DNA of 64,000 nt from an uncultured Eubacteriales bacterium (GTDB taxonomy: Bacteria > Bacillota > Clostridia > Christensenellales > Aristaeellaceae): assembly GCA_900315315.1 (NCBI GenBank), contig OMYT01000031.1:1-64000 (forward strand). The letters are read 5' to 3'. Both the position numbers and the translations under genes were made by a program. The notes beneath the pieces are model-generated. The model worked only from the letters and a program-made list of their open reading frames with translations, searched no databases and was not told where the DNA came from. This document shows, piece by piece, positions 1-64,000 of the stretch. How positions within the stretch are numbered: position 1 is the stretch's first letter; each line of letters opens with the position of its first letter.

Positions 1-1
1 C

Positions 2-1009
2 AAGACCTGCGCCTTCGGCATCCCCATGCTGGAGTATGTCCAGCTGAAGGACAGCCGGATCCAGGAGGTCGTCCTCGCCCCCACACGGGAGCTGGCCCTG
101 CAGATCGGGGAGGAACTGACGAAACTGGCAAAGTTCATTGACGGGGTCCGCATCGCCGTCATTTACGGCGGCCAGTCCATCTCCCGCCAGATCACCGCCC
201 TGAAGCGCCGGCCCCAGATCGTCATCGCCACGCCCGGCCGGATGCTCGACCATATGCAGCGTGGAAACATCCGCCTGAACGCCGTGCATACGATGGTCCT
301 GGACGAAGCGGATGAAATGCTGAATATGGGCTTTGTCAAGGATGTGACAAAAATCATCGAGGCTACGCCGCCGGACCGGCAGCTTGTGCTCTTCTCGGCA
401 ACCACCAACCAGGATGTCCTGACCATCGCCTGGAAATATCAGCATGAACCGGTAGAGATCACTGTCGAAGCAACCAAAGCGGATCGTCCGCAAATTACGC
501 AGTATGTCATCGCCACTGAGCAGGATCAGAAAACGGATCATCTGCTTTATCTGCTGGATGCGGATGTCTATCAGCGAATCATGATCTTCTGCAATACCAA
601 GTTCATGACCGACAAACTTACCGGCCGCTTAATAAAAGAAGGATACAGTGCCCAGTGTCTCCACGGCGATATCCCCCAGTCGAAGCGGAATGTGGTCATG
701 AACGATTTCAAACGCGGCAAGTTTCCGATCCTGGTTTCTACGGATGTCGCAGCCCGCGGTATCGACGTGGATGATGTGGAAGCAGTCATTAATTATGACC
801 TGCCCAATGAAAACGAATACTACCTGCATCGCATCGGCCGTACCGGCCGCGCGCATAAACACGGGGTCAGTTTCTCCCTTGTTACCTTCCGGGAAAGCGT
901 CCGGATGGACGAGATCCTGAAGTATATGCTTACCGTTCCGACTCCCCTGAAGTTCGAAGACGATATTTTGAGAAGGGAAGACGGTACCCCGTTCTTTTCT
1001 AATATATAA
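2..1009 (+). CDS. DEAD-box RNA helicase, C-terminal part (5' end outside window)
   Basis: ATP-dependent RNA helicase that remodels RNA duplexes in ribosome assembly, mRNA decay or cold adaptation. The frame is open from base 2 and begins inside motif I (KT of GxGKT), so the true start lies upstream. Motifs seen in order: PTRELA (Ia), TPGR (Ib), DEAD box in VLDEADEMLNMGF, SAT (III), STDVAARGIDV (V) and HRIGRTGRA (VI). The protein stops about 50 residues after motif VI, so the RNA-binding extension found in CsdA/DeaD or DbpA is absent; it is a core-only helicase resembling the RhlE/CshA group. A hairpin terminator follows directly. Family is certain, subfamily is not. Confidence 0.93.
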   Translation, partial: KTCAFGIPMLEYVQLKDSRIQEVVLAPTRELALQIGEELTKLAKFIDGVRIAVIYGGQSISRQITALKRRPQIVIATPGRMLDHMQRGNIRLNAVHTMVLDEADEMLNMGFVKDVTKIIEATPPDRQLVLFSATTNQDVLTIAWKYQHEPVEITVEATKADRPQITQYVIATEQDQKTDHLLYLLDADVYQRIMIFCNTKFMTDKLTGRLIKEGYSAQCLHGDIPQSKRNVVMNDFKRGKFPILVSTDVAARGIDVDDVEAVINYDLPNENEYYLHRIGRTGRAHKHGVSFSLVTFRESVRMDEILKYMLTVPTPLKFEDDILRREDGTPFFSNI

Positions 1010-1012
1010 CAA

Positions 1013-1042
1013 AAAACTGCCTCATTTCTGAGACAGTTTTTT
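1013..1042. terminator. Rho-independent terminator, bidirectional
   Basis: Stem AACTGcCTCA / TGAGACAGTT with a short TTTC loop, an A-run on its left and a T-run on its right, so it can terminate the helicase transcript on the plus strand and the convergent zinc-ribbon transcript on the minus strand. The helicase stop codon is only a few bases upstream. Confidence 0.8.
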
Positions 1043-1053
1043 TGCTTCTCTCC

Positions 1054-1317
1054 TTACCCGCGGCGGGCAGCAAAGCACTCGCTGCAGTATACGGGCCGGT
1101 CCTCCTTAGGCTCAAAAGGAACCTGGGTAGGTTTTCCGCATTCTGCGCAAACAGCGTCAAACATCTGGCGCGCACCGGAGGCACGGCTGGCCTTGCGAGC
1201 CTGACGGCAGGCCTTGCAGCGGGTGGGCTCGTTCTGGAATCCCTTTTCGGCATAGAATTCCTGTTCACCGGCAGTGAAAACGAACTCAGCGCCACAGGAC
1301 CTGGTCTTTGACCCCAC
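1054..1317 (-). CDS. Double zinc-ribbon protein, small (5' end abnormal)
   Basis: Small protein of the probable zinc-ribbon family widespread in Clostridia (domain often named zf-trcl), function unknown, presumed nucleic-acid or ribosome associated. Visible are the conserved EFVFTAGEQEFYAEKGF block, then CKACRQARK closing the first ribbon, and a second ribbon with CAECG and PVYCSECF. The usual opening CxxC of ribbon one is reduced to a single Cys (RSCGAEF), and no ATG or Shine-Dalgarno precedes it. GTG codons at 1317 and 1359 are the only in-frame starts; 1359 would lie inside the structured RNA upstream. The gene body is convincing but its 5' end looks damaged or rearranged, or affected by an assembly error. 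Confidence 0.65.
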   Translation of the reverse strand: MGSKTRSCGAEFVFTAGEQEFYAEKGFQNEPTRCKACRQARKASRASGARQMFDAVCAECGKPTQVPFEPKEDRPVYCSECFAARRG

Positions 1318-1320
1318 ACT

Positions 1321-1500
1321 CGCCGTCTGGAAGGTTGCTCTGCGACTCTGCGCCCTCACTCACTTCTCTCGGGATAACTCCCGGACGGACTTACATCTAG
1401 ACCGCACCATGCTCCCCGTCGCTTTGGACGGATTACGTGGACCGTTTTGCCTGCGACTGGCTTCGGCTTTCAACCACAGACCCGAAGGATTCAACCGGCG
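1321..1500 (-). ncRNA. Probable structured non-coding RNA (about 180 nt)
   Basis: No coding frame fits this block, yet it follows a consensus promoter whose predicted start falls at about 1500. On the minus strand the first bases CGCCGGTTG can pair with CAACC and CGGCG at the 3' end, closing a multibranched fold, and an internal hairpin CGGGA-GTTA-TCCCG is perfect. I checked for tmRNA, RNase P, 6S and SRP RNA signatures and found none. Size and strong own promoter suit a stand-alone Firmicutes RNA such as the raiA-motif class or a long structured leader of the zinc-ribbon gene; I cannot assign it. The 3' end is uncertain because no terminator separates it from the downstream gene. Confidence 0.5.
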
Positions 1501-1502
1501 TA

Positions 1503-1531
1503 ATTATATATGGACAAATTCCAAAACGCAA
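1503..1531 (-). promoter_or_regulatory. Consensus sigma-A promoter of the structured RNA
   Basis: Minus strand: -35 TTGCGT (1526-1531), 17-base spacer, -10 TATAAT (1503-1508). Transcription would start near base 1500, exactly where the predicted closing stem of the RNA begins. Confidence 0.75.
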
Positions 1532-1541
1532 GCACTTTTTT

Positions 1542-1567
1542 TGTTTTGTAAAATATTTTACAAAACA
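1542..1567. promoter_or_regulatory. 26-bp perfect palindrome, candidate operator
   Basis: Two 13-base arms (TGTTTTGTAAAAT and its complement) meet without a spacer between the araD stop codon and the -35 box of the RNA promoter. The core TTGTAAAA..TTTTACAA resembles the half-sites of Rex-type redox repressors, but an araD terminator is an alternative; there is no T-run on the minus strand after it. Confidence 0.45.
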
Positions 1568-1570
1568 TTG

Positions 1571-2275
1571 TCACTTTTTCTGTCCGTAATATGCGTTCGG
1601 CCCATGTTTACGCATGAAATGCTTCTCTTTCACATACTCCGGCAGGTTCTCCCGCGGCTGACTCTGCGGCAGCGCTTCCGTATGCCACGCCATCATCGCC
1701 ACTTCCTCCAGAACCACCGCATTGTGTACCGCCTCCAGCGCGTCCTTTCCCCAGGCAAAAGGTCCGTGGTGTCTTGCCAGCACGCACGGCATATGGTTCG
1801 GATTGATTCCGTTCCTCTCAAAGTGGCCCGCGATCACCTTTCCGGTCTCCAGCTCGTAGGCATGTTCTACCTCTTCCTTTGTCAGATCCCGGCAGCATGG
1901 CACATTCCCATACAGGTAGTCGGCATGTGTTGTTCCGTAAGCGGGAATGTCCCGACCGCTTTGGGCCCAGATTGTCGCCCAGCGGGAATGGGTATGCACC
2001 ACACCGCCGATATCCTTAAACCGGCGGTACAGTTCAGCGTGAGTCGGCGTATCCGAGGAAGGATTCATCTCCCCTTCTACCTTGTTCCCATCCAGATCGA
2101 TGACCACCATATTCTCCGGCTTCAGCTCCTCATAGGGCACGCCGCTCGGTTTGATCACGAACAGTCCCTTTTCCCGGTCGATCCCCGAGACGTTTCCCCA
2201 GGTAAACGTCACCAGATGATAAGCTGGCAGCAGCATGTTCGCCTCATACACCTTTTGTTTCAGTTCCTCCAGCAT
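1571..2275 (-). CDS. araD: L-ribulose-5-phosphate 4-epimerase
   Basis: Class II aldolase-fold epimerase converting L-ribulose-5-phosphate to D-xylulose-5-phosphate, linking pentose (arabinose or ascorbate-type) use to the pentose phosphate pathway. At 234 residues it matches AraD/UlaF/SgaE length. Zinc ligands and active-site motifs are visible: GNVSGID near residue 27, [29 protein letters not shown] with the two His ligands, and [13 protein letters not shown] with the third. It stands alone here without arabinose transporter, araA or araB genes, so which of AraD, UlaF or SgaE it is cannot be decided from context. A repeat element (2320-2354) lies just upstream, between it and tdk. Confidence 0.9.
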
Positions 2276-2319
2276 AAATCAGACCCTCGCTTTCGTTATA
2301 TTATTTAAGTATATTAATT

Positions 2320-2354
2320 CCGAAGGAGCGCGAGGGCGATCGGAAAGCCCTCGC
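2320..2354 (+). repeat. Hairpin repeat copy R1 (short form)
   Basis: CCGAAGG followed by stem GCGAGGGC (2330-2337), loop GATCGGAAA and complementary arm GCCCTCGC (2347-2354). It lies six bases past the tdk stop, in the tdk-araD gap. Same family as the copies at 15.8, 17.7, 20.3, 34.3, 35.8, 60.2, 61.7 and 62.8 kb. Confidence 0.85.
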
Positions 2355-2359
2355 ATAAT

Positions 2360-2938
2360 TTAATCGTGGAAATTCAATCCCTTGAATTTCCCCAGATCTC
2401 CCGCGCGCCAGTGCTTCCGGCAAAGACTCACATACTGTTCGTCCCCGCCGAGAACAATCTGCTCGCCTTCCCGGGCCACCTTGCCGTCCACAACTCTGGC
2501 ATTGCAGATTGCTTTTTTACCGCACCAGCAGATTGTTTTGACTTCCTCTATCGTATCCGCCCAGGCCATCAGCCACATGCTTCCCTCAAAAAAGTTGCCT
2601 TTGAAGTCCGCCCGCAATCCATATGCTATCACAGGAATCCCGAGATCATCCACAATATGAACCAGATGTTCCACCTGTGCTTTCGTCAGGAACTGGGCCT
2701 CGTCCACAATCACACAGTCGTAGCCCTTCAGGTCCATGTCTTCCAGTTCTTCCGCAAAAACGCACTCGGTTTCCAGTCCGCTGCGGGATCGAATGATTCT
2801 GGCCCCGTCCCTTTTCTCCAGCTGAGGCTTCACCATCAGAACCTTCTGGTTCCTTTCACCATAGTTGTATTGCACCATAATCGCGTTCGCTGTTTTGCTG
2901 GATCCCATGGCACCGTACCGGAAGTACAGCTTAGCCAC
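2360..2938 (-). CDS. tdk: Thymidine kinase
   Basis: Phosphorylates thymidine with ATP in the pyrimidine salvage pathway; type II (bacterial/human TK1-like) fold. The 192-residue protein has the P-loop region FRYGAMGSSKT near the N-terminus, the DEAQF Walker-B motif, the lasso segment with YGLRADFKG, and a C-terminal zinc site formed by CWCGKKAIC and SLCRKHW. The GTG start at 2938 is chosen because an AGGAGG ribosome site precedes it and the encoded VAKLYFRYG is where the family begins. GTG overlaps the clpC stop codon (GTGGCTAA), implying translational coupling with clpC. Confidence 0.92.
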   Translation of the reverse strand: MAKLYFRYGAMGSSKTANAIMVQYNYGERNQKVLMVKPQLEKRDGARIIRSRSGLETECVFAEELEDMDLKGYDCVIVDEAQFLTKAQVEHLVHIVDDLGIPVIAYGLRADFKGNFFEGSMWLMAWADTIEEVKTICWCGKKAICNARVVDGKVAREGEQIVLGGDEQYVSLCRKHWRAGDLGKFKGLNFHD

Positions 2939-5687
2939 CCGTTTCAGCCTCCTTTCCCGGTTCCGTTTCCTGCCCGGCGGTTTCTGTCTGTTCCGGCAGG
3001 ACAGTCTCATTTTCCATAATCACAACCTTGCCGTCCTTCACAGTCAGCACGATTTCCTGACCCAGGCGGATCTGACCGCTCAGCAGTTCCTCACTCAGGG
3101 TATCCTCCACCGTGCGTTGAATCAGCCTGCGCAGCGGACGGGCGCCGAACTTCGGATCATATCCGTCCTTCGCAAGTTTCTCCGTCACGCTCTCGTCCCA
3201 TGTCAGTCGGATTTCCTGTTCCTCCAGGCGGTCCGCAACCTGCTTCAGCATCAGCTCCGTAATCCGGCGGATCTCATCCTCGCTCAGGGAATGGAAGACA
3301 ATCAGTTCATCCACGCGGTTGATGAATTCCGGCCGGAACAGGTCCTTAACCTCTTTCATCACAGATTCCTTCATCGCCTCGTAATCCCGCACTTCGCCCT
3401 TCTGTGAGGCGCCGAAACCCATGGAACGGCTGCTGCCGATTACATGCGCCCCGGCATTGGAAGTCATCACAACGATCGTGTTCTTGAAGGAAACCACACG
3501 CCCCGTATTGTCTGTTAACCTTCCGTCCTCAAGGATCTGCAGCAGGATATTGAACACATCCGGATGTGCTTTTTCCACCTCATCCAGCAGCACCACGCTG
3601 TAGGGTTTCCGCCGCACGGCTTCGGTCAGTTGTCCTCCTTCCTCATATCCCACATATCCGGGAGGTGAACCGACCAGGCGGGACACCATGTGCTTTTCCA
3701 TATACTCGGACATATCCAACCGGATCACCGAATCCTCATCCCCGAACATAGCCTCTCCCAGCGCGCGGCACAGTTCGGTCTTTCCGACGCCGGTAGGTCC
3801 GAGGAAGATGAAACTGCCGATCGGCCGTTTCGGATCCTTTAGTCCGGCTCTCGCCCGGCGGATTGCCCGCGCAACGGCGCTCACAGCTTCTTCCTGACCG
3901 ATCAGCCGCTTATGCAGTGTTTCTTCCAGCCGCACCAGCCGCTGGGCCTCCTGTTCCGTCATCCTTGATACCGGGATACCGGTCCACTGGGAAACCACCT
4001 GGCTGATATCTTCTTCCGTCACCGTATCCCTTGCTGTACTCTGTGCCCGGTTCCATTCCGCACGCTTCTCTTCGATCTCTCGGTTGATGTTCCTCTCCTG
4101 GTCCCGCAGAGCAGCCGCCTTTTCAAAGTCCTGGTGTGAGATGGCTTCTTTTTTTTCGATCAGCACGGCTTCCAGCCGCTTCTCCTGCTCCCGCACGTCC
4201 GGCGGTGCAGTACATGCTGCAATCCGTACGCGGCTCGCAGCCTCATCCATCAGGTCGATCGCCTTGTCCGGCAGATAACGGTCAGGGATATAGCGGTCGC
4301 TCAGCTTGACCGCGGCGGCCAGCGCGTCGTCCGTGATCCTCACCTTGTGGTGCGCCTCATACCGGTCACGCAGACCGTAGAGGATAGACAGCGTTTCCTC
4401 CGCCGTCGGTTCGCCGACCACGACCGGCTGGAACCGGCGTTCCAGCGCCGCGTCCTTTTCGATATGTTTCCGGTACTCGTCCAGTGTTGTTGCACCAATG
4501 CACTGAATTTCGCCCCTGGACAAGGCCGGCTTCAGAATGTTCGCTGCATCAAGACTGCCCTCGGTCGCTCCGGCCCCGATGATCGTATGAATCTCATCGA
4601 TAAACAGCAGCACATTTCCGGCTTTGTGCAGTTCATCCATGACGTTTTTCAGTCGTTCCTCAAACTCACCCCTGTACTTGGTTCCGGCAACCATGCTGCC
4701 GATGTCCAGGCTCAGCACCCGTTTCCCCAGCAGCAGTTCCGGCACGTTGCCCTGCACGATCCGCTGGGCAAGGCCTTCCGCCACTGCGCTCTTTCCGACG
4801 CCCGGCTCGCCGATCAGGACCGGATTGTTTTTAGTCCTGCGGATCAAAATCTGGATAATCCGCATGATCTCCGTTTCCCGTCCGATCACCGGGTCCAGTT
4901 CGTTCTTCTCTGCCGCAGCGGTCAGGTCACGGCTGAAGCGATCCAGCAGGCTCTTTTCGTTTCCGCCACCCGGACGTCCCTTGGCCGGAGCGAAAGGCAT
5001 GAAGCCGGGGATCCTTCTGGGCTGATCTTCATTTCCCGCGTTTTCCCGCATCTGACGCAGCAACTGTTCCCGTGCGGCCGACAGATCGACGCCTGCTTTG
5101 CGGAACAGGCCGCCGGCCACCCCGTCGTCATTCCCCAGCAAAGCCAGCCAGAGATGCTCGACTGTCACGTAGTTCTGGCCCAGCTTCTGGCTTTCCATGA
5201 TGCTGTTTTCCAGCGTTTTTTTCGCCCGCGGGCTCAGCTCTATCCGGCCGCGGTTTTCATCAGGTGCATTGATTCCTTTCAGGTGTTCCTTCAGTTCTGC
5301 GATAATCGAGTCATAACTCATGCGGCTGCTGACCGCTTCCGGAACGGATGCGTCGGTCTTCAGCAGCGCCAGCAGCATATGTTCCGTACCGACATACGGT
5401 TGTTGAAGCTCTGCGGCGATCCGCTGCGCGAGGGTCAGTGTCTGTTGGGCTTTCTGGGTAAAACGTCCGAATATCGGCATTGAAAATTCCTTTCTGTTTT
5501 CATTCTCGGCAGTTGCACGGATAGCGCTGAGCACTGTATTCAGCAGGTTCCGCACCCCGCCCTTCATCAGGTCCGCGTTCATCCGGCTCATACAGTCGGC
5601 GCACAGATGCCGGACCGAGGTTTCTTCTCCGGATACCACGGAAACTGTAAAATTCGCTTCATTCGCATGGCATTCTTCGCACAGCAT
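2931..5687 (-). CDS. clpC: ClpC AAA+ unfoldase with in-frame McsA-like zinc N-terminus
   Basis: Hsp100 unfoldase feeding substrates to ClpP. Residues 70-918 are a complete ClpC: two Clp N repeats (about 75-215), Walker A GEPGVGKS near 292, a middle coiled region with a UVR-like HQDFEKAAALRD segment, second Walker A GPTGVGKTE, and sensor/arginine finger segments. Residues 1-57 resemble the McsA zinc domain (CEEC ... CADC). In related genomes ctsR-mcsA-mcsB-clpC are separate genes; here no stop codon separates the McsA-like part from ClpC and mcsB is absent. The first ATG (5687) has an AGAGG site; an internal ATG at 5480 with AAAGGA gives a normal 849-residue ClpC, so both products are possible. 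Downstream of ctsR and its operator. Confidence 0.92.
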   Translation of the reverse strand: MLCEECHANEANFTVSVVSGEETSVRHLCADCMSRMNADLMKGGVRNLLNTVLSAIRATAENENRKEFSMPIFGRFTQKAQQTLTLAQRIAAELQQPYVGTEHMLLALLKTDASVPEAVSSRMSYDSIIAELKEHLKGINAPDENRGRIELSPRAKKTLENSIMESQKLGQNYVTVEHLWLALLGNDDGVAGGLFRKAGVDLSAAREQLLRQMRENAGNEDQPRRIPGFMPFAPAKGRPGGGNEKSLLDRFSRDLTAAAEKNELDPVIGRETEIMRIIQILIRRTKNNPVLIGEPGVGKSAVAEGLAQRIVQGNVPELLLGKRVLSLDIGSMVAGTKYRGEFEERLKNVMDELHKAGNVLLFIDEIHTIIGAGATEGSLDAANILKPALSRGEIQCIGATTLDEYRKHIEKDAALERRFQPVVVGEPTAEETLSILYGLRDRYEAHHKVRITDDALAAAVKLSDRYIPDRYLPDKAIDLMDEAASRVRIAACTAPPDVREQEKRLEAVLIEKKEAISHQDFEKAAALRDQERNINREIEEKRAEWNRAQSTARDTVTEEDISQVVSQWTGIPVSRMTEQEAQRLVRLEETLHKRLIGQEEAVSAVARAIRRARAGLKDPKRPIGSFIFLGPTGVGKTELCRALGEAMFGDEDSVIRLDMSEYMEKHMVSRLVGSPPGYVGYEEGGQLTEAVRRKPYSVVLLDEVEKAHPDVFNILLQILEDGRLTDNTGRVVSFKNTIVVMTSNAGAHVIGSSRSMGFGASQKGEVRDYEAMKESVMKEVKDLFRPEFINRVDELIVFHSLSEDEIRRITELMLKQVADRLEEQEIRLTWDESVTEKLAKDGYDPKFGARPLRRLIQRTVEDTLSEELLSGQIRLGQEIVLTVKDGKVVIMENETVLPEQTETAGQETEPGKEAETGG

Positions 5688-5714
5688 TCGTCTCGCCTCT
5701 TTTCTCTGTGTAAT

Positions 5715-6185
5715 CTACTCCCTGTTTCGTGCTGCGATCGTCATCAGCATCGCCTTCATCATCTTCGCCCTCATCGCGTCCTTCAGCGCGTCCGGCACCG
5801 GAACGCTCAGCGCCCGGGAACTGACGGAAGCCGCCATCAGCGATGCCTCATCCGCGGTCACGATCTGCTGATCCTTCAGCTGGCTGATGAGGCGGACGCA
5901 TTCATCCTCGCTGAGACTGTCGCCGATTCTGTCGTTCACCAGATACATCAGGCGCTGACTTCCGCTCCGTACGACCCGTACAATCCGGATGTATCCTCCG
6001 CCTCCCCTGCGGCTCTCTGTCAGATAGCCGTGGTCCGGAGAAAACCGGGTCGCCAGCACATAGTTAATCTGGCTCGGCGCACAGCCGAAATATTCGGCCA
6101 GTTCGTTCCGCTTCAGTTCCACCTCTGTGGATTCTTCCTTCAGCAGGTCTTTGATAAATTGCTCTATTGAATCGCTCAGCCGCAT
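5715..6185 (-). CDS. ctsR: Transcriptional regulator CtsR (class III heat-shock repressor)
   Basis: Dimeric winged-helix repressor of clp genes. The 156-residue protein starts MRLSDSIEQFIKDLL, carries the DNA-binding helix-turn-helix FGCAPSQINYVLATRF and the glycine-rich wing RRGGGGYIRIVR, then the C-terminal dimer domain. ATG at 6185 follows a strong GGGGGG site; the longer in-frame extension upstream covers the operator and is rejected. It heads the ctsR-clpC-tdk operon and most likely represses its own promoter through the CtsR box upstream. McsB, which normally inactivates CtsR in Bacillus, is not encoded nearby. Confidence 0.93.
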   Translation of the reverse strand: MRLSDSIEQFIKDLLKEESTEVELKRNELAEYFGCAPSQINYVLATRFSPDHGYLTESRRGGGGYIRIVRVVRSGSQRLMYLVNDRIGDSLSEDECVRLISQLKDQQIVTADEASLMAASVSSRALSVPVPDALKDAMRAKMMKAMLMTIAARNRE

Positions 6186-6214
6186 TGTAATCCCCCCTTT
6201 GTCAAAGCATCCAT

Positions 6215-6232
6215 TTCTGACTTTCTTTGACC
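6215..6232 (-). promoter_or_regulatory. CtsR operator box
   Basis: Minus strand GGTCAAAGAAAGTCAGAA agrees with the published heptad direct repeat (A/G)GTCAAA-NAN-(A/G)GTCAAA, the second half with one mismatch. It sits just downstream of the -10 box, where a bound repressor would block initiation. Confidence 0.8.
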
Positions 6233-6237
6233 TATAG

Positions 6238-6266
6238 AGTGTACCACATTTGACTTTCGATTTCAA
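6238..6266 (-). promoter_or_regulatory. ctsR-clpC promoter
   Basis: Minus strand -35 TTGAAA (6261-6266), 17-base spacer, -10 TACACT (6238-6243), followed by the CtsR box about six bases further on. Confidence 0.7.
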
Positions 6267-6306
6267 CCCCGTCGTTTTTCTCTCCGGACACGGGAATTCT
6301 CAATTC

Positions 6307-7536
6307 TTAATTCTGAATGGCTTCCGAATCCTGTTCCTCAAACGGAATCTCTTTTAATCCCAGCACCCTGGCAACAATCTTATGCAGGTGTTCATCCTTC
6401 TGATGCACATACAGCACCGAAGAGGGAATCAATCTTGTTGTCCCGTCCGACTCGATCCACGGGAACTTCCCGCTTCCGTCCGCGTTCAGTCCGTAATCCT
6501 CCAGGCTTTTTCCTGCTTTCGGCAGCAGCACCGTCAGCCTGTCCTTCACCCGGTTTCCCAGGAACAGCGTGAACGTCCCGTGTTCCGGATCCACCGACAG
6601 ATGATTGCCCGCAAACCCGGAGTTCCCGAATGCCTGCCGCCCCATATACCGGGGGATTTCCGAATAATACTGCTGCGGATGCCGTACATAGCACTGATAT
6701 CCCAGATATTGTGTATAGGTTCCGTCCGTCCTGCGGTACCCGGTCCGGTTCACCGCTATTTCCCGGAGGGAAGCCCGGCTGACGATTCTTTCTTCCAGTA
6801 TCGCCCGGCAGAACCGGACCATGTCCCCTCCTGTGGAGAACAATCCGGCATGCCCGCACAGGTCCTCTGTGCCTTGCTGAATCACCGCCGCCTTCGGGTC
6901 ATGCGGAACACCGGGCTTCATTCCTGTCCGGTGGATCCGCTTTTCACCCTCAATCCGGTACTCCCCGTCGTAACTCAGGCAGTCGCCGACCCTCTCCTCC
7001 GGAACCTTCGCCCAGGTTTCCTTCATGCCCGCCGGCTCCAGTACTGTTTTCCGGACACATTCCATGAAGGGCAGGCTTCCCGCAGCCTCAAGCACATACT
7101 TCAGAACCATTGAGGGGATATCCGAATATGCCTTCCCCTTCGGTTCTCCGACGGAAGCTGTTCCGAACAGGCAGTCGAGCGCCTCCTCCCGGTTCCGGCA
7201 TGTATCGACCCGCCCGGGCGTCCGCAGTTCCCGGGTAAAGCTCAGGATCTGCTCCACCGTCACGTCCCGGAGAAATCTGAAACGCGGAGCATAGGAGAAA
7301 ACAGACCTGCTGATATCCAGCAGGCCTTCTTCTTTCAGTTTCATTGCGCACAGGCCGGTGAACAGTTTCGTCAGGCTTGCAAGATCAAAAACGCTGTCCT
7401 CCCCGGCCTCGCCGTCTATCGCGAATTCGGTCCTGTCGACGGTTCCGCATGCCAGCAGCATCCCGCTCATGATTTCCGTATCACGCGTAAACCAGCTGAC
7501 CGCTTCTGTCAGTTCCGGATTCATTGCAGCCTTCAT
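6307..7536 (-). CDS. Serine hydrolase, class C beta-lactamase/esterase family
   Basis: Penicillin-binding-protein-like serine hydrolase (409 residues); actual substrate unknown, members act as esterases, D-amino peptidases or peptidoglycan-related enzymes. The SxxK nucleophile motif is in FDLASLTKLFTG, the second motif is probably YSD in KAYSDIPSM, and HAGLFSTGGDMV is the family's conserved C-terminal block. No signal peptide is visible, so it should be cytoplasmic, unlike secreted AmpC. The start ATG at 7536 overlaps the stop of the preceding kinase gene as ATGA, and a longer frame reaching 7701 has non-family sequence. Last gene of the aroK - amino-acid kinase - hydrolase operon. Confidence 0.82.
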   Translation of the reverse strand: MKAAMNPELTEAVSWFTRDTEIMSGMLLACGTVDRTEFAIDGEAGEDSVFDLASLTKLFTGLCAMKLKEEGLLDISRSVFSYAPRFRFLRDVTVEQILSFTRELRTPGRVDTCRNREEALDCLFGTASVGEPKGKAYSDIPSMVLKYVLEAAGSLPFMECVRKTVLEPAGMKETWAKVPEERVGDCLSYDGEYRIEGEKRIHRTGMKPGVPHDPKAAVIQQGTEDLCGHAGLFSTGGDMVRFCRAILEERIVSRASLREIAVNRTGYRRTDGTYTQYLGYQCYVRHPQQYYSEIPRYMGRQAFGNSGFAGNHLSVDPEHGTFTLFLGNRVKDRLTVLLPKAGKSLEDYGLNADGSGKFPWIESDGTTRLIPSSVLYVHQKDEHLHKIVARVLGLKEIPFEEQDSEAIQN

Positions 7537-8360
7537 GCTTCCACTCCGATACGGGTACAGGGCACCCGTCCCTCCTTCAGGTCGCTCAGGCGGTGACGGG
7601 CATGGCCGATAATCACCGTCGTACCGCCCCGCACGCAGCCCAGCGCGTATTCCAGTTTGGTCCGTGCACCGTTCGCGCCGGCGCGGCTTGCGCCGACGCA
7701 TGCTTCCTGCAGCATTCGTACCTTCTTCTCGACCTCTTCGTAGGTCTTTCCGATCACGTCGCGTACCAGGGTCTCCGGATTGTTTCGGTCCTGATAAATT
7801 CCCTCCGTGGAGGTCATCAGTACCAGTGTCTTCGCCTTCACCAGTCCGGCAATCACCGCTGCGGTTTCATCGTTGTCCACGCATTCGTGAACCTCTCCGC
7901 CTTTCTCTCTTCGCGCTGCCAGTTCCATCTTCCGGTTCTCCTCATCGGAAACCGGATCGTTGTAGTTCACAATCGGGATCGTCTTCTGCCGCGCGGCCCG
8001 GATCAGCAGCTGCCGGATATGCTCGCTTTTTTCCGGATCATTGAAGTGGGTATGCTCGACCAGAATCTGCCGGATGCCATACTCCGGCGGTACAAACTGC
8101 CGGTAATTCTGCATCAGAATGGACTGCCCCTGGGAAGCGTAATCCGCCTTATCCTGCTCCGGGTCGCCGCTCAGTTCACAGCCCGTCCGCTTAATGTAAT
8201 CCAGCCGGCCGATCTCCGTCGCGCCGCTTGTAACCCAGATCATTCCGGGCTTCAGCTCCGCGCCGATCCGGGAAAAGATGTTGTAATCGATATCCCGGTC
8301 TTCCTGCCGGATCAGCGCCATACTGCCGATCTTGCCCACCAGTTCAAACTGATACTCCAT
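7533..8360 (-). CDS. Amino-acid-kinase family protein (glutamate 5-kinase-like)
   Basis: Member of the amino acid kinase fold (ProB, PyrH, ArgB). Seen: an N-terminal VGKIGS phosphate-binding region, VTSGATEIG (compare SSGA in ProB), VNYNDPVSDEE and VDNDETAAVIAGL matching the NEND / FGDND blocks, and LMTSTEGIYQD. It lacks the C-terminal PUA domain and the GTGGM motif of standard ProB, so glutamate as substrate is uncertain and no proA is adjacent. 275 residues from ATG 8360, which follows a GGAG site; an ATG at 8384 would only add eight charged residues. Overlaps the hydrolase gene by four bases and abuts aroK: one translationally coupled operon. Confidence 0.75.
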   Translation of the reverse strand: MEYQFELVGKIGSMALIRQEDRDIDYNIFSRIGAELKPGMIWVTSGATEIGRLDYIKRTGCELSGDPEQDKADYASQGQSILMQNYRQFVPPEYGIRQILVEHTHFNDPEKSEHIRQLLIRAARQKTIPIVNYNDPVSDEENRKMELAARREKGGEVHECVDNDETAAVIAGLVKAKTLVLMTSTEGIYQDRNNPETLVRDVIGKTYEEVEKKVRMLQEACVGASRAGANGARTKLEYALGCVRGGTTVIIGHARHRLSDLKEGRVPCTRIGVEA

Positions 8361-8384
8361 TGTTCTTCTCCGTTCCGTTTTCAT

Positions 8385-8891
8385 TCACAGTCTTTCCCGG
8401 ACCAGCCGGGTCAGGATATACACCGCCATATGGTATCCTTTGTCATTCTTCAGGGTAATATCCGCCAGCGCGCGGTACACGGAGATCCTTTCATGATATA
8501 CCCGTTCAACCTCTGCCAGTCCGCCGTCCCGCAGTGTCGGCCGACGGTCCAGCTTGATATCGGTCAGGATATCCTCCAGCGGCCGGTCAATCAGCACGAT
8601 CGTCCCCCAGGTCCGCATGATGTGCCGGTTCACCGGGTTCATCACGGTTCCGCCGCCGGTGGAGATAATCATCGGCTTTGCCCGGGTCAGCATTGCAAGC
8701 ACATTTGTTTCCGCCCGCCGAAAAGCATCTTCGCCGTATTTTTCAAAAAAGTCGTTCACGGTCCCGCCTGCGCTCTGGGCCACGACCGCATCGGTATCCG
8801 CGAAGGGAACGCCTGTTTCTTTCGCGGTGCGCTTGCCCAGGCTGCTCTTGCCGCAGCCCTGCATGCCGATCAGAAACAGATGTTTCTCCAT
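8385..8891 (-). CDS. aroK: Shikimate kinase
   Basis: Phosphorylates shikimate at O3 with ATP in aromatic amino acid synthesis. The 168-residue protein has Walker A GMQGCGKSS, the shikimate-binding DTD (ADTDAVV), the GGG motif (STGGGTVMNP) and a lid with RPTLRD. No other aro gene is nearby; instead it leads an operon with an amino-acid kinase and a serine hydrolase. Its promoter overlaps the end of the histidine kinase gene upstream. Confidence 0.9.
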   Translation of the reverse strand: MEKHLFLIGMQGCGKSSLGKRTAKETGVPFADTDAVVAQSAGGTVNDFFEKYGEDAFRRAETNVLAMLTRAKPMIISTGGGTVMNPVNRHIMRTWGTIVLIDRPLEDILTDIKLDRRPTLRDGGLAEVERVYHERISVYRALADITLKNDKGYHMAVYILTRLVRERL

Positions 8892-8942
8892 TTTCGTGGT
8901 CTCCTTTCCCGCCGTTGTTCCCTGCTTATCTCTTTACCTTTG

Positions 8943-8970
8943 ATAATACATTAATATTTTCATTCGTCAA
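8943..8970 (-). promoter_or_regulatory. Promoter of the aroK operon
   Basis: Minus strand -35 TTGACG (8965-8970, overlapping the histidine kinase stop codon), 16-base spacer, -10 TATTAT (8943-8948). Confidence 0.65.
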
Positions 8971-10399
8971 GTGCCCTCTCCAGCGTAAACCGGAAAGCCG
9001 CCCCGCTTTCTGTTTCCAGCAGCCGGATGCTTTGCCCGTGCATCTCCATGATCCGTTTGCTGATGCTCAATCCGAGTCCCGTACCCTTCCCGGCAGTATG
9101 TGCGCGGTCAGCCGTAAAGAACCGGTCAAAAACCTTGTCCCTGTCCTCCGGGGGCACGCCGGCGCCGCTGTCTCTCACGGTAATCTCCGCAATCTTGTCC
9201 TTTGTCACAGACTCCAGCTGAATACTGCCGCCCTCCGGCGTAAACTTGATCGCGTTGTCCAGCAGGTTGATCACCACCTGCTCAATCCGATCGCTGTCCG
9301 CCTTCACCATGCATGTATCCTCTTCAAACTCGCAGCCGACCTCGATCTTTTTCCTGTCCAGGTCGTTCAGTCGGCGGATCACTGCCCGTCGCAGCATCTC
9401 GTTGATATCAAACTCTGTCAGATTCAGCTGCACATCATCCCGTTCCAGCCGGCTCAGCGCCAGCAGGTCATCGATCAGCCCGCTCAGGCGTTTGCTTTCG
9501 TCCGCCACCAGTCTCAGATATTTCGGCTGATCCTCCGGCGGAATCACGCCGTCTGCCATTCCCTCCGCAAAGCCGCGGATGCTAGTGATGGGGCTGCGCA
9601 GTTCATGGCTCACGTTCGCCACAAATTCTCTCCGGCTTTCCTCCACGCCCTGCAGTTTTTTTGTCATCGTGTTGAAAGCGCTGCTCACTTCCCGCAGTTC
9701 CTTGTCCCCGGCCTTTTCGTCCACCTGTACGGAAAAATCGCCTTCCGCAATTCGTCCGGCCGCTGTTCCGAGCTGCTTCAGCGGTCTCAGTCTCGACCGC
9801 ACAAAAAGGAACACCACCACGCCGCTCAGCACCAGCACAATCGATGCCAGAAGAACAATCTGCCAGAAAATTTTGCTCAGTCCGGATTCAATCCGTACCG
9901 CCTTGGTCCGGATCAGGACTGCGCCTGCCACCACGTCGCCCCGCCACCAGGGCGCGCCGACCGTAAAGGTGGGATCCGTCCCGTCCTCCGAGTTCAGCAT
10001 GATCCCGATCCCTGCCATGACCTGCTGCATCGCTTCATAGAGCTCGTCAGCATCCAGGCTGTTCATGAACTCCGGATCATTGCTCAATGTCTTGATGTTG
10101 GTCATGCCGTATCCGGCCCGGTCAACCACTGCGATATAGGCGCCGTATTCCGCGTTCACCCTGTCCGCGATGTGGTTGATTTGCTTCCAGATCTTCCTGT
10201 CTGTTTCACTGGTGGAATCCATCAGGGTTTCCCCGCTCAGGCTTTCAGCCAGATCCGCGATATTGTACGCTTCCGTACCCAGATAGCTCAGCCGCATGTC
10301 GATCTGCTGATTGCGAAGCGTGAACCACCAGACTGCGGACAGTCCGACCGTCGTCACCAGGATAACTGCCAGTACCACCGCCATAATCCGTGCAAACAC
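8960..10399 (-). CDS. Sensor histidine kinase (HAMP, HisKA, HATPase)
   Basis: Membrane sensor partner of the response regulator encoded directly upstream. Layout of the 479 residues: TM helix 5-26, extracytoplasmic sensor about 27-170, second TM about 175-200, HAMP about 200-255, HisKA with VSHELRSPITS (phospho-His), then ATP-binding N box NLLDNAIKFTP, G1 DSGAGVPPED, F box and G2 GKGTGLGLSI. The loop between TMs looks like a PhoR/ResE-type unannotated sensor; the signal is unknown. The GTG start at 10399 follows GGCGGTGAAG and lies 17 bases after the regulator stop codon, so the two are co-transcribed. Confidence 0.92.
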   Translation of the reverse strand: MFARIMAVVLAVILVTTVGLSAVWWFTLRNQQIDMRLSYLGTEAYNIADLAESLSGETLMDSTSETDRKIWKQINHIADRVNAEYGAYIAVVDRAGYGMTNIKTLSNDPEFMNSLDADELYEAMQQVMAGIGIMLNSEDGTDPTFTVGAPWWRGDVVAGAVLIRTKAVRIESGLSKIFWQIVLLASIVLVLSGVVVFLFVRSRLRPLKQLGTAAGRIAEGDFSVQVDEKAGDKELREVSSAFNTMTKKLQGVEESRREFVANVSHELRSPITSIRGFAEGMADGVIPPEDQPKYLRLVADESKRLSGLIDDLLALSRLERDDVQLNLTEFDINEMLRRAVIRRLNDLDRKKIEVGCEFEEDTCMVKADSDRIEQVVINLLDNAIKFTPEGGSIQLESVTKDKIAEITVRDSGAGVPPEDRDKVFDRFFTADRAHTAGKGTGLGLSISKRIMEMHGQSIRLLETESGAAFRFTLERALDE

Positions 10400-10416
10400 G
10401 CTTCTTCACCGCCTTT

Positions 10417-11109
10417 TTAATTCGTAGAAAACTTATATCCTACCCCACGAACTGTATATAGCGACCACCCGTACTTTTCGCTGTCCGACAGCTTCTCCCG
10501 CAGCCGCTTGATATGCACGTCCACCGTCCGGCTGTCCCCGAAAAAATCGAATCCCCACACCTGGCTCAACAGTTGTTCCCGCGTGAACACCTGGTTCGGA
10601 TGGGAAGCCAAGAAATAAAGTACCTCCAGTTCCTTCGGTGGCATCTCCAGCTTCTTCCCTTCATAGTGCACATCATACTGCGCCATGCTGATCGTCAGTC
10701 CCGGAAAACTCAGGTCGCTCTGCGCTTCCTCCTCGTTGCCCTTTGCCCTGCGCAGTACAGCCTTCACCCGTGCCGTCATTTCCTTTCCGTCAAAGGGCTT
10801 CACAATATAATCGTCTGCCCCCAGTTCAAGGCCTAGCACTTTGTCAAAAGTTTCCCCCTTGGCAGTCACCATAATCACCGGAATATTCCCGCTCTTCCGG
10901 ACCACCTTGAGCACCTCATATCCATCCATGCCCGGCAGCATCACATCCAGCAGAATCAGGTCCGGCGGCAGCCGCTTAAATTCTTCTACCGCAGCCTTTC
11001 CGTCTGCCGCGGTTCTGACCTCCCAGCCCTCTTTTTCCAGATACAGCTGTTCCAGCCGGCTGATGTTCGGATCGTCGTCCACCACCAGAATATTCGGTTT
11101 GTCCTTCAT
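10417..11109 (-). CDS. OmpR/PhoB-family response regulator
   Basis: 230 residues: receiver domain with the acidic pair VDDDP, phospho-acceptor Asp in LLDVMLPG, Thr in MVTAKG and Lys in DYIVKPF; then a winged-helix DNA-binding domain ending VDVHIKRLREKL and TVRGVGYKF. Together with the downstream histidine kinase it forms a complete two-component system. Target genes cannot be read from the window. It follows mutS2 on the same strand with a 29-base gap. Confidence 0.94.
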   Translation of the reverse strand: MKDKPNILVVDDDPNISRLEQLYLEKEGWEVRTAADGKAAVEEFKRLPPDLILLDVMLPGMDGYEVLKVVRKSGNIPVIMVTAKGETFDKVLGLELGADDYIVKPFDGKEMTARVKAVLRRAKGNEEEAQSDLSFPGLTISMAQYDVHYEGKKLEMPPKELEVLYFLASHPNQVFTREQLLSQVWGFDFFGDSRTVDVHIKRLREKLSDSEKYGWSLYTVRGVGYKFSTN

Positions 11110-11138
11110 AAACCAGTACCTCCTCCAATGCCATCGCC

Positions 11139-13493
11139 TTATTTCAGCTGAACCACTGTAACCCCGTCCTCACCTTCACCGTACACTCCGCGGCGGAAGC
11201 TCTTCACATGCCGGTTCTTTCGCAGATCCTGCTGGATCCCGGCCCGCAGCGTTCCGGTACCTTTTCCGTGGATCACATATACTTCGTTCAGCCCGGCCAG
11301 CACTGCTTCGTCCAGGTATCTGCTTACGACGTCCAGTGCCTCGTCCAGGTTCATCCCGCGCACGTCGCACTCGGAAGATACCGTACGGCTTAGCATTCCT
11401 GTCTTCGCCTTCACAGTGGTCTTTTCCTTCTCCGGCGCTGCTTTCAGCATCCGAAGCTGCCCCAGCTGCGCCGTAAATTTCATCGCCCCGGTCTGCAGCC
11501 GCACCTCGCCTTTTTCATTCGGTGCTTCCAGCACGACGCCTTCTGTCCCGAGGGTCAGGATTTTTACCCGGTCTCCCGGTTTCACGGTTTCCGGCGCCTC
11601 GCCGCTCTCTTCGTTCTCCGTCCGCAGGCCCTCGCTCATCTCATCGATGTCCTGATCCAACCGCTTTCTCAGATCGTTTACCCCGGTGTTCCCCGCGGCT
11701 GCGTTCTTCTTCATCTTTTTCAGTTCGGAGATTACGCTTTCGCTTTCCTGCCTTGCCTGTTCCAGAATCCGCTTTGCATCCTCCCGGGCTTTTCGCAGGC
11801 TCTGCTCGCGCTTCTGTTCCATCTCCCGCCGCAGCTGTTCCGCCTCGTTCCGCAGGCGGATGGTCTCCTTGCTTGCTTTCTGGGCCAGTTCCCGTTCTTT
11901 CTCGGCCACCTGCCGGTGGTATTCCGCATTGGCAATCACGTCCTCAAATCGGATCGCGTTGCCGCTCAGCAGTTTCTTTGCCGCTTCGATCAGGTTTTCC
12001 GGCAGGCCCAGGCGCCGGCTGATTTCAAAGGCGTTGCTCTTGCCGGGCACGCCGATGGACAGCCGGTAGGTCGGCCGCAGCGTTTCCACGTCAAATTCCA
12101 CCGAAGCGTTCTCCACGCCCTTCGTGGTCAGCGCAAAGGCTTTCAGCTCGCTGTAATGCGTCGTTGCCATCGTCCGCACGCCGATATGCAACAGCCGCGT
12201 CAGAATGCTCTGCGCCAGCGCCGCGCCTTCCGTCGGATCCGTCCCGGCGCCAAGCTCGTCAAACAGCACCAGATCCCGCGGCGTAACCTCATGCATAATC
12301 TCCACGATGTTGGTCATGTGTCCCGAAAACGTGGACAGGCTCTGCTCTATACTCTGCTCATCCCCGATATCCGCAAACACCTGCCCGAAAACCGCGATCT
12401 CCGTCCCCAAATCCGCAGGAACCTGCAATCCGGCCTGGGCCATCAGGGTAAACAGTCCGACCGTTTTCAGGGTCACTGTCTTGCCGCCGGTGTTCGGCCC
12501 GGTAATCACCAGGGTCGTAAACTCTTCCCCCAGCCAGATGCTGGAAGGCACCACCTTCTCCGGCGAAATCAGCGGATGCCGTCCCCGGATAATATTCAGA
12601 TACCCCCGATCGTTGATCTTCGGGCTTACACATACCAGCCGCCGGCTCAGCAATCCCTTGGCAAAGATGAAATCAAGCTCCGACAGCAGTTCCACCGTGT
12701 CCGCCATCTGCGAAGCATAGGGGGCTGCTTCTGCGCTCAGCGCCGCCAGAATCCTCGCGATCTCCTGCTGTTCCTTCAGTTCCCACTGTTTCAGTTCGTT
12801 TCCCATCTCCACCGCGGCCATCGGCTCGATGAACAGCGTCGCGCCGGAAGAACTCTGGTCATGAACCAGTCCGGGCACGCTGCTGCGGTATTCCGCGCGC
12901 ACCGGCAGCACATACCGGTTGTTTCGCACCGTGATGATTGTATCCTGCAGCGCTTTCTGAAGCTCCGCCGAGCGGATCATCTGGTTCAGTTTCTCCCGGA
13001 TCCGCTCCTGCGCACCCCGCAGATGCCGCCGGATGTTCATCAGCTCGCTGCTGGCCCGGTCCGCGATCTCATCTTCGGAAATAATTGCATCCGTGATGTC
13101 CTTCTCAATGTTTCGGGCTGTGAACAGCCCCTCCGCCCTGCCCCGCAGGATCGGGGTATTCTCCCGGTCCGTAACCAGCGCATCCCGCGCCGCCCGGCTC
13201 GCCCGCAGCAATCCTGCAATGCTCAGCAGCATGCCGGCGCTCAGGCTTCCGCCCTTTTCGCAGATTGCCAGTGCCGGCCGGATATCCGGAAACTCTGTCA
13301 TCGGATGTCCGCCGGTATACTGCAGAATCACTGCCGCCTCTTCGGTCTCTTCCTGCGCAGCCCGCACGGAAGGCAGATCGCAGAAAGGTTCCAGTGCCAG
13401 GCATCTTTCCTTTCCCGCCGCCGTCAATGCGCCTTCCGCCAGCATCTCACGGATCCTGGTAAACTCCAGCACCCGTATAGTCCGTTCCTTCAT
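11139..13493 (-). CDS. mutS2: Endonuclease MutS2
   Basis: 784-residue MutS paralogue that lacks mismatch recognition domains and acts in recombination control and, in Bacillus, rescue of collided ribosomes. Core/lever domains occupy about 1-320, Walker A is GPNTGGKTVTLKT, Walker B VLFDELGAGTDPTEGAALA, a long charged coiled coil spans about 510-640, and the C-terminal Smr nuclease domain has DVRGMNLDEAL and YVIHGKGTGTLR. Start ATG follows GTGGAG at the end of the U32 gene, three bases after its stop. Full family length. Confidence 0.95.
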   Translation of the reverse strand: MKERTIRVLEFTRIREMLAEGALTAAGKERCLALEPFCDLPSVRAAQEETEEAAVILQYTGGHPMTEFPDIRPALAICEKGGSLSAGMLLSIAGLLRASRAARDALVTDRENTPILRGRAEGLFTARNIEKDITDAIISEDEIADRASSELMNIRRHLRGAQERIREKLNQMIRSAELQKALQDTIITVRNNRYVLPVRAEYRSSVPGLVHDQSSSGATLFIEPMAAVEMGNELKQWELKEQQEIARILAALSAEAAPYASQMADTVELLSELDFIFAKGLLSRRLVCVSPKINDRGYLNIIRGRHPLISPEKVVPSSIWLGEEFTTLVITGPNTGGKTVTLKTVGLFTLMAQAGLQVPADLGTEIAVFGQVFADIGDEQSIEQSLSTFSGHMTNIVEIMHEVTPRDLVLFDELGAGTDPTEGAALAQSILTRLLHIGVRTMATTHYSELKAFALTTKGVENASVEFDVETLRPTYRLSIGVPGKSNAFEISRRLGLPENLIEAAKKLLSGNAIRFEDVIANAEYHRQVAEKERELAQKASKETIRLRNEAEQLRREMEQKREQSLRKAREDAKRILEQARQESESVISELKKMKKNAAAGNTGVNDLRKRLDQDIDEMSEGLRTENEESGEAPETVKPGDRVKILTLGTEGVVLEAPNEKGEVRLQTGAMKFTAQLGQLRMLKAAPEKEKTTVKAKTGMLSRTVSSECDVRGMNLDEALDVVSRYLDEAVLAGLNEVYVIHGKGTGTLRAGIQQDLRKNRHVKSFRRGVYGEGEDGVTVVQLK

Positions 13494-13496
13494 ATA

Positions 13497-15815
13497 TTAC
13501 TCCACCGCCCGTTTCCAGTGCCCGCTTGTTGTCTTTCCCCTGCTCTTTCTGCCTTCTTTAAACGCCTTCAGGACCTCTTCCGTTTCTTCCGGATTTTCCG
13601 TGGTAAAAACCAGTCCTGAATTCCGGATTCTGAATTCCGAATTCATGTTGTCCGTCGGCAGCATGTTCATCAGCTGTACCAGACATCCTTCCGGCAGTCG
13701 CTGCCGCAGCAGCGGAAAACGGTATCCCCGCCGGTCCTCCAGCACCTGCCCGGTCAATGCGTCCGCCGTGCCCTCGTCGCACATCCGGCATTCCCTGTGG
13801 CCCTTTTGCAGTCCCAGTGCCGTCCGCGCCGGGCAGTGGTGCAGCAGCATCAGCCTTGTCCGTCCGTACACTGTGACCACCACCGGCGGGTCCCCCGCCA
13901 GCAGCTTCCTCAGTTCCTGCCCCGTCAGTTCGGGGGACGCCGTAACAAACGCACATCCTTCGTCAAACAGCATCGCTGCCGCCTGCCGGTTCATCACCGG
14001 AATCCCGCTTCCGGCGCCGTACGGCACCGGCCAGTCCAGCCCAAGCTGTCCCACTGTGCCCAGCATAACGCCGCCCACCTGGTTCCTGTGTTCGCAGACA
14101 AACCGGTGCAGCCTCTGCAGCGTCTCTTCCTCGCAGACGTCCGGTAGCCGCAGCCAGTCTCCTTCCCTCATTTCCGCGGCTATTTTTTCCAATGCTTCCT
14201 CCCGGTAATCCTCCGGGTACCATACGATGCGATATTCTTCCCGCCTGACTGCTTCTGCCTGCTCCCGCGTGCGAACAACAGCTGTCGAAGGGATGCAACC
14301 CGCCGGCAGGTTCGTTTCCGGCATTTTCCCTTCGCCCGCGGTATCCGGTGCGAAGGCGCGGATTCTCTTTTCCGCCAGTTCTTCCAAAGCCTGCCGACGG
14401 ATTGCGTTCACCTGGGACACCGGTATAAATGCTCCTCGTGTCTCAGCCTTTGTCTCGCGCGGAACAAAAACCGTTTCCCCCGTCTTTTCCAGATTCCGGA
14501 TCAGCTCGCTCTCCTCTGCCGCCCGGGTCCGCGCTTCCGCAACCGTTTCTCCGGTCAGCGTGACCCTGTTCTCCCCGTCTGTCGCCGTCAGCGTCAGCGG
14601 TTCCCCTGCCATTGCCCGCAGTGTCAGATCAACCGGCACCGTCCGTCCTTTCATTGCATTCGCCGTCTGCATCTGCTCCGCGTCTGTCAGCCGGGCAACC
14701 TCATCTCCGGCCTCTGCCCGTGTCTCAGGCCGCAGCCGAAGGATTGCGGTTCCGCCGGCCTCCGTGTCGGGCCCGGCATAAATCATGTCAGCCTGTCCGC
14801 GTTTTCCGCGGATTTCAAGTCCGTCTCCGTTTTTCAGTTTCCGTTCCAGTTTCACCCGCGCCAGTTTCCCGTCCGCGCTGACAATCATGCCGATCCGGAT
14901 CCCCATGTGGTTCACTGTCTCCGGGCAGATCACGCCCGCGTCCTCACAGCCCAGCGCATATCCGTCCATAAACCCGCCGCGGTTGAAAATCTGCAGCAAT
15001 CCTTCTTTTTCCTTGCTGTCGGCGGGCCTGAATTTCCCCGCTTCCAGCGCGTCGATCCCTTTCCGGTAACTGGCCGCCACAACTGCCACATATTCCGGCC
15101 GTTTCAGCCGGCCTTCCAGCTTGATCGAATCCGCCCCGGCATCCTGCAGCAGCGGCAGCTCGTCCCGCAGGCACACGTCCCGTGGACTGAGCCAGGCCCC
15201 TTTCCGTCCTCGATAGCTGTATTCCATCCGGCAGGGCTGGGCACACCTGCCCCGGTTGCCGCTCCGCTCGCCCGCCATACTGGAAAACAGGCATAGACCG
15301 CTGACCGCGACGCACTGGGCTCCGTGAGCAAAGACTTCGATCTCCGAACCCGCGTCCCGGCATTTGCGGATTTCCTCCAGTGAGCATTCTCTCGCCAGCA
15401 CCACTCGCCGTATTCCCTGCTTCACGCACCAGGCAACGCCTGTACGGTTGTGGATTGCCATCTGCGTACTTGCGTGTACTGTCAACCCGGGAAAGGCGTT
15501 CCGGGCAATCCGCAGCACGCCGAGATCCTGAATCAGTACCGCGTCCGCCTGCAGGTCTCTCAGCAGGCGAAGCACTTCTGTCACCTTGTCCAGCTCGCCG
15601 TCCTTGACCAGCGTGTTCACCGTCACATGCACCCGCATATGCCGCAGATGGGCATACCGGATCGCCTCCTCCAGTTCCCGGCGGTCAAAGTTTCCGGCGC
15701 CGGCGCGGGCACTGAAAGCGGAATAGCCCAAATAGACTGCGTCTGCCCCGGCCGCGTCCGCCCGTTCCAATGCTGCCCGGTTTCCCGCCGGCGCCAGATT
15801 CTCCATTTTTCCCAT
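13497..15815 (-). CDS. Peptidase U32 family protein (RlhA-type)
   Basis: Large U32 protein (772 residues). The N-terminal TIM-barrel-like part begins ENLAPAGNRAALERADAAGADAVYLG and includes the U32 signature around EVFAHGAQCVAVSGLCLFS with clustered Cys (CRGRCAQPCRM type) that in RlhA/UbiU-like relatives binds an iron-sulfur cluster. The C-terminal half resembles the DUF3656 collagenase-like region. E. coli RlhA hydroxylates 23S rRNA C2501; that role is inference here. ATG 15815 follows AAAAGGA; ATG 15806 is an alternative. The open frame upstream crosses a repeat element and is not part of the gene. Confidence 0.85.
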   Translation of the reverse strand: MGKMENLAPAGNRAALERADAAGADAVYLGYSAFSARAGAGNFDRRELEEAIRYAHLRHMRVHVTVNTLVKDGELDKVTEVLRLLRDLQADAVLIQDLGVLRIARNAFPGLTVHASTQMAIHNRTGVAWCVKQGIRRVVLARECSLEEIRKCRDAGSEIEVFAHGAQCVAVSGLCLFSSMAGERSGNRGRCAQPCRMEYSYRGRKGAWLSPRDVCLRDELPLLQDAGADSIKLEGRLKRPEYVAVVAASYRKGIDALEAGKFRPADSKEKEGLLQIFNRGGFMDGYALGCEDAGVICPETVNHMGIRIGMIVSADGKLARVKLERKLKNGDGLEIRGKRGQADMIYAGPDTEAGGTAILRLRPETRAEAGDEVARLTDAEQMQTANAMKGRTVPVDLTLRAMAGEPLTLTATDGENRVTLTGETVAEARTRAAEESELIRNLEKTGETVFVPRETKAETRGAFIPVSQVNAIRRQALEELAEKRIRAFAPDTAGEGKMPETNLPAGCIPSTAVVRTREQAEAVRREEYRIVWYPEDYREEALEKIAAEMREGDWLRLPDVCEEETLQRLHRFVCEHRNQVGGVMLGTVGQLGLDWPVPYGAGSGIPVMNRQAAAMLFDEGCAFVTASPELTGQELRKLLAGDPPVVVTVYGRTRLMLLHHCPARTALGLQKGHRECRMCDEGTADALTGQVLEDRRGYRFPLLRQRLPEGCLVQLMNMLPTDNMNSEFRIRNSGLVFTTENPEETEEVLKAFKEGRKSRGKTTSGHWKRAVE

Positions 15816-15843
15816 ACTTCCTTTTTCTTCAACAAAAATATTC

Positions 15844-16131
15844 TTACCGAAGGGGGGTTGGGGAGCGATCGGAAAGCCCCCCAAGTCTTCCCAGCTGCTC
15901 ATTCTGCCGCCGCAGAATCGTATTCTCATCCTGTGCCTTCAGCAGTTCTTCCGCCAGATTGAAGCACGTCAGCACCGCAGCCTGCCCCGAGGGCAGATTC
16001 GTCACCGCTGCTGTCTCGCTCAGTTTCCGGTCCACAAATGCTGCCACCCGCCGCACAAATTCCGGCGAATCGCTTGAAACCAGTGTATAATTCTTCCCTG
16101 CCACACTCACTGTGACTTTCTGCTTTTCCAT
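15844..16131 (-). CDS. zapA: Cell division protein ZapA (C-terminus provided by a repeat)
   Basis: Small FtsZ-associated protein promoting Z-ring bundling. The 95-residue product has the ZapA domain KVTVSVAGKNYTLVSSDSPE and a C-terminal coiled coil (LAEELLKAQDENTILRRQNEQ). ATG 16131 has AGGAG about ten bases upstream. The last 13 residues (GGLSDRSPTPLR and neighbours) and the stop codon are read from repeat copy R2, so the native tail has been replaced. The next gene downstream is the U32 protein. Confidence 0.85.
   Translation of the reverse strand: MEKQKVTVSVAGKNYTLVSSDSPEFVRRVAAFVDRKLSETAAVTNLPSGQAAVLTCFNLAEELLKAQDENTILRRQNEQLGRLGGLSDRSPTPLR
15847..15884 (+). repeat. Hairpin repeat copy R2, overlapping the zapA 3' end
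   Basis: CCGAAGG, then arm TTGGGGAGC, loop GATCGGAAA (15867-15875) and arm GCCCCCCAA with one mismatch. It encodes the zapA C-terminal codons on the opposite strand and precedes the U32 start. Confidence 0.8.
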
Positions 16132-16159
16132 CTCTGTGTATCTCCTCATCATTTAAAAA

Positions 16160-16186
16160 CGCGGAAAAGCCTCTGACCTTTCCGCG
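16160..16186 (-). terminator. Terminator of the cyclophilin gene
   Basis: Stem CGCGGAAA / TTTTCCGCG followed on the minus strand by a T-run; lies between the ppiase stop and zapA. Confidence 0.75.
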
Positions 16187-16201
16187 CTGAACGATCTTTT
16201 C

Positions 16202-16726
16202 TCAGATCTCCTCAAAAGGATAGACCTCGCCAAACGTATCCACCCGAACCGATTCCATCACCTGAGGTTCGTAAGGTTTGTCCGAGGCATCCCTCGGTGT
16301 CTTCACGATGTCATCTGCCACGTCCATTCCTTCCAGCACCTTGCCGAAGGCGGCATAATGCCCGTCAAGATGCGGACTGTCGCTGGTCATGATAAAGAAC
16401 TGGCTTCCTGCGCTGTCAGGTGACATGCTCCGGGCCATGCTCAGCACACCGTATGTATGCTTCAGCGGGTTCTGCACCCCGTTGGCTGCGAACTCGCCCT
16501 TGATGCAGTAACCTGGTCCGCCAATCCCGATTCCCTTGGGATCTCCGCCTTGAATCATGAAATTCGGGATCACCCTGTGAAATGTCAGTCCGTCATAAAA
16601 GCCTTTGTTGGCAAGCGCTGCAAAATTGCCGACAGACTGCGGGGCGTATTCCGGATACAACTCGCCCTTCATCTCTCGTCCGTCCTTCATCCTGATGGTA
16701 AACACCGGATTCTGTGCCATTGCCAT
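16202..16726 (-). CDS. Peptidyl-prolyl cis-trans isomerase, cyclophilin type
   Basis: Cytoplasmic single-domain cyclophilin (174 residues) that speeds proline isomerisation. Catalytic and cyclosporin-site motifs are visible: [27 protein letters not shown] and [26 protein letters not shown]. No signal peptide. Strong AGGAGG site lies before the ATG pair (16726 or 16720). It is transcribed divergently from the GNAT gene from its own promoter and closed by its own terminator, so it appears monocistronic. Confidence 0.93.
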
Positions 16727-16768
16727 TCAACCTCCTTATAAGGTGTAAAGCCTTATCTTAACTTTAGT

Positions 16769-16797
16769 ATTTTATCAGCATTTCCCTGTCATGGCAA
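16769..16797 (-). promoter_or_regulatory. Cyclophilin gene promoter
   Basis: Minus strand -35 TTGCCA (16792-16797), 17-base spacer, -10 TAAAAT (16769-16774). A small inverted repeat ATAAGG/CCTTAT (16738-16756) lies in the leader between promoter and ribosome site. Confidence 0.65.
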
Positions 16798-16802
16798 GCG
16801 TT

Positions 16803-16831
16803 TTGACAACCCTTCGTAAACCGACTATAAT
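16803..16831 (+). promoter_or_regulatory. Perfect consensus promoter of the GNAT gene
   Basis: -35 TTGACA (16803-16808), 17-base spacer, -10 TATAAT (16826-16831), starting only a few bases from the divergent cyclophilin promoter. Confidence 0.85.
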
Positions 16832-16860
16832 AAGTAGATTCTCTGAAAGGAGCTGCCGAA

Positions 16861-17664
16861 ATGACGATCGTTCATCCCCAGCAGCCAGTCAACGGTCTGA
16901 ATCCGGAAGATGTGTTCTATGCCATTGATGATCTCGGAACGCAGACCGGTTACGGTTTCATCCTGTATCAGCTTCAGCCCGGCCTCTATCCGGACTGCCC
17001 TGTCAATCTGTACTTTTCGCTGGACGGAGATCCGGCTTCCCGATATATGCTCTTCGGTGCGCTGGTCGCCCGGGCACGAATTCTGCAGAACGTCAATCCT
17101 CAGATGCGCTGCCGTCTGTATACCAGCCTTTCTCCCTCCGATGTGCAGATGAAGGATTTCTACCTTCATAACGGCTTTGACTGCAGCGAGACGGATGAGA
17201 TGCTCCAGCTGACCATTCCCTTCGGCGACGGGCGGATCCCGATGAGTTGCACCGTTGCGCCGACGCCGCTCAACACCTGGGATGAGCAGAACAGCCTGAT
17301 CTACCGCCTCCAGATGAATGAAATCACCTTCGTGGATATGAATTATCTGAGCGCCCTCATGCATATGCCGCATTTTATGACGCTCGGTCTTTATCGCAAT
17401 GCTGTTCTCATCGGTGAAGTGATTATGGCCGGTCAGGGCAGCGAGTGTGAACTCGTTGCAATCTATATTGAGCCCGGCAGCCGCGGTCAGGGAATGGGCA
17501 AAGCCCTTCTGCACCGGATGATGGCAATCATGGCTGCCGAAGGCGTCACCCGGATCACAACCCGCATCATGAGCCGCAGCCTTCCCCAGCAGCGCCTCAT
17601 GGCCGCTTTTGACGCCTCCGTCATCGGTGTCAACATGCTCTTCCCCGGAATGTATTTGAACTGA
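16861..17664 (+). CDS. GNAT-family N-acetyltransferase (two GNAT-like halves)
   Basis: 267 residues. The C-terminal half holds a clear acetyl-CoA loop, VAIYIEPGSRGQGMGKALLHRMM, with the preceding beta strands; the N-terminal half (MTIVHPQQPV.. to about 130) resembles a degenerate GNAT fold without the R/QxxGxG/A loop. Such tandem proteins usually use one half for catalysis; the substrate is unknown. Start ATG follows AAAGGAG with good spacing. Driven by a consensus promoter that predicts strong expression; a repeat cluster follows the stop codon and should act as its terminator. Confidence 0.8.
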   Translation: MTIVHPQQPVNGLNPEDVFYAIDDLGTQTGYGFILYQLQPGLYPDCPVNLYFSLDGDPASRYMLFGALVARARILQNVNPQMRCRLYTSLSPSDVQMKDFYLHNGFDCSETDEMLQLTIPFGDGRIPMSCTVAPTPLNTWDEQNSLIYRLQMNEITFVDMNYLSALMHMPHFMTLGLYRNAVLIGEVIMAGQGSECELVAIYIEPGSRGQGMGKALLHRMMAIMAAEGVTRITTRIMSRSLPQQRLMAAFDASVIGVNMLFPGMYLN

Positions 17665-17715
17665 TTGAACTCTATTTCTTCCCTGCATCTGTTATTATCT
17701 CTGCTTGTACCGAAG

Positions 17716-17815
17716 CCGAAGGAGCGCGAGGGGTTTGGAGCGCCCGGAGAAAGAGCCAGTGGCTCTTTCTCAGCGGAAAACGGGCGGCAGCCCCGGGCAC
17801 TCGGAAAGCCCTCGC
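17716..17815 (+). repeat. Hairpin repeat copy R3a with inserted GAGAAAGAGCCA module
   Basis: Base stem GCGAGGG (17726-17732) pairs with CCCTCGC (17809-17815) and a T-run follows, so it can serve as a terminator of the GNAT gene. Inside the loop sits a second module: outer arms GCGCCCG / CGGGCG and a 12-base perfect hairpin GAGAAAGAGCCA-G-complement (17747-17771). The same inner module recurs in copy R4 at 20.35 kb. Confidence 0.85.
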
Positions 17816-17952
17816 TTTTTTTGTTCTTTTCCCTTCATCTGCTCCCTTCCTGAAGCCGAAGGGGGCAGGGGGGCGATCGGAAAGCCCTCGCTTTTTTTGT
17901 TCTTTTCCCTTCATCTGCTCCCTTCCTGAAGCCGAAGGGGGCGGGGGGGCGA
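17801..17952 (+). repeat. 76-bp direct tandem duplication carrying repeat copy R3b
   Basis: Bases 17801-17876 and 17877-17952 are the same 76-base unit with one or two changes (for example GGGGGCA versus GGGGGCG). Each unit contains the right half of one hairpin repeat, a T-run, a C/T-rich spacer and the left half of the next repeat, so the duplication yields complete tandem terminator-like copies. Confidence 0.85.
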
Positions 17953-17967
17953 TCGGAAAGCCCCCCT
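17935..17967 (+). repeat. Hairpin repeat copy R3c (short form)
   Basis: GGGGGGC, loop GATCGGAAA, GCCCCCC followed by TGTTTTG. Third member of the cluster between the GNAT gene and secD; the secD promoter begins 15 bases later. Confidence 0.8.
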
Positions 17968-17977
17968 GTTTTGTTTC

Positions 17978-18012
17978 AGCCACTTGACGCTATCAGCTCA
18001 AGTGGCTATAAT
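17978..18012 (+). promoter_or_regulatory. secDF promoter overlapped by a 10-bp inverted repeat
   Basis: -35 TTGACG (17984-17989), 17-base spacer, -10 TATAAT (18007-18012). The promoter is embedded in a perfect inverted repeat, AGCCACTTGA (17978-17987) and TCAAGTGGCT (17998-18007), which covers the -35 box and the first base of the -10 box, as expected of a repressor operator. Confidence 0.7.
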
Positions 18013-18051
18013 ATCTTCATCTGTGTTCTGAAGAAGGAGGAAACGATCACC

Positions 18052-19371
18052 ATGAAATCCAGCAATAGGCGCGCCGGTGGCAAAACAGGTGCCATTGTCG
18101 CGCTGTGTGTGGTGCTTGTCCTGACGATCGCGCTCGGCGTGATCGGCCTCACAGGGCTGAGCATTCCGCCTCGGGGCCTGTACAAGGTTCTGTCCTGGCT
18201 CCCGACGTGGAGATCCGCCAATTGGCCTGCTTCCCTGCCCCTGGGTCTTGATCTGCGGGGCGGTATGTATGTGGAATATTCCGGCAAGGCGCCGGAAGGC
18301 TCCACCGCCAACTTTGATGAACTGGTGGAAGGCACCATGTCCATCATCCGCACCCGTCTGAGCGATAAAGGTTTCAACGAAGCCAATGTGCAGCGCATCG
18401 GCGCGGACGGGATCCGTGTTGAGATCCCGGATGTGCAGGATGACACCGTGCTCGACCTGATCGGCGCCGCCGCCAAGCTGGAGTTCAAGGATCCCTCCGG
18501 CGAAACGTTCATGACCGGCGATATGGTCAAAACCGCCACCTACTACTACGCCGACGGCGATCATCAGATCGCCTTCACCCTGACCGACGAAGGCGCCAAG
18601 ATCTTCGCGGATATGACCGCTGCCAATATCGGCAGAAACATCGCCATCTATCTGGACGGCGAAATGCTGATCAACCCGACCGTACAAAGCGCTATCACCA
18701 ACGGCTCCGGTGTGATCAACGGTATGCAGACCGCCGAGCGTGCCACCACCATTGCCGCTAAGATCCAGTCCGGCGCCCTGCCGCTGGAGCTGACTCAGCA
18801 AAAGGTCGACAAGGTATCCGCCACCCTCGGTCAGGACGCCGTGTCCACCTCCGTAAAGGCCGCCGTTATCGGTATCCTGCTGATCATGCTGCTCATGATT
18901 TGCCGGTACCGTCTGAACGGTCTCATCGCCTCCTGGGCGCTGACCATCTACACGATCCTTCTTTTCATGCTGATCGCCCTCTTCCATATCCAGCTGACTC
19001 TGCCCGGCCTCGCCGGCGTGGTGCTCGGCATCGGTATGGCTGTTGACGCCAACGTCATTATCTTCGAGCGTTTCAACGAGGAAGTCCGCAAGGGCCGCAG
19101 CGCGAAAGCCGCTGTCCGTGCCGGTTTCAAAAACGCGATGTCCGCTATCCTGGACGCCAACGTGACTACGCTGATCGCCGCCGTCGTGCTGCTGATCTTC
19201 GGCACCGGCTCCATTCAGGGTTTCGCCAAAACCCTGCTGCTGGGCGTGATTGTTTCCATGTTCACGGCCATCATCATCACCCGCTTCCTGATGAACTGCT
19301 TCGTCAAGGCCGGTGCCACCAATATTGCCCTCTACACCAAAGTAAAAGCTGAAAAGGAGGTGCAGGAATAA
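18052..19371 (+). CDS. secD: Protein translocase subunit SecD
   Basis: Part of the SecDF complex that uses the proton gradient to pull preproteins through SecYEG. 439 residues: N-terminal TM at about 15-37, the D1 motif LPLGLDLRGGMYVEY, P1 head domain, then TM2-6 with the D4 motif GIGMAVDANVIIFERF and AGFKNAMSAILDANVTT. ATG 18052 is preceded by AAGGAGGAAACG; the longer open frame upstream covers the promoter. Its stop TAA overlaps the secF ATG (TAATG), so secD and secF are translationally coupled. Confidence 0.95.
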   Translation: MKSSNRRAGGKTGAIVALCVVLVLTIALGVIGLTGLSIPPRGLYKVLSWLPTWRSANWPASLPLGLDLRGGMYVEYSGKAPEGSTANFDELVEGTMSIIRTRLSDKGFNEANVQRIGADGIRVEIPDVQDDTVLDLIGAAAKLEFKDPSGETFMTGDMVKTATYYYADGDHQIAFTLTDEGAKIFADMTAANIGRNIAIYLDGEMLINPTVQSAITNGSGVINGMQTAERATTIAAKIQSGALPLELTQQKVDKVSATLGQDAVSTSVKAAVIGILLIMLLMICRYRLNGLIASWALTIYTILLFMLIALFHIQLTLPGLAGVVLGIGMAVDANVIIFERFNEEVRKGRSAKAAVRAGFKNAMSAILDANVTTLIAAVVLLIFGTGSIQGFAKTLLLGVIVSMFTAIIITRFLMNCFVKAGATNIALYTKVKAEKEVQE

Positions 19372-20264
19372 TGACTGTTAAGAATCACTCCCGCATCTGC
19401 CTGATCATCTCCGGCGCAATCATCCTGATCGCCCTGATCCTGACCATCTTCGGCCATGGTATCAACATGGGTATTGACTTTGAGGGCGGCCTCTCCATGC
19501 AGTATGATATGAAGACCGCCGTTGTCTCCAATGATGTCAGTTCCGTCCTCTCCGGTATGGGGATCGCTACCAGCACCGTGACCGTTCAGGGCCGCGATAA
19601 CAATGAAGTAAACATCCGCATCAAGGACGTTGCCAAGGACGACATCCAGAAAGTCCAGGCGGACTTTGAAACCGCCATCAAGGAAAAGTATCCGGACGCC
19701 GTCTCCATCGGTGATGTGAACTATGTCGGTCCCGTTGCCGGCGCCACCCTCGTCAAGAACGCGGTGATCTCCGTGCTGCTGGCCTCCGTTCTGATGCTGA
19801 TCTATATCGCCATCCGGTTCGACCTGAACTCCGGTATTGCCGCTGTCTTCGGCCTCCTGCATGACGTGCTGATCATGCTCTCCTTCATGGTCATCTTCCG
19901 CTCCGTGATCCAGATGAACTCCTCGTTCATCGCCGCGGCGCTGACCATCGTCGGCTACTCCATCAACAACACGATCGTCATCTTCGACCGCATCCGTGAG
20001 AATGCCAAGAAGATGCCCAACGTTGCCCGCGAGCAAGTCACCAACATCTCCATTAAGGAGAGCCTCGGCCGCACCATTTGCACCACCGTCACCACCCTGA
20101 TCACCATCGTGGCGCTGTGCATCCTGGGCGTCGCCTCCATCCGCGAGTTCGCTCTGCCGATCATCGTCGGTATTCTCTCCGGTGTTTACAGCGCTAACAT
20201 GATCAATGGTTATGTCTGGGCGTTCCTGGAGGAAAAGCGTCGCAGCCGGAAGGCAAAGGCCTGA
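19371..20264 (+). CDS. secF: Protein translocase subunit SecF
   Basis: 297 residues, six predicted TM helices. N-terminal TM 10-28 is followed by the SecF signature MGIDFEGGLSMQYD, a small periplasmic-side domain, then YVGPVAGATLVKNAV, and the TM5/6 motif GYSINNTIVIFDRIRENAKK with IKESLGRTICTTVTT. AAGGAGGTG lies eight bases before ATG inside the secD end. A terminator hairpin follows. Confidence 0.95.
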   Translation: MTVKNHSRICLIISGAIILIALILTIFGHGINMGIDFEGGLSMQYDMKTAVVSNDVSSVLSGMGIATSTVTVQGRDNNEVNIRIKDVAKDDIQKVQADFETAIKEKYPDAVSIGDVNYVGPVAGATLVKNAVISVLLASVLMLIYIAIRFDLNSGIAAVFGLLHDVLIMLSFMVIFRSVIQMNSSFIAAALTIVGYSINNTIVIFDRIRENAKKMPNVAREQVTNISIKESLGRTICTTVTTLITIVALCILGVASIREFALPIIVGILSGVYSANMINGYVWAFLEEKRRSRKAKA

Positions 20265-20277
20265 TATTCGTCTGTTA

Positions 20278-20318
20278 GGGAGGGGCTGTGTCGTCACAGT
20301 CCCTCCTTCCTCTTTTTT
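20278..20318 (+). terminator. Terminator of secDF
   Basis: Stem GGAGGGgCTGTG (20279-20290) with CACAGtCCCTCC (20295-20306), TCGT loop, then a T-run ending at the repeat R4. Confidence 0.85.
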
Positions 20319-20320
20319 GA

Positions 20321-20488
20321 CCGAAGGTCCAGGGGTTCGTAGCGCCCTGAGAAAGAGCCAGTGGCTCTTTCTCAGCGAACGATGTCGCGCGCGGTGCGTG
20401 AGGCGGCACACCGCCCGCGGTGCGCGTGCGATTCCTTACGGCAGCCCCGGGCACTCGGAAAGCCCTGGTCGCGCCCGCAGGCGCGAAA
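20321..20488 (+). repeat. Hairpin repeat copy R4, composite with two inserted modules and tail
   Basis: Base arms CCAGGG (20329-20334) and CCCTGG (20463-20468). Within the loop are, in order, the GAGAAAGAGCCA hairpin module (about 20349-20373), the GATGTCGCGCGCGG module with inner hairpin GGCGG-CACA-CCGCC (20380-20440), and the remaining right half of the first module. A tail TCGCGCC..GGCGCGA follows (20469-20486), shared with copy R5. This is the most complex copy in the window and runs to ten bases before recJ. Confidence 0.85.
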
Positions 20489-20497
20489 TCCCATAAC

Positions 20498-22132
20498 ATG
20501 AATTACAAATTTATCCCCCGCTGTACAGCGGAAACCACCTCCTGGTTTGACGCATTGCTCGCCGCGCGCGGCCTGACCACGCCCGAAGCGCGTGATCGCT
20601 TCCTGAACCCTTCCCTGAAGGATCTTCACGACCCCTTCCTCCTGGATGGCATGGAGCAGACCGTCGCCCTCCTTCGCTCAGCCATTTCCGATGGCAAAAC
20701 GATTCTGGTCTACGGCGACTACGATGCCGACGGTGTCTGCGCCACATCAATCCTGCTTGATCTGCTCCATGAGGAGGGCGCTTCCCTGGCCTACCGGATC
20801 CCCTCCCGTCATGAGGAAGGCTACGGCCTTAACGAGCAGGCCGTTCGCGAGATCGCGGACAGATGTTCCCTCCTGATCACCGTGGATTGCGGCATCTCCA
20901 ATCTTGCCGAGGTCGCCCTGGCTAAATCTCTTGGCCTGACCGTCATCATCACGGATCATCATCAGCCTCCGGAGGTTCTTCCCCCGGCGGATGTGGTCAT
21001 GGATCCCCTGCTGGGTTCCTATCCCTTTCCCTCCCTGTGCGGAGCCGGCGTCGCGCTGAAGATCTGCCAGGCGATGCAGGGCATCGAAGGCGTGGAGAAG
21101 CGTCTGGATCTGGCCGCTATCGCCACCGTCGCAGATGTGGTTCCTCTCCTGGACGAAAACCGGATTATCGTCCGGGAAGGCCTGAAACGCCTTGAGAATA
21201 CCTTGCGCCCCGGCCTGCGGTCCCTGCTTCGGGTCTCCGGCACAGAGCCGCCGCTGTCGGCAGATCATCTGGCCTTTCGTCTCGGCCCCCGCCTGAATGC
21301 TGTCGGCCGCCTGGGGGATGCGAAGCTCGGCGTTCATCTGCTCCTGACGCCTGATCCGGCCAAGGCGGAGCATATCGCGGGCTTGATGGAAAACGCCAAT
21401 CGCGAGCGTCAGGATCTGGAGCGCCGCATGACGGATGAAGCCGTTCGCCAGCTTCCCCCTGTCATCCCGTCCCCCCATGTCCTCATCGTTTCCGGCGAGG
21501 ACTGGAATCCCGGGCTCGTGGGGCTCACCGCCGGGCGCCTCTGTGAGCGTTATCACCTCCCCGCCATCGCCCTCAGTGTTCGCGGGGAGGAAGCCGTCGG
21601 TTCCTGCCGGTCAATTCCCGGGGTCAATATCTACCGGATGCTTTCCGCCTGCGAAGATCTTCTGGTCCGTTATGGCGGGCATGAGCAGGCTGCCGGCCTG
21701 ACCGTCCGCACAGAGAATATCCCCGCGCTCAGAGACCGTCTGGAGCAGGTGATCTCCTCCTCGGCGGATCCGGAATGCTTTATTCCTTCCCGGGATTATG
21801 ATCTGGCGGTCCCCTTCCGGACCTGGACGCCGGAATCCCTTGCGCTCCTGGATCAGCTGGAACCCACCGGCTGCGGCAATCCGCCGCCGCTCTTCCGGCT
21901 GGAAAATGCGTCCGTCCAGGCTCTCCGGCGTGTCGGTCGTGACGGTTCCCACCTGAAGCTTTCGCTTCTTGATTCCTCAGGCACTCTCGTCGAAGGTATT
22001 GCTTTCGGCTTCGGAGACATCGCCGATGGTTCCCCCTCATCCCTCGACCTGCTCTACCGCCCGACCGTCAACGACTTCCGTGGCCGTACCGCCATCGAAG
22101 CCCAGGTCACGGCCATTAACTCTCTGCTCTAA
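20498..22132 (+). CDS. recJ: Single-stranded-DNA exonuclease RecJ
   Basis: 5'-3' ssDNA exonuclease of the DHH family used in RecF-pathway repair. The 544 residues carry motif I VYGDYDADGVCA, ITVDCGIS, TDHHQ (DHH), ATVADVVPL, RLNAVGRLGDA, and the DHHA1 motif RYGGHEQAAGL; the C-terminal OB-like region is present. The chosen ATG 20498 encodes MNYKFIPRC, where homologues begin. No ribosome site is visible before it: the leader consists of the tail module of repeat R4, so translation may be inefficient or start by another means. Confidence 0.92.
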   Translation: MNYKFIPRCTAETTSWFDALLAARGLTTPEARDRFLNPSLKDLHDPFLLDGMEQTVALLRSAISDGKTILVYGDYDADGVCATSILLDLLHEEGASLAYRIPSRHEEGYGLNEQAVREIADRCSLLITVDCGISNLAEVALAKSLGLTVIITDHHQPPEVLPPADVVMDPLLGSYPFPSLCGAGVALKICQAMQGIEGVEKRLDLAAIATVADVVPLLDENRIIVREGLKRLENTLRPGLRSLLRVSGTEPPLSADHLAFRLGPRLNAVGRLGDAKLGVHLLLTPDPAKAEHIAGLMENANRERQDLERRMTDEAVRQLPPVIPSPHVLIVSGEDWNPGLVGLTAGRLCERYHLPAIALSVRGEEAVGSCRSIPGVNIYRMLSACEDLLVRYGGHEQAAGLTVRTENIPALRDRLEQVISSSADPECFIPSRDYDLAVPFRTWTPESLALLDQLEPTGCGNPPPLFRLENASVQALRRVGRDGSHLKLSLLDSSGTLVEGIAFGFGDIADGSPSSLDLLYRPTVNDFRGRTAIEAQVTAINSLL

Positions 22133-22183
22133 ACTCTTCACTCTCCACTCTCCACTCTGAACTCGACCGAAGGGAGGTGCAAT

Positions 22184-24379
22184 ATGGCTTTCACATCCTA
22201 CGAGGCAATGCCCCTGGATCAGATGCTCAACCGTATCCAGAAATACCATCCCGGCAACGGCTATCTGCTTGTGGAAAAGGCCTGGAAGTTTGCAGCCAAT
22301 GCCCATGCCGGCCAGTTCCGCAAATCCGGTGAGCCTTATTTCACTCATCCCTGTATTGTCGCCTCCATCCTCACCGAGCTGATGATCGACCCGCCGACCA
22401 TTGCTGCCGGCCTGCTGCACGATACGGTCGAGGACTGCGAAGGAATCACCCTCGATACGATCCGTACAGAGTTCGGCGATGAAGTCGCCGATCTGGTCGA
22501 TGGCGTCACCAAGCTGAATAAGCTGGATTTTGCCAACCGGGAGGAGGCTCAGGCCGAGTCTCTCCGGAAGATGATCCTTGCCATGTCCAGGGATATCCGC
22601 GTCGTGCTCATCAAGCTGGCCGACCGTCTTCACAATATGCGTACCCTCCGCTTCCAGCCGGAGGACCGCCGCGTTGCCATCGCCCGGGAAACGCTGGATA
22701 TCTATGCTCCCCTGGCCCACCGCCTCGGTGTATACGCGGTCAAGCAGGAGTTGGAGGATCTCTCCCTCAAGTATATCGATCCCGAAGGCTACAACCGGAT
22801 CGTCCATCTGGTCGGTATGAAGCGGCAGGAGCGGGAGGAACATATCCGTCTGGTTATCAGTGAGCTTTCCGAGCGCCTGGATCAGCAGCATATTCACTAT
22901 GATATTGACGGCCGCAGCAAACATTTCTATTCCATTTATCGGAAAATGATCCTTCAGCAAAAATCTTTTGATCAGATCTATGACCTGATCGCTATCCGGG
23001 TCATCGTGGATACGATCCCGGACTGCTATACCGTCCTGGGCATCGTCCATACGCTCTGGAACCAGGTGCCCGGCCGTTTTAAGGATTATATCTCCGTGCC
23101 CAAGGCCAATATGTACCAGTCTCTGCACACCACGGTGGTCGGCGGCCGGAAAATGCCCTTCCCCTTTGAAGTGCAGATCCGCACATGGGAAATGCACCGC
23201 ATCGCGGAATATGGCATTGCCGCCCACTGGCGGTATAAGGAAGGTGCTTCCCGGGAAGACAATCTGGACCATAAACTCTTCTGGGTGCGCCAGATGCTGG
23301 ACTGGCAGACCGAAACCCGGGATTCCCGGGAATTCCTCGATACTCTGAAAACGGATCTCTTTTCTGAAGAAGTCTTCCTCTTCACCCCGAAGGGCGATGT
23401 AATCTCCATGCCCAAAGGCGCCACCCCGCTGGATTTCGCCTACCGGATTCACTCCGCCGTGGGCAATCAGTGCGTCGGCGCGAAGATCAACGGCAAGATC
23501 GTTCCCCTCGATACGCCGCTGGAAACCGGCGACCGGGTTGAAATCCTGACCTCTGCTTCCTCCAAGGGGCCCAGCACCGACTGGCTCCGGATCTGCAAAA
23601 CGCCGCAGGCCAAAGCCAAGATCCGCCAGTTCCTGAAAAAGGCGCTCAAAGAAGAAAATATCGAGCTCGGCCGCGGCATGATCGAAAAGGAATGTGCCCG
23701 CCGCGGCGTCCGCCTGTCGGACCTCTGCCGTCCGGAGTATTATGATTCCATTTTGAAGCGCACCGGCTTCACGGACTTTAATGATATCTGCGGCGCCGTT
23801 GGTTACGGCGGCATGGCGGCCGTGTACGTCGTCTCGAAGCTCATCGAGGAGCAGAAGGCGAAGGAGGAACCTGCTCAGACCGTCCGGAACGTGGAGGACA
23901 TGGTTTCCGAGGAAAAACGCCTCAGTCAGCACCGTGCTCATCACGGCATCGTCCTCACCGGTAATGAGGATCTGGATATCCCTGTCCGCTTTGCCAAGTG
24001 CTGCAGCCCGGTTCCCGGTGATGAGATCGTGGGCTATATCACCCGCGGCCGCGGCGTTACAATCCATAAGGCAAGCTGTGTCAACGCCGCCACCGGCGAG
24101 GAGGAGCGCCTCATTCCCGTGGAATGGGCCAGCAACGGTGAAAATACCTTCTATGCCACCGTGACCATCATCGCCTATGACCGGGTGAATATGCTCGGTG
24201 AAATCGCCACCATCATCGGGGAGAACAATGTTTCCATCCGTGCCGCCTCCATCCAGAATGACGATAAGACCCGCATCTCCACCCTGCGTCTCACCCTCGA
24301 TGTTCATTCCCGCGAGGAAATGAACAAGGTCATGAGCGCCCTCCGCAACAAATCTGATATCCTGGATGTGTACAGATAA
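22184..24379 (+). CDS. rel: Bifunctional (p)ppGpp synthetase/hydrolase Rel
   Basis: Stringent response enzyme of 731 residues. HD hydrolase domain with HAGQFRKSGEPYFTHP, LLHDTVEDCEG and DRLHNMRTL appears intact; synthetase domain with GRSKHFYSIYRKM and ISVPKANMYQSLHTTV; TGS domain around FTPKGDVISMPKGATPLDFAY; zinc-finger/RIS segment RFAKCCSPVPGDEI; C-terminal ACT domain. Both activities are therefore expected, as in typical single Rel enzymes of Firmicutes. ATG is preceded by AAGGGAGGTG. Located 51 bases after recJ on the same strand; recJ-rel adjacency is common in Firmicutes. Confidence 0.95.
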   Translation: MAFTSYEAMPLDQMLNRIQKYHPGNGYLLVEKAWKFAANAHAGQFRKSGEPYFTHPCIVASILTELMIDPPTIAAGLLHDTVEDCEGITLDTIRTEFGDEVADLVDGVTKLNKLDFANREEAQAESLRKMILAMSRDIRVVLIKLADRLHNMRTLRFQPEDRRVAIARETLDIYAPLAHRLGVYAVKQELEDLSLKYIDPEGYNRIVHLVGMKRQEREEHIRLVISELSERLDQQHIHYDIDGRSKHFYSIYRKMILQQKSFDQIYDLIAIRVIVDTIPDCYTVLGIVHTLWNQVPGRFKDYISVPKANMYQSLHTTVVGGRKMPFPFEVQIRTWEMHRIAEYGIAAHWRYKEGASREDNLDHKLFWVRQMLDWQTETRDSREFLDTLKTDLFSEEVFLFTPKGDVISMPKGATPLDFAYRIHSAVGNQCVGAKINGKIVPLDTPLETGDRVEILTSASSKGPSTDWLRICKTPQAKAKIRQFLKKALKEENIELGRGMIEKECARRGVRLSDLCRPEYYDSILKRTGFTDFNDICGAVGYGGMAAVYVVSKLIEEQKAKEEPAQTVRNVEDMVSEEKRLSQHRAHHGIVLTGNEDLDIPVRFAKCCSPVPGDEIVGYITRGRGVTIHKASCVNAATGEEERLIPVEWASNGENTFYATVTIIAYDRVNMLGEIATIIGENNVSIRAASIQNDDKTRISTLRLTLDVHSREEMNKVMSALRNKSDILDVYR

Positions 24380-24381
24380 CC

Positions 24382-24412
24382 CCGTGTCATCCTGAGCTTG
24401 TCGAAGTATCTT
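24382..24412 (+). repeat. GTGTCATCCTGAGC intergenic repeat motif
   Basis: The segment GTGTCATCCTGAGCTTGTCG is a motif I know as recurring between genes in many bacterial genomes. One copy only is recognisable here; a shorter relative (GTGTCATCCCGAC) occurs at about 36650. Confidence 0.35.
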
Positions 24413-24449
24413 TCTGGTTAGTCTCTTCTAACGATATGTCCTTTATAAA

Positions 24450-24479
24450 GGGGAGGATCCGTCTCCTCCCCTGTTTTTC
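24450..24479 (+). terminator. Terminator of rel
   Basis: GGGGAGGA (24450-24457) pairs with TCCTCCCC (24464-24471), then TGTTTTTCT. Confidence 0.85.
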
Positions 24480-24825
24480 TCTTTGAGGTCCAACTTTTTT
24501 GAGGGCCAATTCTCGTACTCCGCCCCTCCGTCCCGGTTCTGCCTTCGGATTTAGTGTTTTTAGTGTTTTTAGTGTTTTAGTGTTCACACTTTCGTCCACT
24601 TGTCCGTAATTTTGAGTGGAACTTTTTTTGAGTGAAACTTCACTCCGGCACTACTCCCGAGTGCTCGTCACTTCTGTGACACTTGCATTATACCCTCTGC
24701 TCATACCCTTGTCAAATCGGATATAAACCTTGGTTATAATCCTCGATGAGAAGCAAAATAATACGGCTCGCCGGGGATCATAACATTTTTTTACCCGCTA
24801 TTTGGCAGAAAGTATAAAGGAGTAG
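24480..24825. other. Non-coding gap with TTTTAGTG short tandem repeats
   Basis: No gene found. The notable feature is a run of four near-identical units of the type TTTTTAGTG at 24550-24582. The rest is A+T-richer than the surroundings, with a TATAAT at about 24733-24738 but no well spaced -35. Confidence 0.5.
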
Positions 24826-24981
24826 CTGCATGGCAAGAACAATACCGGCATCATGCTGATGCTTGACGGCAATGGTGATATGACGTTGTTCTATGGAAAA
24901 ACCGATACCCTGGATCGGATTCAGGAACTCCGGAAAGCACTTGAAGCAATGCCCGATGACAAGGGAGACGCGGGAATCTGA
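24826..24981 (+). pseudogene. 3' remnant of a BIG2-type secreted protein gene
   Basis: The frame from CTG 24826 to TGA 24981 encodes LHGKNNTGIMLMLDGNG followed by DMTLFYGKTDTLDRIQEL, closely matching the C-terminus of the protein at 49570-50937 (GADNTGIMLNMDTNG, VTLFYGRTDAVELIEEL). A stop codon (TAG 24823-24825) precedes it in frame and the rest of the gene is missing. An ATG at 24830 is in another frame. Reads as a decayed paralogue or gene-conversion relic. Confidence 0.75.
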
Positions 24982-25040
24982 TATATTCGAAGGGCAATCC
25001 CGGACATCGGTAACCCTCTTGAATCAATGATATTCAGCCA

Positions 25041-25079
25041 GGAACAGGAATGCAATTCCTGTTCCTGCTTTCTTTTTTC
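25041..25079 (+). terminator. Hairpin terminator after the BIG2 remnant
   Basis: Arms GGAACAGGAAT (25041-25051) and ATTCCTGTTCC (25055-25065), GCA loop, then TGCTTTCTTTTTT. It probably belonged to the lost full-length gene. Confidence 0.8.
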
Positions 25080-25135
25080 TTGAAAAGGATCGGCCGCATT
25101 TCACAGAGAATAGTGATTATGAGGGGGAATCGCCT

Positions 25136-26881
25136 ATGCTGACCATGATTCTGAAGATGACCGCCGCCACGGTGCTTTATGTCGGCGCGACCGTGCTGCT
25201 CTGGCATTTCTGGCACAAGCAAAAAAAACATACCCTGGGCATGAAGCTGGCCGTCGGCCTGTTCTTCGGCCTGTGTTCTGTTGTTTCCAGCCATATCGGA
25301 ATTGATTACGGCGACATGGTCCTGAATATCCGGGATCTCGGTCCGCTGGCGGCAGGTCTGTTTTTTGATCCCCTCTCCGGCATCCTCTCCGGGCTCATCG
25401 GCGGAATCGAGCGGTATATCATCGGTGAATACTTCGGCATCGGTTCCTTTACCCGGGTTGCCTGCAGTTCTTCCACGATTCTTGCCGGTCTCCTGGCGGC
25501 AGCGCTGAATAAATGGGTCTATGAGGGAAAGCGCCCCTCCATGATCCATTGCCTCTTTGTCGGCGCCGAGATGGAAGTTTATCACATGTATGCCGTTTTT
25601 CTCACGAATCGGGATGATCTGGACTCCGCTTACCGGGTCGTGGGAACCTGCGCCCTGCCGATGATCATCTTCACCGCCCTGGGGCTCATGGCCTGTTCCC
25701 ATATCATCCTGCGGCTTTCGGGGCAGCGTGTGAAGAACTATTATATGAGCGCATCGAAAAAGATCACGCCAATCGACCTGCGTTTCCAGCGCTGGATGCT
25801 GCTCCTCGTCCTCGTATTTCTGATTTTCGGTTCTCTTCTCAGTTATTTTCAGACCGTCTCCTCCGGCGGAGAATCGGCATCCGGCCTGAAGCGTGAGTTC
25901 CTTGAGACCCTCTTTCTGGAGATTCTCATCTTTACCGCGCTCTATCTCGTGACCACCGTGCTGGTAAACCGCATCATCGTCCGGAATCTGGATAAAGTCA
26001 ACGATTCCCTCTCCCGGATCACCGCCGGTCATCTGACCGAAACCGTCTCCGTGGAGGAATCCGTCGAGTTCGCGAAGCTTTCCGCCGGGATCAACAGCAC
26101 GGTAACCGCCCTCCGCGGCTACATCGACGCCGCGGAAAAGCGGATGGAAGAGGAGCTGCAGCTCGCCGCCGAGATTCAGGATGCCGCCCTGCCCAAAAGC
26201 TTCGACCTGCCCGCTGAAAACATCAGCCTGCATGCGCTGATGACCCCTGCCCGTCAGGTCGGCGGTGATTTCTATGACTTTTTCTACACCGGGCCGGATC
26301 AGCTCGCCCTGGTCATCGCCGATGTCTCCGGCAAGGGAATTCCCGCGGCCCTGTTCATGATGCGGGCCAAAACCGCCATCAAAAACAGCGCCATCTCCGG
26401 CATAGCCCCGGCAAAGGTGCTGGAAGCCGTGAACGACGTCCTCCGTGAAGGAAACGATCTCGGGATGTTTGTCACCGTCTGGCTGGGCATTCTGGACCTG
26501 AAAACGGGCCTGATGCGCTGCTGCAACGCGGGCCATGAGTATCCGGCGCTGATGCGCGCCGGCGGCGATTATGTACTTCTGAAGGGTAAACACGGCCCGT
26601 TCCTGGGGGTAGTGCCCGGCATTCCCAGACGTGAATATGAGCTTCAGCTGGAATCCGGAGACCGTCTCTTCGTCTATACCGACGGCGTTCCGGAAGCCGT
26701 CAATGAAAACAACGAACAGTACGGCACTGCCCGTATGACGCAGCATCTGAACACCCTGAAGCATCAGCCCCAGGATCGGCTTCTCTCCGGCATGCTGGAA
26801 AATGTCCGGTGCTTCGCCGGCGAAGCGGAACAGTTTGACGATATCACCATGCTGGGGATCACCTGGACCCGTCCGGCCTGA
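25136..26881 (+). CDS. Membrane PP2C phosphatase (5TM LytS-like, HAMP, SpoIIE domain)
   Basis: 581 residues. The N-terminus to about 200 has five to six TM helices with motifs of the 5TMR-LYT sensor type (RDLGPLAAGLFFDPLSGILSG, IGGIERYIIGEYFGIGSFTR). Another TM pair (about 223-245, 265-290) leads into a HAMP-like segment and a short coiled coil, then a SpoIIE/RsbU-type PP2C domain: PARQVGGDFYDFF, ADVSGKGIPAALFM, NAGHEYPAL, YTDGVPEA and EQFDDITML, including the metal-binding Asp residues. It should dephosphorylate a STAS anti-anti-sigma protein in response to a membrane signal; the STAS gene lies 16 bases away, convergent. Confidence 0.9.
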   Translation: MLTMILKMTAATVLYVGATVLLWHFWHKQKKHTLGMKLAVGLFFGLCSVVSSHIGIDYGDMVLNIRDLGPLAAGLFFDPLSGILSGLIGGIERYIIGEYFGIGSFTRVACSSSTILAGLLAAALNKWVYEGKRPSMIHCLFVGAEMEVYHMYAVFLTNRDDLDSAYRVVGTCALPMIIFTALGLMACSHIILRLSGQRVKNYYMSASKKITPIDLRFQRWMLLLVLVFLIFGSLLSYFQTVSSGGESASGLKREFLETLFLEILIFTALYLVTTVLVNRIIVRNLDKVNDSLSRITAGHLTETVSVEESVEFAKLSAGINSTVTALRGYIDAAEKRMEEELQLAAEIQDAALPKSFDLPAENISLHALMTPARQVGGDFYDFFYTGPDQLALVIADVSGKGIPAALFMMRAKTAIKNSAISGIAPAKVLEAVNDVLREGNDLGMFVTVWLGILDLKTGLMRCCNAGHEYPALMRAGGDYVLLKGKHGPFLGVVPGIPRREYELQLESGDRLFVYTDGVPEAVNENNEQYGTARMTQHLNTLKHQPQDRLLSGMLENVRCFAGEAEQFDDITMLGITWTRPA

Positions 26882-26897
26882 TTCCCCTTCTCTCCCG

Positions 26898-27191
26898 TTA
26901 CTCGCCGGTCAGATCATCGAGCCCTGTCAGATAGAGGGCGTTTTTGATGGCTTCATTGGCGTGGAGCACTTTCATATAGCCGTCGTCTCCCAGCATGTTG
27001 TTGGCGATCAGCAGTTCCCGGATTCCGGCGGAAGTCATGTATTCCAGTTCGCTGAAGTCCCAGTACAGTTCCTTGACGCCGTCCAGTCCTTTTTTGATTT
27101 CATCCTCCAGTTTTGGTGCGTTGTAAGTATCCAGTTTGCCGCTGAGCTTGAAGATCAGTGTCGAGCCGACCTGTTCCCGGGTAATCTCCAT
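26898..27191 (-). CDS. STAS-domain anti-sigma factor antagonist
   Basis: 97-residue single STAS domain (SpoIIAA/RsbV type): TLIFKLSGKLDTYNAPKLEDEI, WDFSELEYMTSAGIREL, where the Ser of TSAG is the expected phosphorylation site, and a helical C-terminus. When dephosphorylated such proteins bind anti-sigma kinases and release a sigma factor or another output. Two PP2C genes surround it but no RsbW/SpoIIAB kinase or sigma factor gene is in the window, so the partner is elsewhere. First or last gene of a minus-strand trio with 27234 and 28115. Confidence 0.88.
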   Translation of the reverse strand: MEITREQVGSTLIFKLSGKLDTYNAPKLEDEIKKGLDGVKELYWDFSELEYMTSAGIRELLIANNMLGDDGYMKVLHANEAIKNALYLTGLDDLTGE

Positions 27192-27233
27192 TGTGATTCC
27201 TCCTCATCTGTTGATATATCTTTTATTTCCCTG

Positions 27234-28094
27234 TCAGTTGTCTGTCCATACCGTGATTTCGTCCTCCAGCCGGATGGCCAGCGCATAGGGATCCGTTTTC
27301 CCTTCGTTTCGGATCACCTGTTCCAGATGCTTCAGCGTCCGGCGGACCTTTCGGGCCAGCTCGTTCAGGTCCTCTCCCTTGGCGTAGTTTTCCAGCCGCC
27401 CGCCTGTATAGCCGTCCGCGCTCACGCCCAGAAATCGTTCCGCCAGCGCGAGGTCGTACCGGCCGAATGCTGCATACAGGCCCACGGCATCCGCCGCCAG
27501 TTCGTCCCAGATCGCGTTGATCTTTTCCGGAAACAGCCTCCGGCAGATAAAATGCGTGCATTCGTGCGCCTTCCGGATCCGGTAGGATGCGATAAGCCAG
27601 CTTTCCTCCGCCATCCCGATGTCCTCCGCCCGCACGGCACTGTACGGCCCCGAGCTAAGGACGATCAGCGCATCCCTGTAGTTCCGCGGCTCGGCGGTAA
27701 AGCGTTTGAATTCCTCCGTCAGGCCCGCCGGATCCCCGCCTGCCGCCAGGTATTCCGCCTCGTGTTTCCGGATCTTCGGCCAGTTGATCACGCCGTCCAG
27801 TATGGAGGCTCCCTGGGTGGCGGGAATCTCCTCCGGCATGCAGCGGTTTCCCATAATCTGAAGAAACATCTCGAAATCCTGCCGGTCGCCAAGCGTGACG
27901 ATCTGCACTTCCCCGGCCGGCGTTGTTTCAGTCGTCACCGAATCCAGCCTGCTCCCCCGGAAATGATCCAGCGAATGCTTCGGGGTATCCTCCCCGCGCC
28001 CGACAACCTGCCTGTAAAGCCCCGCGCCTTCCTCCCCCGGCGTCAGGTACAGCTGGGGATAAATCTCCGCCAGCGGTTTCAGGACGCTTTCCAT
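27234..28094 (-). CDS. Unknown protein with HExxH zincin-like motif
   Basis: 286 residues, no signal peptide or TM helix. I do not recognise the family. Residues 177-181 are HECTH, and Glu198 lies in WDELAAD, a spacing and context like gluzincin metallopeptidases (HExxH then E downstream with ExxxD). The N-terminal part is acidic and rich in polar loops. It is placed between the STAS gene and a two-TM protein on the same strand with short gaps, suggesting a role with them in the phosphatase/STAS signalling block. Proteolysis is inference only. Confidence 0.7.
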   Translation of the reverse strand: MESVLKPLAEIYPQLYLTPGEEGAGLYRQVVGRGEDTPKHSLDHFRGSRLDSVTTETTPAGEVQIVTLGDRQDFEMFLQIMGNRCMPEEIPATQGASILDGVINWPKIRKHEAEYLAAGGDPAGLTEEFKRFTAEPRNYRDALIVLSSGPYSAVRAEDIGMAEESWLIASYRIRKAHECTHFICRRLFPEKINAIWDELAADAVGLYAAFGRYDLALAERFLGVSADGYTGGRLENYAKGEDLNELARKVRRTLKHLEQVIRNEGKTDPYALAIRLEDEITVWTDN

Positions 28095-28114
28095 CCGTTT
28101 CCTCCTCGTTCGGT

Positions 28115-28687
28115 TTACGCTTTGCTGTGGAACTCGATGCCCGCGAATCTCATTTTAAGGTCCAGCAGTCTTCTTCTCCGCTCCTTGTTGTCGATGAAAT
28201 AGATCTCCATCGCCGCCCAGAAGGGCACCGTCGCCGCAATATCCAGTACATAAACGACGATATCCCTCAGCGTGCTTTCATCCTTCCAGATATTGTTGAC
28301 CCAGATGGAGAGCAGGATGCATACAACGCCGGTCAGGCACAGGTATAACGCCAGCCTGTTATGGCTGCGGGCTTCCCGGTAGCGGGTTTTGGTTTCCAGC
28401 ACAAGGTTTTTCTGGCAGATGTCCTCCATCTGCTCTTCGTTGTATCCTTCCATGTCGTCGAAAGCCACCTGAATCTGCAGCTTGTACTTGAGCGGAAGAT
28501 AATCGAATATGCCGATAACGCTTTCGATAAAATCACTGGTCAGCCGGGGGGTTTTTGTGGCCGCGCTCGGTTCGATGATATCGCCCGGTCTCTCGTACTC
28601 CATCCGGATAATGGCGGTTTTCTGTTCGTGGTCCAGTTCGAAAAAATCGTCTTCGATGTTCAGATATTTCTTGCCAAGCTCTTCCAT
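28115..28687 (-). CDS. Two-TM membrane protein of unknown function
   Basis: 190 residues. Residues 1-105 are soluble and acidic (IEDDFFELDHEQKTAIIRM), followed by TM helices at about 111-131 and 145-167 and a basic cytoplasmic tail (DNKERRRRLLDLKMRF). No known domain recognised. First gene of the minus-strand unit with the HExxH and STAS genes; its promoter would use the TATAAT at 28741-28746. Confidence 0.7.
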   Translation of the reverse strand: MEELGKKYLNIEDDFFELDHEQKTAIIRMEYERPGDIIEPSAATKTPRLTSDFIESVIGIFDYLPLKYKLQIQVAFDDMEGYNEEQMEDICQKNLVLETKTRYREARSHNRLALYLCLTGVVCILLSIWVNNIWKDESTLRDIVVYVLDIAATVPFWAAMEIYFIDNKERRRRLLDLKMRFAGIEFHSKA

Positions 28688-28740
28688 GGTTCTTTCCTTT
28701 TTCTTTCCGCTGATGAATCGTCGGCTTCTTGTCTGCCTTA

Positions 28741-28746
28741 ATTATA
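28741..28746 (-). promoter_or_regulatory. -10 box of the STAS / HExxH operon
   Basis: TATAAT on the minus strand; 17 bases upstream the -35 position reads TGTTAC, a weak match, so an activator or alternative sigma contact is possible. Confidence 0.45.
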
Positions 28747-28765
28747 CCATTTTTTTACGGTCTGT

Positions 28766-28788
28766 AACAGGTCCGGCCTGTTTTTTTT
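28766..28788 (+). terminator. Insulating hairpin terminator
   Basis: AACAGG-TCCGG-CCTGTT followed by eight T. No plus-strand gene ends nearby; it would block leaky antisense transcription from entering the secreted-protein gene. Confidence 0.55.
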
Positions 28789-28798
28789 CGACCTGTGT

Positions 28799-28827
28799 TT
28801 GACCCGTCGCCCTTCAGGTGATAAAAT
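28799..28827 (+). promoter_or_regulatory. Promoter of the secreted Leu/Gly-repeat protein gene
   Basis: -35 TTGACC (28799-28804), 17-base spacer, -10 TAAAAT (28822-28827). Confidence 0.7.
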
Positions 28828-28885
28828 AATGCGATCGACCGGTCAGATGTTTCCGGCTGAACTGAATACAATGGAGGAATGAAAA

Positions 28886-29743
28886 GTGAAAAAAATCATT
28901 GCGTTAATGTTGGTTCTGTGCATGGTGCTGGCCGCTGTCCCGGTCTTTGCCGAATCCGCAGGCGGTTCCGGCTTGAGCGATCTGCTCTCCGGCCTCATGG
29001 GCGGGTCCGAAAGCGGTGAAGGAAAAGAAGGCGGCCTGGGTGATCTGCTCTCCGGCCTCCTGGGCGGCGAAGGGAAAGAGGGCGGCCTTGGCAGCCAGCT
29101 CTCCGGCCTCGTGGAAGAGCTGAAAAAGGAAGGTAAGGAAAAGATTTCCCAGCTGACTTCGAAGCTGAAGGGAAAGGTGATGGAAGTACTCCTCAAAGAA
29201 CTTGCGAACCCGGACAGCAAGCTTGCCGCCCTGCTGGCCAAATTGGCGGCGGGTAAGAACAAGGGCAGCGACGATTCCGCCGGGATCGGCTCCCTGCTGG
29301 GCGCCCTGTTCGGCGGCAGCAGCACGCCCGACAAAGGATCTGAGACAGCGGAAGACAGCGAAACGCTGGAGGAAACGCTTGAAAGGCTGAATAAGGAAGC
29401 CGAAGCCGAAACCGGCGACAGCGTACCGGACAAAAAGGATGCCCAAAGCGTTGAGGATTTCTACGGCTTGTGGAAAGAGTCAAAGTTCGTCCTTCTCGGC
29501 GAAGACTACGATATGAGTGAATACGACGAAGGCGTGTTCATCGGCGAAAATACGTACTACGTGACCCTGGAGGGGAAGAAGAGCCCGGATTATCTCTTTC
29601 CGGAAGCCGCAGAACTGACCCTCAGCAACGGCATCCTGAAGATTAACAGCGACGGCCACTGGTCCAACTTTGTCCTGACGGAGGATGGCAGTATCGTCGA
29701 GCCGTCCGGCGGCATGCTGTTCTATTATGTCCGTGCCGAATAA
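28886..29743 (+). CDS. Secreted protein with Leu/Gly-rich repeats and C-terminal beta domain
   Basis: 285 residues with a clear signal peptide (MKKIIALMLVLCMVLAAVPVFA, cleavage after AFA-like site at about 22). Residues 28-75 hold three repeats of the type LSDLLSGLMGG / LGDLLSGLLGG / LGSQLSGLVEE with GEGKEGG linkers, then a lysine-rich helix and another LLGALFGG repeat. Residues about 190-285 form a separate domain beginning VEDFYGLWKESKFVLLGEDYD, resembling small lipocalin-like beta domains seen in Clostridia secreted proteins. Function unknown. GTG start with GGAGG upstream; strong promoter and bidirectional terminator give it its own transcription unit inside the phosphatase block. Confidence 0.75.
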   Translation: MKKIIALMLVLCMVLAAVPVFAESAGGSGLSDLLSGLMGGSESGEGKEGGLGDLLSGLLGGEGKEGGLGSQLSGLVEELKKEGKEKISQLTSKLKGKVMEVLLKELANPDSKLAALLAKLAAGKNKGSDDSAGIGSLLGALFGGSSTPDKGSETAEDSETLEETLERLNKEAEAETGDSVPDKKDAQSVEDFYGLWKESKFVLLGEDYDMSEYDEGVFIGENTYYVTLEGKKSPDYLFPEAAELTLSNGILKINSDGHWSNFVLTEDGSIVEPSGGMLFYYVRAE

Positions 29744-29761
29744 TCCTGCAGTTAAATACGC

Positions 29762-29792
29762 AAAAGCTCCGGAGCATTTCGCCGGAGCTTTT
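29762..29792. terminator. Bidirectional terminator
   Basis: AAAAGCTCCGG / CCGGAGCTTTT with ATTTCG-type loop between two convergent genes; A-run and T-run on either side suit both directions. Confidence 0.85.
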
Positions 29793-29860
29793 TGGTTTAC
29801 GGCCTCTCCCGCCGGGCGCCTGTAAGCCCCGGCGGTCATCGGGTATTCCCGGGTCCGGTC

Positions 29861-31171
29861 TCAGGCTCCGTCCGTCCCCTTATACTCGATGCACATCATT
29901 GTCAGATCGTCAAACTGTTCCGCGTCGCCGACGAAAGCGTCGACGGCGCTTTTCACCGTCCGGAGGATTTCCTCCGGCTTTCCGTCCGGGCAGGTGTTCA
30001 GCGCCGCGGCCAGGCGCTGCTCCCCGAACATTTCTCCACTGCCGGCCGTTGCCTCCGGCACCCCGTCCGTGTAGACAAACACGCGGTCGCCGGGATGAAG
30101 CTCAAACGCCCGGTTCTGATACCTGGCTTTGCGGTTCACGCCGACAAAAACCGCGTGAGGATATTTCACCAGCGCATATTTTCCGTCCGCGCGGCGCAGC
30201 GCCGGGTGTTCATGCCCCGCGTTGCAGGCCAGGCCTTTGCCGGTGGAAATTTCCAGCACGGCCACCCACACCGTCACGAACATCATCGATGAATTCCGCT
30301 CGCACAGCCGCTGATTGACCCGGTCCAGGGCCGTTGCCGGATCGCACCCGTTCAGCAGTTCGTTCTTGATCAGCGTCTTGGAGACCATCATAAACAGGGC
30401 GGCGGGAATTCCCTTGCCCGAAACGTCCGCGATCACCAGCGCCAGATGGTCGCTGTCGGTCAGGAAGAAATCGTAGAAATCCCCGCCCACCTCTTTGGCC
30501 GGCGTCATGGAGGCGAAAAGATCAAACTCCGTCCGGTTCGGGAACGCCGGGAATTCATTCGGCAGCACGTTTGCCTGAATCTCCCTGGCCACGACCAGTT
30601 CCCTCTCAATCCGCTCCTGTTCTTTCTTCCGGTTTTCCTGTTCTGCCTGCTCCCGCTCCATCCGCCGGATTGTGTCCATCTGCTGCGTCAGGGCGTCGCA
30701 CGTCCGGTTAATCTCCCGCTGCATCTGTTCAAACTCGTTGATGGAGAAAGGCCTGAATTCAATGGACTCCAGGTCTCCCTGCCCCATGCGGATAATCTCG
30801 TTCTGCAGGGAGTTGAACTGGCGCATGAACTTTTTCAGCCACAGCGCGTAGAAGACCAGCGCGACCAGGAACACCAACCCCGCGGCGATCCAGATAGCGC
30901 CGCGGACACGGTGGACCACCTGCTCGTAGTTCTCCATGTTCACTTCCCGCACCAGCGTCCATTCGGGTGAAGCCATCGTCATGGAAAACAGGCAGAAGGG
31001 ACGGCCGTTTTCATCATGGAGCAGTTCTCCTTTGTTGCTTTCGTTGATGAGCATCCCCGGATCCGTGTGTTCCGCTTCCGGGCCCGCATGCCAGATTTCG
31101 GATCCGTCTTCGGTATAGAGATACCACGTGCTTTTCCCGTCCTGCAGCACGCTGAACAGGCCGTCGAACAC
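29861..31171 (-). CDS. SpoIIE-type PP2C phosphatase, N-terminally truncated sensor
   Basis: 436 residues from GTG 31171. Residues 1-85 look like the second half of an extracellular Cache sensor (DGKSTWYLYTEDGSEIWHAG ... ASPEWTLVREV), followed by one TM (about 92-112), HAMP, coiled coil, and a complete PP2C domain (PAKEVGGDFYDFF, ADVSGKGIPAALFM, NAGHEHPAL, YTDGVPEA, EQFDDLTMM). The first TM and first half of the Cache domain expected in this architecture are missing; the frame runs upstream only as far as a TGA inside the ATPase gene. Without the leading TM the protein would be topologically odd. The catalytic domain closely parallels that of the gene at 25136. Confidence 0.8.
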   Translation of the reverse strand: MFDGLFSVLQDGKSTWYLYTEDGSEIWHAGPEAEHTDPGMLINESNKGELLHDENGRPFCLFSMTMASPEWTLVREVNMENYEQVVHRVRGAIWIAAGLVFLVALVFYALWLKKFMRQFNSLQNEIIRMGQGDLESIEFRPFSINEFEQMQREINRTCDALTQQMDTIRRMEREQAEQENRKKEQERIERELVVAREIQANVLPNEFPAFPNRTEFDLFASMTPAKEVGGDFYDFFLTDSDHLALVIADVSGKGIPAALFMMVSKTLIKNELLNGCDPATALDRVNQRLCERNSSMMFVTVWVAVLEISTGKGLACNAGHEHPALRRADGKYALVKYPHAVFVGVNRKARYQNRAFELHPGDRVFVYTDGVPEATAGSGEMFGEQRLAAALNTCPDGKPEEILRTVKSAVDAFVGDAEQFDDLTMMCIEYKGTDGA

Positions 31172-31182
31172 GGTTTCGTCCG

Positions 31183-33813
31183 TTATTTCCGGCGGTTCGT
31201 CCGGCGGCGGATCGCTTTTTCAATCTCCACGATCGGGATCACGCACACCGCCAGCCCCAGCGCGGCCAGGTATTCCGTAACCGTGATCGGCTGGAACGAG
31301 AAGGCCGTGTTCAGCGCCGGGATAAAGATCACGGCCGCCGTCACCGCCAGGGAGAACGCCAGCGTTCCCCACAGCCACTTGTCCTGCTTCCGCAGGCTGA
31401 ACAGGCTCTCCGTCCGGGACCGCATGTTGAACGAGTGGAAAATCTCGATCATGCTCAGCGTCAGGAAGGCCATCGTCATCCCCGCCGGGGACTCGGCGAT
31501 CCCCCATCTGCCGCTCTCCATCCTGTGTCCGACAAAATAGCTGAATACCGTGATCGCGGCGATAATTCCCCCCTGGAAGATCACGTCGAAGCCCAGCCCG
31601 TCGGCAAAGATGCTCTCCTTCCGGTTTCTGGGCGGCCGCTGCATCACGTCTTTTTCCGCCTCTTCCATCCCCAGGGCGATCGCCGGCAGCGTGTCCGTGA
31701 TCAGGTTGATCCACAGGATGTGCACCGGTTTCAGGATCGTGAAGCCCATCAGCGTCGCGGAGAACACCGCCAGCACCTCCGCCAGGTTGGCGCTCAGCAG
31801 GAACTGGATCGCCTTGCGGATGTTGTCGTAGATGCGGCGGCCTTCGCCCACCGCGGATACGATCGTCGCAAAGTTGTCGTCCGTCAGGATCATGTCCGCC
31901 ACGGATTTGGTCACGTCCGTTCCCGTGATCCCCATGCCCACGCCGATGTCCGCGCTCTTGATGGACGGCGCGTCGTTCACCCCGTCGCCGGTCATGGCCG
32001 TCACCATGCCCAGCGCCTGCCACGCGTCCACGATGCGCACCTTGTTCTCCGGCTGCACCCGGGCATACACGGAATACTTCCGCACGTCCTGCGCGAACTC
32101 CGCGTCCGGGATCGCGTCCAGCTCCGCCCCGGTGATGGCCATCTGCCCGGGCTCCAGGATGCCCAGCTCTTTGGCGATCGCCGTCGCCGTATCCTTGTGG
32201 TCCCCGGTGATCATCACGGGCCGGATGCCCGCGCTGCGGCACTGGGCGATGGCGTCCTTCACCTCGGGGCGGATCGGGTCGATCATCCCGCACATGCCGA
32301 TCCAGGTCAGGTCCTGCTCCAGCGTCCCGGGATCGTTGGAAGCCGGCCGTTCGTCATAGACCCGCTGCGCCGCGGCCAGCACCCGCAGCGCCTGGTCCGC
32401 CATGCCCTTGTTTTCTTCCAGGATCTGCTTCCGTTGCTCCTCCGTGATCGGCCCGGCCTGCCCGTTCCGCCAGATCCGGGTGCACCGCCGCAGCACTTCG
32501 TCCGGCGCGCCTTTGGTAAACTGGATAAAGCCCTGCCCGGCGCCGGCCCGGTGCAGCGTGGACATCATCTTGCGCACGGAGTCGAACGGCGCCTCGTCCA
32601 CCCGCGGCAGGTCCGCGGCCAGCTCCTGCTTCGGCATGCCGTTCTGGTTGGCGTCGTTGACCAGCGCACATTCCGTCGCCTCGCCCACGGCGTTCCCGTT
32701 CTCCAGTTCCGCGTCCGAGCACAGGGCCATCGCTGTCATCAGCAGCGTCGGGTCCTCCGTCACCTTTTTGATCACGGTCATTTTGTTCTGGGTCAGCGTC
32801 CCCGTTTTGTCGCTGCAGATGATCTGCGTGCACCCCAGCGTCTCCACCGCCGTCAGTTTCCGGATGATGGCGTGGTTCTTGCTCATCTTCGTCACGCCGA
32901 TGGAAAGCAGCACCGTCACCACCGCGCTCAGGCCTTCCGGTATCGCCGCCACCGCCAGCGACACCGCAATCATGAACGTGTCCATCACCGCCTTGCCGCC
33001 GTTGCGCACCAGGTTCACGACGAACACAAACGCGCAGATCACCAGGATCATCACGCTCAGCTTCCGGCTCAGCTCGTTCAGTTTGATCTGCAGGGGCGTC
33101 TCCTCTTCCGCCGCGTTGCTCAGTGCATCGGCAATGGCGCCCATCTCGGTGTCCATCCCCGTCCCGGTCACCACCGCGTGCCCCCGGCCGTAGGTGATGA
33201 TGGATCCCATGTACACCATGTTTTTTCGGTCGCCCAGGGTCACGTCCCCGTTGTCGCCGGCCGTGAGCGCCCCGTCCGTTTTCTCCACGTCCGTGGATTC
33301 CCCGGTCAGCGCGGCCTCCTGGCTTTTCATCGAGGCGCATTCCACGATCCGCGCGTCCGCCGCCACGGCGTCCCCGGCCTCCAGCACCAGCAGGTCGCCC
33401 TTGACCACCTCGTCGGCCCGGATCGTCTTCTGGTGCCCGCCGCGGATCACCTTGGCCGTCGCCGCGGCCACCTGCTGCAGCGCCTCGATCGCGGCTTCCG
33501 CCTTGCTTTCCTGGTAAACCCCCAGGCAGGCGTTGATCAGCACCACGGCCAGGATGATAAACGTGTCCGCCAGGCTGTCGCCCTCATAGATCGCCGTCAC
33601 CGCGCTGACCACCGCGGCGATGATCAGCACGATGGTCATCGGGTCCTTCAGTTCCCCCAGGAACCGCTTCGCCAGGCTCTCTTTTTTGCCTTCTTTCAGC
33701 TTGTTGGGCCCGTCCCGGGTCAGCCGTTCCGCCGCCTCCCCGTCGCTCAGTCCCGACATAGAGGACCCCAGTTCCGCCAGTACAGCCTCTTTCTCCTCCA
33801 GATATGCTTTCAT
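31183..33813 (-). CDS. P-type cation-transporting ATPase (Ca2+ type, P2A)
   Basis: 876-residue ion pump. Visible: cation ATPase N domain, TGES (LTGEST), TM4 motif IPEGL, phosphorylation motif ICSDKTGTLTQNKM, nucleotide domain (FTKGAPDEVL), hinge GDGVNDAPSIKSADIGVGMG and about ten TM helices. PEGL with this architecture suggests Ca2+ or Mn2+ export. ATG 33813 has GAGGAG nine bases upstream. The gene follows dtd closely. Its base composition is distinctly more G+C rich than its neighbours, with near-exclusive use of G/C third bases, suggesting recent transfer or strong codon bias. Confidence 0.92.
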   Translation of the reverse strand: MKAYLEEKEAVLAELGSSMSGLSDGEAAERLTRDGPNKLKEGKKESLAKRFLGELKDPMTIVLIIAAVVSAVTAIYEGDSLADTFIILAVVLINACLGVYQESKAEAAIEALQQVAAATAKVIRGGHQKTIRADEVVKGDLLVLEAGDAVAADARIVECASMKSQEAALTGESTDVEKTDGALTAGDNGDVTLGDRKNMVYMGSIITYGRGHAVVTGTGMDTEMGAIADALSNAAEEETPLQIKLNELSRKLSVMILVICAFVFVVNLVRNGGKAVMDTFMIAVSLAVAAIPEGLSAVVTVLLSIGVTKMSKNHAIIRKLTAVETLGCTQIICSDKTGTLTQNKMTVIKKVTEDPTLLMTAMALCSDAELENGNAVGEATECALVNDANQNGMPKQELAADLPRVDEAPFDSVRKMMSTLHRAGAGQGFIQFTKGAPDEVLRRCTRIWRNGQAGPITEEQRKQILEENKGMADQALRVLAAAQRVYDERPASNDPGTLEQDLTWIGMCGMIDPIRPEVKDAIAQCRSAGIRPVMITGDHKDTATAIAKELGILEPGQMAITGAELDAIPDAEFAQDVRKYSVYARVQPENKVRIVDAWQALGMVTAMTGDGVNDAPSIKSADIGVGMGITGTDVTKSVADMILTDDNFATIVSAVGEGRRIYDNIRKAIQFLLSANLAEVLAVFSATLMGFTILKPVHILWINLITDTLPAIALGMEEAEKDVMQRPPRNRKESIFADGLGFDVIFQGGIIAAITVFSYFVGHRMESGRWGIAESPAGMTMAFLTLSMIEIFHSFNMRSRTESLFSLRKQDKWLWGTLAFSLAVTAAVIFIPALNTAFSFQPITVTEYLAALGLAVCVIPIVEIEKAIRRRTNRRK

Positions 33814-33826
33814 TTGCATTTTCTCC

Positions 33827-34276
33827 TCAAAACACTTTCTCACTGTCCAGCAATATCGTCACCGGCCCGTCGTTGATCAGCTTCACCTGCATCTCCGTCC
33901 GGAACCGCCCTGTCTCCACCGCAATCCCCTTCTCCCGCCATTCCTTCACCAGCCGCTCATAGAACGCGTTGGCCGCGTCCGGCGCCGCCGCCCGGATGTA
34001 GGAAGGCCGCCGCCCTCCTCTGGCGTCCCCGTACAGCGTGAACTGGGATACCGCCAGAATGCTGAGCCCCTCGTCCAGCAGCGATCGGTTCATCACCCCG
34101 TTCTCGTCGTCAAAGATCCGCAGGTTCGGAACCTTGTCCAGGATATATTTGAAATCCTTGTCCGTATCCTCCGTGGAAACCCCGATCAAAGCCAGGATTC
34201 CGGGCCCGATCGCTCCGACCGTCTCCCCCTCCACCGTCACGGAAGCTTCCTTCACTCTCTGCACTACACACCTCAT
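33827..34276 (-). CDS. dtd: D-aminoacyl-tRNA deacylase
   Basis: Cleaves D-aminoacyl-tRNA to recycle tRNA and enforce chirality. 149 residues, normal length; catalytic SQFTLYGDARGGRRPS and the C-terminal NDGPVTILLDS (Gly-cisPro-type screening loop) are visible. Start MRCVVQRVKEASVTV is the family N-terminus. The ATPase gene begins 14 bases after its stop, so the two are probably co-transcribed. Confidence 0.95.
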   Translation of the reverse strand: MRCVVQRVKEASVTVEGETVGAIGPGILALIGVSTEDTDKDFKYILDKVPNLRIFDDENGVMNRSLLDEGLSILAVSQFTLYGDARGGRRPSYIRAAAPDAANAFYERLVKEWREKGIAVETGRFRTEMQVKLINDGPVTILLDSEKVF

Positions 34277-34307
34277 AGAAACAGTTCCTCTTTCTTCTTA
34301 AATCATA

Positions 34308-34357
34308 CCGAAGGTCCAGGGCGATCGGAAAGCCCTGGTCGCGCCCTCAGGCGCGAA
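34308..34357 (+). repeat. Hairpin repeat copy R5 (short form with tail)
   Basis: CCGAAGG, arm CCAGGGC, loop GATCGGAAA (34323-34331), arm GCCCTGG, then the tail hairpin TCGCGCC-CTCA-GGCGCGA (34339-34356). The tail provides the hemZ stop codon on the other strand. Confidence 0.85.
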
Positions 34358-35783
34358 ACATCTCCTCTTTCCGCTTGATCATATCATCGACTCTGCTGAT
34401 ATAAACCTCAATATTACTTACATTGGGAGCCCTCGTAATATGCCCTTCCTCCGGCCAGATCCTCTTCGAAATCCCTCCCGCGCCCATCGCCAGTATATGG
34501 GACGTCTCTTCCATAATATCCACATTGTACACGCACGCGTGCCCCGGCAGCGCGTATCCCGTGTTCTCCAGGTTTCCGGCCATATACTTCTGCCGGTACA
34601 GGTAATACGGCTTCATTCCCATGCTCCGGGCAGTCTCCCGTCCCGTTTCCACCATCCCCGCCGTCATCTCTCCGTCCGGCAGCGGATGGTTCTCCAGGCT
34701 CATCCGGGAGGAGCGCTTGATCGCCAGCGTGTGCACCGTCAGGCTTTCCGGCCGCAGTTTCTTGGCCTCCGCCATCGTATAGGCAAAGTCCTTCTCCGTC
34801 TCCCCCGGCAGCCCCGCGATCACGTCCATGTTGATGTGCCCGATTCCCTCTTCCCGTGCCAGCCCGTACGCGTCCCGCACCTGCTGCGCAGTATGCGCCC
34901 GGCCGATGATCTCCAGCGTCCGGTCGTTCATCGTCTGGGGATTGATGGAGATCCGGCCGATTCCGGCCGCCCGGATTGCTTTCAGCTTGCGCCGCGTCAG
35001 GGTATCCGGCCGCCCCGCCTCCACCGTGTATTCCATCGCACCCGGAAACAGGGAAACCGTGCTCTCCAGCAGTTCCTCAAACGCGTCTTCCGGCAGCGCC
35101 GTCGGTGTCCCCCCGCCGATGTACAGCGCGCGCAGCGTCCTCCCGCTTTCCCGCAGGATCTCCGCGCATGCTTTCATTTCTTTTCCCAGCGCCGCCATAT
35201 AGGGTGCGATCAGGGAACCGTCGCCGATCTCCCCCGAGGAAAAGGAACAGTACGCGCATCGGGTCGTGCAGAAGGGAATGCCGATGTAGACGTCCATCCA
35301 CCGGTCCCCCGGCGGCGGCAGTTTCTGTTGCTCCGCCGCGATCTCCGCCAGCAGTTCCGCCCGCTCCGGCGTCACGTCAAATTCCCTCACCAGTTTCTGA
35401 ACCGCTTCCTCCGGCGTGTATCCCGCCGCCAGCGCTTCCAGCATCAGGTGCGTCGGCCGCACCCCGGTCATGCTCCCCCACGGCGGATGGATCCCGGTCA
35501 TCTCCCTGCACAGGTCGTACAGCGTCTGCTTGCACAGGCGCCTCGCCGCCCGCTTCCGGTGCAGGGTCTGGATGCGTTCGTCCGGATCATCCGGAACCGG
35601 AACCGATCGGGTCGCCGTATATTCTCCATCCGTAAACGTAATCCGGTAGGTCTGGTCGGATTCCACAGCCTGCGGCACAAAGCGTTTCGGTTCATCCCAC
35701 ACGCTCTCCGGAAACCCGAACAGCCGGGTCATCACCCGCAGCTCCGGCTCAATCGTCTCCAGATAGCTCTCCAGTTCAGTCAT
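34347..35783 (-). CDS. hemZ: Coproporphyrinogen dehydrogenase HemZ (radical SAM)
   Basis: 478-residue radical SAM protein of the HemN/HemZ group. The 4Fe-4S motif is CTTRCAYCSF near residue 171, then GGGTPTALPE, VEAGRPDTLT, RISINPQTMND and MDVIAGLPGET. The 160-residue N-terminal extension before the radical SAM core (with GVRPTHL) is characteristic of HemZ. In Clostridia lacking other heme genes it may act on another tetrapyrrole. The last codons (FRA, stop) come from the tail module of repeat R5, and another repeat (R6) lies upstream of its start. Confidence 0.88.
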   Translation of the reverse strand: MTELESYLETIEPELRVMTRLFGFPESVWDEPKRFVPQAVESDQTYRITFTDGEYTATRSVPVPDDPDERIQTLHRKRAARRLCKQTLYDLCREMTGIHPPWGSMTGVRPTHLMLEALAAGYTPEEAVQKLVREFDVTPERAELLAEIAAEQQKLPPPGDRWMDVYIGIPFCTTRCAYCSFSSGEIGDGSLIAPYMAALGKEMKACAEILRESGRTLRALYIGGGTPTALPEDAFEELLESTVSLFPGAMEYTVEAGRPDTLTRRKLKAIRAAGIGRISINPQTMNDRTLEIIGRAHTAQQVRDAYGLAREEGIGHINMDVIAGLPGETEKDFAYTMAEAKKLRPESLTVHTLAIKRSSRMSLENHPLPDGEMTAGMVETGRETARSMGMKPYYLYRQKYMAGNLENTGYALPGHACVYNVDIMEETSHILAMGAGGISKRIWPEEGHITRAPNVSNIEVYISRVDDMIKRKEEMFRA

Positions 35784-35798
35784 TTAATAAGTTCTCCT

Positions 35799-35935
35799 CC
35801 GAAGGGGTTCGGGCGATGTCGCGTGCGGTGCGCGAGCTGCACATATTGGGCCGCCGCCAGTGGCGGATAAAGGCCCATTGTGTGTTGAGTCACCGGCCGC
35901 GGTGCGCGTGCGATTCCTTGCGAAAAGCCCCCTGG
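35799..35935 (+). repeat. Hairpin repeat copy R6 with doubly nested insert
   Basis: CCGAAGG and GGGCGAT on the left; CCTTGCGAAAAGCCCCCTGG on the right. Between lie the flanks of the GCGCGG module, but the usual inner hairpin is replaced by a larger one: CACATATTGGGCC (35850-35862) pairs with GGCCCATTGTGTG (35871-35884 region) around CCGCC-AGT-GGCGG. This is an insert within an insert. Confidence 0.8.
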
Positions 35936-36496
35936 TTAATGTCCAGGATGTATCCCATACTCCTTCATCATCGGCACAAGCCGCCGCAGCGACCGCGCCA
36001 TCTCATGATCGTCTCCCCCGGGCAGGTCTGTCCTCCCCCACCCTTGCTCAAACAGCGTATCCCCCGTAAACAGCTCGTTTTCGATCAGATAGCACACGCT
36101 GCCCGGCGTATGCCCCGGAGTATGAAGCACCTTGATGCTCATCCCGGCAATGGTCAGCTCATCGCCTTCCCTCACCCGGTCCGTAGGCGCCGGCGCGGTA
36201 ATGCTTTTCCGGAAAAAAACCATCCCCACGTTCAGCTCCGGGTCACTCAGCATCTTCTCGTCCAGCGGGTGAATCACCAGCCGGGTTCCTTCTTCCATCA
36301 GCGGCGCAACCCCGCCGATATGGTCAAAGTGTCCGTGGGTCAGCAGGATTGCCGCGATCCGCCGGTCCCCGGTTCTCTTCCGGATCCGCTCCGGCTCGTC
36401 TCCGGGATCAATCACGATGCATTCCTTTTCATCTTCATGATATAAAATATAGCAGCGGGTCTGCACCGGTCCCACCGTCAGTTCGTCGATACGCAT
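35936..36496 (-). CDS. MBL-fold metallo-hydrolase (glyoxalase II-like), C-terminally shortened
   Basis: Metallo-beta-lactamase fold hydrolase, 186 residues. Metal ligands THGHFDHIGG, HTPGHTPGS and FTGDTLF are all present. Relatives usually continue about 20 residues after the final PGH (PGHGPxTT...NP); here the frame ends at HPGH followed by TAA, exactly where repeat R6 starts, so the C-terminus seems to have been cut by the element. The His of PGH is the last metal ligand, so activity may survive. ATG 36496 is preferred over 36502 because GGAGGG lies six bases before it. Confidence 0.85.
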   Translation of the reverse strand: MRIDELTVGPVQTRCYILYHEDEKECIVIDPGDEPERIRKRTGDRRIAAILLTHGHFDHIGGVAPLMEEGTRLVIHPLDEKMLSDPELNVGMVFFRKSITAPAPTDRVREGDELTIAGMSIKVLHTPGHTPGSVCYLIENELFTGDTLFEQGWGRTDLPGGDDHEMARSLRRLVPMMKEYGIHPGH

Positions 36497-36552
36497 GTTC
36501 ATCCCTCCGCTCCCATCATATCCGATTCCCCCGGTGATTTCAAGACGAAACC

Positions 36553-36771
36553 TTACCTCGGCAGCACTTTATACCGCTTTTCATTCCGTCCCCCGCGTCC
36601 CGTCGCTGCACCTCCGTGATCAGCGTATTTTGAGTGTTCGACCCCTCGTGTCATCCCGACCGCCCCCCCCGTGTCCGCTCCGGGCAGCCTCGCCCGGGCA
36701 TAGCCGGTGACAGGCTCACCGTCCGCGAGAATTGTGAGTGTGCGGTTCATAATTGCATGTGTTATATCCAT
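36553..36771 (-). CDS. Possible small ORF, unrecognised
   Basis: 72 codons starting MDITHAIMNRTLTILADG with AGGTGA ten bases upstream. No family recognised, composition is low in hydrophobics towards the end and the DNA includes a C-run and a GTGTCATCCCG motif, so it may be chance or a relic. It is divergent from the Ntn-hydrolase gene. Confidence 0.2.
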   Translation of the reverse strand: MDITHAIMNRTLTILADGEPVTGYARARLPGADTGGAVGMTRGVEHSKYADHGGAATGRGGRNEKRYKVLPR

Positions 36772-36787
36772 TGAATCACCTGTATGA

Positions 36788-36820
36788 TATAATGGTTTTG
36801 GGGATTCACTTTAAAGTGAA
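36788..36820 (+). promoter_or_regulatory. Extended -10 promoter with 16-bp palindromic operator
   Basis: TGATATAAT gives an extended -10 (TATAAT 36788-36793) without a good -35. The perfect palindrome TTCACTTTAAAGTGAA (36805-36820) covers about +5 to +20, a classic repressor position for the downstream secreted hydrolase gene. Confidence 0.6.
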
Positions 36821-36851
36821 CGAGCGACAATCGGAATTTGCGGAGGTAAAC

Positions 36852-37979
36852 ATGAAAAGGCTTTTTTGTTGCTTGATGATTGCAGTGTTGTTCAGTGTCT
36901 TTCCCTATGCCCTGTCGGAAGAGTCACGGTCTCATTCCATATTTCGCCTGGATGAAGAAGGATATCTGTATTATATGGATTACACCATGGACTACTATGG
37001 TCCGGAGGTCATGAACGCTCTGAAAGAAGGCGGTTTTATCGATACAGGCTGCTCAGCGTTCTTCACCCACGATCCGGAAGGTAATCCCATCACTTGCAGA
37101 AACTATGATTATCCGCATCGCGTATCTCAGGAAGATCGGACTCTGACCGGCTTGAACGTCGTGCTTCACTGTAAGCCCGAAGGAAAATATGAATCCATCG
37201 CCATGGCGGATGCGGTCTGGTATGATGAGCAAAACCAGCTGCTGCAGAAAGGTGGCCCGGACCTGCCTGGTTTTGACATTCATTTGCTCGACATTTTACC
37301 CTATAATTGCATGGATGGGATCAACGAAAAAGGTCTGTGCGTCTCCATTCTCCGGGTCGATATCAAGCCTGGTGAACAACCTGCCCGGTTGCCGATTGGA
37401 TCCAGCATGCTCTTGCGGTATATGCTGGACGATTGCGCGAATGTTCCGGAGGCAATCCGGAAAATCGATACGGCCATCGTTGTTCCGGAGGATTGGCAAG
37501 GCAGCCACGTTTTTGTGACGGATGCGGATGGCCGTCATGCGGTTATAGAGAGTCGGAACAGTATCGTATCTGTGATTGAATCGGATATCGTTTCAAACTT
37601 CTATCTCGGTTCTGATGACATTGAAGATTATTATATAAACGGCAACCTTCGCGAGGAGGCTGTCCGGATCACAGATGAATACGGCAATGCGACGTACAGC
37701 TTTGGCTATGGCCACGGGTATCATCGTTTTGTGACGATCGCAGGACAGTTGGAACGATATCAGGATACGAATTCGGAAGAACGCCGCACTGTAATGCCAA
37801 GAGCCGCCGCTCTCGTGATCCTGCAGAGTGTAGCACAGAATCCGTACACCAATGCGTCAGGTATATCCATGACACAGTACAGTGCTATCTATGACAACGC
37901 TCATCAGACGATGGAAGTCTGGCCTTATCAGAATTATCAGAAGTCCTGGATTTTTGATGTAACGGGAACAGAACGATGA
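36852..37979 (+). CDS. Secreted Ntn-hydrolase, choloylglycine hydrolase/acyltransferase-like
   Basis: 375 residues with a signal peptide (MKRLFCCLMIAVLFSVFPYALS). The motif DTGCSAFFTHDPEGNPITCRNYDYP fits linear-amide C-N hydrolases of the penicillin V acylase / bile salt hydrolase / acyl-CoA:6-APA acyltransferase group, in which Cys becomes the N-terminal nucleophile after autocleavage between Gly and Cys; further conserved bits are NCMDGINEKGLCVSI and the C-terminal TQYSAIYDNAHQTMEV. Here Cys67-68 region is internal, so processing is needed. Substrate unknown. GGAGG precedes ATG 36852. The gene is A+T-richer than the chromosome around it, suggesting acquisition. Confidence 0.8.
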   Translation: MKRLFCCLMIAVLFSVFPYALSEESRSHSIFRLDEEGYLYYMDYTMDYYGPEVMNALKEGGFIDTGCSAFFTHDPEGNPITCRNYDYPHRVSQEDRTLTGLNVVLHCKPEGKYESIAMADAVWYDEQNQLLQKGGPDLPGFDIHLLDILPYNCMDGINEKGLCVSILRVDIKPGEQPARLPIGSSMLLRYMLDDCANVPEAIRKIDTAIVVPEDWQGSHVFVTDADGRHAVIESRNSIVSVIESDIVSNFYLGSDDIEDYYINGNLREEAVRITDEYGNATYSFGYGHGYHRFVTIAGQLERYQDTNSEERRTVMPRAAALVILQSVAQNPYTNASGISMTQYSAIYDNAHQTMEVWPYQNYQKSWIFDVTGTER

Positions 37980-38205
37980 TAGGACAATTGCTGAACGCAG
38001 AGTCTTCGATATCCATAATACTGTCCGGCAGCGTAACAGAAATCAGGTTTGTGCATCCTTCGAATAAAGACCTGGAAATACTGCTTATGCCATCAGGAAT
38101 CGTTACATTTGTCAGACTGGTACAATCAGAAAATGCACTGTTGAAAATATTACATACGCTCTTCGGAATGGTAATCGAAGCCAGGCTTTTGCAACCGCTG
38201 CCATT
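37980..38205 (-). pseudogene. BspA-type leucine-rich-repeat (LRR_5) gene fragment
   Basis: Minus-strand frame encodes about three LRR_5 units: CKSLASITIPKSVCNIF, CTSLTNVTIPDGISSI, CTNLISVTLPDSIMDI, each followed by SAFSxC or SLFEGC. No start, signal peptide or end repeats remain. Such repeats occur in large surface proteins of gut bacteria; this is an isolated slice abutting the Ntn-hydrolase stop codon. Confidence 0.7.
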
Positions 38206-38285
38206 GAGATCGCAACTCTGACTCGCAGGCAGCAGAGGGGCCGGGGGCTGCGGATGGCGTAATTCAAAATTCATTCACGAATCTA

Positions 38286-38314
38286 TTAAGTTATTTTTAA
38301 GTTTCGGGTATAGA
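38286..38314 (+). promoter_or_regulatory. Candidate promoter of the esterase-Sel1 operon
   Basis: -35-like TTAAGT (38286-38291), 17-base spacer, -10 TATAGA (38309-38314). Confidence 0.4.
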
Positions 38315-38384
38315 ATGAATACATGATATCGAGCAGCGAAAGCGTAAGACCGGATATCGAAATCAATGAAGGAGGATATTCCTT

Positions 38385-39287
38385 ATGAAAAAGATCATCT
38401 CTGTGGTTCTTGCCATTTCGCTTCTCTGTACTGTCGGCGCTGCTTTTGCCGAAGGCCCTGGCGGACGCGGCGGCAATGGCGGCCCCGGTGGTGGGCAAGG
38501 CGGTATGCGCGGTGGAAACGGCGGCGGTACAGACAAATCCAGCGATACCGAGCTCCAATCCATGATTACCGAAGTAGCCCCCAAGTTCCAGCTGCTCACC
38601 TATGAGGATGCGGAAACCGGTACCAGTTTGCAGTATCAGTTGTTTATCCCTGAGAATTATGATGAAACCCAAAGCTATCCCATGATCCAGTTTATTCCTG
38701 ATTCAAGCGCTGTCGGGCGCGGCACGGATTATGTGTTGACCCAGGGATGGGGCGGGCTGATCTGGGCGACAGAGGAAGAGCAGGCCAAGCATCCCGCTTT
38801 TGTAGTCGTGCCTGTCTTTACGGAAACTGTGGTGGATGACAATTTCAATCATTCCAGCCAGATCGATGTGGCTATGCGCCTGCTTCAGTCGCTGACGGAA
38901 ACCTTCTCCATTGACACGGACAGGATTTATACAACCGGCCAGTCCATGGGTGGTATGACTTCATTTCATCTGAGTATTGCGTATCCTGACTTTTTCGCCG
39001 CCTATCCCTCCGCCGGTCAGGCCGAACTGCTCGCCCTGTTCGATGCGGACGGCGCTGCGTACAGTCATAAGGAATGGAGCGCGCAGGACGACGCTGACAC
39101 TCAGAACGCCGCTGTGGCCGCTATGCTGGCGGAGGGCTATCAGCAAAACTTCGTGACCTTCACGCTGGGGACGACGCTTGCGGCAGGCCAAACCTCTGGC
39201 GGCGGTGCCGGAGAACACATGACTTCCTTTGACTATGCCTATAAGCTGGAAGCAGTCCGTGACTGGCTGTTTTCACAGAGTAAGTGA
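38385..39287 (+). CDS. Secreted alpha/beta hydrolase (esterase/PHB-depolymerase-like), probably internally deleted
   Basis: 300 residues: signal peptide (MKKIISVVLAISLLCTVGAAFA), a Gly/Arg-rich linker (GPGGRGGNGGPGGG), then an alpha/beta hydrolase domain with nucleophile elbow TTGQSMGGMTSF. After FFAAYPSAGQ the family normally has a 40-60 residue segment containing the catalytic Asp (PIWIxxxxxD), which is missing; sequence resumes with AYSHKEWSAQDDADT and ends with the His-bearing GAGEHMTSF. Start has AAGGAGG. First gene of an operon with the Sel1 lipoprotein, whose own N-terminus carries a similar Gly-rich linker. Confidence 0.75.
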   Translation: MKKIISVVLAISLLCTVGAAFAEGPGGRGGNGGPGGGQGGMRGGNGGGTDKSSDTELQSMITEVAPKFQLLTYEDAETGTSLQYQLFIPENYDETQSYPMIQFIPDSSAVGRGTDYVLTQGWGGLIWATEEEQAKHPAFVVVPVFTETVVDDNFNHSSQIDVAMRLLQSLTETFSIDTDRIYTTGQSMGGMTSFHLSIAYPDFFAAYPSAGQAELLALFDADGAAYSHKEWSAQDDADTQNAAVAAMLAEGYQQNFVTFTLGTTLAAGQTSGGGAGEHMTSFDYAYKLEAVRDWLFSQSK

Positions 39288-39295
39288 GGCGCAGC

Positions 39296-39895
39296 ATGAA
39301 GAAAATCATTATTTCTCTCATGATTCTGTCAATGCTGACAGCCTGTGCCGGTGCGGTAGCCGAAGCGCCACGCAATGGCGGACGCGGCAATGGACCGGGA
39401 GGCGGTTCGATGCAAACCCTCAATGAAGGCATTGCCTATATGAACGGCGATGGCGTCGATCAGGACTACGAAAAAGCACTTCAGCTTTTCATGGAGGCCT
39501 TCGAAGCAGGAAGCATGAAAGCAGCCCGCTATGTAGGCATGGTGTATGAACAGGGTCTTGGTGTGGAACAGGATTACGAGAAGGCGGCTGAGTACTATGC
39601 CAAGGGCGTAGAAGCCGGCGACCTGACAAGCGGTTATTATCTGGGCTTGCTGTTCAAACAGGGGCTCGGTGTAGAACAGGACTATGCGAAAGCGGCAGAG
39701 CTCTTTGCCTCCGTGGAAGCGTCTGAGAACAAGTCCGCCACAGGCGTCGTTGCCGCCGGATATGAACTTGGCGCCCTCTATGAACAGGGGCTTGGCGTGG
39801 AGCAGGATCTGAATAAAGCGATGGAGCTTTACGAGGAGGCTGCATCGTATGAAAGCCAGGATGCCATCGACGCTCTTGCCCGGTTAAGCAAGTAA
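39296..39895 (+). CDS. Sel1-repeat lipoprotein
   Basis: 199 residues. Signal sequence with lipobox-like LTAC (MKKIIISLMILSMLTAC) suggests lipid anchoring; a signal peptidase I site (AVAEA) is an alternative. A Gly/Asn-rich linker follows, then about four Sel1 repeats (AARYVGMVYEQGLGVEQDYEK, GYYLGLLFKQGLGVEQDYAK, GYELGALYEQGLGVEQDLNK). Sel1 proteins are scaffolds for protein contacts. ATG 39296 lies eight bases past the esterase stop with a weak GAGGCG site, pointing to translational coupling. Terminator follows. Confidence 0.85.
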   Translation: MKKIIISLMILSMLTACAGAVAEAPRNGGRGNGPGGGSMQTLNEGIAYMNGDGVDQDYEKALQLFMEAFEAGSMKAARYVGMVYEQGLGVEQDYEKAAEYYAKGVEAGDLTSGYYLGLLFKQGLGVEQDYAKAAELFASVEASENKSATGVVAAGYELGALYEQGLGVEQDLNKAMELYEEAASYESQDAIDALARLSK

Positions 39896-39914
39896 ATAAT
39901 CAGGATGCAAAACA

Positions 39915-39946
39915 AGCGTTGCTCTATAGACGGGCAGCGCTCTTTT
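39915..39946 (+). terminator. Terminator of the esterase-Sel1 operon
   Basis: AGCGTTGC and GGCAGCGCT pair (one G-U) around CTCTATAGAC, then CTTTTT. Confidence 0.7.
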
Positions 39947-40038
39947 TATGCCAATTGAGCTGAATGGCCTGATTTAACTTGACTTTCTCCCCGAACAGAG
40001 GGAGTAATACTGCTACCCCAACGGAAGGAGGAAACACC

Positions 40039-40461
40039 ATGGGATTCATGATGCAGATCAGGCCGGAGGTGCTGAAAAAGCTCCGGGGCAATCCGCACTG
40101 TACCTTTGCCGTCAACTTCCGCTGTTATCCGTTTTTCTATGCTGATGCCGCCGCTGACATCACAGTTACAACGTCCGGGACAACCGTCACCAATCCCGGC
40201 AGCGTGTACTCCGAGCCGATCCTCACGGTGTACGGTTCCGGAGACGTTACGCTCATGGTAGGCACGACCATCGTGGAACTGGAGGACATCTCCGGGAGCA
40301 TCATCCTCGACTGCGCTCTGAAGGAAGCCTACCTGGGCAGCACCCTGATGAACGATCACATGACAGGAGATTTTCCGGTACTGAAACCGGGAATGAACGC
40401 AGTCAGCTGGTCTGGAGCGGTGACGAAGGTGGTCGTCAGGCCGAATTGGCGGTATTTATAA
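40039..40461 (+). CDS. Phage distal-tail (Dit-like) protein fragment with own ribosome site
   Basis: 140 residues. The sequence CTFAVNFRCYPFFY, ITVTTSGTTVTNPG, EPILTVYGSGDVTLMV and MNAVSWSGAVTKVVVRPNWRYL is that of the C-terminal half of siphovirus distal tail (tail component) proteins. The N-terminal half, which forms the tail ring, is absent, and no other phage genes surround it. AGGAGG precedes ATG 40039, so it could still be translated. Likely a prophage relic. Confidence 0.7.
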   Translation: MGFMMQIRPEVLKKLRGNPHCTFAVNFRCYPFFYADAAADITVTTSGTTVTNPGSVYSEPILTVYGSGDVTLMVGTTIVELEDISGSIILDCALKEAYLGSTLMNDHMTGDFPVLKPGMNAVSWSGAVTKVVVRPNWRYL

Positions 40462-40595
40462 CGGATTAACCTTCCAAAACGCGCCGCTTCATGATATATT
40501 TGACGTGAGCCTTTGGTTTGCATCAAGGTGCTCTATCTTTTGAAATTGTCGGCTATGGCGAGATAAGGGATCAGCCCCGCAATAGGAGGAATACG

Positions 40596-41195
40596 ATGGA
40601 TCTGAATTTATTTCATTGGACAAGAGAACCGAAAGCCTGTGTTATTCAGAATGGGATCATTCAGGTTACAACTCTGCCGCATACTGATCTCTGGCAGCGT
40701 ACATATTATCATTTTAGAAATGACAATGCCCCGGTATTTCAGATGGAGACGGATGAGCAATACTTCAGTTTTGTTGTGAAAACCAGCTTTGAAGAAAGCC
40801 ACCACCGTTTCGATCAGTGCGGGATTGTTATGTACCTGGACAGTGAAAACTGGATGAAGGGTTCCATTGAGTATGAGAACGCGGTATTTCAGCATCTGGG
40901 AAGTGTTGTGACGAACCATGGATACTCCGACTGGGCCACTACAGAAATCCCGGCTGATGTGAAATCAATGTGGTATCGTTTCAGCCGCAGGGAGGATGAT
41001 TACTGTATAGAGTGTTCAGAAGATGGCAGTACATGGAAACAGATGAGAATCTGTCACATGGCTGAAGGAAGTGGCAAAATCCGATTTGGGATTTATGCTT
41101 GTTCTCCTGAAGACTCATCATTCACAGCAGTATTCAGCGATATGCAGCTGACAGAATGCGCATGGAAAGCGCATGATGGTCAGCAACCGGACTGA
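40596..41195 (+). CDS. DUF1349 (concanavalin A-like) protein
   Basis: 199-residue single domain protein of the DUF1349 / YgyR-like group: WTREPKACVIQNG at the start, TDLWQRTYYHF, QCGIVMYLDSENWMKGSIEYEN, VTNHGYSDWATTEI and RFGIYACSPEDSSFTAVFSDMQL. Relatives have a jelly-roll glucanase-like fold; enzymatic role unproven. No signal peptide. AGGAGG seven bases before ATG. Gene is A+T-richer than neighbours, consistent with transfer. Confidence 0.8.
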   Translation: MDLNLFHWTREPKACVIQNGIIQVTTLPHTDLWQRTYYHFRNDNAPVFQMETDEQYFSFVVKTSFEESHHRFDQCGIVMYLDSENWMKGSIEYENAVFQHLGSVVTNHGYSDWATTEIPADVKSMWYRFSRREDDYCIECSEDGSTWKQMRICHMAEGSGKIRFGIYACSPEDSSFTAVFSDMQLTECAWKAHDGQQPD

Positions 41196-41262
41196 TGAAA
41201 GACAACACTGTATCTTTTGATTTTCTGTTTCATAATAACGATTCAACTGAAGGAGACTGTCA

Positions 41263-41376
41263 ATGCGAATCAGAGAATATACAGAGGCAGATCTGGAACA
41301 AATGATTCCGATATGTCGTTTTAACCACGTTTTTCAAAAGGATTGGAGAAAACAGACCGGTGCAAAAGTTGTATAA
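41263..41376 (+). pseudogene. N-terminal fragment of a GNAT acetyltransferase
   Basis: ATG with AAGGAG upstream opens MRIREYTEADLEQMI, a typical GNAT start, but after PICRF the sequence loses similarity and stops at TAA 41376 (37 codons). The rest of the gene is missing. Confidence 0.55.
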
Positions 41377-41595
41377 TAATATAAATACCTTCTGGTTCAT
41401 GAGTGTGGAAGAACTTCTCCTGCTCCTCCGGGAAAAGCAGGAAGGCAGATATGGAAACGGCTCGAAGGGACGGTTCCGGCAGCCTTGTTATACCAGTCCC
41501 CGGATCTCCGCCCAGGTGACAACTCCCCTGCTGACCTTCGACAGCAGGCCCGCGCCGGCGGGAATCGTAATCGCTCCGGGCCGGAAAGCCCTCCT
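41377..41595. other. Gap without recognisable gene
   Basis: No supported gene. A minus-strand frame ending VVTWAEIRGLV reads like a C-terminal tail of a protein but cannot be identified. GGCCGGAAAGCCCTCCTGG at about 41577 faintly resembles the right half of the hairpin repeat family. Confidence 0.3.
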
Positions 41596-41599
41596 GGTG

Positions 41600-41652
41600 G
41601 GTTTCAATGATTTGAGAAAACCATTGAAACCTTCTTTTTTTTCATGTATAAT
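41600..41652 (+). promoter_or_regulatory. Promoter of the PPK2 gene with inverted-repeat operator
   Basis: -35 TTGAAA (41624-41629), 17-base spacer, -10 TATAAT with TG extension (41647-41652). Inverted repeat GGTTTCAATG (41600-41609) and CATTGAAACC (41622-41631) overlaps the -35 box. Confidence 0.65.
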
Positions 41653-41701
41653 GCTCTCACACCCAGACAACAGCATAAAACCGACCCTGAAGGAGGCCCT
41701 T

Positions 41702-43192
41702 ATGTTAAAGGAATTCAAACCAGGCAAACCCGAAAAAAAAGAAGCGCTCAAAGCGGAGATCAAAGAGCTCCGCGCCCGTCTGATCGCGCAGCAGGAGCAG
41801 CTGCGGGAAGCGAAGCTTCCTGTCCTGATTCTGCTGGAAGGCTGGGCTGCCGCCGGCAAGGGCAGCCTGATCAGGGAAATCATCAGCGAGATCGATCCCC
41901 GTTTTTACAACGTGGTTTCTCCCGCCGTGATTCCGGAGAGCGAATCCCGCTATCCCTTCCTCTATCCCTATGCCACCGCCATTCCGGAGAACGGCAAGCT
42001 GATCTTCCTGGATTCCGGCTGGATGGATTCCGCTGTCAGCAAGATTCTGCGGCTGGAGATCTCAAAAGAGGAATACAAGCGCCGCGTCCGCAGCGTCAAT
42101 GAGTTTGAACGCCAGCTGCGGGACGGGGGATATCTTCTCCTGAAGATCTTCCTGCATATCGACGAGGAGGAGCAGTTTAAGCGCCTGGAATCCCTCAAAG
42201 AGAGTTTCGATACCGAGTGGCGCGTCTCCCCGGACGATCTCTGGCAGCACCGGGAATACAAAAAGTTCCTCAAGGCCTATGACGACTTTATGGAGGATAC
42301 CAACGACACCATTCCCTGGCACATTCTTGACGGTAAGAGCAAGAAAGCTTCCGTACGGGATGCCCTGAAGCTCCTGGTCGACATGATTGACAAGGCCCTT
42401 GAAAAAGGCCGGTATGTCGGTGATCCCTTCGAGGAGAAATTCCCGCTCATCAAGATGCCGAAGCTGGCCGATGTGGACCTCTCCCCAGAGCTTTCCGATG
42501 AGGAGTATAAAAAGCAGCTCAAAAAACTCCAGAAGCGCCTGGACGAGCTCCATAACGTCGTCTACCGGAAAAAGATCCCCGTCGTCATCGGCTACGAGGG
42601 CTGGGATGCCGCCGGCAAGGGCGGCAATATCCGCCGGATCGCCAATCCGCTGGATCCCCGCGGCTTTGACGTGCATCCGATTGCCTCGCCCGAGCCCCAT
42701 GAGCTGAACCGTCAGTTCCTCTGGCGTTTCTGGACCCGCCTGCCCCGTACCGGCCATATCTGTATCTTTGACCGGACCTGGTACGGCCGGGTCATGGTGG
42801 AACGGCTCGAAGGCTACTGTACCGAAAAGGACTGGAAACGGGCCTATAACGAAATCAACGAGTTTGAGCGTCAGCTGACAGACTGGGGCGCCGTCCTTCT
42901 GAAGTTCTGGATTCATATCGATTCGGATACCCAGCTTGCCCGCTTTAACGACCGGCAGAACACGCCCGAAAAGCAGTGGAAAATCACGGATGAAGACTGG
43001 CGCAACCGGGAAAAGTGGCCCCTGTATGAAGAAGCCGTTAATGAAATGCTGATGAAAACCAGCACGGAAAACGCCCCCTGGTACATCATCGAGTCGAACG
43101 ACAAGAAGTACGCCCGCATCAAGACGCTGAAGATCGTCGTCGAAGCGCTGGAAGAAGCCTGCGACAAGCACTTCAAGCGCGAATTCGGCTGA
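41702..43192 (+). CDS. Polyphosphate:AMP phosphotransferase (two PPK2 domains)
   Basis: 496 residues with tandem PPK2 domains, the layout of PAP-type enzymes that make ADP from AMP with polyphosphate as phosphate donor. Domain 1 has P-loop EGWAAAGKGS (about 46-55) and DSGWMDSAV; domain 2 has GYEGWDAAGKGGNIRR (about 295) and the lid FDRTWYGRVMVERLEG. In studied PAPs only the second domain is catalytic, and here too domain 1 has lost the DRTWYGR-type lid. ATG 41702 follows AAGGAGG. Strong promoter with an operator-like inverted repeat; a terminator follows. Confidence 0.9.
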   Translation: MLKEFKPGKPEKKEALKAEIKELRARLIAQQEQLREAKLPVLILLEGWAAAGKGSLIREIISEIDPRFYNVVSPAVIPESESRYPFLYPYATAIPENGKLIFLDSGWMDSAVSKILRLEISKEEYKRRVRSVNEFERQLRDGGYLLLKIFLHIDEEEQFKRLESLKESFDTEWRVSPDDLWQHREYKKFLKAYDDFMEDTNDTIPWHILDGKSKKASVRDALKLLVDMIDKALEKGRYVGDPFEEKFPLIKMPKLADVDLSPELSDEEYKKQLKKLQKRLDELHNVVYRKKIPVVIGYEGWDAAGKGGNIRRIANPLDPRGFDVHPIASPEPHELNRQFLWRFWTRLPRTGHICIFDRTWYGRVMVERLEGYCTEKDWKRAYNEINEFERQLTDWGAVLLKFWIHIDSDTQLARFNDRQNTPEKQWKITDEDWRNREKWPLYEEAVNEMLMKTSTENAPWYIIESNDKKYARIKTLKIVVEALEEACDKHFKREFG

Positions 43193-43219
43193 GCTGGCAG
43201 GAATTTGTACTCAAACCCG

Positions 43220-43249
43220 CCCGGATCATCTCGATCCGGGTGTTTTCTT
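43220..43249 (+). terminator. Terminator of the PPK2 gene
   Basis: CCCGGAT (43220-43226) and ATCCGGG (43234-43240), then TGTTTTCTT. Confidence 0.8.
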
Positions 43250-43400
43250 GGGAGAAAGCACCCCGTTTGTTGAACATCTGTTGAACAGGATTTCTTGTTT
43301 CAGACATCGAATTTGGAAAGGATGCACCGGAACACGGGTAATTCTGCGGTTCCCGTTTTCATTCCTGTTGATGCCGGCGCCGTACCGGCATGGTGATTCA

Positions 43401-43559
43401 CATCTCGAAGCGTGCGGCGCGGGCTATTTCATCCTGGCATGTACAGAGTTACCGATTCTTGCGGAAGGGCTCAGTGATCCCGGCCCCTTCGTGGATCCCA
43501 CCGAGGAGCTCGCGCGCGAAGCCGTCCGCTTCTGCGGCTATCCTGTCATCGGCGATTGA
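43401..43559 (+). pseudogene. C-terminal fragment of an aspartate/glutamate racemase
   Basis: The frame encodes LEACGAGYFILACTELPI and DPTEELAREAVRFCGY, matching the C-terminal catalytic Cys block (CTELP) and tail of Asp/Glu/hydantoin racemases. Nothing of the N-terminal two thirds remains; the upstream sequence 43250-43400 is unrelated. Confidence 0.65.
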
Positions 43560-43673
43560 ACAGGCGCCCTTTTGACTGAACCGCGGCTCTGCCCCCGGCG
43601 GGCTGTTGCGGTATAATATGCACTTCCGGTTTCAGCCGGATCATGATCAATAAAATGAGGAGGTTCTGCACAA

Positions 43674-45455
43674 ATGTCTAATTTTATCACCGCTTTGATG
43701 AAGCAAAGAAAAGATGCCCAAAAGGATGAACCGAAAGTCAATAAAAGACTGAAGGAAATCCTCGACGTTCTGAAAAAATATAACTATGACGACGGCATCA
43801 CGCCTGAAATTACCGTCAATATTCTGACGGATCTGGGTCCAACCTTTGTGAAGATTGGGCAAATTGCCTCCCAGCAGGCCGCGTATCTCCCCCGGGAGTA
43901 CTGCGACGCCCTGGCCCGGCTGCGCTCCAGGGTGGCTCCCATGGACTTCGCGACCGTCAATGAACAGGTTGAGAAGTATTTGGGCAGGCCGGTCAGCGAG
44001 CTTTATGCTTCCTTTGACGAAAACCCCCTGGGCTCCGCTTCCATTGCCCAGGTGCACAGGGCGGAGCTGTTCGACGGGACCGTCGTAGCCGTCAAGGTCC
44101 GCCGTCCCGGGGTTGTGGAAACAGTCGCGCAGGATTTTGCCCTGATCGAAAAAATTCTCGACAAATTCGTCAAAAAGCCGGTAAAAGGCCTGGATCTCAA
44201 GGGTTTTGTCACCGAACTCGAAAAAACCTCGATGATCGAGCTGGATCTCACGAACGAAGCGAATAATCTTGACCGTTTCTGGAATAACAACACCGGGCGG
44301 GAGAAGGTCGAAAGCCCAAGATGCTACCGCGATCTCACCTGTGAAGCTGTGCTGACCGAAAGCTTTGTCCGGGGCACTGAGGTCAGCGATACCGATTTCC
44401 TTGCCACGCTCGATGATGAGGAGCGCAAACGTCTCGCCGCGCTGGTGGCGGACAACTTTGCCTCCCAGATCCTGACCGACGGCTTCTACCATGCGGATCC
44501 TCATTCGGGCAACGTGCTGATCAGGGATCCGCTTCCCGGCGAATCGTATCTTCAGGCGGAAACTGTCAAACCTGCGGAGAAGCAGCCGGTCAGATCTGAT
44601 GAAGAGTCCGGCGATAAGCCCGAAGAGGAAAAGATCCCGCTTCCCGGGCACAGCATCGAATGGATCGACTTCGGCATGATGGGTACGTTAACCTCCAGGC
44701 AGCGTCAGATCCTCATCGATATCGTCACAAATGTGGTGATGCATGACGCCTACGGTCTCAAAAAAACCGTGCTGCAGATCGCGACGCCGAAGGGCGAGAT
44801 CGACCACGGGGCTATGCTCACCATGTGTGAGGAAATGTGCGGCCAGTTCGGCGGGAATGATGTCGGTGATTTCAATCTCGGTGATCTCATGAACACCATT
44901 CTCGACGCCCTTGAAGCGGGAAATTTCGATGTGGATCCTTTCCTCACCAATCTGGCCCGCGGCATCATCGCAGCGGAGGGAACCATCAAAACCCTCAGTC
45001 CGGATGTAAACATTCTGAATGCCTTTATGGACAAGGTGGACATCGGGATCGACCTGGACCTGACGAATCTGGATGATAAAGAGAGCCTGAAGAAACTGAA
45101 TCCGGATATCGCGCTGAAACTGATGCAGCTCGCCAAAGGCGTCACCGATTCGTCAGCTAAAACGGCTGAAACCCTTGATATGCTGGAAAAAGGCCAGATC
45201 AAAGTCCGTACCGACTTCGCCTTTGAAGATCATGCGCTGGATACGGTGACCCGGCTCGCACACTATGCGATCCGCGCGCTGATCATCGTTGCGGTGCTCA
45301 TCGGTTCCGCAATCCTCTGTACATCTTCTTCCTTCGCGGGGGACAACGTTGCCGCCGTCACAGTCGTTTTCCGGGCAATCGGTTTCTGCGGGATCGTCGT
45401 CAGCCTGTTCTTCGCCCAGCGGCTGATCAGAGAAATGAAAAAAGGAAAAAAATGA
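43674..45455 (+). CDS. AarF/UbiB-family atypical kinase (ABC1/ADCK-like)
   Basis: 593 residues. Motifs of the ABC1 family: FVKIGQIASQQAAYLP (KxGQ), PLGSASIAQVHRA (Ala-rich nucleotide loop), VAVKVRRPG, HADPHSGNVLI and IEWIDFGMMGTL; two C-terminal TM helices (about 528-548, 556-578) anchor it. Relatives support quinone synthesis or lipid handling. Unusual is a charged insert of roughly 45 residues between HADPHSGNV and IDFG, inside the catalytic region. AGGAGG precedes ATG. TATAAT at 43612-43617 may be the -10 box. Confidence 0.88.
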   Translation: MSNFITALMKQRKDAQKDEPKVNKRLKEILDVLKKYNYDDGITPEITVNILTDLGPTFVKIGQIASQQAAYLPREYCDALARLRSRVAPMDFATVNEQVEKYLGRPVSELYASFDENPLGSASIAQVHRAELFDGTVVAVKVRRPGVVETVAQDFALIEKILDKFVKKPVKGLDLKGFVTELEKTSMIELDLTNEANNLDRFWNNNTGREKVESPRCYRDLTCEAVLTESFVRGTEVSDTDFLATLDDEERKRLAALVADNFASQILTDGFYHADPHSGNVLIRDPLPGESYLQAETVKPAEKQPVRSDEESGDKPEEEKIPLPGHSIEWIDFGMMGTLTSRQRQILIDIVTNVVMHDAYGLKKTVLQIATPKGEIDHGAMLTMCEEMCGQFGGNDVGDFNLGDLMNTILDALEAGNFDVDPFLTNLARGIIAAEGTIKTLSPDVNILNAFMDKVDIGIDLDLTNLDDKESLKKLNPDIALKLMQLAKGVTDSSAKTAETLDMLEKGQIKVRTDFAFEDHALDTVTRLAHYAIRALIIVAVLIGSAILCTSSSFAGDNVAAVTVVFRAIGFCGIVVSLFFAQRLIREMKKGKK

Positions 45456-45474
45456 ACCGATTGGAGAATGAGCC

Positions 45475-46248
45475 ATGAACGGAGAAAAATACACGCTGGA
45501 GTTTTTCAGAAAAGGTTTCTTCGGCTATGGAAAAGAAGGAGAATTCAGGCAATGGGGTTTTTCACACCTTGCCGTGTTTATTGTTCTTGCGGCCGGTATC
45601 CTGCCGCTGGTGCTGTTCGGCTCCGAAATCCGGGGCTGGGCCGGGGAAGCAAAGCTGCGCTGCGCCCTGGCGATGCTGATGATGCTCTGTGAGTTCGGGT
45701 ATTTCTGGCGCCTGCTTTATGTCGGGCCGGAAACCCATGAAAGAAAGACCATGATCATGCGCCTGCCGATTCAGGTATGCCAGTGGACCGCGCTTCTGGT
45801 TTTTCCCATGCTGTTTCTCAAATCAAAACTGCTGATGAGTATGGTATTCTATCTGTCTCTGACCTGCGGGATGGTTGCGCTTTTCTTTCCCGCGGTGATT
45901 ACCGCAACCGGACCGTCCTACTTCCGGTATTATCAGTTCTTCGGGGAACATATCCTGCCGATCTGGAGCGTTTTCTACCTGATCTTTGTTCATGGGATCC
46001 GCCCCTCCCCCGTCGGGATCCTCCTGATGTTCTGCATGCTGGCTGTCATGACGCCTTTGGCCGTGTACTTCAACAAGCGCTATGACGACTGCTACTTTCT
46101 CTATCTTAAGCCCGAAAAGCTTCCCATGCTGCAAAAATTTATCCGGAAAAGCTCCCTGTCAAAACTGATATGCCTGTACGGCGCTTTAGTCGCTGTCCTC
46201 TGCCTGATTGTGCAGAGCGTCTATCAGGTGATCCTGGTCATTCGTTAA
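45475..46248 (+). CDS. YwaF-like integral membrane protein (TIGR02206 type)
   Basis: 257 residues, about seven TM helices; motifs LPIQVCQWTALLVFPML, GPSYFRYYQFFGEHILPIWSVFY and FVHGIRP fit the YwaF / TIGR02206 family of unknown function. GGAGAATG precedes ATG, 19 bases after the aarF-like gene, so co-transcription is likely. Its stop codon overlaps the end of the convergent GH3 gene. Confidence 0.8.
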   Translation: MNGEKYTLEFFRKGFFGYGKEGEFRQWGFSHLAVFIVLAAGILPLVLFGSEIRGWAGEAKLRCALAMLMMLCEFGYFWRLLYVGPETHERKTMIMRLPIQVCQWTALLVFPMLFLKSKLLMSMVFYLSLTCGMVALFFPAVITATGPSYFRYYQFFGEHILPIWSVFYLIFVHGIRPSPVGILLMFCMLAVMTPLAVYFNKRYDDCYFLYLKPEKLPMLQKFIRKSSLSKLICLYGALVAVLCLIVQSVYQVILVIR

Positions 46249-47920
46249 CGATCCTTGCGGTAAAAAATTCCCTCTGATCGTCCGTATCGATAATTCTGAC
46301 CGGCTTGATGGTGCTTGCGGATGTTCCGCTTTCTTCCCGGAGCCTCATCCATTCCATATTGGTGCCCGGCGCCAGATCAGCAATGACAATCCTGCCGAGG
46401 ACGCCGCGGTCAGTGAAATGCTGGTAGCGGACATTGATCTTTCTGAGGATCTCGTCTGCAAAATCGGTATATTCGCTGAGCTTCTTTCCCTCGTCATTCT
46501 CGAGCATCAGCAGGTAATGACACGGCTGCGCCTTGATGACGCTGTCCACGGTCCAGTGAAGAATCCTGCATCCGGCCTTTTCGGCGATCTCGTCCACAGC
46601 TGCCTGCATATGCGCTTCCGTCGTCTTTTCTCCCGCAAGATTCAGCAGCTGGCCTTTTCTGTAGGCAAACTGGATATACGGGCATTCACCCAGATAATCA
46701 ACGACCCTGATCACGTCTCCGCATTGATACCTGTACAGGCCCGCCAGATTGGTAATAATAATCTCATATTCTTTTCCGATCTCAAGCTCGTCCATGCACA
46801 GGATCCGGCTCTCATCATCCACGGGGATGAACTCATAAAAGCAGCTCCTGACCAGCATCAGCTGTCCGGGGGAATTCAGCTCATCGACTGCGGCAAAGAG
46901 GCCTTCGCTTGCCCCGTATATCGAGAAATCGTACGGAATGTCCCCGGTCATCGTCTTCGACAGTCTGTAGAATTGTTCGAATGTGGATGTGCCGATCCCG
47001 CAGATCACGGACATATTCGGCCAGATCCGCGGGATAATTGTCTCGTCAAAACCCTTTTCAAACTCCCGGCGCAGTTCGGCTGCCCTTTCCGGATCCGGCC
47101 TGATCTTTGCCTTCAGCATTTCCATCACCTCAGGGGTAGCCTTGGCAATGTCGCTGACGCTTCCCTTTTCGATGTCGTCGACGATCGTTCTCCAGTTTTT
47201 CTCCAGATAGAGCATGAGATCCGTAAACATCTTAAGAAACACGGAGAATACAAACATCGTGTTTCTGTCCTGTAAGGCGAATCGCGTATTGACATATCTG
47301 AACTCCGCCTCATACTGGGTAAACAGCCGCTTGTACGGATTGCTCAGAATATACGGATACAGAAATCCCAGCTGACGTGCTGCCACATCCGCCACATTGC
47401 TGCTCAGCACACCGTTGGGAAGATAATCATAGATCGCATGATTGGTATACAGTCCCCGTCCCGGCTTCAGCCTTCTTCCGGAATTCCGGCGCAGATAATC
47501 ATCCGCGCAGGCCATCATCCTGGTGACGGTGTGCTTTGTGTATACGTTGACCTGCGGCTGCGTCAGCGGTACGTACTTGCGTCCTCCGACGGTGCCCGAA
47601 CTCTGCGCATAGGCGATGACGGGAAGAGAGGTGATCAGATTTGTCTCATCCCTTTGAATCATTCGGTCTATGTACGCTTCATAATCCTGATATCCGGTAA
47701 TCGGAACGGTCCGCCGGTAATCCCTGAGCGTCTTTATTTCGGAAAAACGATACCGTCTGCCGTATTCAGTGTCCCTGTTCTTTTTCAGGATCTTAAGCAG
47801 CAGCGCTTCATTCTTCTTCCGCGCATCTCTGGCGTTTCGATGCATGGAGCGAATGTCCATATGGCCCTTTCGGATCATCGCCCCGACAATGATCCTTGTC
47901 AGAAGATCTCTTTTGTTCAT
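46238..47920 (-). CDS. GH3-family acyl-acid amido synthetase-like protein
   Basis: 560 residues, ANL-superfamily adenylating fold. GH3 motifs: SSGTVGGRKYVPLT (nucleotide loop), YGASEGLFA and YRYQCGDVIRVVDY, then KGQLLNLAGEKTTE. Plant GH3s conjugate hormones to amino acids; bacterial members have unknown acyl substrates. ATG 47920 (MNKRDLL) is chosen; ATG 47962 adds 14 residues and neither has a strong ribosome site. Own promoter upstream; overlaps the end of the convergent YwaF-like gene by eleven bases. Confidence 0.85.
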   Translation of the reverse strand: MNKRDLLTRIIVGAMIRKGHMDIRSMHRNARDARKKNEALLLKILKKNRDTEYGRRYRFSEIKTLRDYRRTVPITGYQDYEAYIDRMIQRDETNLITSLPVIAYAQSSGTVGGRKYVPLTQPQVNVYTKHTVTRMMACADDYLRRNSGRRLKPGRGLYTNHAIYDYLPNGVLSSNVADVAARQLGFLYPYILSNPYKRLFTQYEAEFRYVNTRFALQDRNTMFVFSVFLKMFTDLMLYLEKNWRTIVDDIEKGSVSDIAKATPEVMEMLKAKIRPDPERAAELRREFEKGFDETIIPRIWPNMSVICGIGTSTFEQFYRLSKTMTGDIPYDFSIYGASEGLFAAVDELNSPGQLMLVRSCFYEFIPVDDESRILCMDELEIGKEYEIIITNLAGLYRYQCGDVIRVVDYLGECPYIQFAYRKGQLLNLAGEKTTEAHMQAAVDEIAEKAGCRILHWTVDSVIKAQPCHYLLMLENDEGKKLSEYTDFADEILRKINVRYQHFTDRGVLGRIVIADLAPGTNMEWMRLREESGTSASTIKPVRIIDTDDQREFFTARIVNE

Positions 47921-47989
47921 ACTGTACCGGCAGCCCTCATGATCTGTTTCTACGAAAAGCATACAGCTTCTGTTGTCTCACGGATAATG

Positions 47990-48018
47990 AATTTATCATT
48001 TATGCTTCGGGAAGTCAA
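47990..48018 (-). promoter_or_regulatory. GH3 gene promoter
   Basis: Minus strand -35 TTGACT (48013-48018), 17-base spacer, -10 TAAATT (47990-47995). Confidence 0.55.
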
Positions 48019-48207
48019 TAACAGCGGCCCTCCTGTATCCTCCACGCGCAGGCCGCGCTGTCCGGCACGCCGGCGTGTTGACATTCTGGAACATCTCTTG
48101 AAAAGCAATGTAATAAGTGGCAAAATAAAACTGGTTTTTTATATCAAATTAGAGGCAGTTTGGCACACGACTGCCGTAACAGCCGGAAACAGAGAGGTAA
48201 TCAGTCA

Positions 48208-49557
48208 ATGAGCATGAAAATGAAAAGGTTCATCCGCACCCTGTTCAGCCTTGCGCTGGCGCTGATCCTGGTCTGGGGCAGCATTTCCTGCCTTGCGGAA
48301 GCTGATCCTGCTCAGGCGGAAGCGCCTGCAGGGGATCATCAGTATACCCTTGAGCAGGTTGTCATCTTAAGCCGGCATAACCTGCGCGCACCCCTGTCCA
48401 GCAACGGCTCCGTTCCCAGCGATCTGACGCCCCATTCCTGGATCAACTGGAACGCCAAATCCAGCGAACTGACCCCGAAGGGCGGGGTTGAGGAGACCGG
48501 CATGGGTCAGTATTTCCGGAAATGGCTGGACACGGAAGGGCTGATTCCGGAAAACAGCATTCCCGAAGAAGGCGAAGTGCGTTTCAGCGCCCGTGACAAG
48601 CAGCGCTGCCGGGCCACGGCCAGGTATTTCGCGTCGGGCATGCTCCCCCTGGCGGACGTCGAGGTGGAATATCCCGGCGATGCCAAAGGCAATGTGGACT
48701 TCATGAAGCCCGTCCTGCATTTCTATTCCGACGCCTATGCCGCGGACGCGACGGCCCAGGCGGCGTCTCTGGGCGGTGACGCGGGTTTCGAGGGCCTTGA
48801 GCAGCAGACGCGGGATGTCATTAAACTGATTATGGATACCGTCGATATGCAGGACAGCGAAATCTATCAGAGCGGCAAATACGGCGACTTGCTCAAAGAC
48901 GGATCAGGCTATAAAATGGAAGCGGACAAGGAGCCCGATACCACCGGAGCGATTAAGACGGCTTCCCAGGTGGCGGATGCGCTGCTCCTGCAGTACTATG
49001 AAGAGCCGGACGCCGTCAAAGCCGCTTTCGGCCATGAACTGACGGATGAGGATTGGGCCGCCATCGGCGGGTTCGTGTCAACCGCCCTGGAAATCAGGCA
49101 CGGCGCGCCGCTGGTAGCCATCAACATCGCTCATCCCCTGCTTCAGGAGCTGGAAAAAGAGCTGAAGAACGAGAAGCGTAAGTTCAGCTTTTTCTGCGCC
49201 CATGATGTGACGGTTCTCGGTACCCTTTCCGCCCTTGGCGCGGAGCTTGCCGCCCTGCCCGACAGTATTGAGACAAAGACGCCGGTCGGCGTCAAACTGA
49301 TGTTTGAGCGCAGGCGTGACCGGGACGGTCAGGCGTGGTACCGGGTCAGCATGGTTTACCGCAGCACGGATCAGATCCGCAGCAATGAAATCCTGACGCC
49401 GGACAATCCGCCCAGAAAGGTTGACCTGACCTTTGAAAGCGTCGAAACAAACGGGGACGGACTGATTTCCGAGGCCGATTTCTTCGCCCTGCTTGATCGT
49501 GCAATCGGAGCTTTCGACACACTGGAAGCCGCCTATGCGCCGGCTGACGCGGCCTGA
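48208..49557 (+). CDS. Secreted histidine acid phosphatase (phytase / glucose-1-phosphatase-like)
   Basis: 449 residues with signal peptide (RFIRTLFSLALALILVWGSISCLA). The histidine phosphatase motif appears as VVILSRHNLRAPLS (RHNxRxP, as in gut-bacterial glucose-1-phosphatase relatives) and the proton donor pair as FFCAHDVTVLG. It should release phosphate from sugar phosphates or phytate outside the cell. The C-terminal TNGDGLISEADFFALL resembles an EF-hand loop, with a possible calcium site. GAGAGG lies before ATG 48208. First gene of a plus-strand run of envelope genes. Confidence 0.88.
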   Translation: MSMKMKRFIRTLFSLALALILVWGSISCLAEADPAQAEAPAGDHQYTLEQVVILSRHNLRAPLSSNGSVPSDLTPHSWINWNAKSSELTPKGGVEETGMGQYFRKWLDTEGLIPENSIPEEGEVRFSARDKQRCRATARYFASGMLPLADVEVEYPGDAKGNVDFMKPVLHFYSDAYAADATAQAASLGGDAGFEGLEQQTRDVIKLIMDTVDMQDSEIYQSGKYGDLLKDGSGYKMEADKEPDTTGAIKTASQVADALLLQYYEEPDAVKAAFGHELTDEDWAAIGGFVSTALEIRHGAPLVAINIAHPLLQELEKELKNEKRKFSFFCAHDVTVLGTLSALGAELAALPDSIETKTPVGVKLMFERRRDRDGQAWYRVSMVYRSTDQIRSNEILTPDNPPRKVDLTFESVETNGDGLISEADFFALLDRAIGAFDTLEAAYAPADAA

Positions 49558-49569
49558 TGATATTGATCG

Positions 49570-50937
49570 ATGAAAAGGATGCAGCGAAAAACGAAAAAAT
49601 TCATTCTGTTTCTTGTCCTGGGGTGCCTGCTGACCGGCCTGTTCTGTCTCTCTTTCGCGGAAGAAGGTACGGATCAGCCGCAGCTGTCTCTGCAGCTGAA
49701 GCCGACGGAAGTAAACCTGCAAAAGGGCCGCAGTTCGAAAATCTCGGCTTCCCTGGTGAACAATACAAAGGGAACCCGCCTGCAAAAGTACGAGTGGGTC
49801 AGTTCGGATCCCGATGTGGCTGAATGCAGCGGCGGCACGGTGAAGGGCCTTGCGGCCGGAAGCGCCGTGATAACCTGCACCGCAACGCTGAGCGACGGAA
49901 CGGTTCTCACAGCGGAATGCCCGGTATCGGTCACCGTACCCGTAACCGGGATTCAGGCCGAAGAAAAGACCCTGACGGTCATGGCCGGCGATACCGTGAT
50001 CCCGAAGATCGAAATCATTCCGGAGGACGCCACAAATCCGGCTGTTCAGCTCTCCTCCTCCGATGAAAAGATCCTCTCCGTGGGGAAGGACGGCAGCGTG
50101 ACCGGCGTGGAAGTCGGAAGAGCGGTTCTGTCCGCCGTGTCGGAGGATAACCCGGCAAAAAAGATCTCGATACCGGTCACGGTAACCAGAAGAATCGGCA
50201 AAACGGACAACAAGCTCACCTTCCTGGGGATTCCCTGGGGCAGCGACTGTGAAACCTGCATCAGTCTGCTGAAGAAAAAAGGGTTTATTGCGGAGGACGC
50301 GCGGAGCCGGTGCAGCTTTACCGGATCCGCTTGGCACTGGCCGGAGAATGATCTCCTTTTCAGCCGGGTCAGTTCGTGGCGGTCGCTTCCCGTTTCCTTT
50401 TCGGACAAAGAGACCGGCGCTGCGAGAACGTCGCTCAAGCCGCTGAAGACCGTCGGAGGGCATATGCCCCAGACGGCGACGCTTATCTTTCTCAACGGGA
50501 TCGGGGACGACGGGCAGATTGACCCGGATTCCACGCGCCTGATCGGGGTGTATTTCAATTTTGATAACCTTCATGAGAAAGGAACGACGATATTCTGCGA
50601 TCTGCTGAACCGGCTGGAAGAGCAGTACGGGGAGTTCAGGCGTTATCAGGAAAAGGATATTCCGCGGTATTATCCGGATCTCTACGCGGAGATCAGAGAA
50701 GTCATGACCGAGCCGCGGGAATACGCGGTTCAGGAGCCTGAAACCGGTGAAACCTATCTCGGGGAATATGCGCTCTGTATCATCAGGGGAGCGGACAATA
50801 CCGGGATTATGCTGAATATGGATACCAACGGGTCGGTGACCCTGTTCTACGGCAGAACGGATGCCGTGGAACTCATTGAAGAACTTCAGCAGCATATGAG
50901 CGAAGACTCAGAAGTGCCTGAAGATATCGGCGTATAA
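49570..50937 (+). CDS. Secreted protein with two BIG2 (Ig-like) domains
   Basis: 455 residues. Signal peptide (KFILFLVLGCLLTGLFCLSFA). Two BIG2 domains follow at about 38-125 and 126-215 (VNLQKGRSSKISASLVNNT ... YEWVSSDPDVAECSGGTVKGLAAG; LSSSDEKILSVGKDGSVTGVEVG). The C-terminal 240 residues start LTFLGIPWGSDCETCISLL and have no domain I recognise; they include Cys pairs and end in the DNTGIMLNMDTNG block that is duplicated as a relic at 24.8 kb. No good ribosome site is visible, the gene starting twelve bases after the phosphatase stop, so coupling is probable. Confidence 0.8.
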   Translation: MKRMQRKTKKFILFLVLGCLLTGLFCLSFAEEGTDQPQLSLQLKPTEVNLQKGRSSKISASLVNNTKGTRLQKYEWVSSDPDVAECSGGTVKGLAAGSAVITCTATLSDGTVLTAECPVSVTVPVTGIQAEEKTLTVMAGDTVIPKIEIIPEDATNPAVQLSSSDEKILSVGKDGSVTGVEVGRAVLSAVSEDNPAKKISIPVTVTRRIGKTDNKLTFLGIPWGSDCETCISLLKKKGFIAEDARSRCSFTGSAWHWPENDLLFSRVSSWRSLPVSFSDKETGAARTSLKPLKTVGGHMPQTATLIFLNGIGDDGQIDPDSTRLIGVYFNFDNLHEKGTTIFCDLLNRLEEQYGEFRRYQEKDIPRYYPDLYAEIREVMTEPREYAVQEPETGETYLGEYALCIIRGADNTGIMLNMDTNGSVTLFYGRTDAVELIEELQQHMSEDSEVPEDIGV

Positions 50938-50966
50938 AACATAAAATCACAAGGAGGCAACCAAAC

Positions 50967-51935
50967 ATGAAGAAACTGATCTCTCTGATGCTGGCAGTGC
51001 TGATGATTACACTTTGCGCCTGCGGGTTTGCGGAAGAAACGGACGTATCCGCAAAAACAGCTTTCGTGCAGATTAAAGAAGGCGTCACGGCTCAGGTCTT
51101 TAAAAAGCCGGGCGATAAAAAGGCGGTTGATACCCTCTCAGGCGGCCAGATCTGCGAATTGCTCGGTGAGGAAACCACGGAAACGGGTGTCGCCTGGTTC
51201 CAGGTGTTCTATCTGAACAGCAAAAAAGCTGGAACCCCCGGATATATTAACGCGGAAGACGCGGAACAACTGACTGAGGAACAGCTGAAAGCTTTGATGA
51301 ATGATCCTGAAAAGCTCAATGAAATCCTGGACCTGGTTGAGGCGCTGGATGTTTACCTCGGCAAGAAAAGCGGGAACGGGGAAACCGGCGGCACTGATCT
51401 GGTAACAGAACTGAAATCGCTTTACAAACAGGCAGCGAACGAACTGGAAAAGCTGCTCAACACCAGTGTGACGCCGGATCTGGATAAGCTTGAAAAGCAG
51501 GGAAAAGAGCTTGCGGATAAGGCAAAGGCTGCCGCAGAAGATCTGAAGGATGATGTGATCGATACGCTGGCAGCCATGGATGGAAAAGAGACCGGCGAAC
51601 AGATCGACATCCTGATGGACAGCATCAGCGACGCCATCGAAAAGCGGGCCGGGGTAACTGACGAGAAAATCAACGAAGCGCTGGATAAGGTGTCAAGCGT
51701 GCTGAAGGAGCTGGACACACATCTGGGTGAAGGGACCGGCAACGCAATCGACAGTGTTGCGTCCACCGTGAAAGATACAAAAAGCTGGCTGGACGGCAAA
51801 GATTTCGGTGAGGTAAACAGTGCAATGAAAGAACTTGCCGAAAAGTTTAAAAATAATGGATTCGTTTCCGGCGCAGGAAGTGGCGGCTTCGGCGCCATCC
51901 TGGAGAAACTGCAGAAAATATTCCCGAAAAAATAA
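50967..51935 (+). CDS. Secreted SH3-like plus helical-coil protein
   Basis: 322 residues. Signal sequence MKKLISLMLAVLMITLCAC with a Cys at a lipobox-like place, then residues 30-100 resembling a bacterial SH3 domain (VTAQVFKKPGDKKAVDTLSGGQICELL ... AWFQVFY ... GYINAEDAEQL). The rest is charged helix with repeating leucines (LDKLEKQGKELADKAKAAAEDL), coiled-coil-like. Function unknown; it sits directly upstream of a MacB-type ABC exporter and may be an envelope partner. AAGGAGG before ATG. Its stop is three bases from the ATPase start. Confidence 0.75.
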   Translation: MKKLISLMLAVLMITLCACGFAEETDVSAKTAFVQIKEGVTAQVFKKPGDKKAVDTLSGGQICELLGEETTETGVAWFQVFYLNSKKAGTPGYINAEDAEQLTEEQLKALMNDPEKLNEILDLVEALDVYLGKKSGNGETGGTDLVTELKSLYKQAANELEKLLNTSVTPDLDKLEKQGKELADKAKAAAEDLKDDVIDTLAAMDGKETGEQIDILMDSISDAIEKRAGVTDEKINEALDKVSSVLKELDTHLGEGTGNAIDSVASTVKDTKSWLDGKDFGEVNSAMKELAEKFKNNGFVSGAGSGGFGAILEKLQKIFPKK

Positions 51936-51938
51936 GCA

Positions 51939-52673
51939 ATGACTGACGCAATCAAACCGGCGGAAGCGGGAAAGCCCATCCTGACCGCCCGCCATCTGGT
52001 CAAAACCTACGGCAAAGAGCAGAGCCTGGTCCGCGCGCTGGACGATGTGAGCCTGGAGATCCGTGCAGGGGAACTGCTGGCTATCCTGGGGTCCAGCGGC
52101 AGCGGCAAATCCACGCTGCTGAACATGCTGGGCGGAATGGACCGGCCCGACAGCGGGAGTATCGCGTTTTCAGGCACGGATATTTCCGGGGCAAACGACC
52201 GGGAACTGACAAGATACAGAAAGCAGCATGTCGGCTTCATCTTTCAGAACTTCAACCTGATCCCGGAACTGACGGCTCTGGAAAACGTGGATCTTACAGC
52301 GGACAAGACGGAGGATCCGAAGATTTCAGAGCATATGCTGGAACTGGTGGGGCTTCCGGATAAAATGGATGCTTATCCTGCCCAGATGTCGGGCGGACAG
52401 CAGCAGCGTGTTTCCATTGCCCGGGCGCTGGCAAAGCGCCCGGCCCTGCTGCTTTGCGATGAGCCGACCGGCTCCCTGGATTCGGAAACCGGACAGCAGA
52501 TCCTGATCCAGCTGGAGGAGCTTGTCCGTCTTCACGGACGGACGGTCGTGATTGTCACGCATACCCGTGAAACGGGCCGGATGGCGGATCGGATCATTGA
52601 GATCCGGAACGGAAAAATCGTCAGGGAGGAAAAAAACGGGCAGATTGTTTCAGCCCGGGAAATTGCTTGGTAG
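51939..52673 (+). CDS. ABC transporter ATP-binding protein (MacB/LolD type)
   Basis: 244 residues: Walker [13 protein letters not shown] loop FIFQNFNL, signature [14 protein letters not shown], Walker [13 protein letters not shown] and H loop VIVTHT. Of the MacB/LolD/FtsE class that drives mechanotransmission rather than classic transport. Three bases separate its stop from the permease ATG, so the pair is one unit. Substrate unknown. Confidence 0.93.
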
Positions 52674-52676
52674 ATC

Positions 52677-55600
52677 ATGAAGCTCAGCCTGATTAAAATG
52701 GTCTTCCGCAGATACCGGAAGATCATGGTTTCCCTGGTGATGATTGCCGCGCTGGCCGTTGCGCTCATGAACGGCATGTTCAACGCCTGGGCATCGCTGG
52801 ACATATCCCTGAAAACCTATCTGACGGAATACGGCATTGCCGATGCGTCGATCTCTGCGGAAGTCACGGATACCGCCGCGGCGGAGAAGATCCGGCAGGT
52901 GGACGGAGTGGCCGATGTGATCGCCCGCCTGACCGGGAGCAGCCAGATCATCACCCCTTCGGGGAATATGCTGACAGCCCAGATCATTTCGATGGACAAA
53001 GAGGACTTCCTCCAGCTGTACCACTGGGAAGACTCACAGGAGCCGGCCGGGGATTATATCCTGGCGGATTACTGGTTTGCCGCAAACAACGGAATATCCG
53101 TCGGGGATGAGCTGCAGATCCGGACAGGCGAGGATGAATACCGTCCGTTTACCGTGGCCGCTGTGGTGTCGGCCCCTGAAACACTGGAAAGGACAAAACT
53201 GAATCTGGGAGGAAAATACTACCCGGATTTCGGTTTTTTATATGCGCCGATTTCCCTGCTGGAAACCGAAACAGAGAAGGAAAAGCGCCGCATGACAGAG
53301 GAATGGCAGAAAAAGGAAGACGAATATCTGCAGGCGGAAAAGGAGTTTCGGGAAAGCTGGGACGAAGGGCAGGCGGAACTGACAAAAGCCCGGGAAGAGC
53401 TGGAAAAACAGGAAAAAGAGTTTGAGGAAAAGCGGACTGAACTGAAGGACCAGCTCCGGGAACTGACGGAAGGCCGGGCCCGCCTGATCCTGGGGAGAAA
53501 GGAACTGGCGGACGCGGAAGGAACCGCGGAGGAGCGGAAAAAGGAACTGAAAGAACAGCTGGACCGCGCAGCCGAACAGCTGCTGGAGACAGAGGATAAG
53601 CAGGCGGAACTGACAGAGGTCCGGAATGAGCTGAGCAGTCTGCTGGTTCAGCTGGAGGACGCGAAAGGCCGCCTCGTGGTCGCCAGGGATCTGATCACGA
53701 AAAAGCAGGGGGAAATCGTAAGCAAACTGCAGCTCCTGAAAAGCGCCCGGACCCTGTGGCAGCAGGCGCGTTCCGCTGATACGGGAATTGATATAGGCGC
53801 GGCGGAAGCCGCGCTGGCAGCCCAGGGAGTCTCCCCGGCGAGCCTCGACAGCTGGATCAGCCAGGCGGAGAGCGGGATCAGCAAAATGATCACCGGGAGG
53901 AACAGAATCCAGAACGGCATCGTCGAGATCAGCAGCAGCCATCTGTCGGAAGTCCTGACTTATCTGGAAGAAACGGAGCAGGGGCTTGAGGCAGTTGCGG
54001 AGATCCATGCGGCCTTGCAGGATGGCATTGCCGAAATGGAAGCGGGATTGAAAAGCATTGCCGATTTCGAGCGGGAGGCGCCGGACAACCGGGAAGAGAT
54101 CAATCAGAAATTGCAGGAAGTGGAGGAAGGCTTACAGGCGATCTACGACGGATTGTCGGAGGGTGAAACGGCGCTGGAGGAAGGCCGAAACGAACTGAAA
54201 GAGAAAAGCACGGAGGCTGAAGAAGCCCGCACGGAAGCCGCGGATGAGTTGGCCGAAGGCGCGAAGAGCCTGCAGGATGCCCTGGATGAACTGACCGCCT
54301 GGAAAGGCTATACGCCTTTGCGGAATGAATTCCTGATCTGGTTTGACAAGGACGTAACCGATCGGAGGGCCGTCCTGAAAGCGGCGGAAGCGGCGCTCGA
54401 TGTACCGGTGCAGAACAGTGAACTGTACGAAGATTCCCAGGTAGCCGGATCCATTGACGACAATCTGTCTCCCATGTGGTCGATGTCCGTGGCAATTCCG
54501 CTGGTCTTTGTCGGGATCATGATGGTGGTGCTGTTCCTGTTCCTGTCCATCATGATCCGCCAGAGCCGGCAGAGTATCGGAATCCTTCGGGCGCTGGGCT
54601 TCGGCAGAGCCCAGGTGCGCCATGTGTTCAGCCTTGCCAGCGTCATCCTGATGATGCTTGCGTCGCTGCTGGGCGGCGGGCTCAGTCTGGTCATTACCCG
54701 TATTTTCAATGATTATTATAAAAAGTTCTTTTTACTGCCGTCCTATATGCATATGTTCAACGGTTTTGTGTTTGCGCTGAGCACGGCAGCCTTCATCCTG
54801 CTGGGTCTCATTGCGGTGGCGCTGTCTTCCGGCTCCCTGAGCCGCATCCGGCCGGCGGAAGCGGTCGCCAGGACGGTTTCCATGCCGCCGAAGGTCGGGC
54901 GTCTGTCCCGCCTGCTGCTGCGCAGGGTGGAACCGCTGTCCAAGTTCAGCCTGCTGAGCCTGCGGCGGAATCCGTTCCGTTTTGTCACTTCCGTGATCTG
55001 TATCTCCGGCGCGGTCAGCATCATTTTCGCCGCCCTGTCCTTTATTGTATCGAAAAATGAGATCCTGACAGACGTTTTCAGCAGGAAACTGCTCTATGAC
55101 GCGCAGGTCTTCTTCAGCCCGGAAGATCTGGAGGAGGAGACGGAGGCAAAAATCCGGCAGATTGAATCGGTTGAAACTGCGGAACGCTTCTGGGCCAGGG
55201 AGGAAGATATTGCTTACCGGGACAGGTCGATCCGCGGAAGGCTGCTGTTCCTCGAACCGGACACGGTGATGGTCTCCCTGACGGATCTGCAGGACAGGCC
55301 GATGGAATATCCCCGGGAGGGAATCGTCCTGTCCGGCAGCATTGCGAAAACGCTTGGCGTAAAAGAAGGTGATATGGTAACTGTGAGGGGAACGGAAACC
55401 CCGGTGACCGGCATATCCCATCAGATGTCCATGGATTTTCAGTATCTGCCCGCCGCGGAAAAAGACCTGTACCGGAAAGCGGAACAGACCGGATGGCTGC
55501 TCCGCCTGAAGGAAGGATCGGACGGGTCGGATATCGCCTCCCGGCTTTATCGGGAAGAAGGCTATCTGACAACCCTGTTAAAATCAGTCATGCAGAAAGG

Positions 55601-56024
55601 GTACGACGACCTGTTCAGTACATATGATCTGTATGTGTGGATGCTGGTCACGCTGTGCGGCATTATCGGGATTTTTATTATTGTGAATACCGGCTGGAAC
55701 AATCTGCAGGAGCAGAAACTGTCCCTGAGCGTCCTGCGCGCCATCGGATTCCAGCAGCGGCAGATTTCCGCCCGCTGGTTTCTTCAATCGCTGCTGTACC
55801 TGGTTTGCTCCCTGCTGATCGGCTTCTTGATCGGGCAGGTCGTCGCTGTCAAAAGCCTGGACCTGATGAGCAATTCCGTCCGGCATCTGGAATATGTCCC
55901 GGCCCTTTTCCAGTATGCCTGGACGGGAATCAGCACCTTTGTTTTCATCCTGGCCGGGCATCTGATCACGATGAGGAGTATGAAAAAATGGGATCTGGTG
56001 GAAAACACCAAGGGCAGGGAATGA
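52677..56024 (+). CDS. FtsX/MacB-type ABC permease with giant extracellular coiled coil
   Basis: 1115 residues. TM1 at about 16-38; MacB-like extracellular domain to about 200; then roughly 330 residues of coiled coil (about 205-540; EKRRMTEEWQKKEDEYLQAEKEF, REELEKQEKEFEEKR and similar heptads); first FtsX domain with TM2-4 (about 600-720); second extracellular domain (760-950) and final three TMs (about 980-1105). The coil is long enough to span a thick cell wall. Family relatives export peptides or act in resistance or envelope signalling. The upstream SH3/coil protein may bind it. Confidence 0.9.
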   Translation: MKLSLIKMVFRRYRKIMVSLVMIAALAVALMNGMFNAWASLDISLKTYLTEYGIADASISAEVTDTAAAEKIRQVDGVADVIARLTGSSQIITPSGNMLTAQIISMDKEDFLQLYHWEDSQEPAGDYILADYWFAANNGISVGDELQIRTGEDEYRPFTVAAVVSAPETLERTKLNLGGKYYPDFGFLYAPISLLETETEKEKRRMTEEWQKKEDEYLQAEKEFRESWDEGQAELTKAREELEKQEKEFEEKRTELKDQLRELTEGRARLILGRKELADAEGTAEERKKELKEQLDRAAEQLLETEDKQAELTEVRNELSSLLVQLEDAKGRLVVARDLITKKQGEIVSKLQLLKSARTLWQQARSADTGIDIGAAEAALAAQGVSPASLDSWISQAESGISKMITGRNRIQNGIVEISSSHLSEVLTYLEETEQGLEAVAEIHAALQDGIAEMEAGLKSIADFEREAPDNREEINQKLQEVEEGLQAIYDGLSEGETALEEGRNELKEKSTEAEEARTEAADELAEGAKSLQDALDELTAWKGYTPLRNEFLIWFDKDVTDRRAVLKAAEAALDVPVQNSELYEDSQVAGSIDDNLSPMWSMSVAIPLVFVGIMMVVLFLFLSIMIRQSRQSIGILRALGFGRAQVRHVFSLASVILMMLASLLGGGLSLVITRIFNDYYKKFFLLPSYMHMFNGFVFALSTAAFILLGLIAVALSSGSLSRIRPAEAVARTVSMPPKVGRLSRLLLRRVEPLSKFSLLSLRRNPFRFVTSVICISGAVSIIFAALSFIVSKNEILTDVFSRKLLYDAQVFFSPEDLEEETEAKIRQIESVETAERFWAREEDIAYRDRSIRGRLLFLEPDTVMVSLTDLQDRPMEYPREGIVLSGSIAKTLGVKEGDMVTVRGTETPVTGISHQMSMDFQYLPAAEKDLYRKAEQTGWLLRLKEGSDGSDIASRLYREEGYLTTLLKSVMQKGYDDLFSTYDLYVWMLVTLCGIIGIFIIVNTGWNNLQEQKLSLSVLRAIGFQQRQISARWFLQSLLYLVCSLLIGFLIGQVVAVKSLDLMSNSVRHLEYVPALFQYAWTGISTFVFILAGHLITMRSMKKWDLVENTKGRE

Positions 56025-56096
56025 TCGGGATGATCCGGTTTTTCCCGGTCAGGATTATTTTTCCGGTTTGCCGGACAATTACCGGACGAAATATGA

Positions 56097-56102
56097 TATA
56101 AT
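56097..56102 (+). promoter_or_regulatory. Extended -10 promoter of the secreted HAD gene
   Basis: TGATATAAT extended -10; no well spaced -35 is seen. An inverted repeat CCGGacaattaCCGG lies just upstream. Confidence 0.5.
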
Positions 56103-56165
56103 GTGCAAAGAATGATCCCTGATTCTGTAATCAGGTCATGTCATGAAATATCAAGGAGGTTCAAC

Positions 56166-57698
56166 ATGAAAAACAGTTTTGGGAAACATCTGGCAGCTTT
56201 TATTCTTGCGGTGATGATGCTGCTGGCACTGCTTGCTGTGCCCGCAACGGCGGAGCAGGAGGAAGACATCTTTGCGGACTGGAACAAGGACGCTCCCGCG
56301 CTGAAAACGCTGATTGAGTACGTGGAAGCGGTGACGGATGAGTCCTCGCCGGATTATATCCCGCCGGCTGACCGGATTGCGACCTTTGATATGGACGGGA
56401 CGCTTTGCGGCGAACTGTATCCCACCTATCTGGAATACTATCTGCTGGAGCGGCGCATCTTCTGCGATCCCTCCTATACGCCGGATGAGGAAATGCTGGA
56501 GTTCGGCTGTATGCTGAGGGACCACGCGCTGGACAAATCCTTCCCGGACGGGATGGATATGCTCCACGCCGTCCACGCGGCCAAAGCCTACGCAGGCCTG
56601 ACGCTGACACAGTTTGCCGATTTCGTGACAAACCAGCTGGTACGCGAAACGGACGGCTTTGAAGGCATGACCAATGCGAATACGTTCTATACGCCCATGG
56701 TGGAAGTCGTTGAGTACCTGCAGGAAAACGGCTTCAAGGTCTACGTCTGCAGCGGCAGCGACCGCTACATCTGCCGGACCTTCATCGAAGGCCATCTGGA
56801 CATTCCCTTTGAACAGATCATCGGCATGGATGTGGATGTCGAAGCGACCAATGAAAACGGTGAGGACGGGCTGAAATACGTCTATTCCAGTGAGGACGGC
56901 ATCGTCCGGACGGACAGGCTGCTGATCAAGAACCTGAAAATGAACAAGGTGAAAGCCATCGTGAAGGAAATCGGCCGCCAGCCGGTGCTCTCCTTCGGCA
57001 ACAGCAGCGGCGATGTGAGCATGCACAACTTCACGATCTTCAACAACCGGTATAAAAGCGCCGCCTTCATGCTGATCGCGGATGATGAGGAACGCGATTA
57101 CGGCAACACGGAAAAGGCGCAGTCCCTGAAGGAAAAATGGGAACAGAGCGGCTACAACGTCATCTCCATGAAAAATGACTTCCGGACGATCTACGGGGAC
57201 GAAGTGAAGAAGACCGGCACCTTCCATTGGCTGGAAGAATTTGCGGAGCCCGTGAACGCCCCGGCAAAGACTGAAACAGCGCAGGCCGAAGAAACCCAGG
57301 CTGGCACGGAAGCGCCTGCCTCGGAACAGGGTGTGGCGGAAGAAGCCCCGGCAGCGGAGCAGAATGCTGAAGAGAAAGCCGACGTCCAGTATGTGCTGTT
57401 CCTGGGGACGAACGACAAGGACACCAACAAGCCTGTCTTTACTCAGGCGGAAACGCTTGAGCGGATTAAAGATATCCTGGTCCGTCACTTCGGCGGATAC
57501 ACGATCCAGGAAGCGCACGGCGGTTGGGAAAGCGACGGGAAGCTGTATCAGGAATATACGATCGTGATTTATCTGAGCGACACAACCCTGGACAAGGTTC
57601 ACGCCGCCGCTGATGAAATGGTTGAAACATTCCGTCAGAGCTCCGTACTGATTCAGGAAAACCCGACCAAAACGGAATTCTATTCCGGGGCGAAGTAA
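56166..57698 (+). CDS. Secreted HAD phosphatase fused to a C-terminal DUF3574-like domain
   Basis: 510 residues with a signal peptide (AAFILAVMMLLALLAVPATA). HAD catalytic motif FDMDGTLCGE (Asp75, Asp77), motif II SGSDRYICRTF, motif III Lys and motif IV LSFGNSSGDVSM are present, so it should be an active extracytoplasmic phosphatase. An Ala/Glu-rich linker (about 365-410) leads to a small domain, YVLFLGTNDKDTNKPVFTQ ... GGWESDGKLYQEYTIVIYL, resembling DUF3574. Such a fusion is not one I know. AAGGAGG before ATG 56166; own promoter. Followed closely by the TlpA gene. Confidence 0.85.
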   Translation: MKNSFGKHLAAFILAVMMLLALLAVPATAEQEEDIFADWNKDAPALKTLIEYVEAVTDESSPDYIPPADRIATFDMDGTLCGELYPTYLEYYLLERRIFCDPSYTPDEEMLEFGCMLRDHALDKSFPDGMDMLHAVHAAKAYAGLTLTQFADFVTNQLVRETDGFEGMTNANTFYTPMVEVVEYLQENGFKVYVCSGSDRYICRTFIEGHLDIPFEQIIGMDVDVEATNENGEDGLKYVYSSEDGIVRTDRLLIKNLKMNKVKAIVKEIGRQPVLSFGNSSGDVSMHNFTIFNNRYKSAAFMLIADDEERDYGNTEKAQSLKEKWEQSGYNVISMKNDFRTIYGDEVKKTGTFHWLEEFAEPVNAPAKTETAQAEETQAGTEAPASEQGVAEEAPAAEQNAEEKADVQYVLFLGTNDKDTNKPVFTQAETLERIKDILVRHFGGYTIQEAHGGWESDGKLYQEYTIVIYLSDTTLDKVHAAADEMVETFRQSSVLIQENPTKTEFYSGAK

Positions 57699-57737
57699 TC
57701 CCGCATCCGGCACTCATTCTGAAAGGAGATCACTCAC

Positions 57738-58790
57738 ATGAGAAAAATCATTGCCTTGCTGGCAGCTCTCGTGCTGCTCCTCACGGTTTCGCTTTCCGCT
57801 GTTGCGGAAGAGGAGGCTGCAATCTGGCCTTTCAAAGATACCGGCATTGAACTGACCGCTCCCGAAAAATGGAGTCAGCTTCAGGGCCTGCTCTACCCGA
57901 TGGAAATCGGGGAGTTTGATCCCGACCGGAAAATCGCCTGTACCGTCATTCTGTACATACCGCTCAGCGAGGAGGATCGGGCGCTGGTCTCCCAGTCCAG
58001 GAGCGGCGCCGAGCTCACTGAAGAGCAGACCGGCCGGCTCACGGAACTCTTCAGCAGCATGTCTGAACTGTACAGTTTCTTCTCCGTCGGGAACGGCAAG
58101 ACCTTTGAGGATGTCCAGGATGTGATCCTCAAAAATGATTCCCCGGACAACTACATTGTGGATGAGCTCGGCCAGGCGGAAGACTACCGTTTCTATCTCA
58201 TGACGCCCAAAACGGACTCTGAAGCGGTTACAAACTCCCTTGCGCAGTTCCCGGAAAGATGCCGGGAGGAATATATCAGCCTCCTGACGGATACTGATGC
58301 CGTCAAAGCCGCTGTCACCGTGCATAAGCCTGAGAAGCCCGGCGAGGCTGTCATCGGAACCGTTCTCTCCTTTGAACTCAATGATTTCGACGGTAAACCT
58401 GTTAAAAGCGAGGATCTCTTCTCCGGCCGCAAGGTGACCCTGGTCAATCTCTGGGCCAGCTGGTGCGGTCCTTGTGCCGCCGAGATGCCCGAGCTGGAAG
58501 CCATCTGGCAGGAATACGGCGCCAGGGGCGCCGGGGTCATCGGCCTCTGCCTGGACGGCTATAAGGAAAAAAGCCTTGCCGACGCGAAGAAGGTCGCAGA
58601 GGAAGGCGGCGTCACCTATCCCATGATCGCCTGCACAAAGGATCTGGAAACCTTTTTCCTGGAATCCATGGGGGACACCGTCCCTACCTCCTTTTTCGTC
58701 AACAGCGAAGGCGTCATCATCGGCAGCCTGATCATCGGCGTCAACCCCGATGCCTACCGCGCGGCCCTGGATGAATACCTGAACCAATAA
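57738..58790 (+). CDS. Secreted TlpA/ResA-like thioredoxin with N-terminal extension
   Basis: 350 residues: signal peptide (IIALLAALVLLLTVSLSAVA), an N-terminal domain of about 180 residues without known motif, then a TlpA-type redoxin with NLWASWCGPCAAEMPELE (CxxC) and cis-Pro segment VPTSFFVNSEG. Extracytoplasmic thiol-disulfide reductase or oxidase is expected; partner unknown. AAAGGAG precedes ATG. Nine bases separate it from the DUF2252 gene. Confidence 0.88.
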   Translation: MRKIIALLAALVLLLTVSLSAVAEEEAAIWPFKDTGIELTAPEKWSQLQGLLYPMEIGEFDPDRKIACTVILYIPLSEEDRALVSQSRSGAELTEEQTGRLTELFSSMSELYSFFSVGNGKTFEDVQDVILKNDSPDNYIVDELGQAEDYRFYLMTPKTDSEAVTNSLAQFPERCREEYISLLTDTDAVKAAVTVHKPEKPGEAVIGTVLSFELNDFDGKPVKSEDLFSGRKVTLVNLWASWCGPCAAEMPELEAIWQEYGARGAGVIGLCLDGYKEKSLADAKKVAEEGGVTYPMIACTKDLETFFLESMGDTVPTSFFVNSEGVIIGSLIIGVNPDAYRAALDEYLNQ

Positions 58791-58798
58791 GCAATAAT

Positions 58799-60157
58799 AT
58801 GATTACGACAGAAGAAAGAAAGCAGGAAGCAAAAAAGTACAGAAAAACCACTTCACGCAAAGCGCTTGGACAATGGACGGTGAAGACAGGCCGTCCTGAG
58901 GTTGAACAGCTGATCCGTAAGCAGGAGCAGAACCGGCAGAAAGATTTGATTCCGATCCGGCATGAACGCATGTCCGCCTCCCCTTTCAGTTTTTTCAGGG
59001 GAGCTGCCGTCATTCAGGCAAATGACCTGGCTGCTTCGCCCGGGACGCCTTTCCGGGTGCAGGCCTGCGGGGATGCCCATATTTCCAACTTTGGGATCTT
59101 TGCGTCTCCCGAACGTCGGCTGGTCTTTGGGATCAATGATTTTGACGAGACCCTTCCGGCTCCGTTTGAAGTGGATGTGAAGCGGCTTTTTGCCAGCCTT
59201 GAAATCTGCGGGCGCCAGAAAGGGCTTCCGAAGGCAGCCCGCACGGACATCGTTTACAGCGCTGCCGCTCTGTACAGACAGTCCATGTCCGGATTTTCCG
59301 ATATGGGAAATATGGAGGTGTGGTACGAACACCTCGATCTGGAAAAGCAGATGAAAAAAAAAGCGGACAGCATCAGCGATAAGCAGAAGAAACGGATAGA
59401 AGCCGTCATTTCAAAGGCATTGCTGAAAAACAGTGAACGCGCAGTATCAAAATACACGGAAACGGTGGACGGAAGGCTCCGGATTAAAAGTAATCCGCCC
59501 CTGATTGTTCCGATCCGCGATCTGCTCGGAAAGGACAGAGATCGTTTTGATTTCAGCCACAGCATCGACGAAGCATTGAAAATTTATAAGGAATCTCTTC
59601 CGGCCGGGAGGCGGCACCTGATTGATCAGTATGAGCCGCTTGAATTGGCGCATAAAGTGGTCGGGGTCGGAAGCGTTGGCCTGAAAGCCTGGATTCTGAT
59701 CCTCATGGGCCGTGAAAACGGGGATCCGCTGGTCCTGCAGATCAAAGAGGCGAATCATTCTGTCCTGGAAGCATACTATGGCGCCAGCGTGTATGAAAAA
59801 TGCGGCCGGAGGATCGTGGAAGGCCAGCAGGCAATCCAGAACATCGGAGACATCCTGCTCGGCTGGCTGCGCCTGAAGACCGCGTCCGGAAGCAACCGTG
59901 ACTATTATGTCCGTCAGTTGTGGGATTCAAAATATTCATTTGATCCTGAGACACTGCATGAGGACGCCTTTGACGTGCTCTCCCGGCTGTGCGCCTGGAC
60001 CCTGGCCCACGCCCATGCGAAAACCGGCGACCGTCATGCGATCGCCGGCTATCTGGGAAACAGTGATGCTTTTGAGGATGCGATGGTGAAATATGCTTTC
60101 TCCTACGCAGATCAGAACGAAGCAGACTATGAAATGTTCCTGAAATTGAAAAAATAA
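58799..60157 (+). CDS. DUF2252 family protein
   Basis: 452 residues. Typical DUF2252 blocks: RMSASPFSFFRGAA, VQACGDAHISNFGIF, FGINDFDETLPAPFEVDVKRLFAS, VGVGSVGLKAWILIL and HAHAKTGDRHAIAGYLG. The HxDxxxxN-like and DFD motifs recall protein-kinase/aminoglycoside phosphotransferase folds; biochemical role unknown. No signal peptide. Last gene of the plus-strand run; a hairpin repeat (R7) lies between it and glyS. Confidence 0.88.
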   Translation: MITTEERKQEAKKYRKTTSRKALGQWTVKTGRPEVEQLIRKQEQNRQKDLIPIRHERMSASPFSFFRGAAVIQANDLAASPGTPFRVQACGDAHISNFGIFASPERRLVFGINDFDETLPAPFEVDVKRLFASLEICGRQKGLPKAARTDIVYSAAALYRQSMSGFSDMGNMEVWYEHLDLEKQMKKKADSISDKQKKRIEAVISKALLKNSERAVSKYTETVDGRLRIKSNPPLIVPIRDLLGKDRDRFDFSHSIDEALKIYKESLPAGRRHLIDQYEPLELAHKVVGVGSVGLKAWILILMGRENGDPLVLQIKEANHSVLEAYYGASVYEKCGRRIVEGQQAIQNIGDILLGWLRLKTASGSNRDYYVRQLWDSKYSFDPETLHEDAFDVLSRLCAWTLAHAHAKTGDRHAIAGYLGNSDAFEDAMVKYAFSYADQNEADYEMFLKLKK

Positions 60158-60169
60158 CTTACCAACATC

Positions 60170-60258
60170 CCGAAGGGGGCTTGGGCGATGTCGCGCGCGG
60201 TGCGCGAGACGGCACACCGTCCGCGGTGCGCGTGCGATTCCTTGCGGAAAGCCCCCGG
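60170..60258 (+). repeat. Hairpin repeat copy R7 with GCGCGG module
   Basis: CCGAAGGGGGC on the left and GCGGAAAGCCCCC on the right, with the GATGTCGCGCGCGG ... GATTCCTTGC insert in the loop. The insert holds GACGG-CACA-CCGTC and a direct repeat GCGGTGCGCG. A T-run follows. Lies between convergent genes. Confidence 0.85.
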
Positions 60259-60262
60259 TTTT

Positions 60263-61648
60263 TTAAAACCTCATCCGCTCCTCGATGTACTTCCGTACAT
60301 CGGAAATCGCCACCCGCTCCTGCTGCATGGTATCACGGTCGCGGATGGTTACGGTCTGTGTTTCTTCGGTCTCGAAGTCAACGCAGATGCTGAACGGCGT
60401 GCCGATCTCATCCTGCCGGCGGTACCGTTTGCCGATGGAGCCGGTCTCGTCGTATTCCACCGGGAAATACTTGCACAGTTCCGCATGGATCTCACCGGCC
60501 AGTCCGCCCAGCTTGTTCTTCTGCAGGGGCAGCACCGCTGCCTTGTAGGGCGCCAGCGCCGGATGCAGGTGAAGGACGGTGCGCACGTCTCCGCCCTCCA
60601 GTTCTTCCTCTTCGTAGGCGTTGCACAGGAAGGCCAGCACCATCCGGTCCACGCCCAGGGAGGGCTCGATGCAGTACGGAATATATTTCTCGTTGGTCAC
60701 CGGATCCAGGTATTCCATGCTCTTGCCGCTGTGCTCCTGGTGCTGCGTCAGGTCGTAATCCGTCCGGTCCGCCACGCCCCACAGTTCGCCCCAGCCAAAG
60801 GGGAACAGGAACTCAAAGTCTGTGGTCGCTTTGGAATAGAAGGCCAGCTTCTCCGGCTCATGGTCCCGCAGCCGCAGGCTCTCTTCCCTGATGCCCAGGC
60901 TCAGCAGCCAGTCTTTGCAGAAGGCGCGCCAGTAGTTGAACCACTCCAGATCCTCACCGGGCTTGCAGAAGAATTCCAGTTCCATCTGCTCAAACTCCCG
61001 CACACGGAAGATGAAGTTGCCGGGGGTAATCTCATTCCGGAAGCTCTTGCCGATCTGGGCGATGCCCGCCGGAAGCTTTTTCCGGGTGGTCCGCATGGCG
61101 TTCTGGAAGTTCACGAAAATACCCTGGGCCGTTTCCGGACGCAGGTAAATCTCGTTCGCGCTGTCCTCGTTCACGCCGGCAAAGGTCTTGAACATCAGGT
61201 TGAACTGCCGGATGCCCGTAAAGTCCTTCTTGCCGCATACCGGGCAGACGATGTCATGCCCGGCGATGAACTGCTCCAGTTCTGCATTGCTCCAGCCGTC
61301 GCCGGTCTCGGCGCCTTCGGTGAAGTCTTCAATCAGCTTGTCCGCGCGGAAGCGGGCCTTGCAGGCTTTGCAGTCCATCAGCGGATCGTTGAAGCCGCCC
61401 ACGTGGCCGCTGGCCACCCAGACTTCCCGGTTCATCAGAATCGCGCAGTCCAGTCCCGTGTTATACTTGCTCTCCTGCACAAATTTCTGCCACCAGGCCT
61501 TTTTGACGTTGTTCTTGAATTCCACACCCAGCGGACCGTAGTCCCAGGTGTTCGCCAGTCCGCCGTAAATCTCGGACCCGGCAAAGATAAATCCCCGGTT
61601 TTTGCAAAGCGCCACCAGTTTGTCCATTGTCAGTTCTGCCATAGTCAT
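60263..61648 (-). CDS. glyS: Glycyl-tRNA synthetase, alpha2 dimer type
   Basis: 461-residue class II synthetase charging tRNA-Gly. Motifs: [18 protein letters not shown] at the N-terminus, motif 2 [29 protein letters not shown], motif 3 [14 protein letters not shown], and a C-terminal anticodon-binding domain. The Cys pairs CKACK and CPVCGK suggest a zinc site. Single-chain form as in many Gram-positives. ATG 61648 (or 61642) follows GGAGAG. Downstream of serS and ftsY on the same strand, with repeats in each gap; no T-box leader is present directly upstream. Confidence 0.96.
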
Positions 61649-61681
61649 TTACTCTCCCAAATATCTTAATAGAGTATTCAT

Positions 61682-61795
61682 CCGAAGGGGCCGGGCGATG
61701 TCGCGCGCGGTGCGCGAGACGGCACACCGTCCGCGGTGCGCGTGCGATTCCTTGCGGAAAGCCCCCTGGTCATAGTCGCGGCCGCGGCCGCGAAA
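61682..61795 (+). repeat. Hairpin repeat copy R8 with GCGCGG module and tail
   Basis: Nearly identical to R7 in the inserted module, with base arms GGGGCC/GCCCCC and a G+C-rich tail palindrome TCGCGGCCGCGGCCGCGA (about 61775-61792) in place of the R4/R5 tail. Located between ftsY and glyS. Confidence 0.85.
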
Positions 61796-61823
61796 TCTCC
61801 TTTTTCTGAAGATTGAAACTCTT

Positions 61824-62738
61824 TCAGAAAAGAGCTTCAACAAAATCCTTCGCGACGAAGGGCTGCAAATCCTCAATCCCCTCGCCAACCCCGATATACC
61901 ATACCGGCACAGCCAGTTCCTGCCGGATCGCCAGCGCGATACCGCCCTTGGCGGTCCCGTCCAGCTTGGTCAGGATAATACCGTTGATCTCCGCCACTTC
62001 CTTGAAAGCCCGCGCCTGCATCAGGCCGTTCTGCCCTGTCGTGGCATCCAGCACCAGAATGCAGCGGGTGTCCGCTTCCGGGTATTCCCGGTCGATCACC
62101 CGGCGCATCTTCGCCAGTTCGTCCATCAGGTTCTTCTTGTTATGCAGCCGGCCCGCGGTATCGATGATCAGCAGATCCGCTCCCTGGGCTTTCGCACTCT
62201 GAATGCCGTCAAACACGACCGCTGCGGGATCCGCCCCTTCGGCATGCTTGATAATCGGCACCCGTGCGCGTTCCGCCCAGACGGTCAGCTGTTCCGCTGC
62301 CGCCGCGCGGAAGGTATCACCCGCGCAGAGCATAACCTTCCGGCCGATGTTCTGGAACCGCATAGCCAGTTTGCCGATTGTTGTCGTCTTACCGACGCCG
62401 TTCACACCGACCACCAGCATCACCATGGGCCACTGCAGCGGCGGCCGCGGGATATCCATCTGCTCAATCATGATCTGTTTCAGGATCTCCCGGGCTTCAC
62501 CGGCATCCTTCACCTTATTGGCTTTTACCCGTTCCCGCAGTTCGTCCACGATCACCGTGGTCGCCTGCAGGCCGCAGTCAGCCATGAGCAGGATGTCCTC
62601 CAGCTCCTCATAAAAGTCCTCGTCGATCTTCCGGTTTTCCCGGACCATATCGTCGACTTTTTCGGTCATGTTTCCGCGGGTTTTGCTCAGTCCTTCCCGC
62701 AGCCGGGCAAACAAACCTTTCTTCTTTTCTTCTGACAT
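61824..62738 (-). CDS. ftsY: Signal recognition particle receptor FtsY
   Basis: 304-residue SRP GTPase receptor that docks SRP-ribosome complexes at the membrane. N domain followed by G domain with GVNGVGKTTTIGKLA (P-loop), DTFRAAAAEQL, DTAGRLHNKKNLM, TKLDGTAKGG and the closing GVGEGIEDLQPF. The acidic A domain is very short, as in many Gram-positives. ATG preceded by GAGG. Both gene ends are next to hairpin repeats. Confidence 0.96.
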   Translation of the reverse strand: MSEEKKKGLFARLREGLSKTRGNMTEKVDDMVRENRKIDEDFYEELEDILLMADCGLQATTVIVDELRERVKANKVKDAGEAREILKQIMIEQMDIPRPPLQWPMVMLVVGVNGVGKTTTIGKLAMRFQNIGRKVMLCAGDTFRAAAAEQLTVWAERARVPIIKHAEGADPAAVVFDGIQSAKAQGADLLIIDTAGRLHNKKNLMDELAKMRRVIDREYPEADTRCILVLDATTGQNGLMQARAFKEVAEINGIILTKLDGTAKGGIALAIRQELAVPVWYIGVGEGIEDLQPFVAKDFVEALF

Positions 62739-62753
62739 AAAACCTCACTCCTG

Positions 62754-62788
62754 CCGAAGGGGTTTGGGGGCGATCGGAAAGCCCCCAA
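62754..62788 (+). repeat. Hairpin repeat copy R9 (short form)
   Basis: CCGAAGG, arm TTGGGGGC (62764-62771), loop GATCGGAAA, arm GCCCCCAA (62781-62788). One base beyond the serS stop codon, upstream of ftsY. Confidence 0.85.
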
Positions 62789-64000
62789 TCATCCAATATG
62801 GTCCTTCCCGCCCATGTACATCCTCAGCGCTTCGGGAATCGCGACCGTCCCGTCCGCCTTCAGGTTGTTCTCCAGGAAAGCGATCAGCATGCGGGGCGGC
62901 GCCACGCAGGTGTTGTTCAGTGTATGGGCGAAATACTTGCTGCCGTCCTGAGCGCGCACCCGGATCTGCAGTCTCCGCGCCTGGGCGTCACCCAGGTTCG
63001 AGCAGGAACCGACCTCAAAGTATTTCTTCTGCCGGGGGGACCAGGCTTCCACGTCCAGGCTCTTGACCTTCAGGTCCGCCAGGTCGCCGCTGCAGCATTC
63101 CAGCGTCCGCACCGGGATATCCAGCGTCCGGAAGAAGTCCACCGTGTTCTGCCACAGCCTGTCAAACCACATCGGGCTCTCCTCGGGCTTGCAGACCACG
63201 ATCATCTCCTGCTTCTCGAACTGATGGATCCGGTAAACGCCGCGCTCCTCAATGCCGTGGGCGCCGACTTCCTTCCGGAAGCAGGGGCTGTAGCTGGTCA
63301 GGGTCTTCGGCAGTTTGTCCTCGTCGATAATACTGTCGATGAATTTGCCGATCATCGAATGCTCGCTTGTGCCGATCAGGTACAGGTCCTCGCCTTCGAT
63401 CTTGTACATCATGTTCTCCATCTCGGCAAAGCTCATCACGCCGGTCACCACGTTGCCGTGGATCATGAACGGCGGCACCACATAGGTGAAGCCACGGTCA
63501 ATCATGAAATCCCGCGCGTAGCTCAGGATAGCGCTGTGCAGCCGGGCAATGTCGCCCATCAGGTAGTAGAACCCGTTGCCGCTGGTTTCCCGCGCCGCGT
63601 CCAGGTCGATGCCGTTCAGCCGTTCCATGATGTCCACATGGTAAGGGATCTCCCATTCCGGCACCACGGGCTCGCCATAGCGCTGAATCTCGACATTCTC
63701 GCTGTCGTCCTTGCCGATCGGCACGCTGTCGTCAATGATGTTGGGGATCACCAGCATCCGCTTGCGGATTTCACCCTTCAGTTCCTCTTCCCTGTTTTCC
63801 AGCGCTGCAAGCTCATCCGCCATGGCAGCCACTTCCGCCTTGACCTGCTCGGCCTCGTCCTTCAGGCCTTTGCCCAGAAGGCCGCCGATCTGCTTTGACA
63901 GAGTCTTGCGCTTGTTGCGCAGGCTGTCCGCCTGCTGAATCGCTTCCCGGTATTCCTTGTCGAACGCAATCACTTCGTCCACCATCGGAAGCTTCTGATC
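62789..64000 (-). CDS. serS: Seryl-tRNA synthetase (5' end outside window)
   Basis: Class II synthetase charging tRNA-Ser. At least 403 residues are visible; the frame is open to the window edge, so the first 20 or so residues are missing. The N-terminal antiparallel coiled-coil arm (YREAIQQADSLRNKRKTLSKQI), TSEHSMIGKFIDSII, motif 2 FRKEVGAHGIEERGVYRIHQFEKQEM and motif 3 near NNTCVAPPRMLIAFLEN are present; the protein ends YMGGKDHIG. First gene of the serS-ftsY-glyS group. Confidence 0.96.
   Translation of the reverse strand, partial: DQKLPMVDEVIAFDKEYREAIQQADSLRNKRKTLSKQIGGLLGKGLKDEAEQVKAEVAAMADELAALENREEELKGEIRKRMLVIPNIIDDSVPIGKDDSENVEIQRYGEPVVPEWEIPYHVDIMERLNGIDLDAARETSGNGFYYLMGDIARLHSAILSYARDFMIDRGFTYVVPPFMIHGNVVTGVMSFAEMENMMYKIEGEDLYLIGTSEHSMIGKFIDSIIDEDKLPKTLTSYSPCFRKEVGAHGIEERGVYRIHQFEKQEMIVVCKPEESPMWFDRLWQNTVDFFRTLDIPVRTLECCSGDLADLKVKSLDVEAWSPRQKKYFEVGSCSNLGDAQARRLQIRVRAQDGSKYFAHTLNNTCVAPPRMLIAFLENNLKADGTVAIPEALRMYMGGKDHIG

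Follow-up and report, generated by a model that had tools for sequence, protein, structure and literature searches.

The segment at positions 20,321–20,488 (+ strand) of the 64,000-nucleotide stretch of DNA analysed here (the window) belongs to a palindromic element present in many copies. Its loop holds two further modules, B and C, and a tail hairpin follows. We interpret this segment as a mosaic: a REP-like palindrome, mobile but non-autonomous, whose copying is tied to one strand of the replication fork in this lineage. Our confidence in this interpretation is middling, and goes no higher because the polarity is limited by lineage, as seen in the genome G035 and in named loci of other genomes.

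To describe the nested copy from left to right, it begins with the tag CCGAAGG (20,321–20,327), in which CCGA is complementary to the TCGG of the loop at 20,455–20,458. The base stem CCAGGG/CCCTGG reported in an earlier sequence-only reading is present, with the left arm at 20,329–20,334 and the right arm at 20,463–20,468; both arms are placed by sequence and by arm covariation. The 5' part of module B (20,332–20,380; beginning with GGGGTTCG) includes the hairpin GAGAAAGAGCC-AGT-GGCTCTTTCTC at 20,349–20,373. This is followed by module C, the GCGCGG module (20,381–20,439; GATGTCGCGCGCGG...GTGCGATTCCTTAC), the 3' part of module B (20,440–20,453; GGCAGCCCCGGGCA), and the conserved loop core CGGAAAG (20,456–20,462). 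The tail consists of the hairpin TCGCGCCCGCAGGCGCGA plus AA (20,469–20,488, the hairpin itself being 20,469–20,486). The earlier reading had placed two modules within the loop of the base element. Both are there, but the placement of module C relative to B is more than a simple insertion into a loop, since C replaces GAACGGGC, which is the 3' strand of the B basal stem. Other B copies read CAGCGAAGAACGGGCGGCAGCCC and this copy reads CAGCGAAC, then module C, then GGCAGCCC. When positions 20,300–20,510 were folded as single-stranded DNA, the predicted energy was –57.1 kcal/mol, whereas 200 dinucleotide-shuffled sequences averaged –39.4 (z = –5.24) and none of them was as stable.

The other copies listed in the window are also on the + strand. 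Short copies occur at 2320–2354 and 15,847–15,884 (both type A), at 17,856–17,891 and 17,932–17,966 (two units of a 76-bp tandem repeat), and at 62,754–62,788 (adjoining a stop codon), with a short copy plus tail at 34,308–34,358. A copy with module B only is found at 17,716–17,815. Copies with module C lie at 60,170–60,257, at 35,799–35,932, where the apical loop of C holds a further hairpin, and at 61,682–61,795, where the tail hairpin is also present. The sharing of parts among window copies noticed earlier was borne out: the GAGAAAGAGCC hairpin recurs at 17,747, the GCGCGG module (as GCGCGGTGCG) at 60,195 and 61,705, and the tail hairpin at 34,316–34,358.

In the genome to which the window belongs (G000; 4.26 Mb, 197 contigs, 89% complete), the 168-bp copy used as a query gave 73 matches, mostly partial. 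The core 13-mer GATCGGAAAGCCC occurs 159 times (52 forward, 107 reverse), compared with 0 and 0 for the reversed-pattern control. A strict-stem detector found 53 copies. We used a looser detector instead, which recovers seven of the 10 listed window copies and gave 118 candidates in 41 pieces of G000 (the window and 40 stretches); 77 of these are short, 33 carry B, four carry C (the copy at 20,321–20,488 among them), and four are of other kinds. The core 13-mer is present in 42 of the 100 genomes examined, G000 included, with copy numbers from 0 to 159 within the genus. At least 113 stretches in the genome_contigs collection match a 17-mer, and most are titled as metagenome assemblies of Clostridia or Ruminococcus; among the matches listed, lone ones in other phyla look like chance. 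Four records of the phage collection match the 168-bp copy, at most over query bases 129–168, and the plasmid collection gave no match to it. The element had no match at gathering score when the whole window was searched against Rfam 15, and a relaxed search of 20,250–20,540 gave eight matches, all below that score. The only Rfam match at gathering score in the window is a raiA RNA at 1289–1490 (– strand). A separate feature of the window is a 147-nt inverted repeat (73%) at 26,240–26,386 and 30,362–30,508, within two opposite genes of similar sequence. These genes, which we take to be SpoIIE-like, are probably duplicates.

We compared 435 detected copies from all fetched loci. The base unit consists of CCGAAGG, a short linker, a stem of 7–9 bp ending in GGGC/GCCC, and the 9-nt loop GATCGGAAA. 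In 255 short copies, 1997 of 2024 outer-stem pairs are Watson–Crick despite widely differing arms, and the remainder are 10 GT, 10 CA, and seven others. The tag and the loop vary together. CCGA occurs with TCGG in 231 copies and with CCGG in 21, all nine loops ending in C (three TCGC, six CCGC) have the tag GCGA, and one copy pairs CCAA with TTGG; one-sided exceptions (GCGA/CCGG, CCGG/TCGG, and CCAA/TCGG) were seen once each. From this covariation at two base pairs, the first four bases of the tag are predicted to pair with the loop and form a pseudoknot-like unit. The linker lengthens with the stem (7 bp with 1 nt in 46 copies, 8 with 2 in 22, 8 with 3 in 16, 9 with 3 in 91, and 9 with 4 in 48), as expected if it spans the stem in a pseudoknot. 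In modules B and C, there are 73 and 12 GT pairs versus 4 and 0 CA pairs, most of the GT pairs being single invariant ones. The CCGG loops give A–C on the strand shown, which points in the opposite direction to this GT excess regarding the strand that folds. Upstream of the element, positions –8 to –5 weakly favour YATT (T at 0.63 at –6 and 0.57 at –5; 92 copies).

The orientation of the element was compared with GC skew, which served as a proxy for fork direction in place of an origin and terminus located by gene content. Of the 118 copies detected in G000 (the window and 40 stretches), 115 are on the strand with negative skew. The three exceptions are a coding-like false match, a copy where local skew is +0.009, and a reverse copy that looks real (L562). 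In G000, 101 genes are on the same strand as the element and 235 on the opposite strand, meaning that most genes run counter to it. Within the window, the region from 36 to 60 kb has a local skew around zero or above. Orientation switches with skew inside one contig (C168), and copies within a contig agree in 97 of 97 cases (18 contigs with at least two listed copies, from a listing of 100 of the 159). In the relative G044, all eight element-holding stretches follow skew, with the switch between 1.72 and 1.85 Mb. The 3-kb loci of relatives follow skew in 15 of 17 cases, and viral loci in 40 of 51 (34 of 40 where skew is strong); at least two of the 51, L396 and L480, look like coding matches. 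Other lineages differ from this. Of 88 named genome_contigs loci from other Clostridia, 33 hold both orientations, and the remaining 55, judged on 8-kb pieces, divide into 25 that follow and 30 that oppose skew. Many of these loci are REPIN-like inverted pairs, which in other Clostridia lie 110–146 bp apart, some in arrays (L132, L151, L164, and L180), and one contig of a relative (G029:C1) has one forward and eight reverse copies. CGTC-type repeats follow skew in 23 of 24 cases in G002, outside one zero-skew stretch, but not in G035 (seven of the 12 with a repeat-like end, or 16 of 25 by pattern). Module B follows skew in eight of eight cases in G002 and eight of 10 in G035, which is looser than the CCGAAGG element. 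Together, these data indicate that orientation follows replication in the G000 lineage but not generally.

One rival reading is a classical REP or REPIN system, in which a Y1 enzyme (RAYT/TnpA-REP) encoded elsewhere would mobilise the element in single-stranded form, taken from the template of the lagging strand. Replication-linked polarity, tagged hairpins, high copy number, and the inverted pairs of other lineages would fit such an origin, as would the lagging-strand use known for IS200/IS605 enzymes (PMC6006769). Y1 proteins are encoded in 29 of 61 genomes. However, none of the 21 Y1 loci fetched (20 from the genus and one, L232, an overlapping locus of G002) has a CCGAAGG...CGGAAAG element alongside. 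Four that were listed with repeats (L234, L240, L242, and L245) carry unrelated palindromes of their own, of the GGGGACGG type with varying self-complementary arms. The RAYT/Y1 partner suggested earlier is not supported by these loci. The Y1 matches of G000, with its 159 cores and 89% completeness, are split or at a contig edge only, and genomes lacking the core do have Y1 matches (four in G001, two in G018, one in G019, three in G023, and two in G035). In addition, insertion of IS200/IS605 is not known to leave a target duplication. On these grounds, we consider mobilisation by Y1 unlikely. A reverse transcriptase was also tried as a partner and rejected since it does not track the repeat: an RVT_1 domain was found in five of 15 genomes, and three genomes that do carry the element (G024, G040, and G044) lack it. 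Thus, no partner enzyme was found among the 21 Y1 loci fetched or through RVT_1 in 15 genomes.

The gap between secF and recJ, in which 20,321–20,488 lies, was compared in 30 loci (that of G000, 24 readable relatives, and five with one flank only). The CCGAAGG element is absent from all 24 readable relatives, and the terminator-like hairpin of secF is mostly still recognisable. In G000, the element lies directly before recJ, where most relatives have a GGAGG-like sequence. In G001 (L289), the gap contains module B in a GTCATCCTG host instead. At a second site, the short copy plus tail at 34,308–34,358 has an imperfect flanking direct repeat and supplies the stop codon of a radical-SAM-type gene (34,347–35,783). 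Relatives end here in LF and a few residues, and the gene of G000 ends in MFRA, with its last codons inside the element tail. Beyond the element, the sequence still resembles the older gene end, which is consistent with a duplication of approximately 26–29 bp. Between two phage contigs with flanks approximately 97–100% identical, the presence of the element differs at two sites, in both directions; the bases adjoining the elements differ as well, so that these are not clean insertions. At several orthologous sites, both genomes have the element but with different arms (L026/L051 and L463/L414).

Flanking direct repeats scoring at least 10 were found at 36 of 331 copies, compared with 6.8 expected from shuffled flanks, and those with z of at least 4.5 at 10 of 306, compared with 0.2 expected (lengths 30–85 bp). 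They are imperfect, span 26–85 bp overall, concern a minority of copies, and in several cases lie in tandem arrays. A target duplication of fixed length was considered and rejected since no single length emerges. The empty orthologous sites and this minority of flanking direct repeats indicate insertion, and mobility of the element is supported.

Many copies lie directly after stop codons, and the uniform polarity in G000 resembles that of polar chromosome signals. Both would suit a selected functional element, whether a terminator, an mRNA 3' end, or a polar replication or segregation signal. Against this, of 70 copies with both neighbours called, eight lie between two genes codirectional with the element and 20 lie beside one, and orientation is uniform within each of the 20 element-holding stretches. 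The copy at 20,321–20,488 itself is placed antisense-wise in the secF–recJ gap and follows a terminator-like hairpin already present there. Copy number ranges from 0 to 159 among genomes of one genus, sites are empty in relatives, and the element is present in phage contigs. A selected function is therefore quite improbable as the explanation. The element-bearing viral contigs include tailed-phage-like genes, with terminase- and portal-like open reading frames seen by eye (L446, L414, and L394). In phage genes such as that at L446:977–2587, the C-terminus GGFPIAP is encoded by the bottom strand of the element.

The same gene context bears on retroposition. In 53 of the 70 copies, the right-hand gene runs toward the element, and a stop codon falls –7 to +8 nt from the right edge in 28 of these 53 convergent genes versus two of 19 on the tag side. 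This asymmetry, the invariant tag end, the right end that varies with presence of the tail, and the varied lengths of the duplications are what target-primed reverse transcription might produce, where an RNA with the 3' end CCUUCGG would be copied onto the nascent lagging strand. This seems very improbable to us given the distribution of RVT_1 described above and an outer stem that has no excess of wobble pairs.

The sequence-only reading had proposed that the modules occur alone and in combination. This is the case, since we found them in different hosts and in either nesting order. The inner hairpin of module B covaries at seven of 22 consensus pairs (59 distinct sequences), and module C is almost invariant (nine sequences) with one covarying pair. 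Matches to the B pattern with 0–2 mismatches occur in 11 of 11 genomes searched, a count that includes chance matches (up to seven in the control). We sorted by hand the hosts of 37 readable B-like sites outside the G000 stretches. Fifteen are in GTCAT-type (CGTC REP-like) hosts, three in GTCATCCCGAGC hosts at another position, and 13 in a family with GAGGGCAGCCAGTGGCTGAAAT. Five have single hosts, namely a CGAACG hairpin, a RAYT-REP-like hairpin, module C, a CCGAAGG element, and a tRNA-like sequence, and one is coding-like. L315, L326, and L337 show B hosted by another nested repeat family (GAGGGCAGCCAGTGGCTGAAAT...CCGAAAGGGAGTGAGC). In the tRNA-like sequence (L332:1400–1550), B occupies, by eye, an apparent variable-loop region. 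ARAGORN called no tRNA in L332, though inspection by eye shows parts around B that resemble a T arm, an anticodon arm, and CCA. Complementarity between the flanks of module B exceeds that of shuffled flanks only slightly (mean longest match 5.24 versus 4.65; duplex energy –16.6 versus –16.2).

Of 14 exact-pattern copies of C in G000, 13 have a CCGAAGG element as host, its tag being CCGAAAGG in one case, and one is in another host (L574). A further hairpin is found inside C in L568, L569, L574, and the window copy at 35,799, and in L568 the nesting reaches four levels. B occurs inside C (L323), C inside the apical hairpin of B (L327), and C in the base of B (20,321–20,488). Since both nesting orders occur, deletion from one long element is ruled out. 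There are shorter forms within longer ones, such as a B that lacks the apical hairpin (L342) and another B that is truncated (L471, one site), but one long ancestral element altered by deletions only is almost certainly wrong and is refuted as a general account: unrelated hosts carry the same module at differing positions, and the nesting order can be reversed (L323, L327, L574, and 20,321–20,488).

For the mosaic, REP-like palindrome copied on one fork strand, we infer a single-stranded active form. The base unit would fold as a single strand with the tag, a stem of 7–9 bp, and a loop in which TCGG is paired to the tag. Further hairpin modules, mobile or swapped among repeats, would have entered the loop of the base unit in successive events. 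New copies would all take the same orientation with respect to the fork, most simply because copying or joining involves single-stranded DNA on the side of the lagging strand. One candidate route is a strand-specific enzyme. Alternatively, the nascent lagging strand may switch template to another copy and rejoin its own template some tens of bases upstream, thereby generating both variable flanking duplications and arm changes that preserve the palindrome. Template switching would better account for the variable duplications, the replacement of arms at the same site, and the exchange of hairpins within hairpins, whereas an enzyme would better account for conservation of the tag and loop. A bolder version, which we regard as tentative and on balance doubtful, is that these elements are genomic parasites that get by without their own transposase: DNA hairpins with a pseudoknot would be copied when replication switches from one lagging-strand template to another, leaving variable target duplications, with loops acting as landing and exchange sites that trade modules across families and with phages carrying them between hosts.

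As a comparison, GTAG REPs, BIMEs, and REPINs are likewise short, tagged, intergenic hairpins in high copy number, and inverted pairs like those of REPINs are found in some lineages of the element. In G000, all but one real-looking copy have the same orientation. The element also differs from these families in its tag (CCGAAGG, in some copies GCGAAGG, rather than a GTAG-type tetranucleotide 5' of a 20–40 bp hairpin), in tag–loop pairing, in having up to four nesting levels, in having no RAYT beside it (21 Y1 loci), and in its strict polarity in G000. CGTC-tagged REPs resemble it in being tagged hairpins for which, in the portions of Di Nocera et al. (2013; PMC3733652) drawn on here, the route of spread is an open question and no dedicated transposase was known to the authors; both also host module B. 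Those REPs have a CGTC (or TGTC/CCTC) tag, a stem of 8–9 bp, and a loop of 4–5 nt according to the same portions, unlike the CCGAAGG tag and 9-nt loop here, and their skew polarity is weaker (23 of 24 in G002; seven of 12 repeat-like in G035). IS200/IS605 elements share hairpin substrates and a replication-linked orientation, which the element has in G000 and G044 but not in the named loci of other lineages; they differ in that no Y1 gene was found with the element and in that some copies have flanking duplications. MITEs differ in that no paired ends were seen in G000 and the duplications are a minority and of variable length. Mobile GC clusters and hairpin elements of mitochondrial DNA (PMC4478555 and PMC2800124) are also small mobile palindromes without a known transposase but belong to organelle genomes.

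The earlier claim that no described family is built like this thus held in part. Palindromes inside palindromes are already reported for some GTAG and CGTC REPs in the consulted portions of PMC3733652, but in the open-licence PubMed Central literature, as far as it was covered, we found no description of a multi-level modular system, of a tag–loop pseudoknot, or of such strand polarity.

These results have several implications. The same modules are shared among several repeat families, and the pairing of tag and loop can be tested. Such repeats rewrite the ends of genes, as seen with the stop codon given to the radical-SAM-type gene and the insertion directly before recJ. In one lineage, the orientation of the element reports fork direction almost without exception, which makes it a natural system for strand-specific copying at the replication fork.
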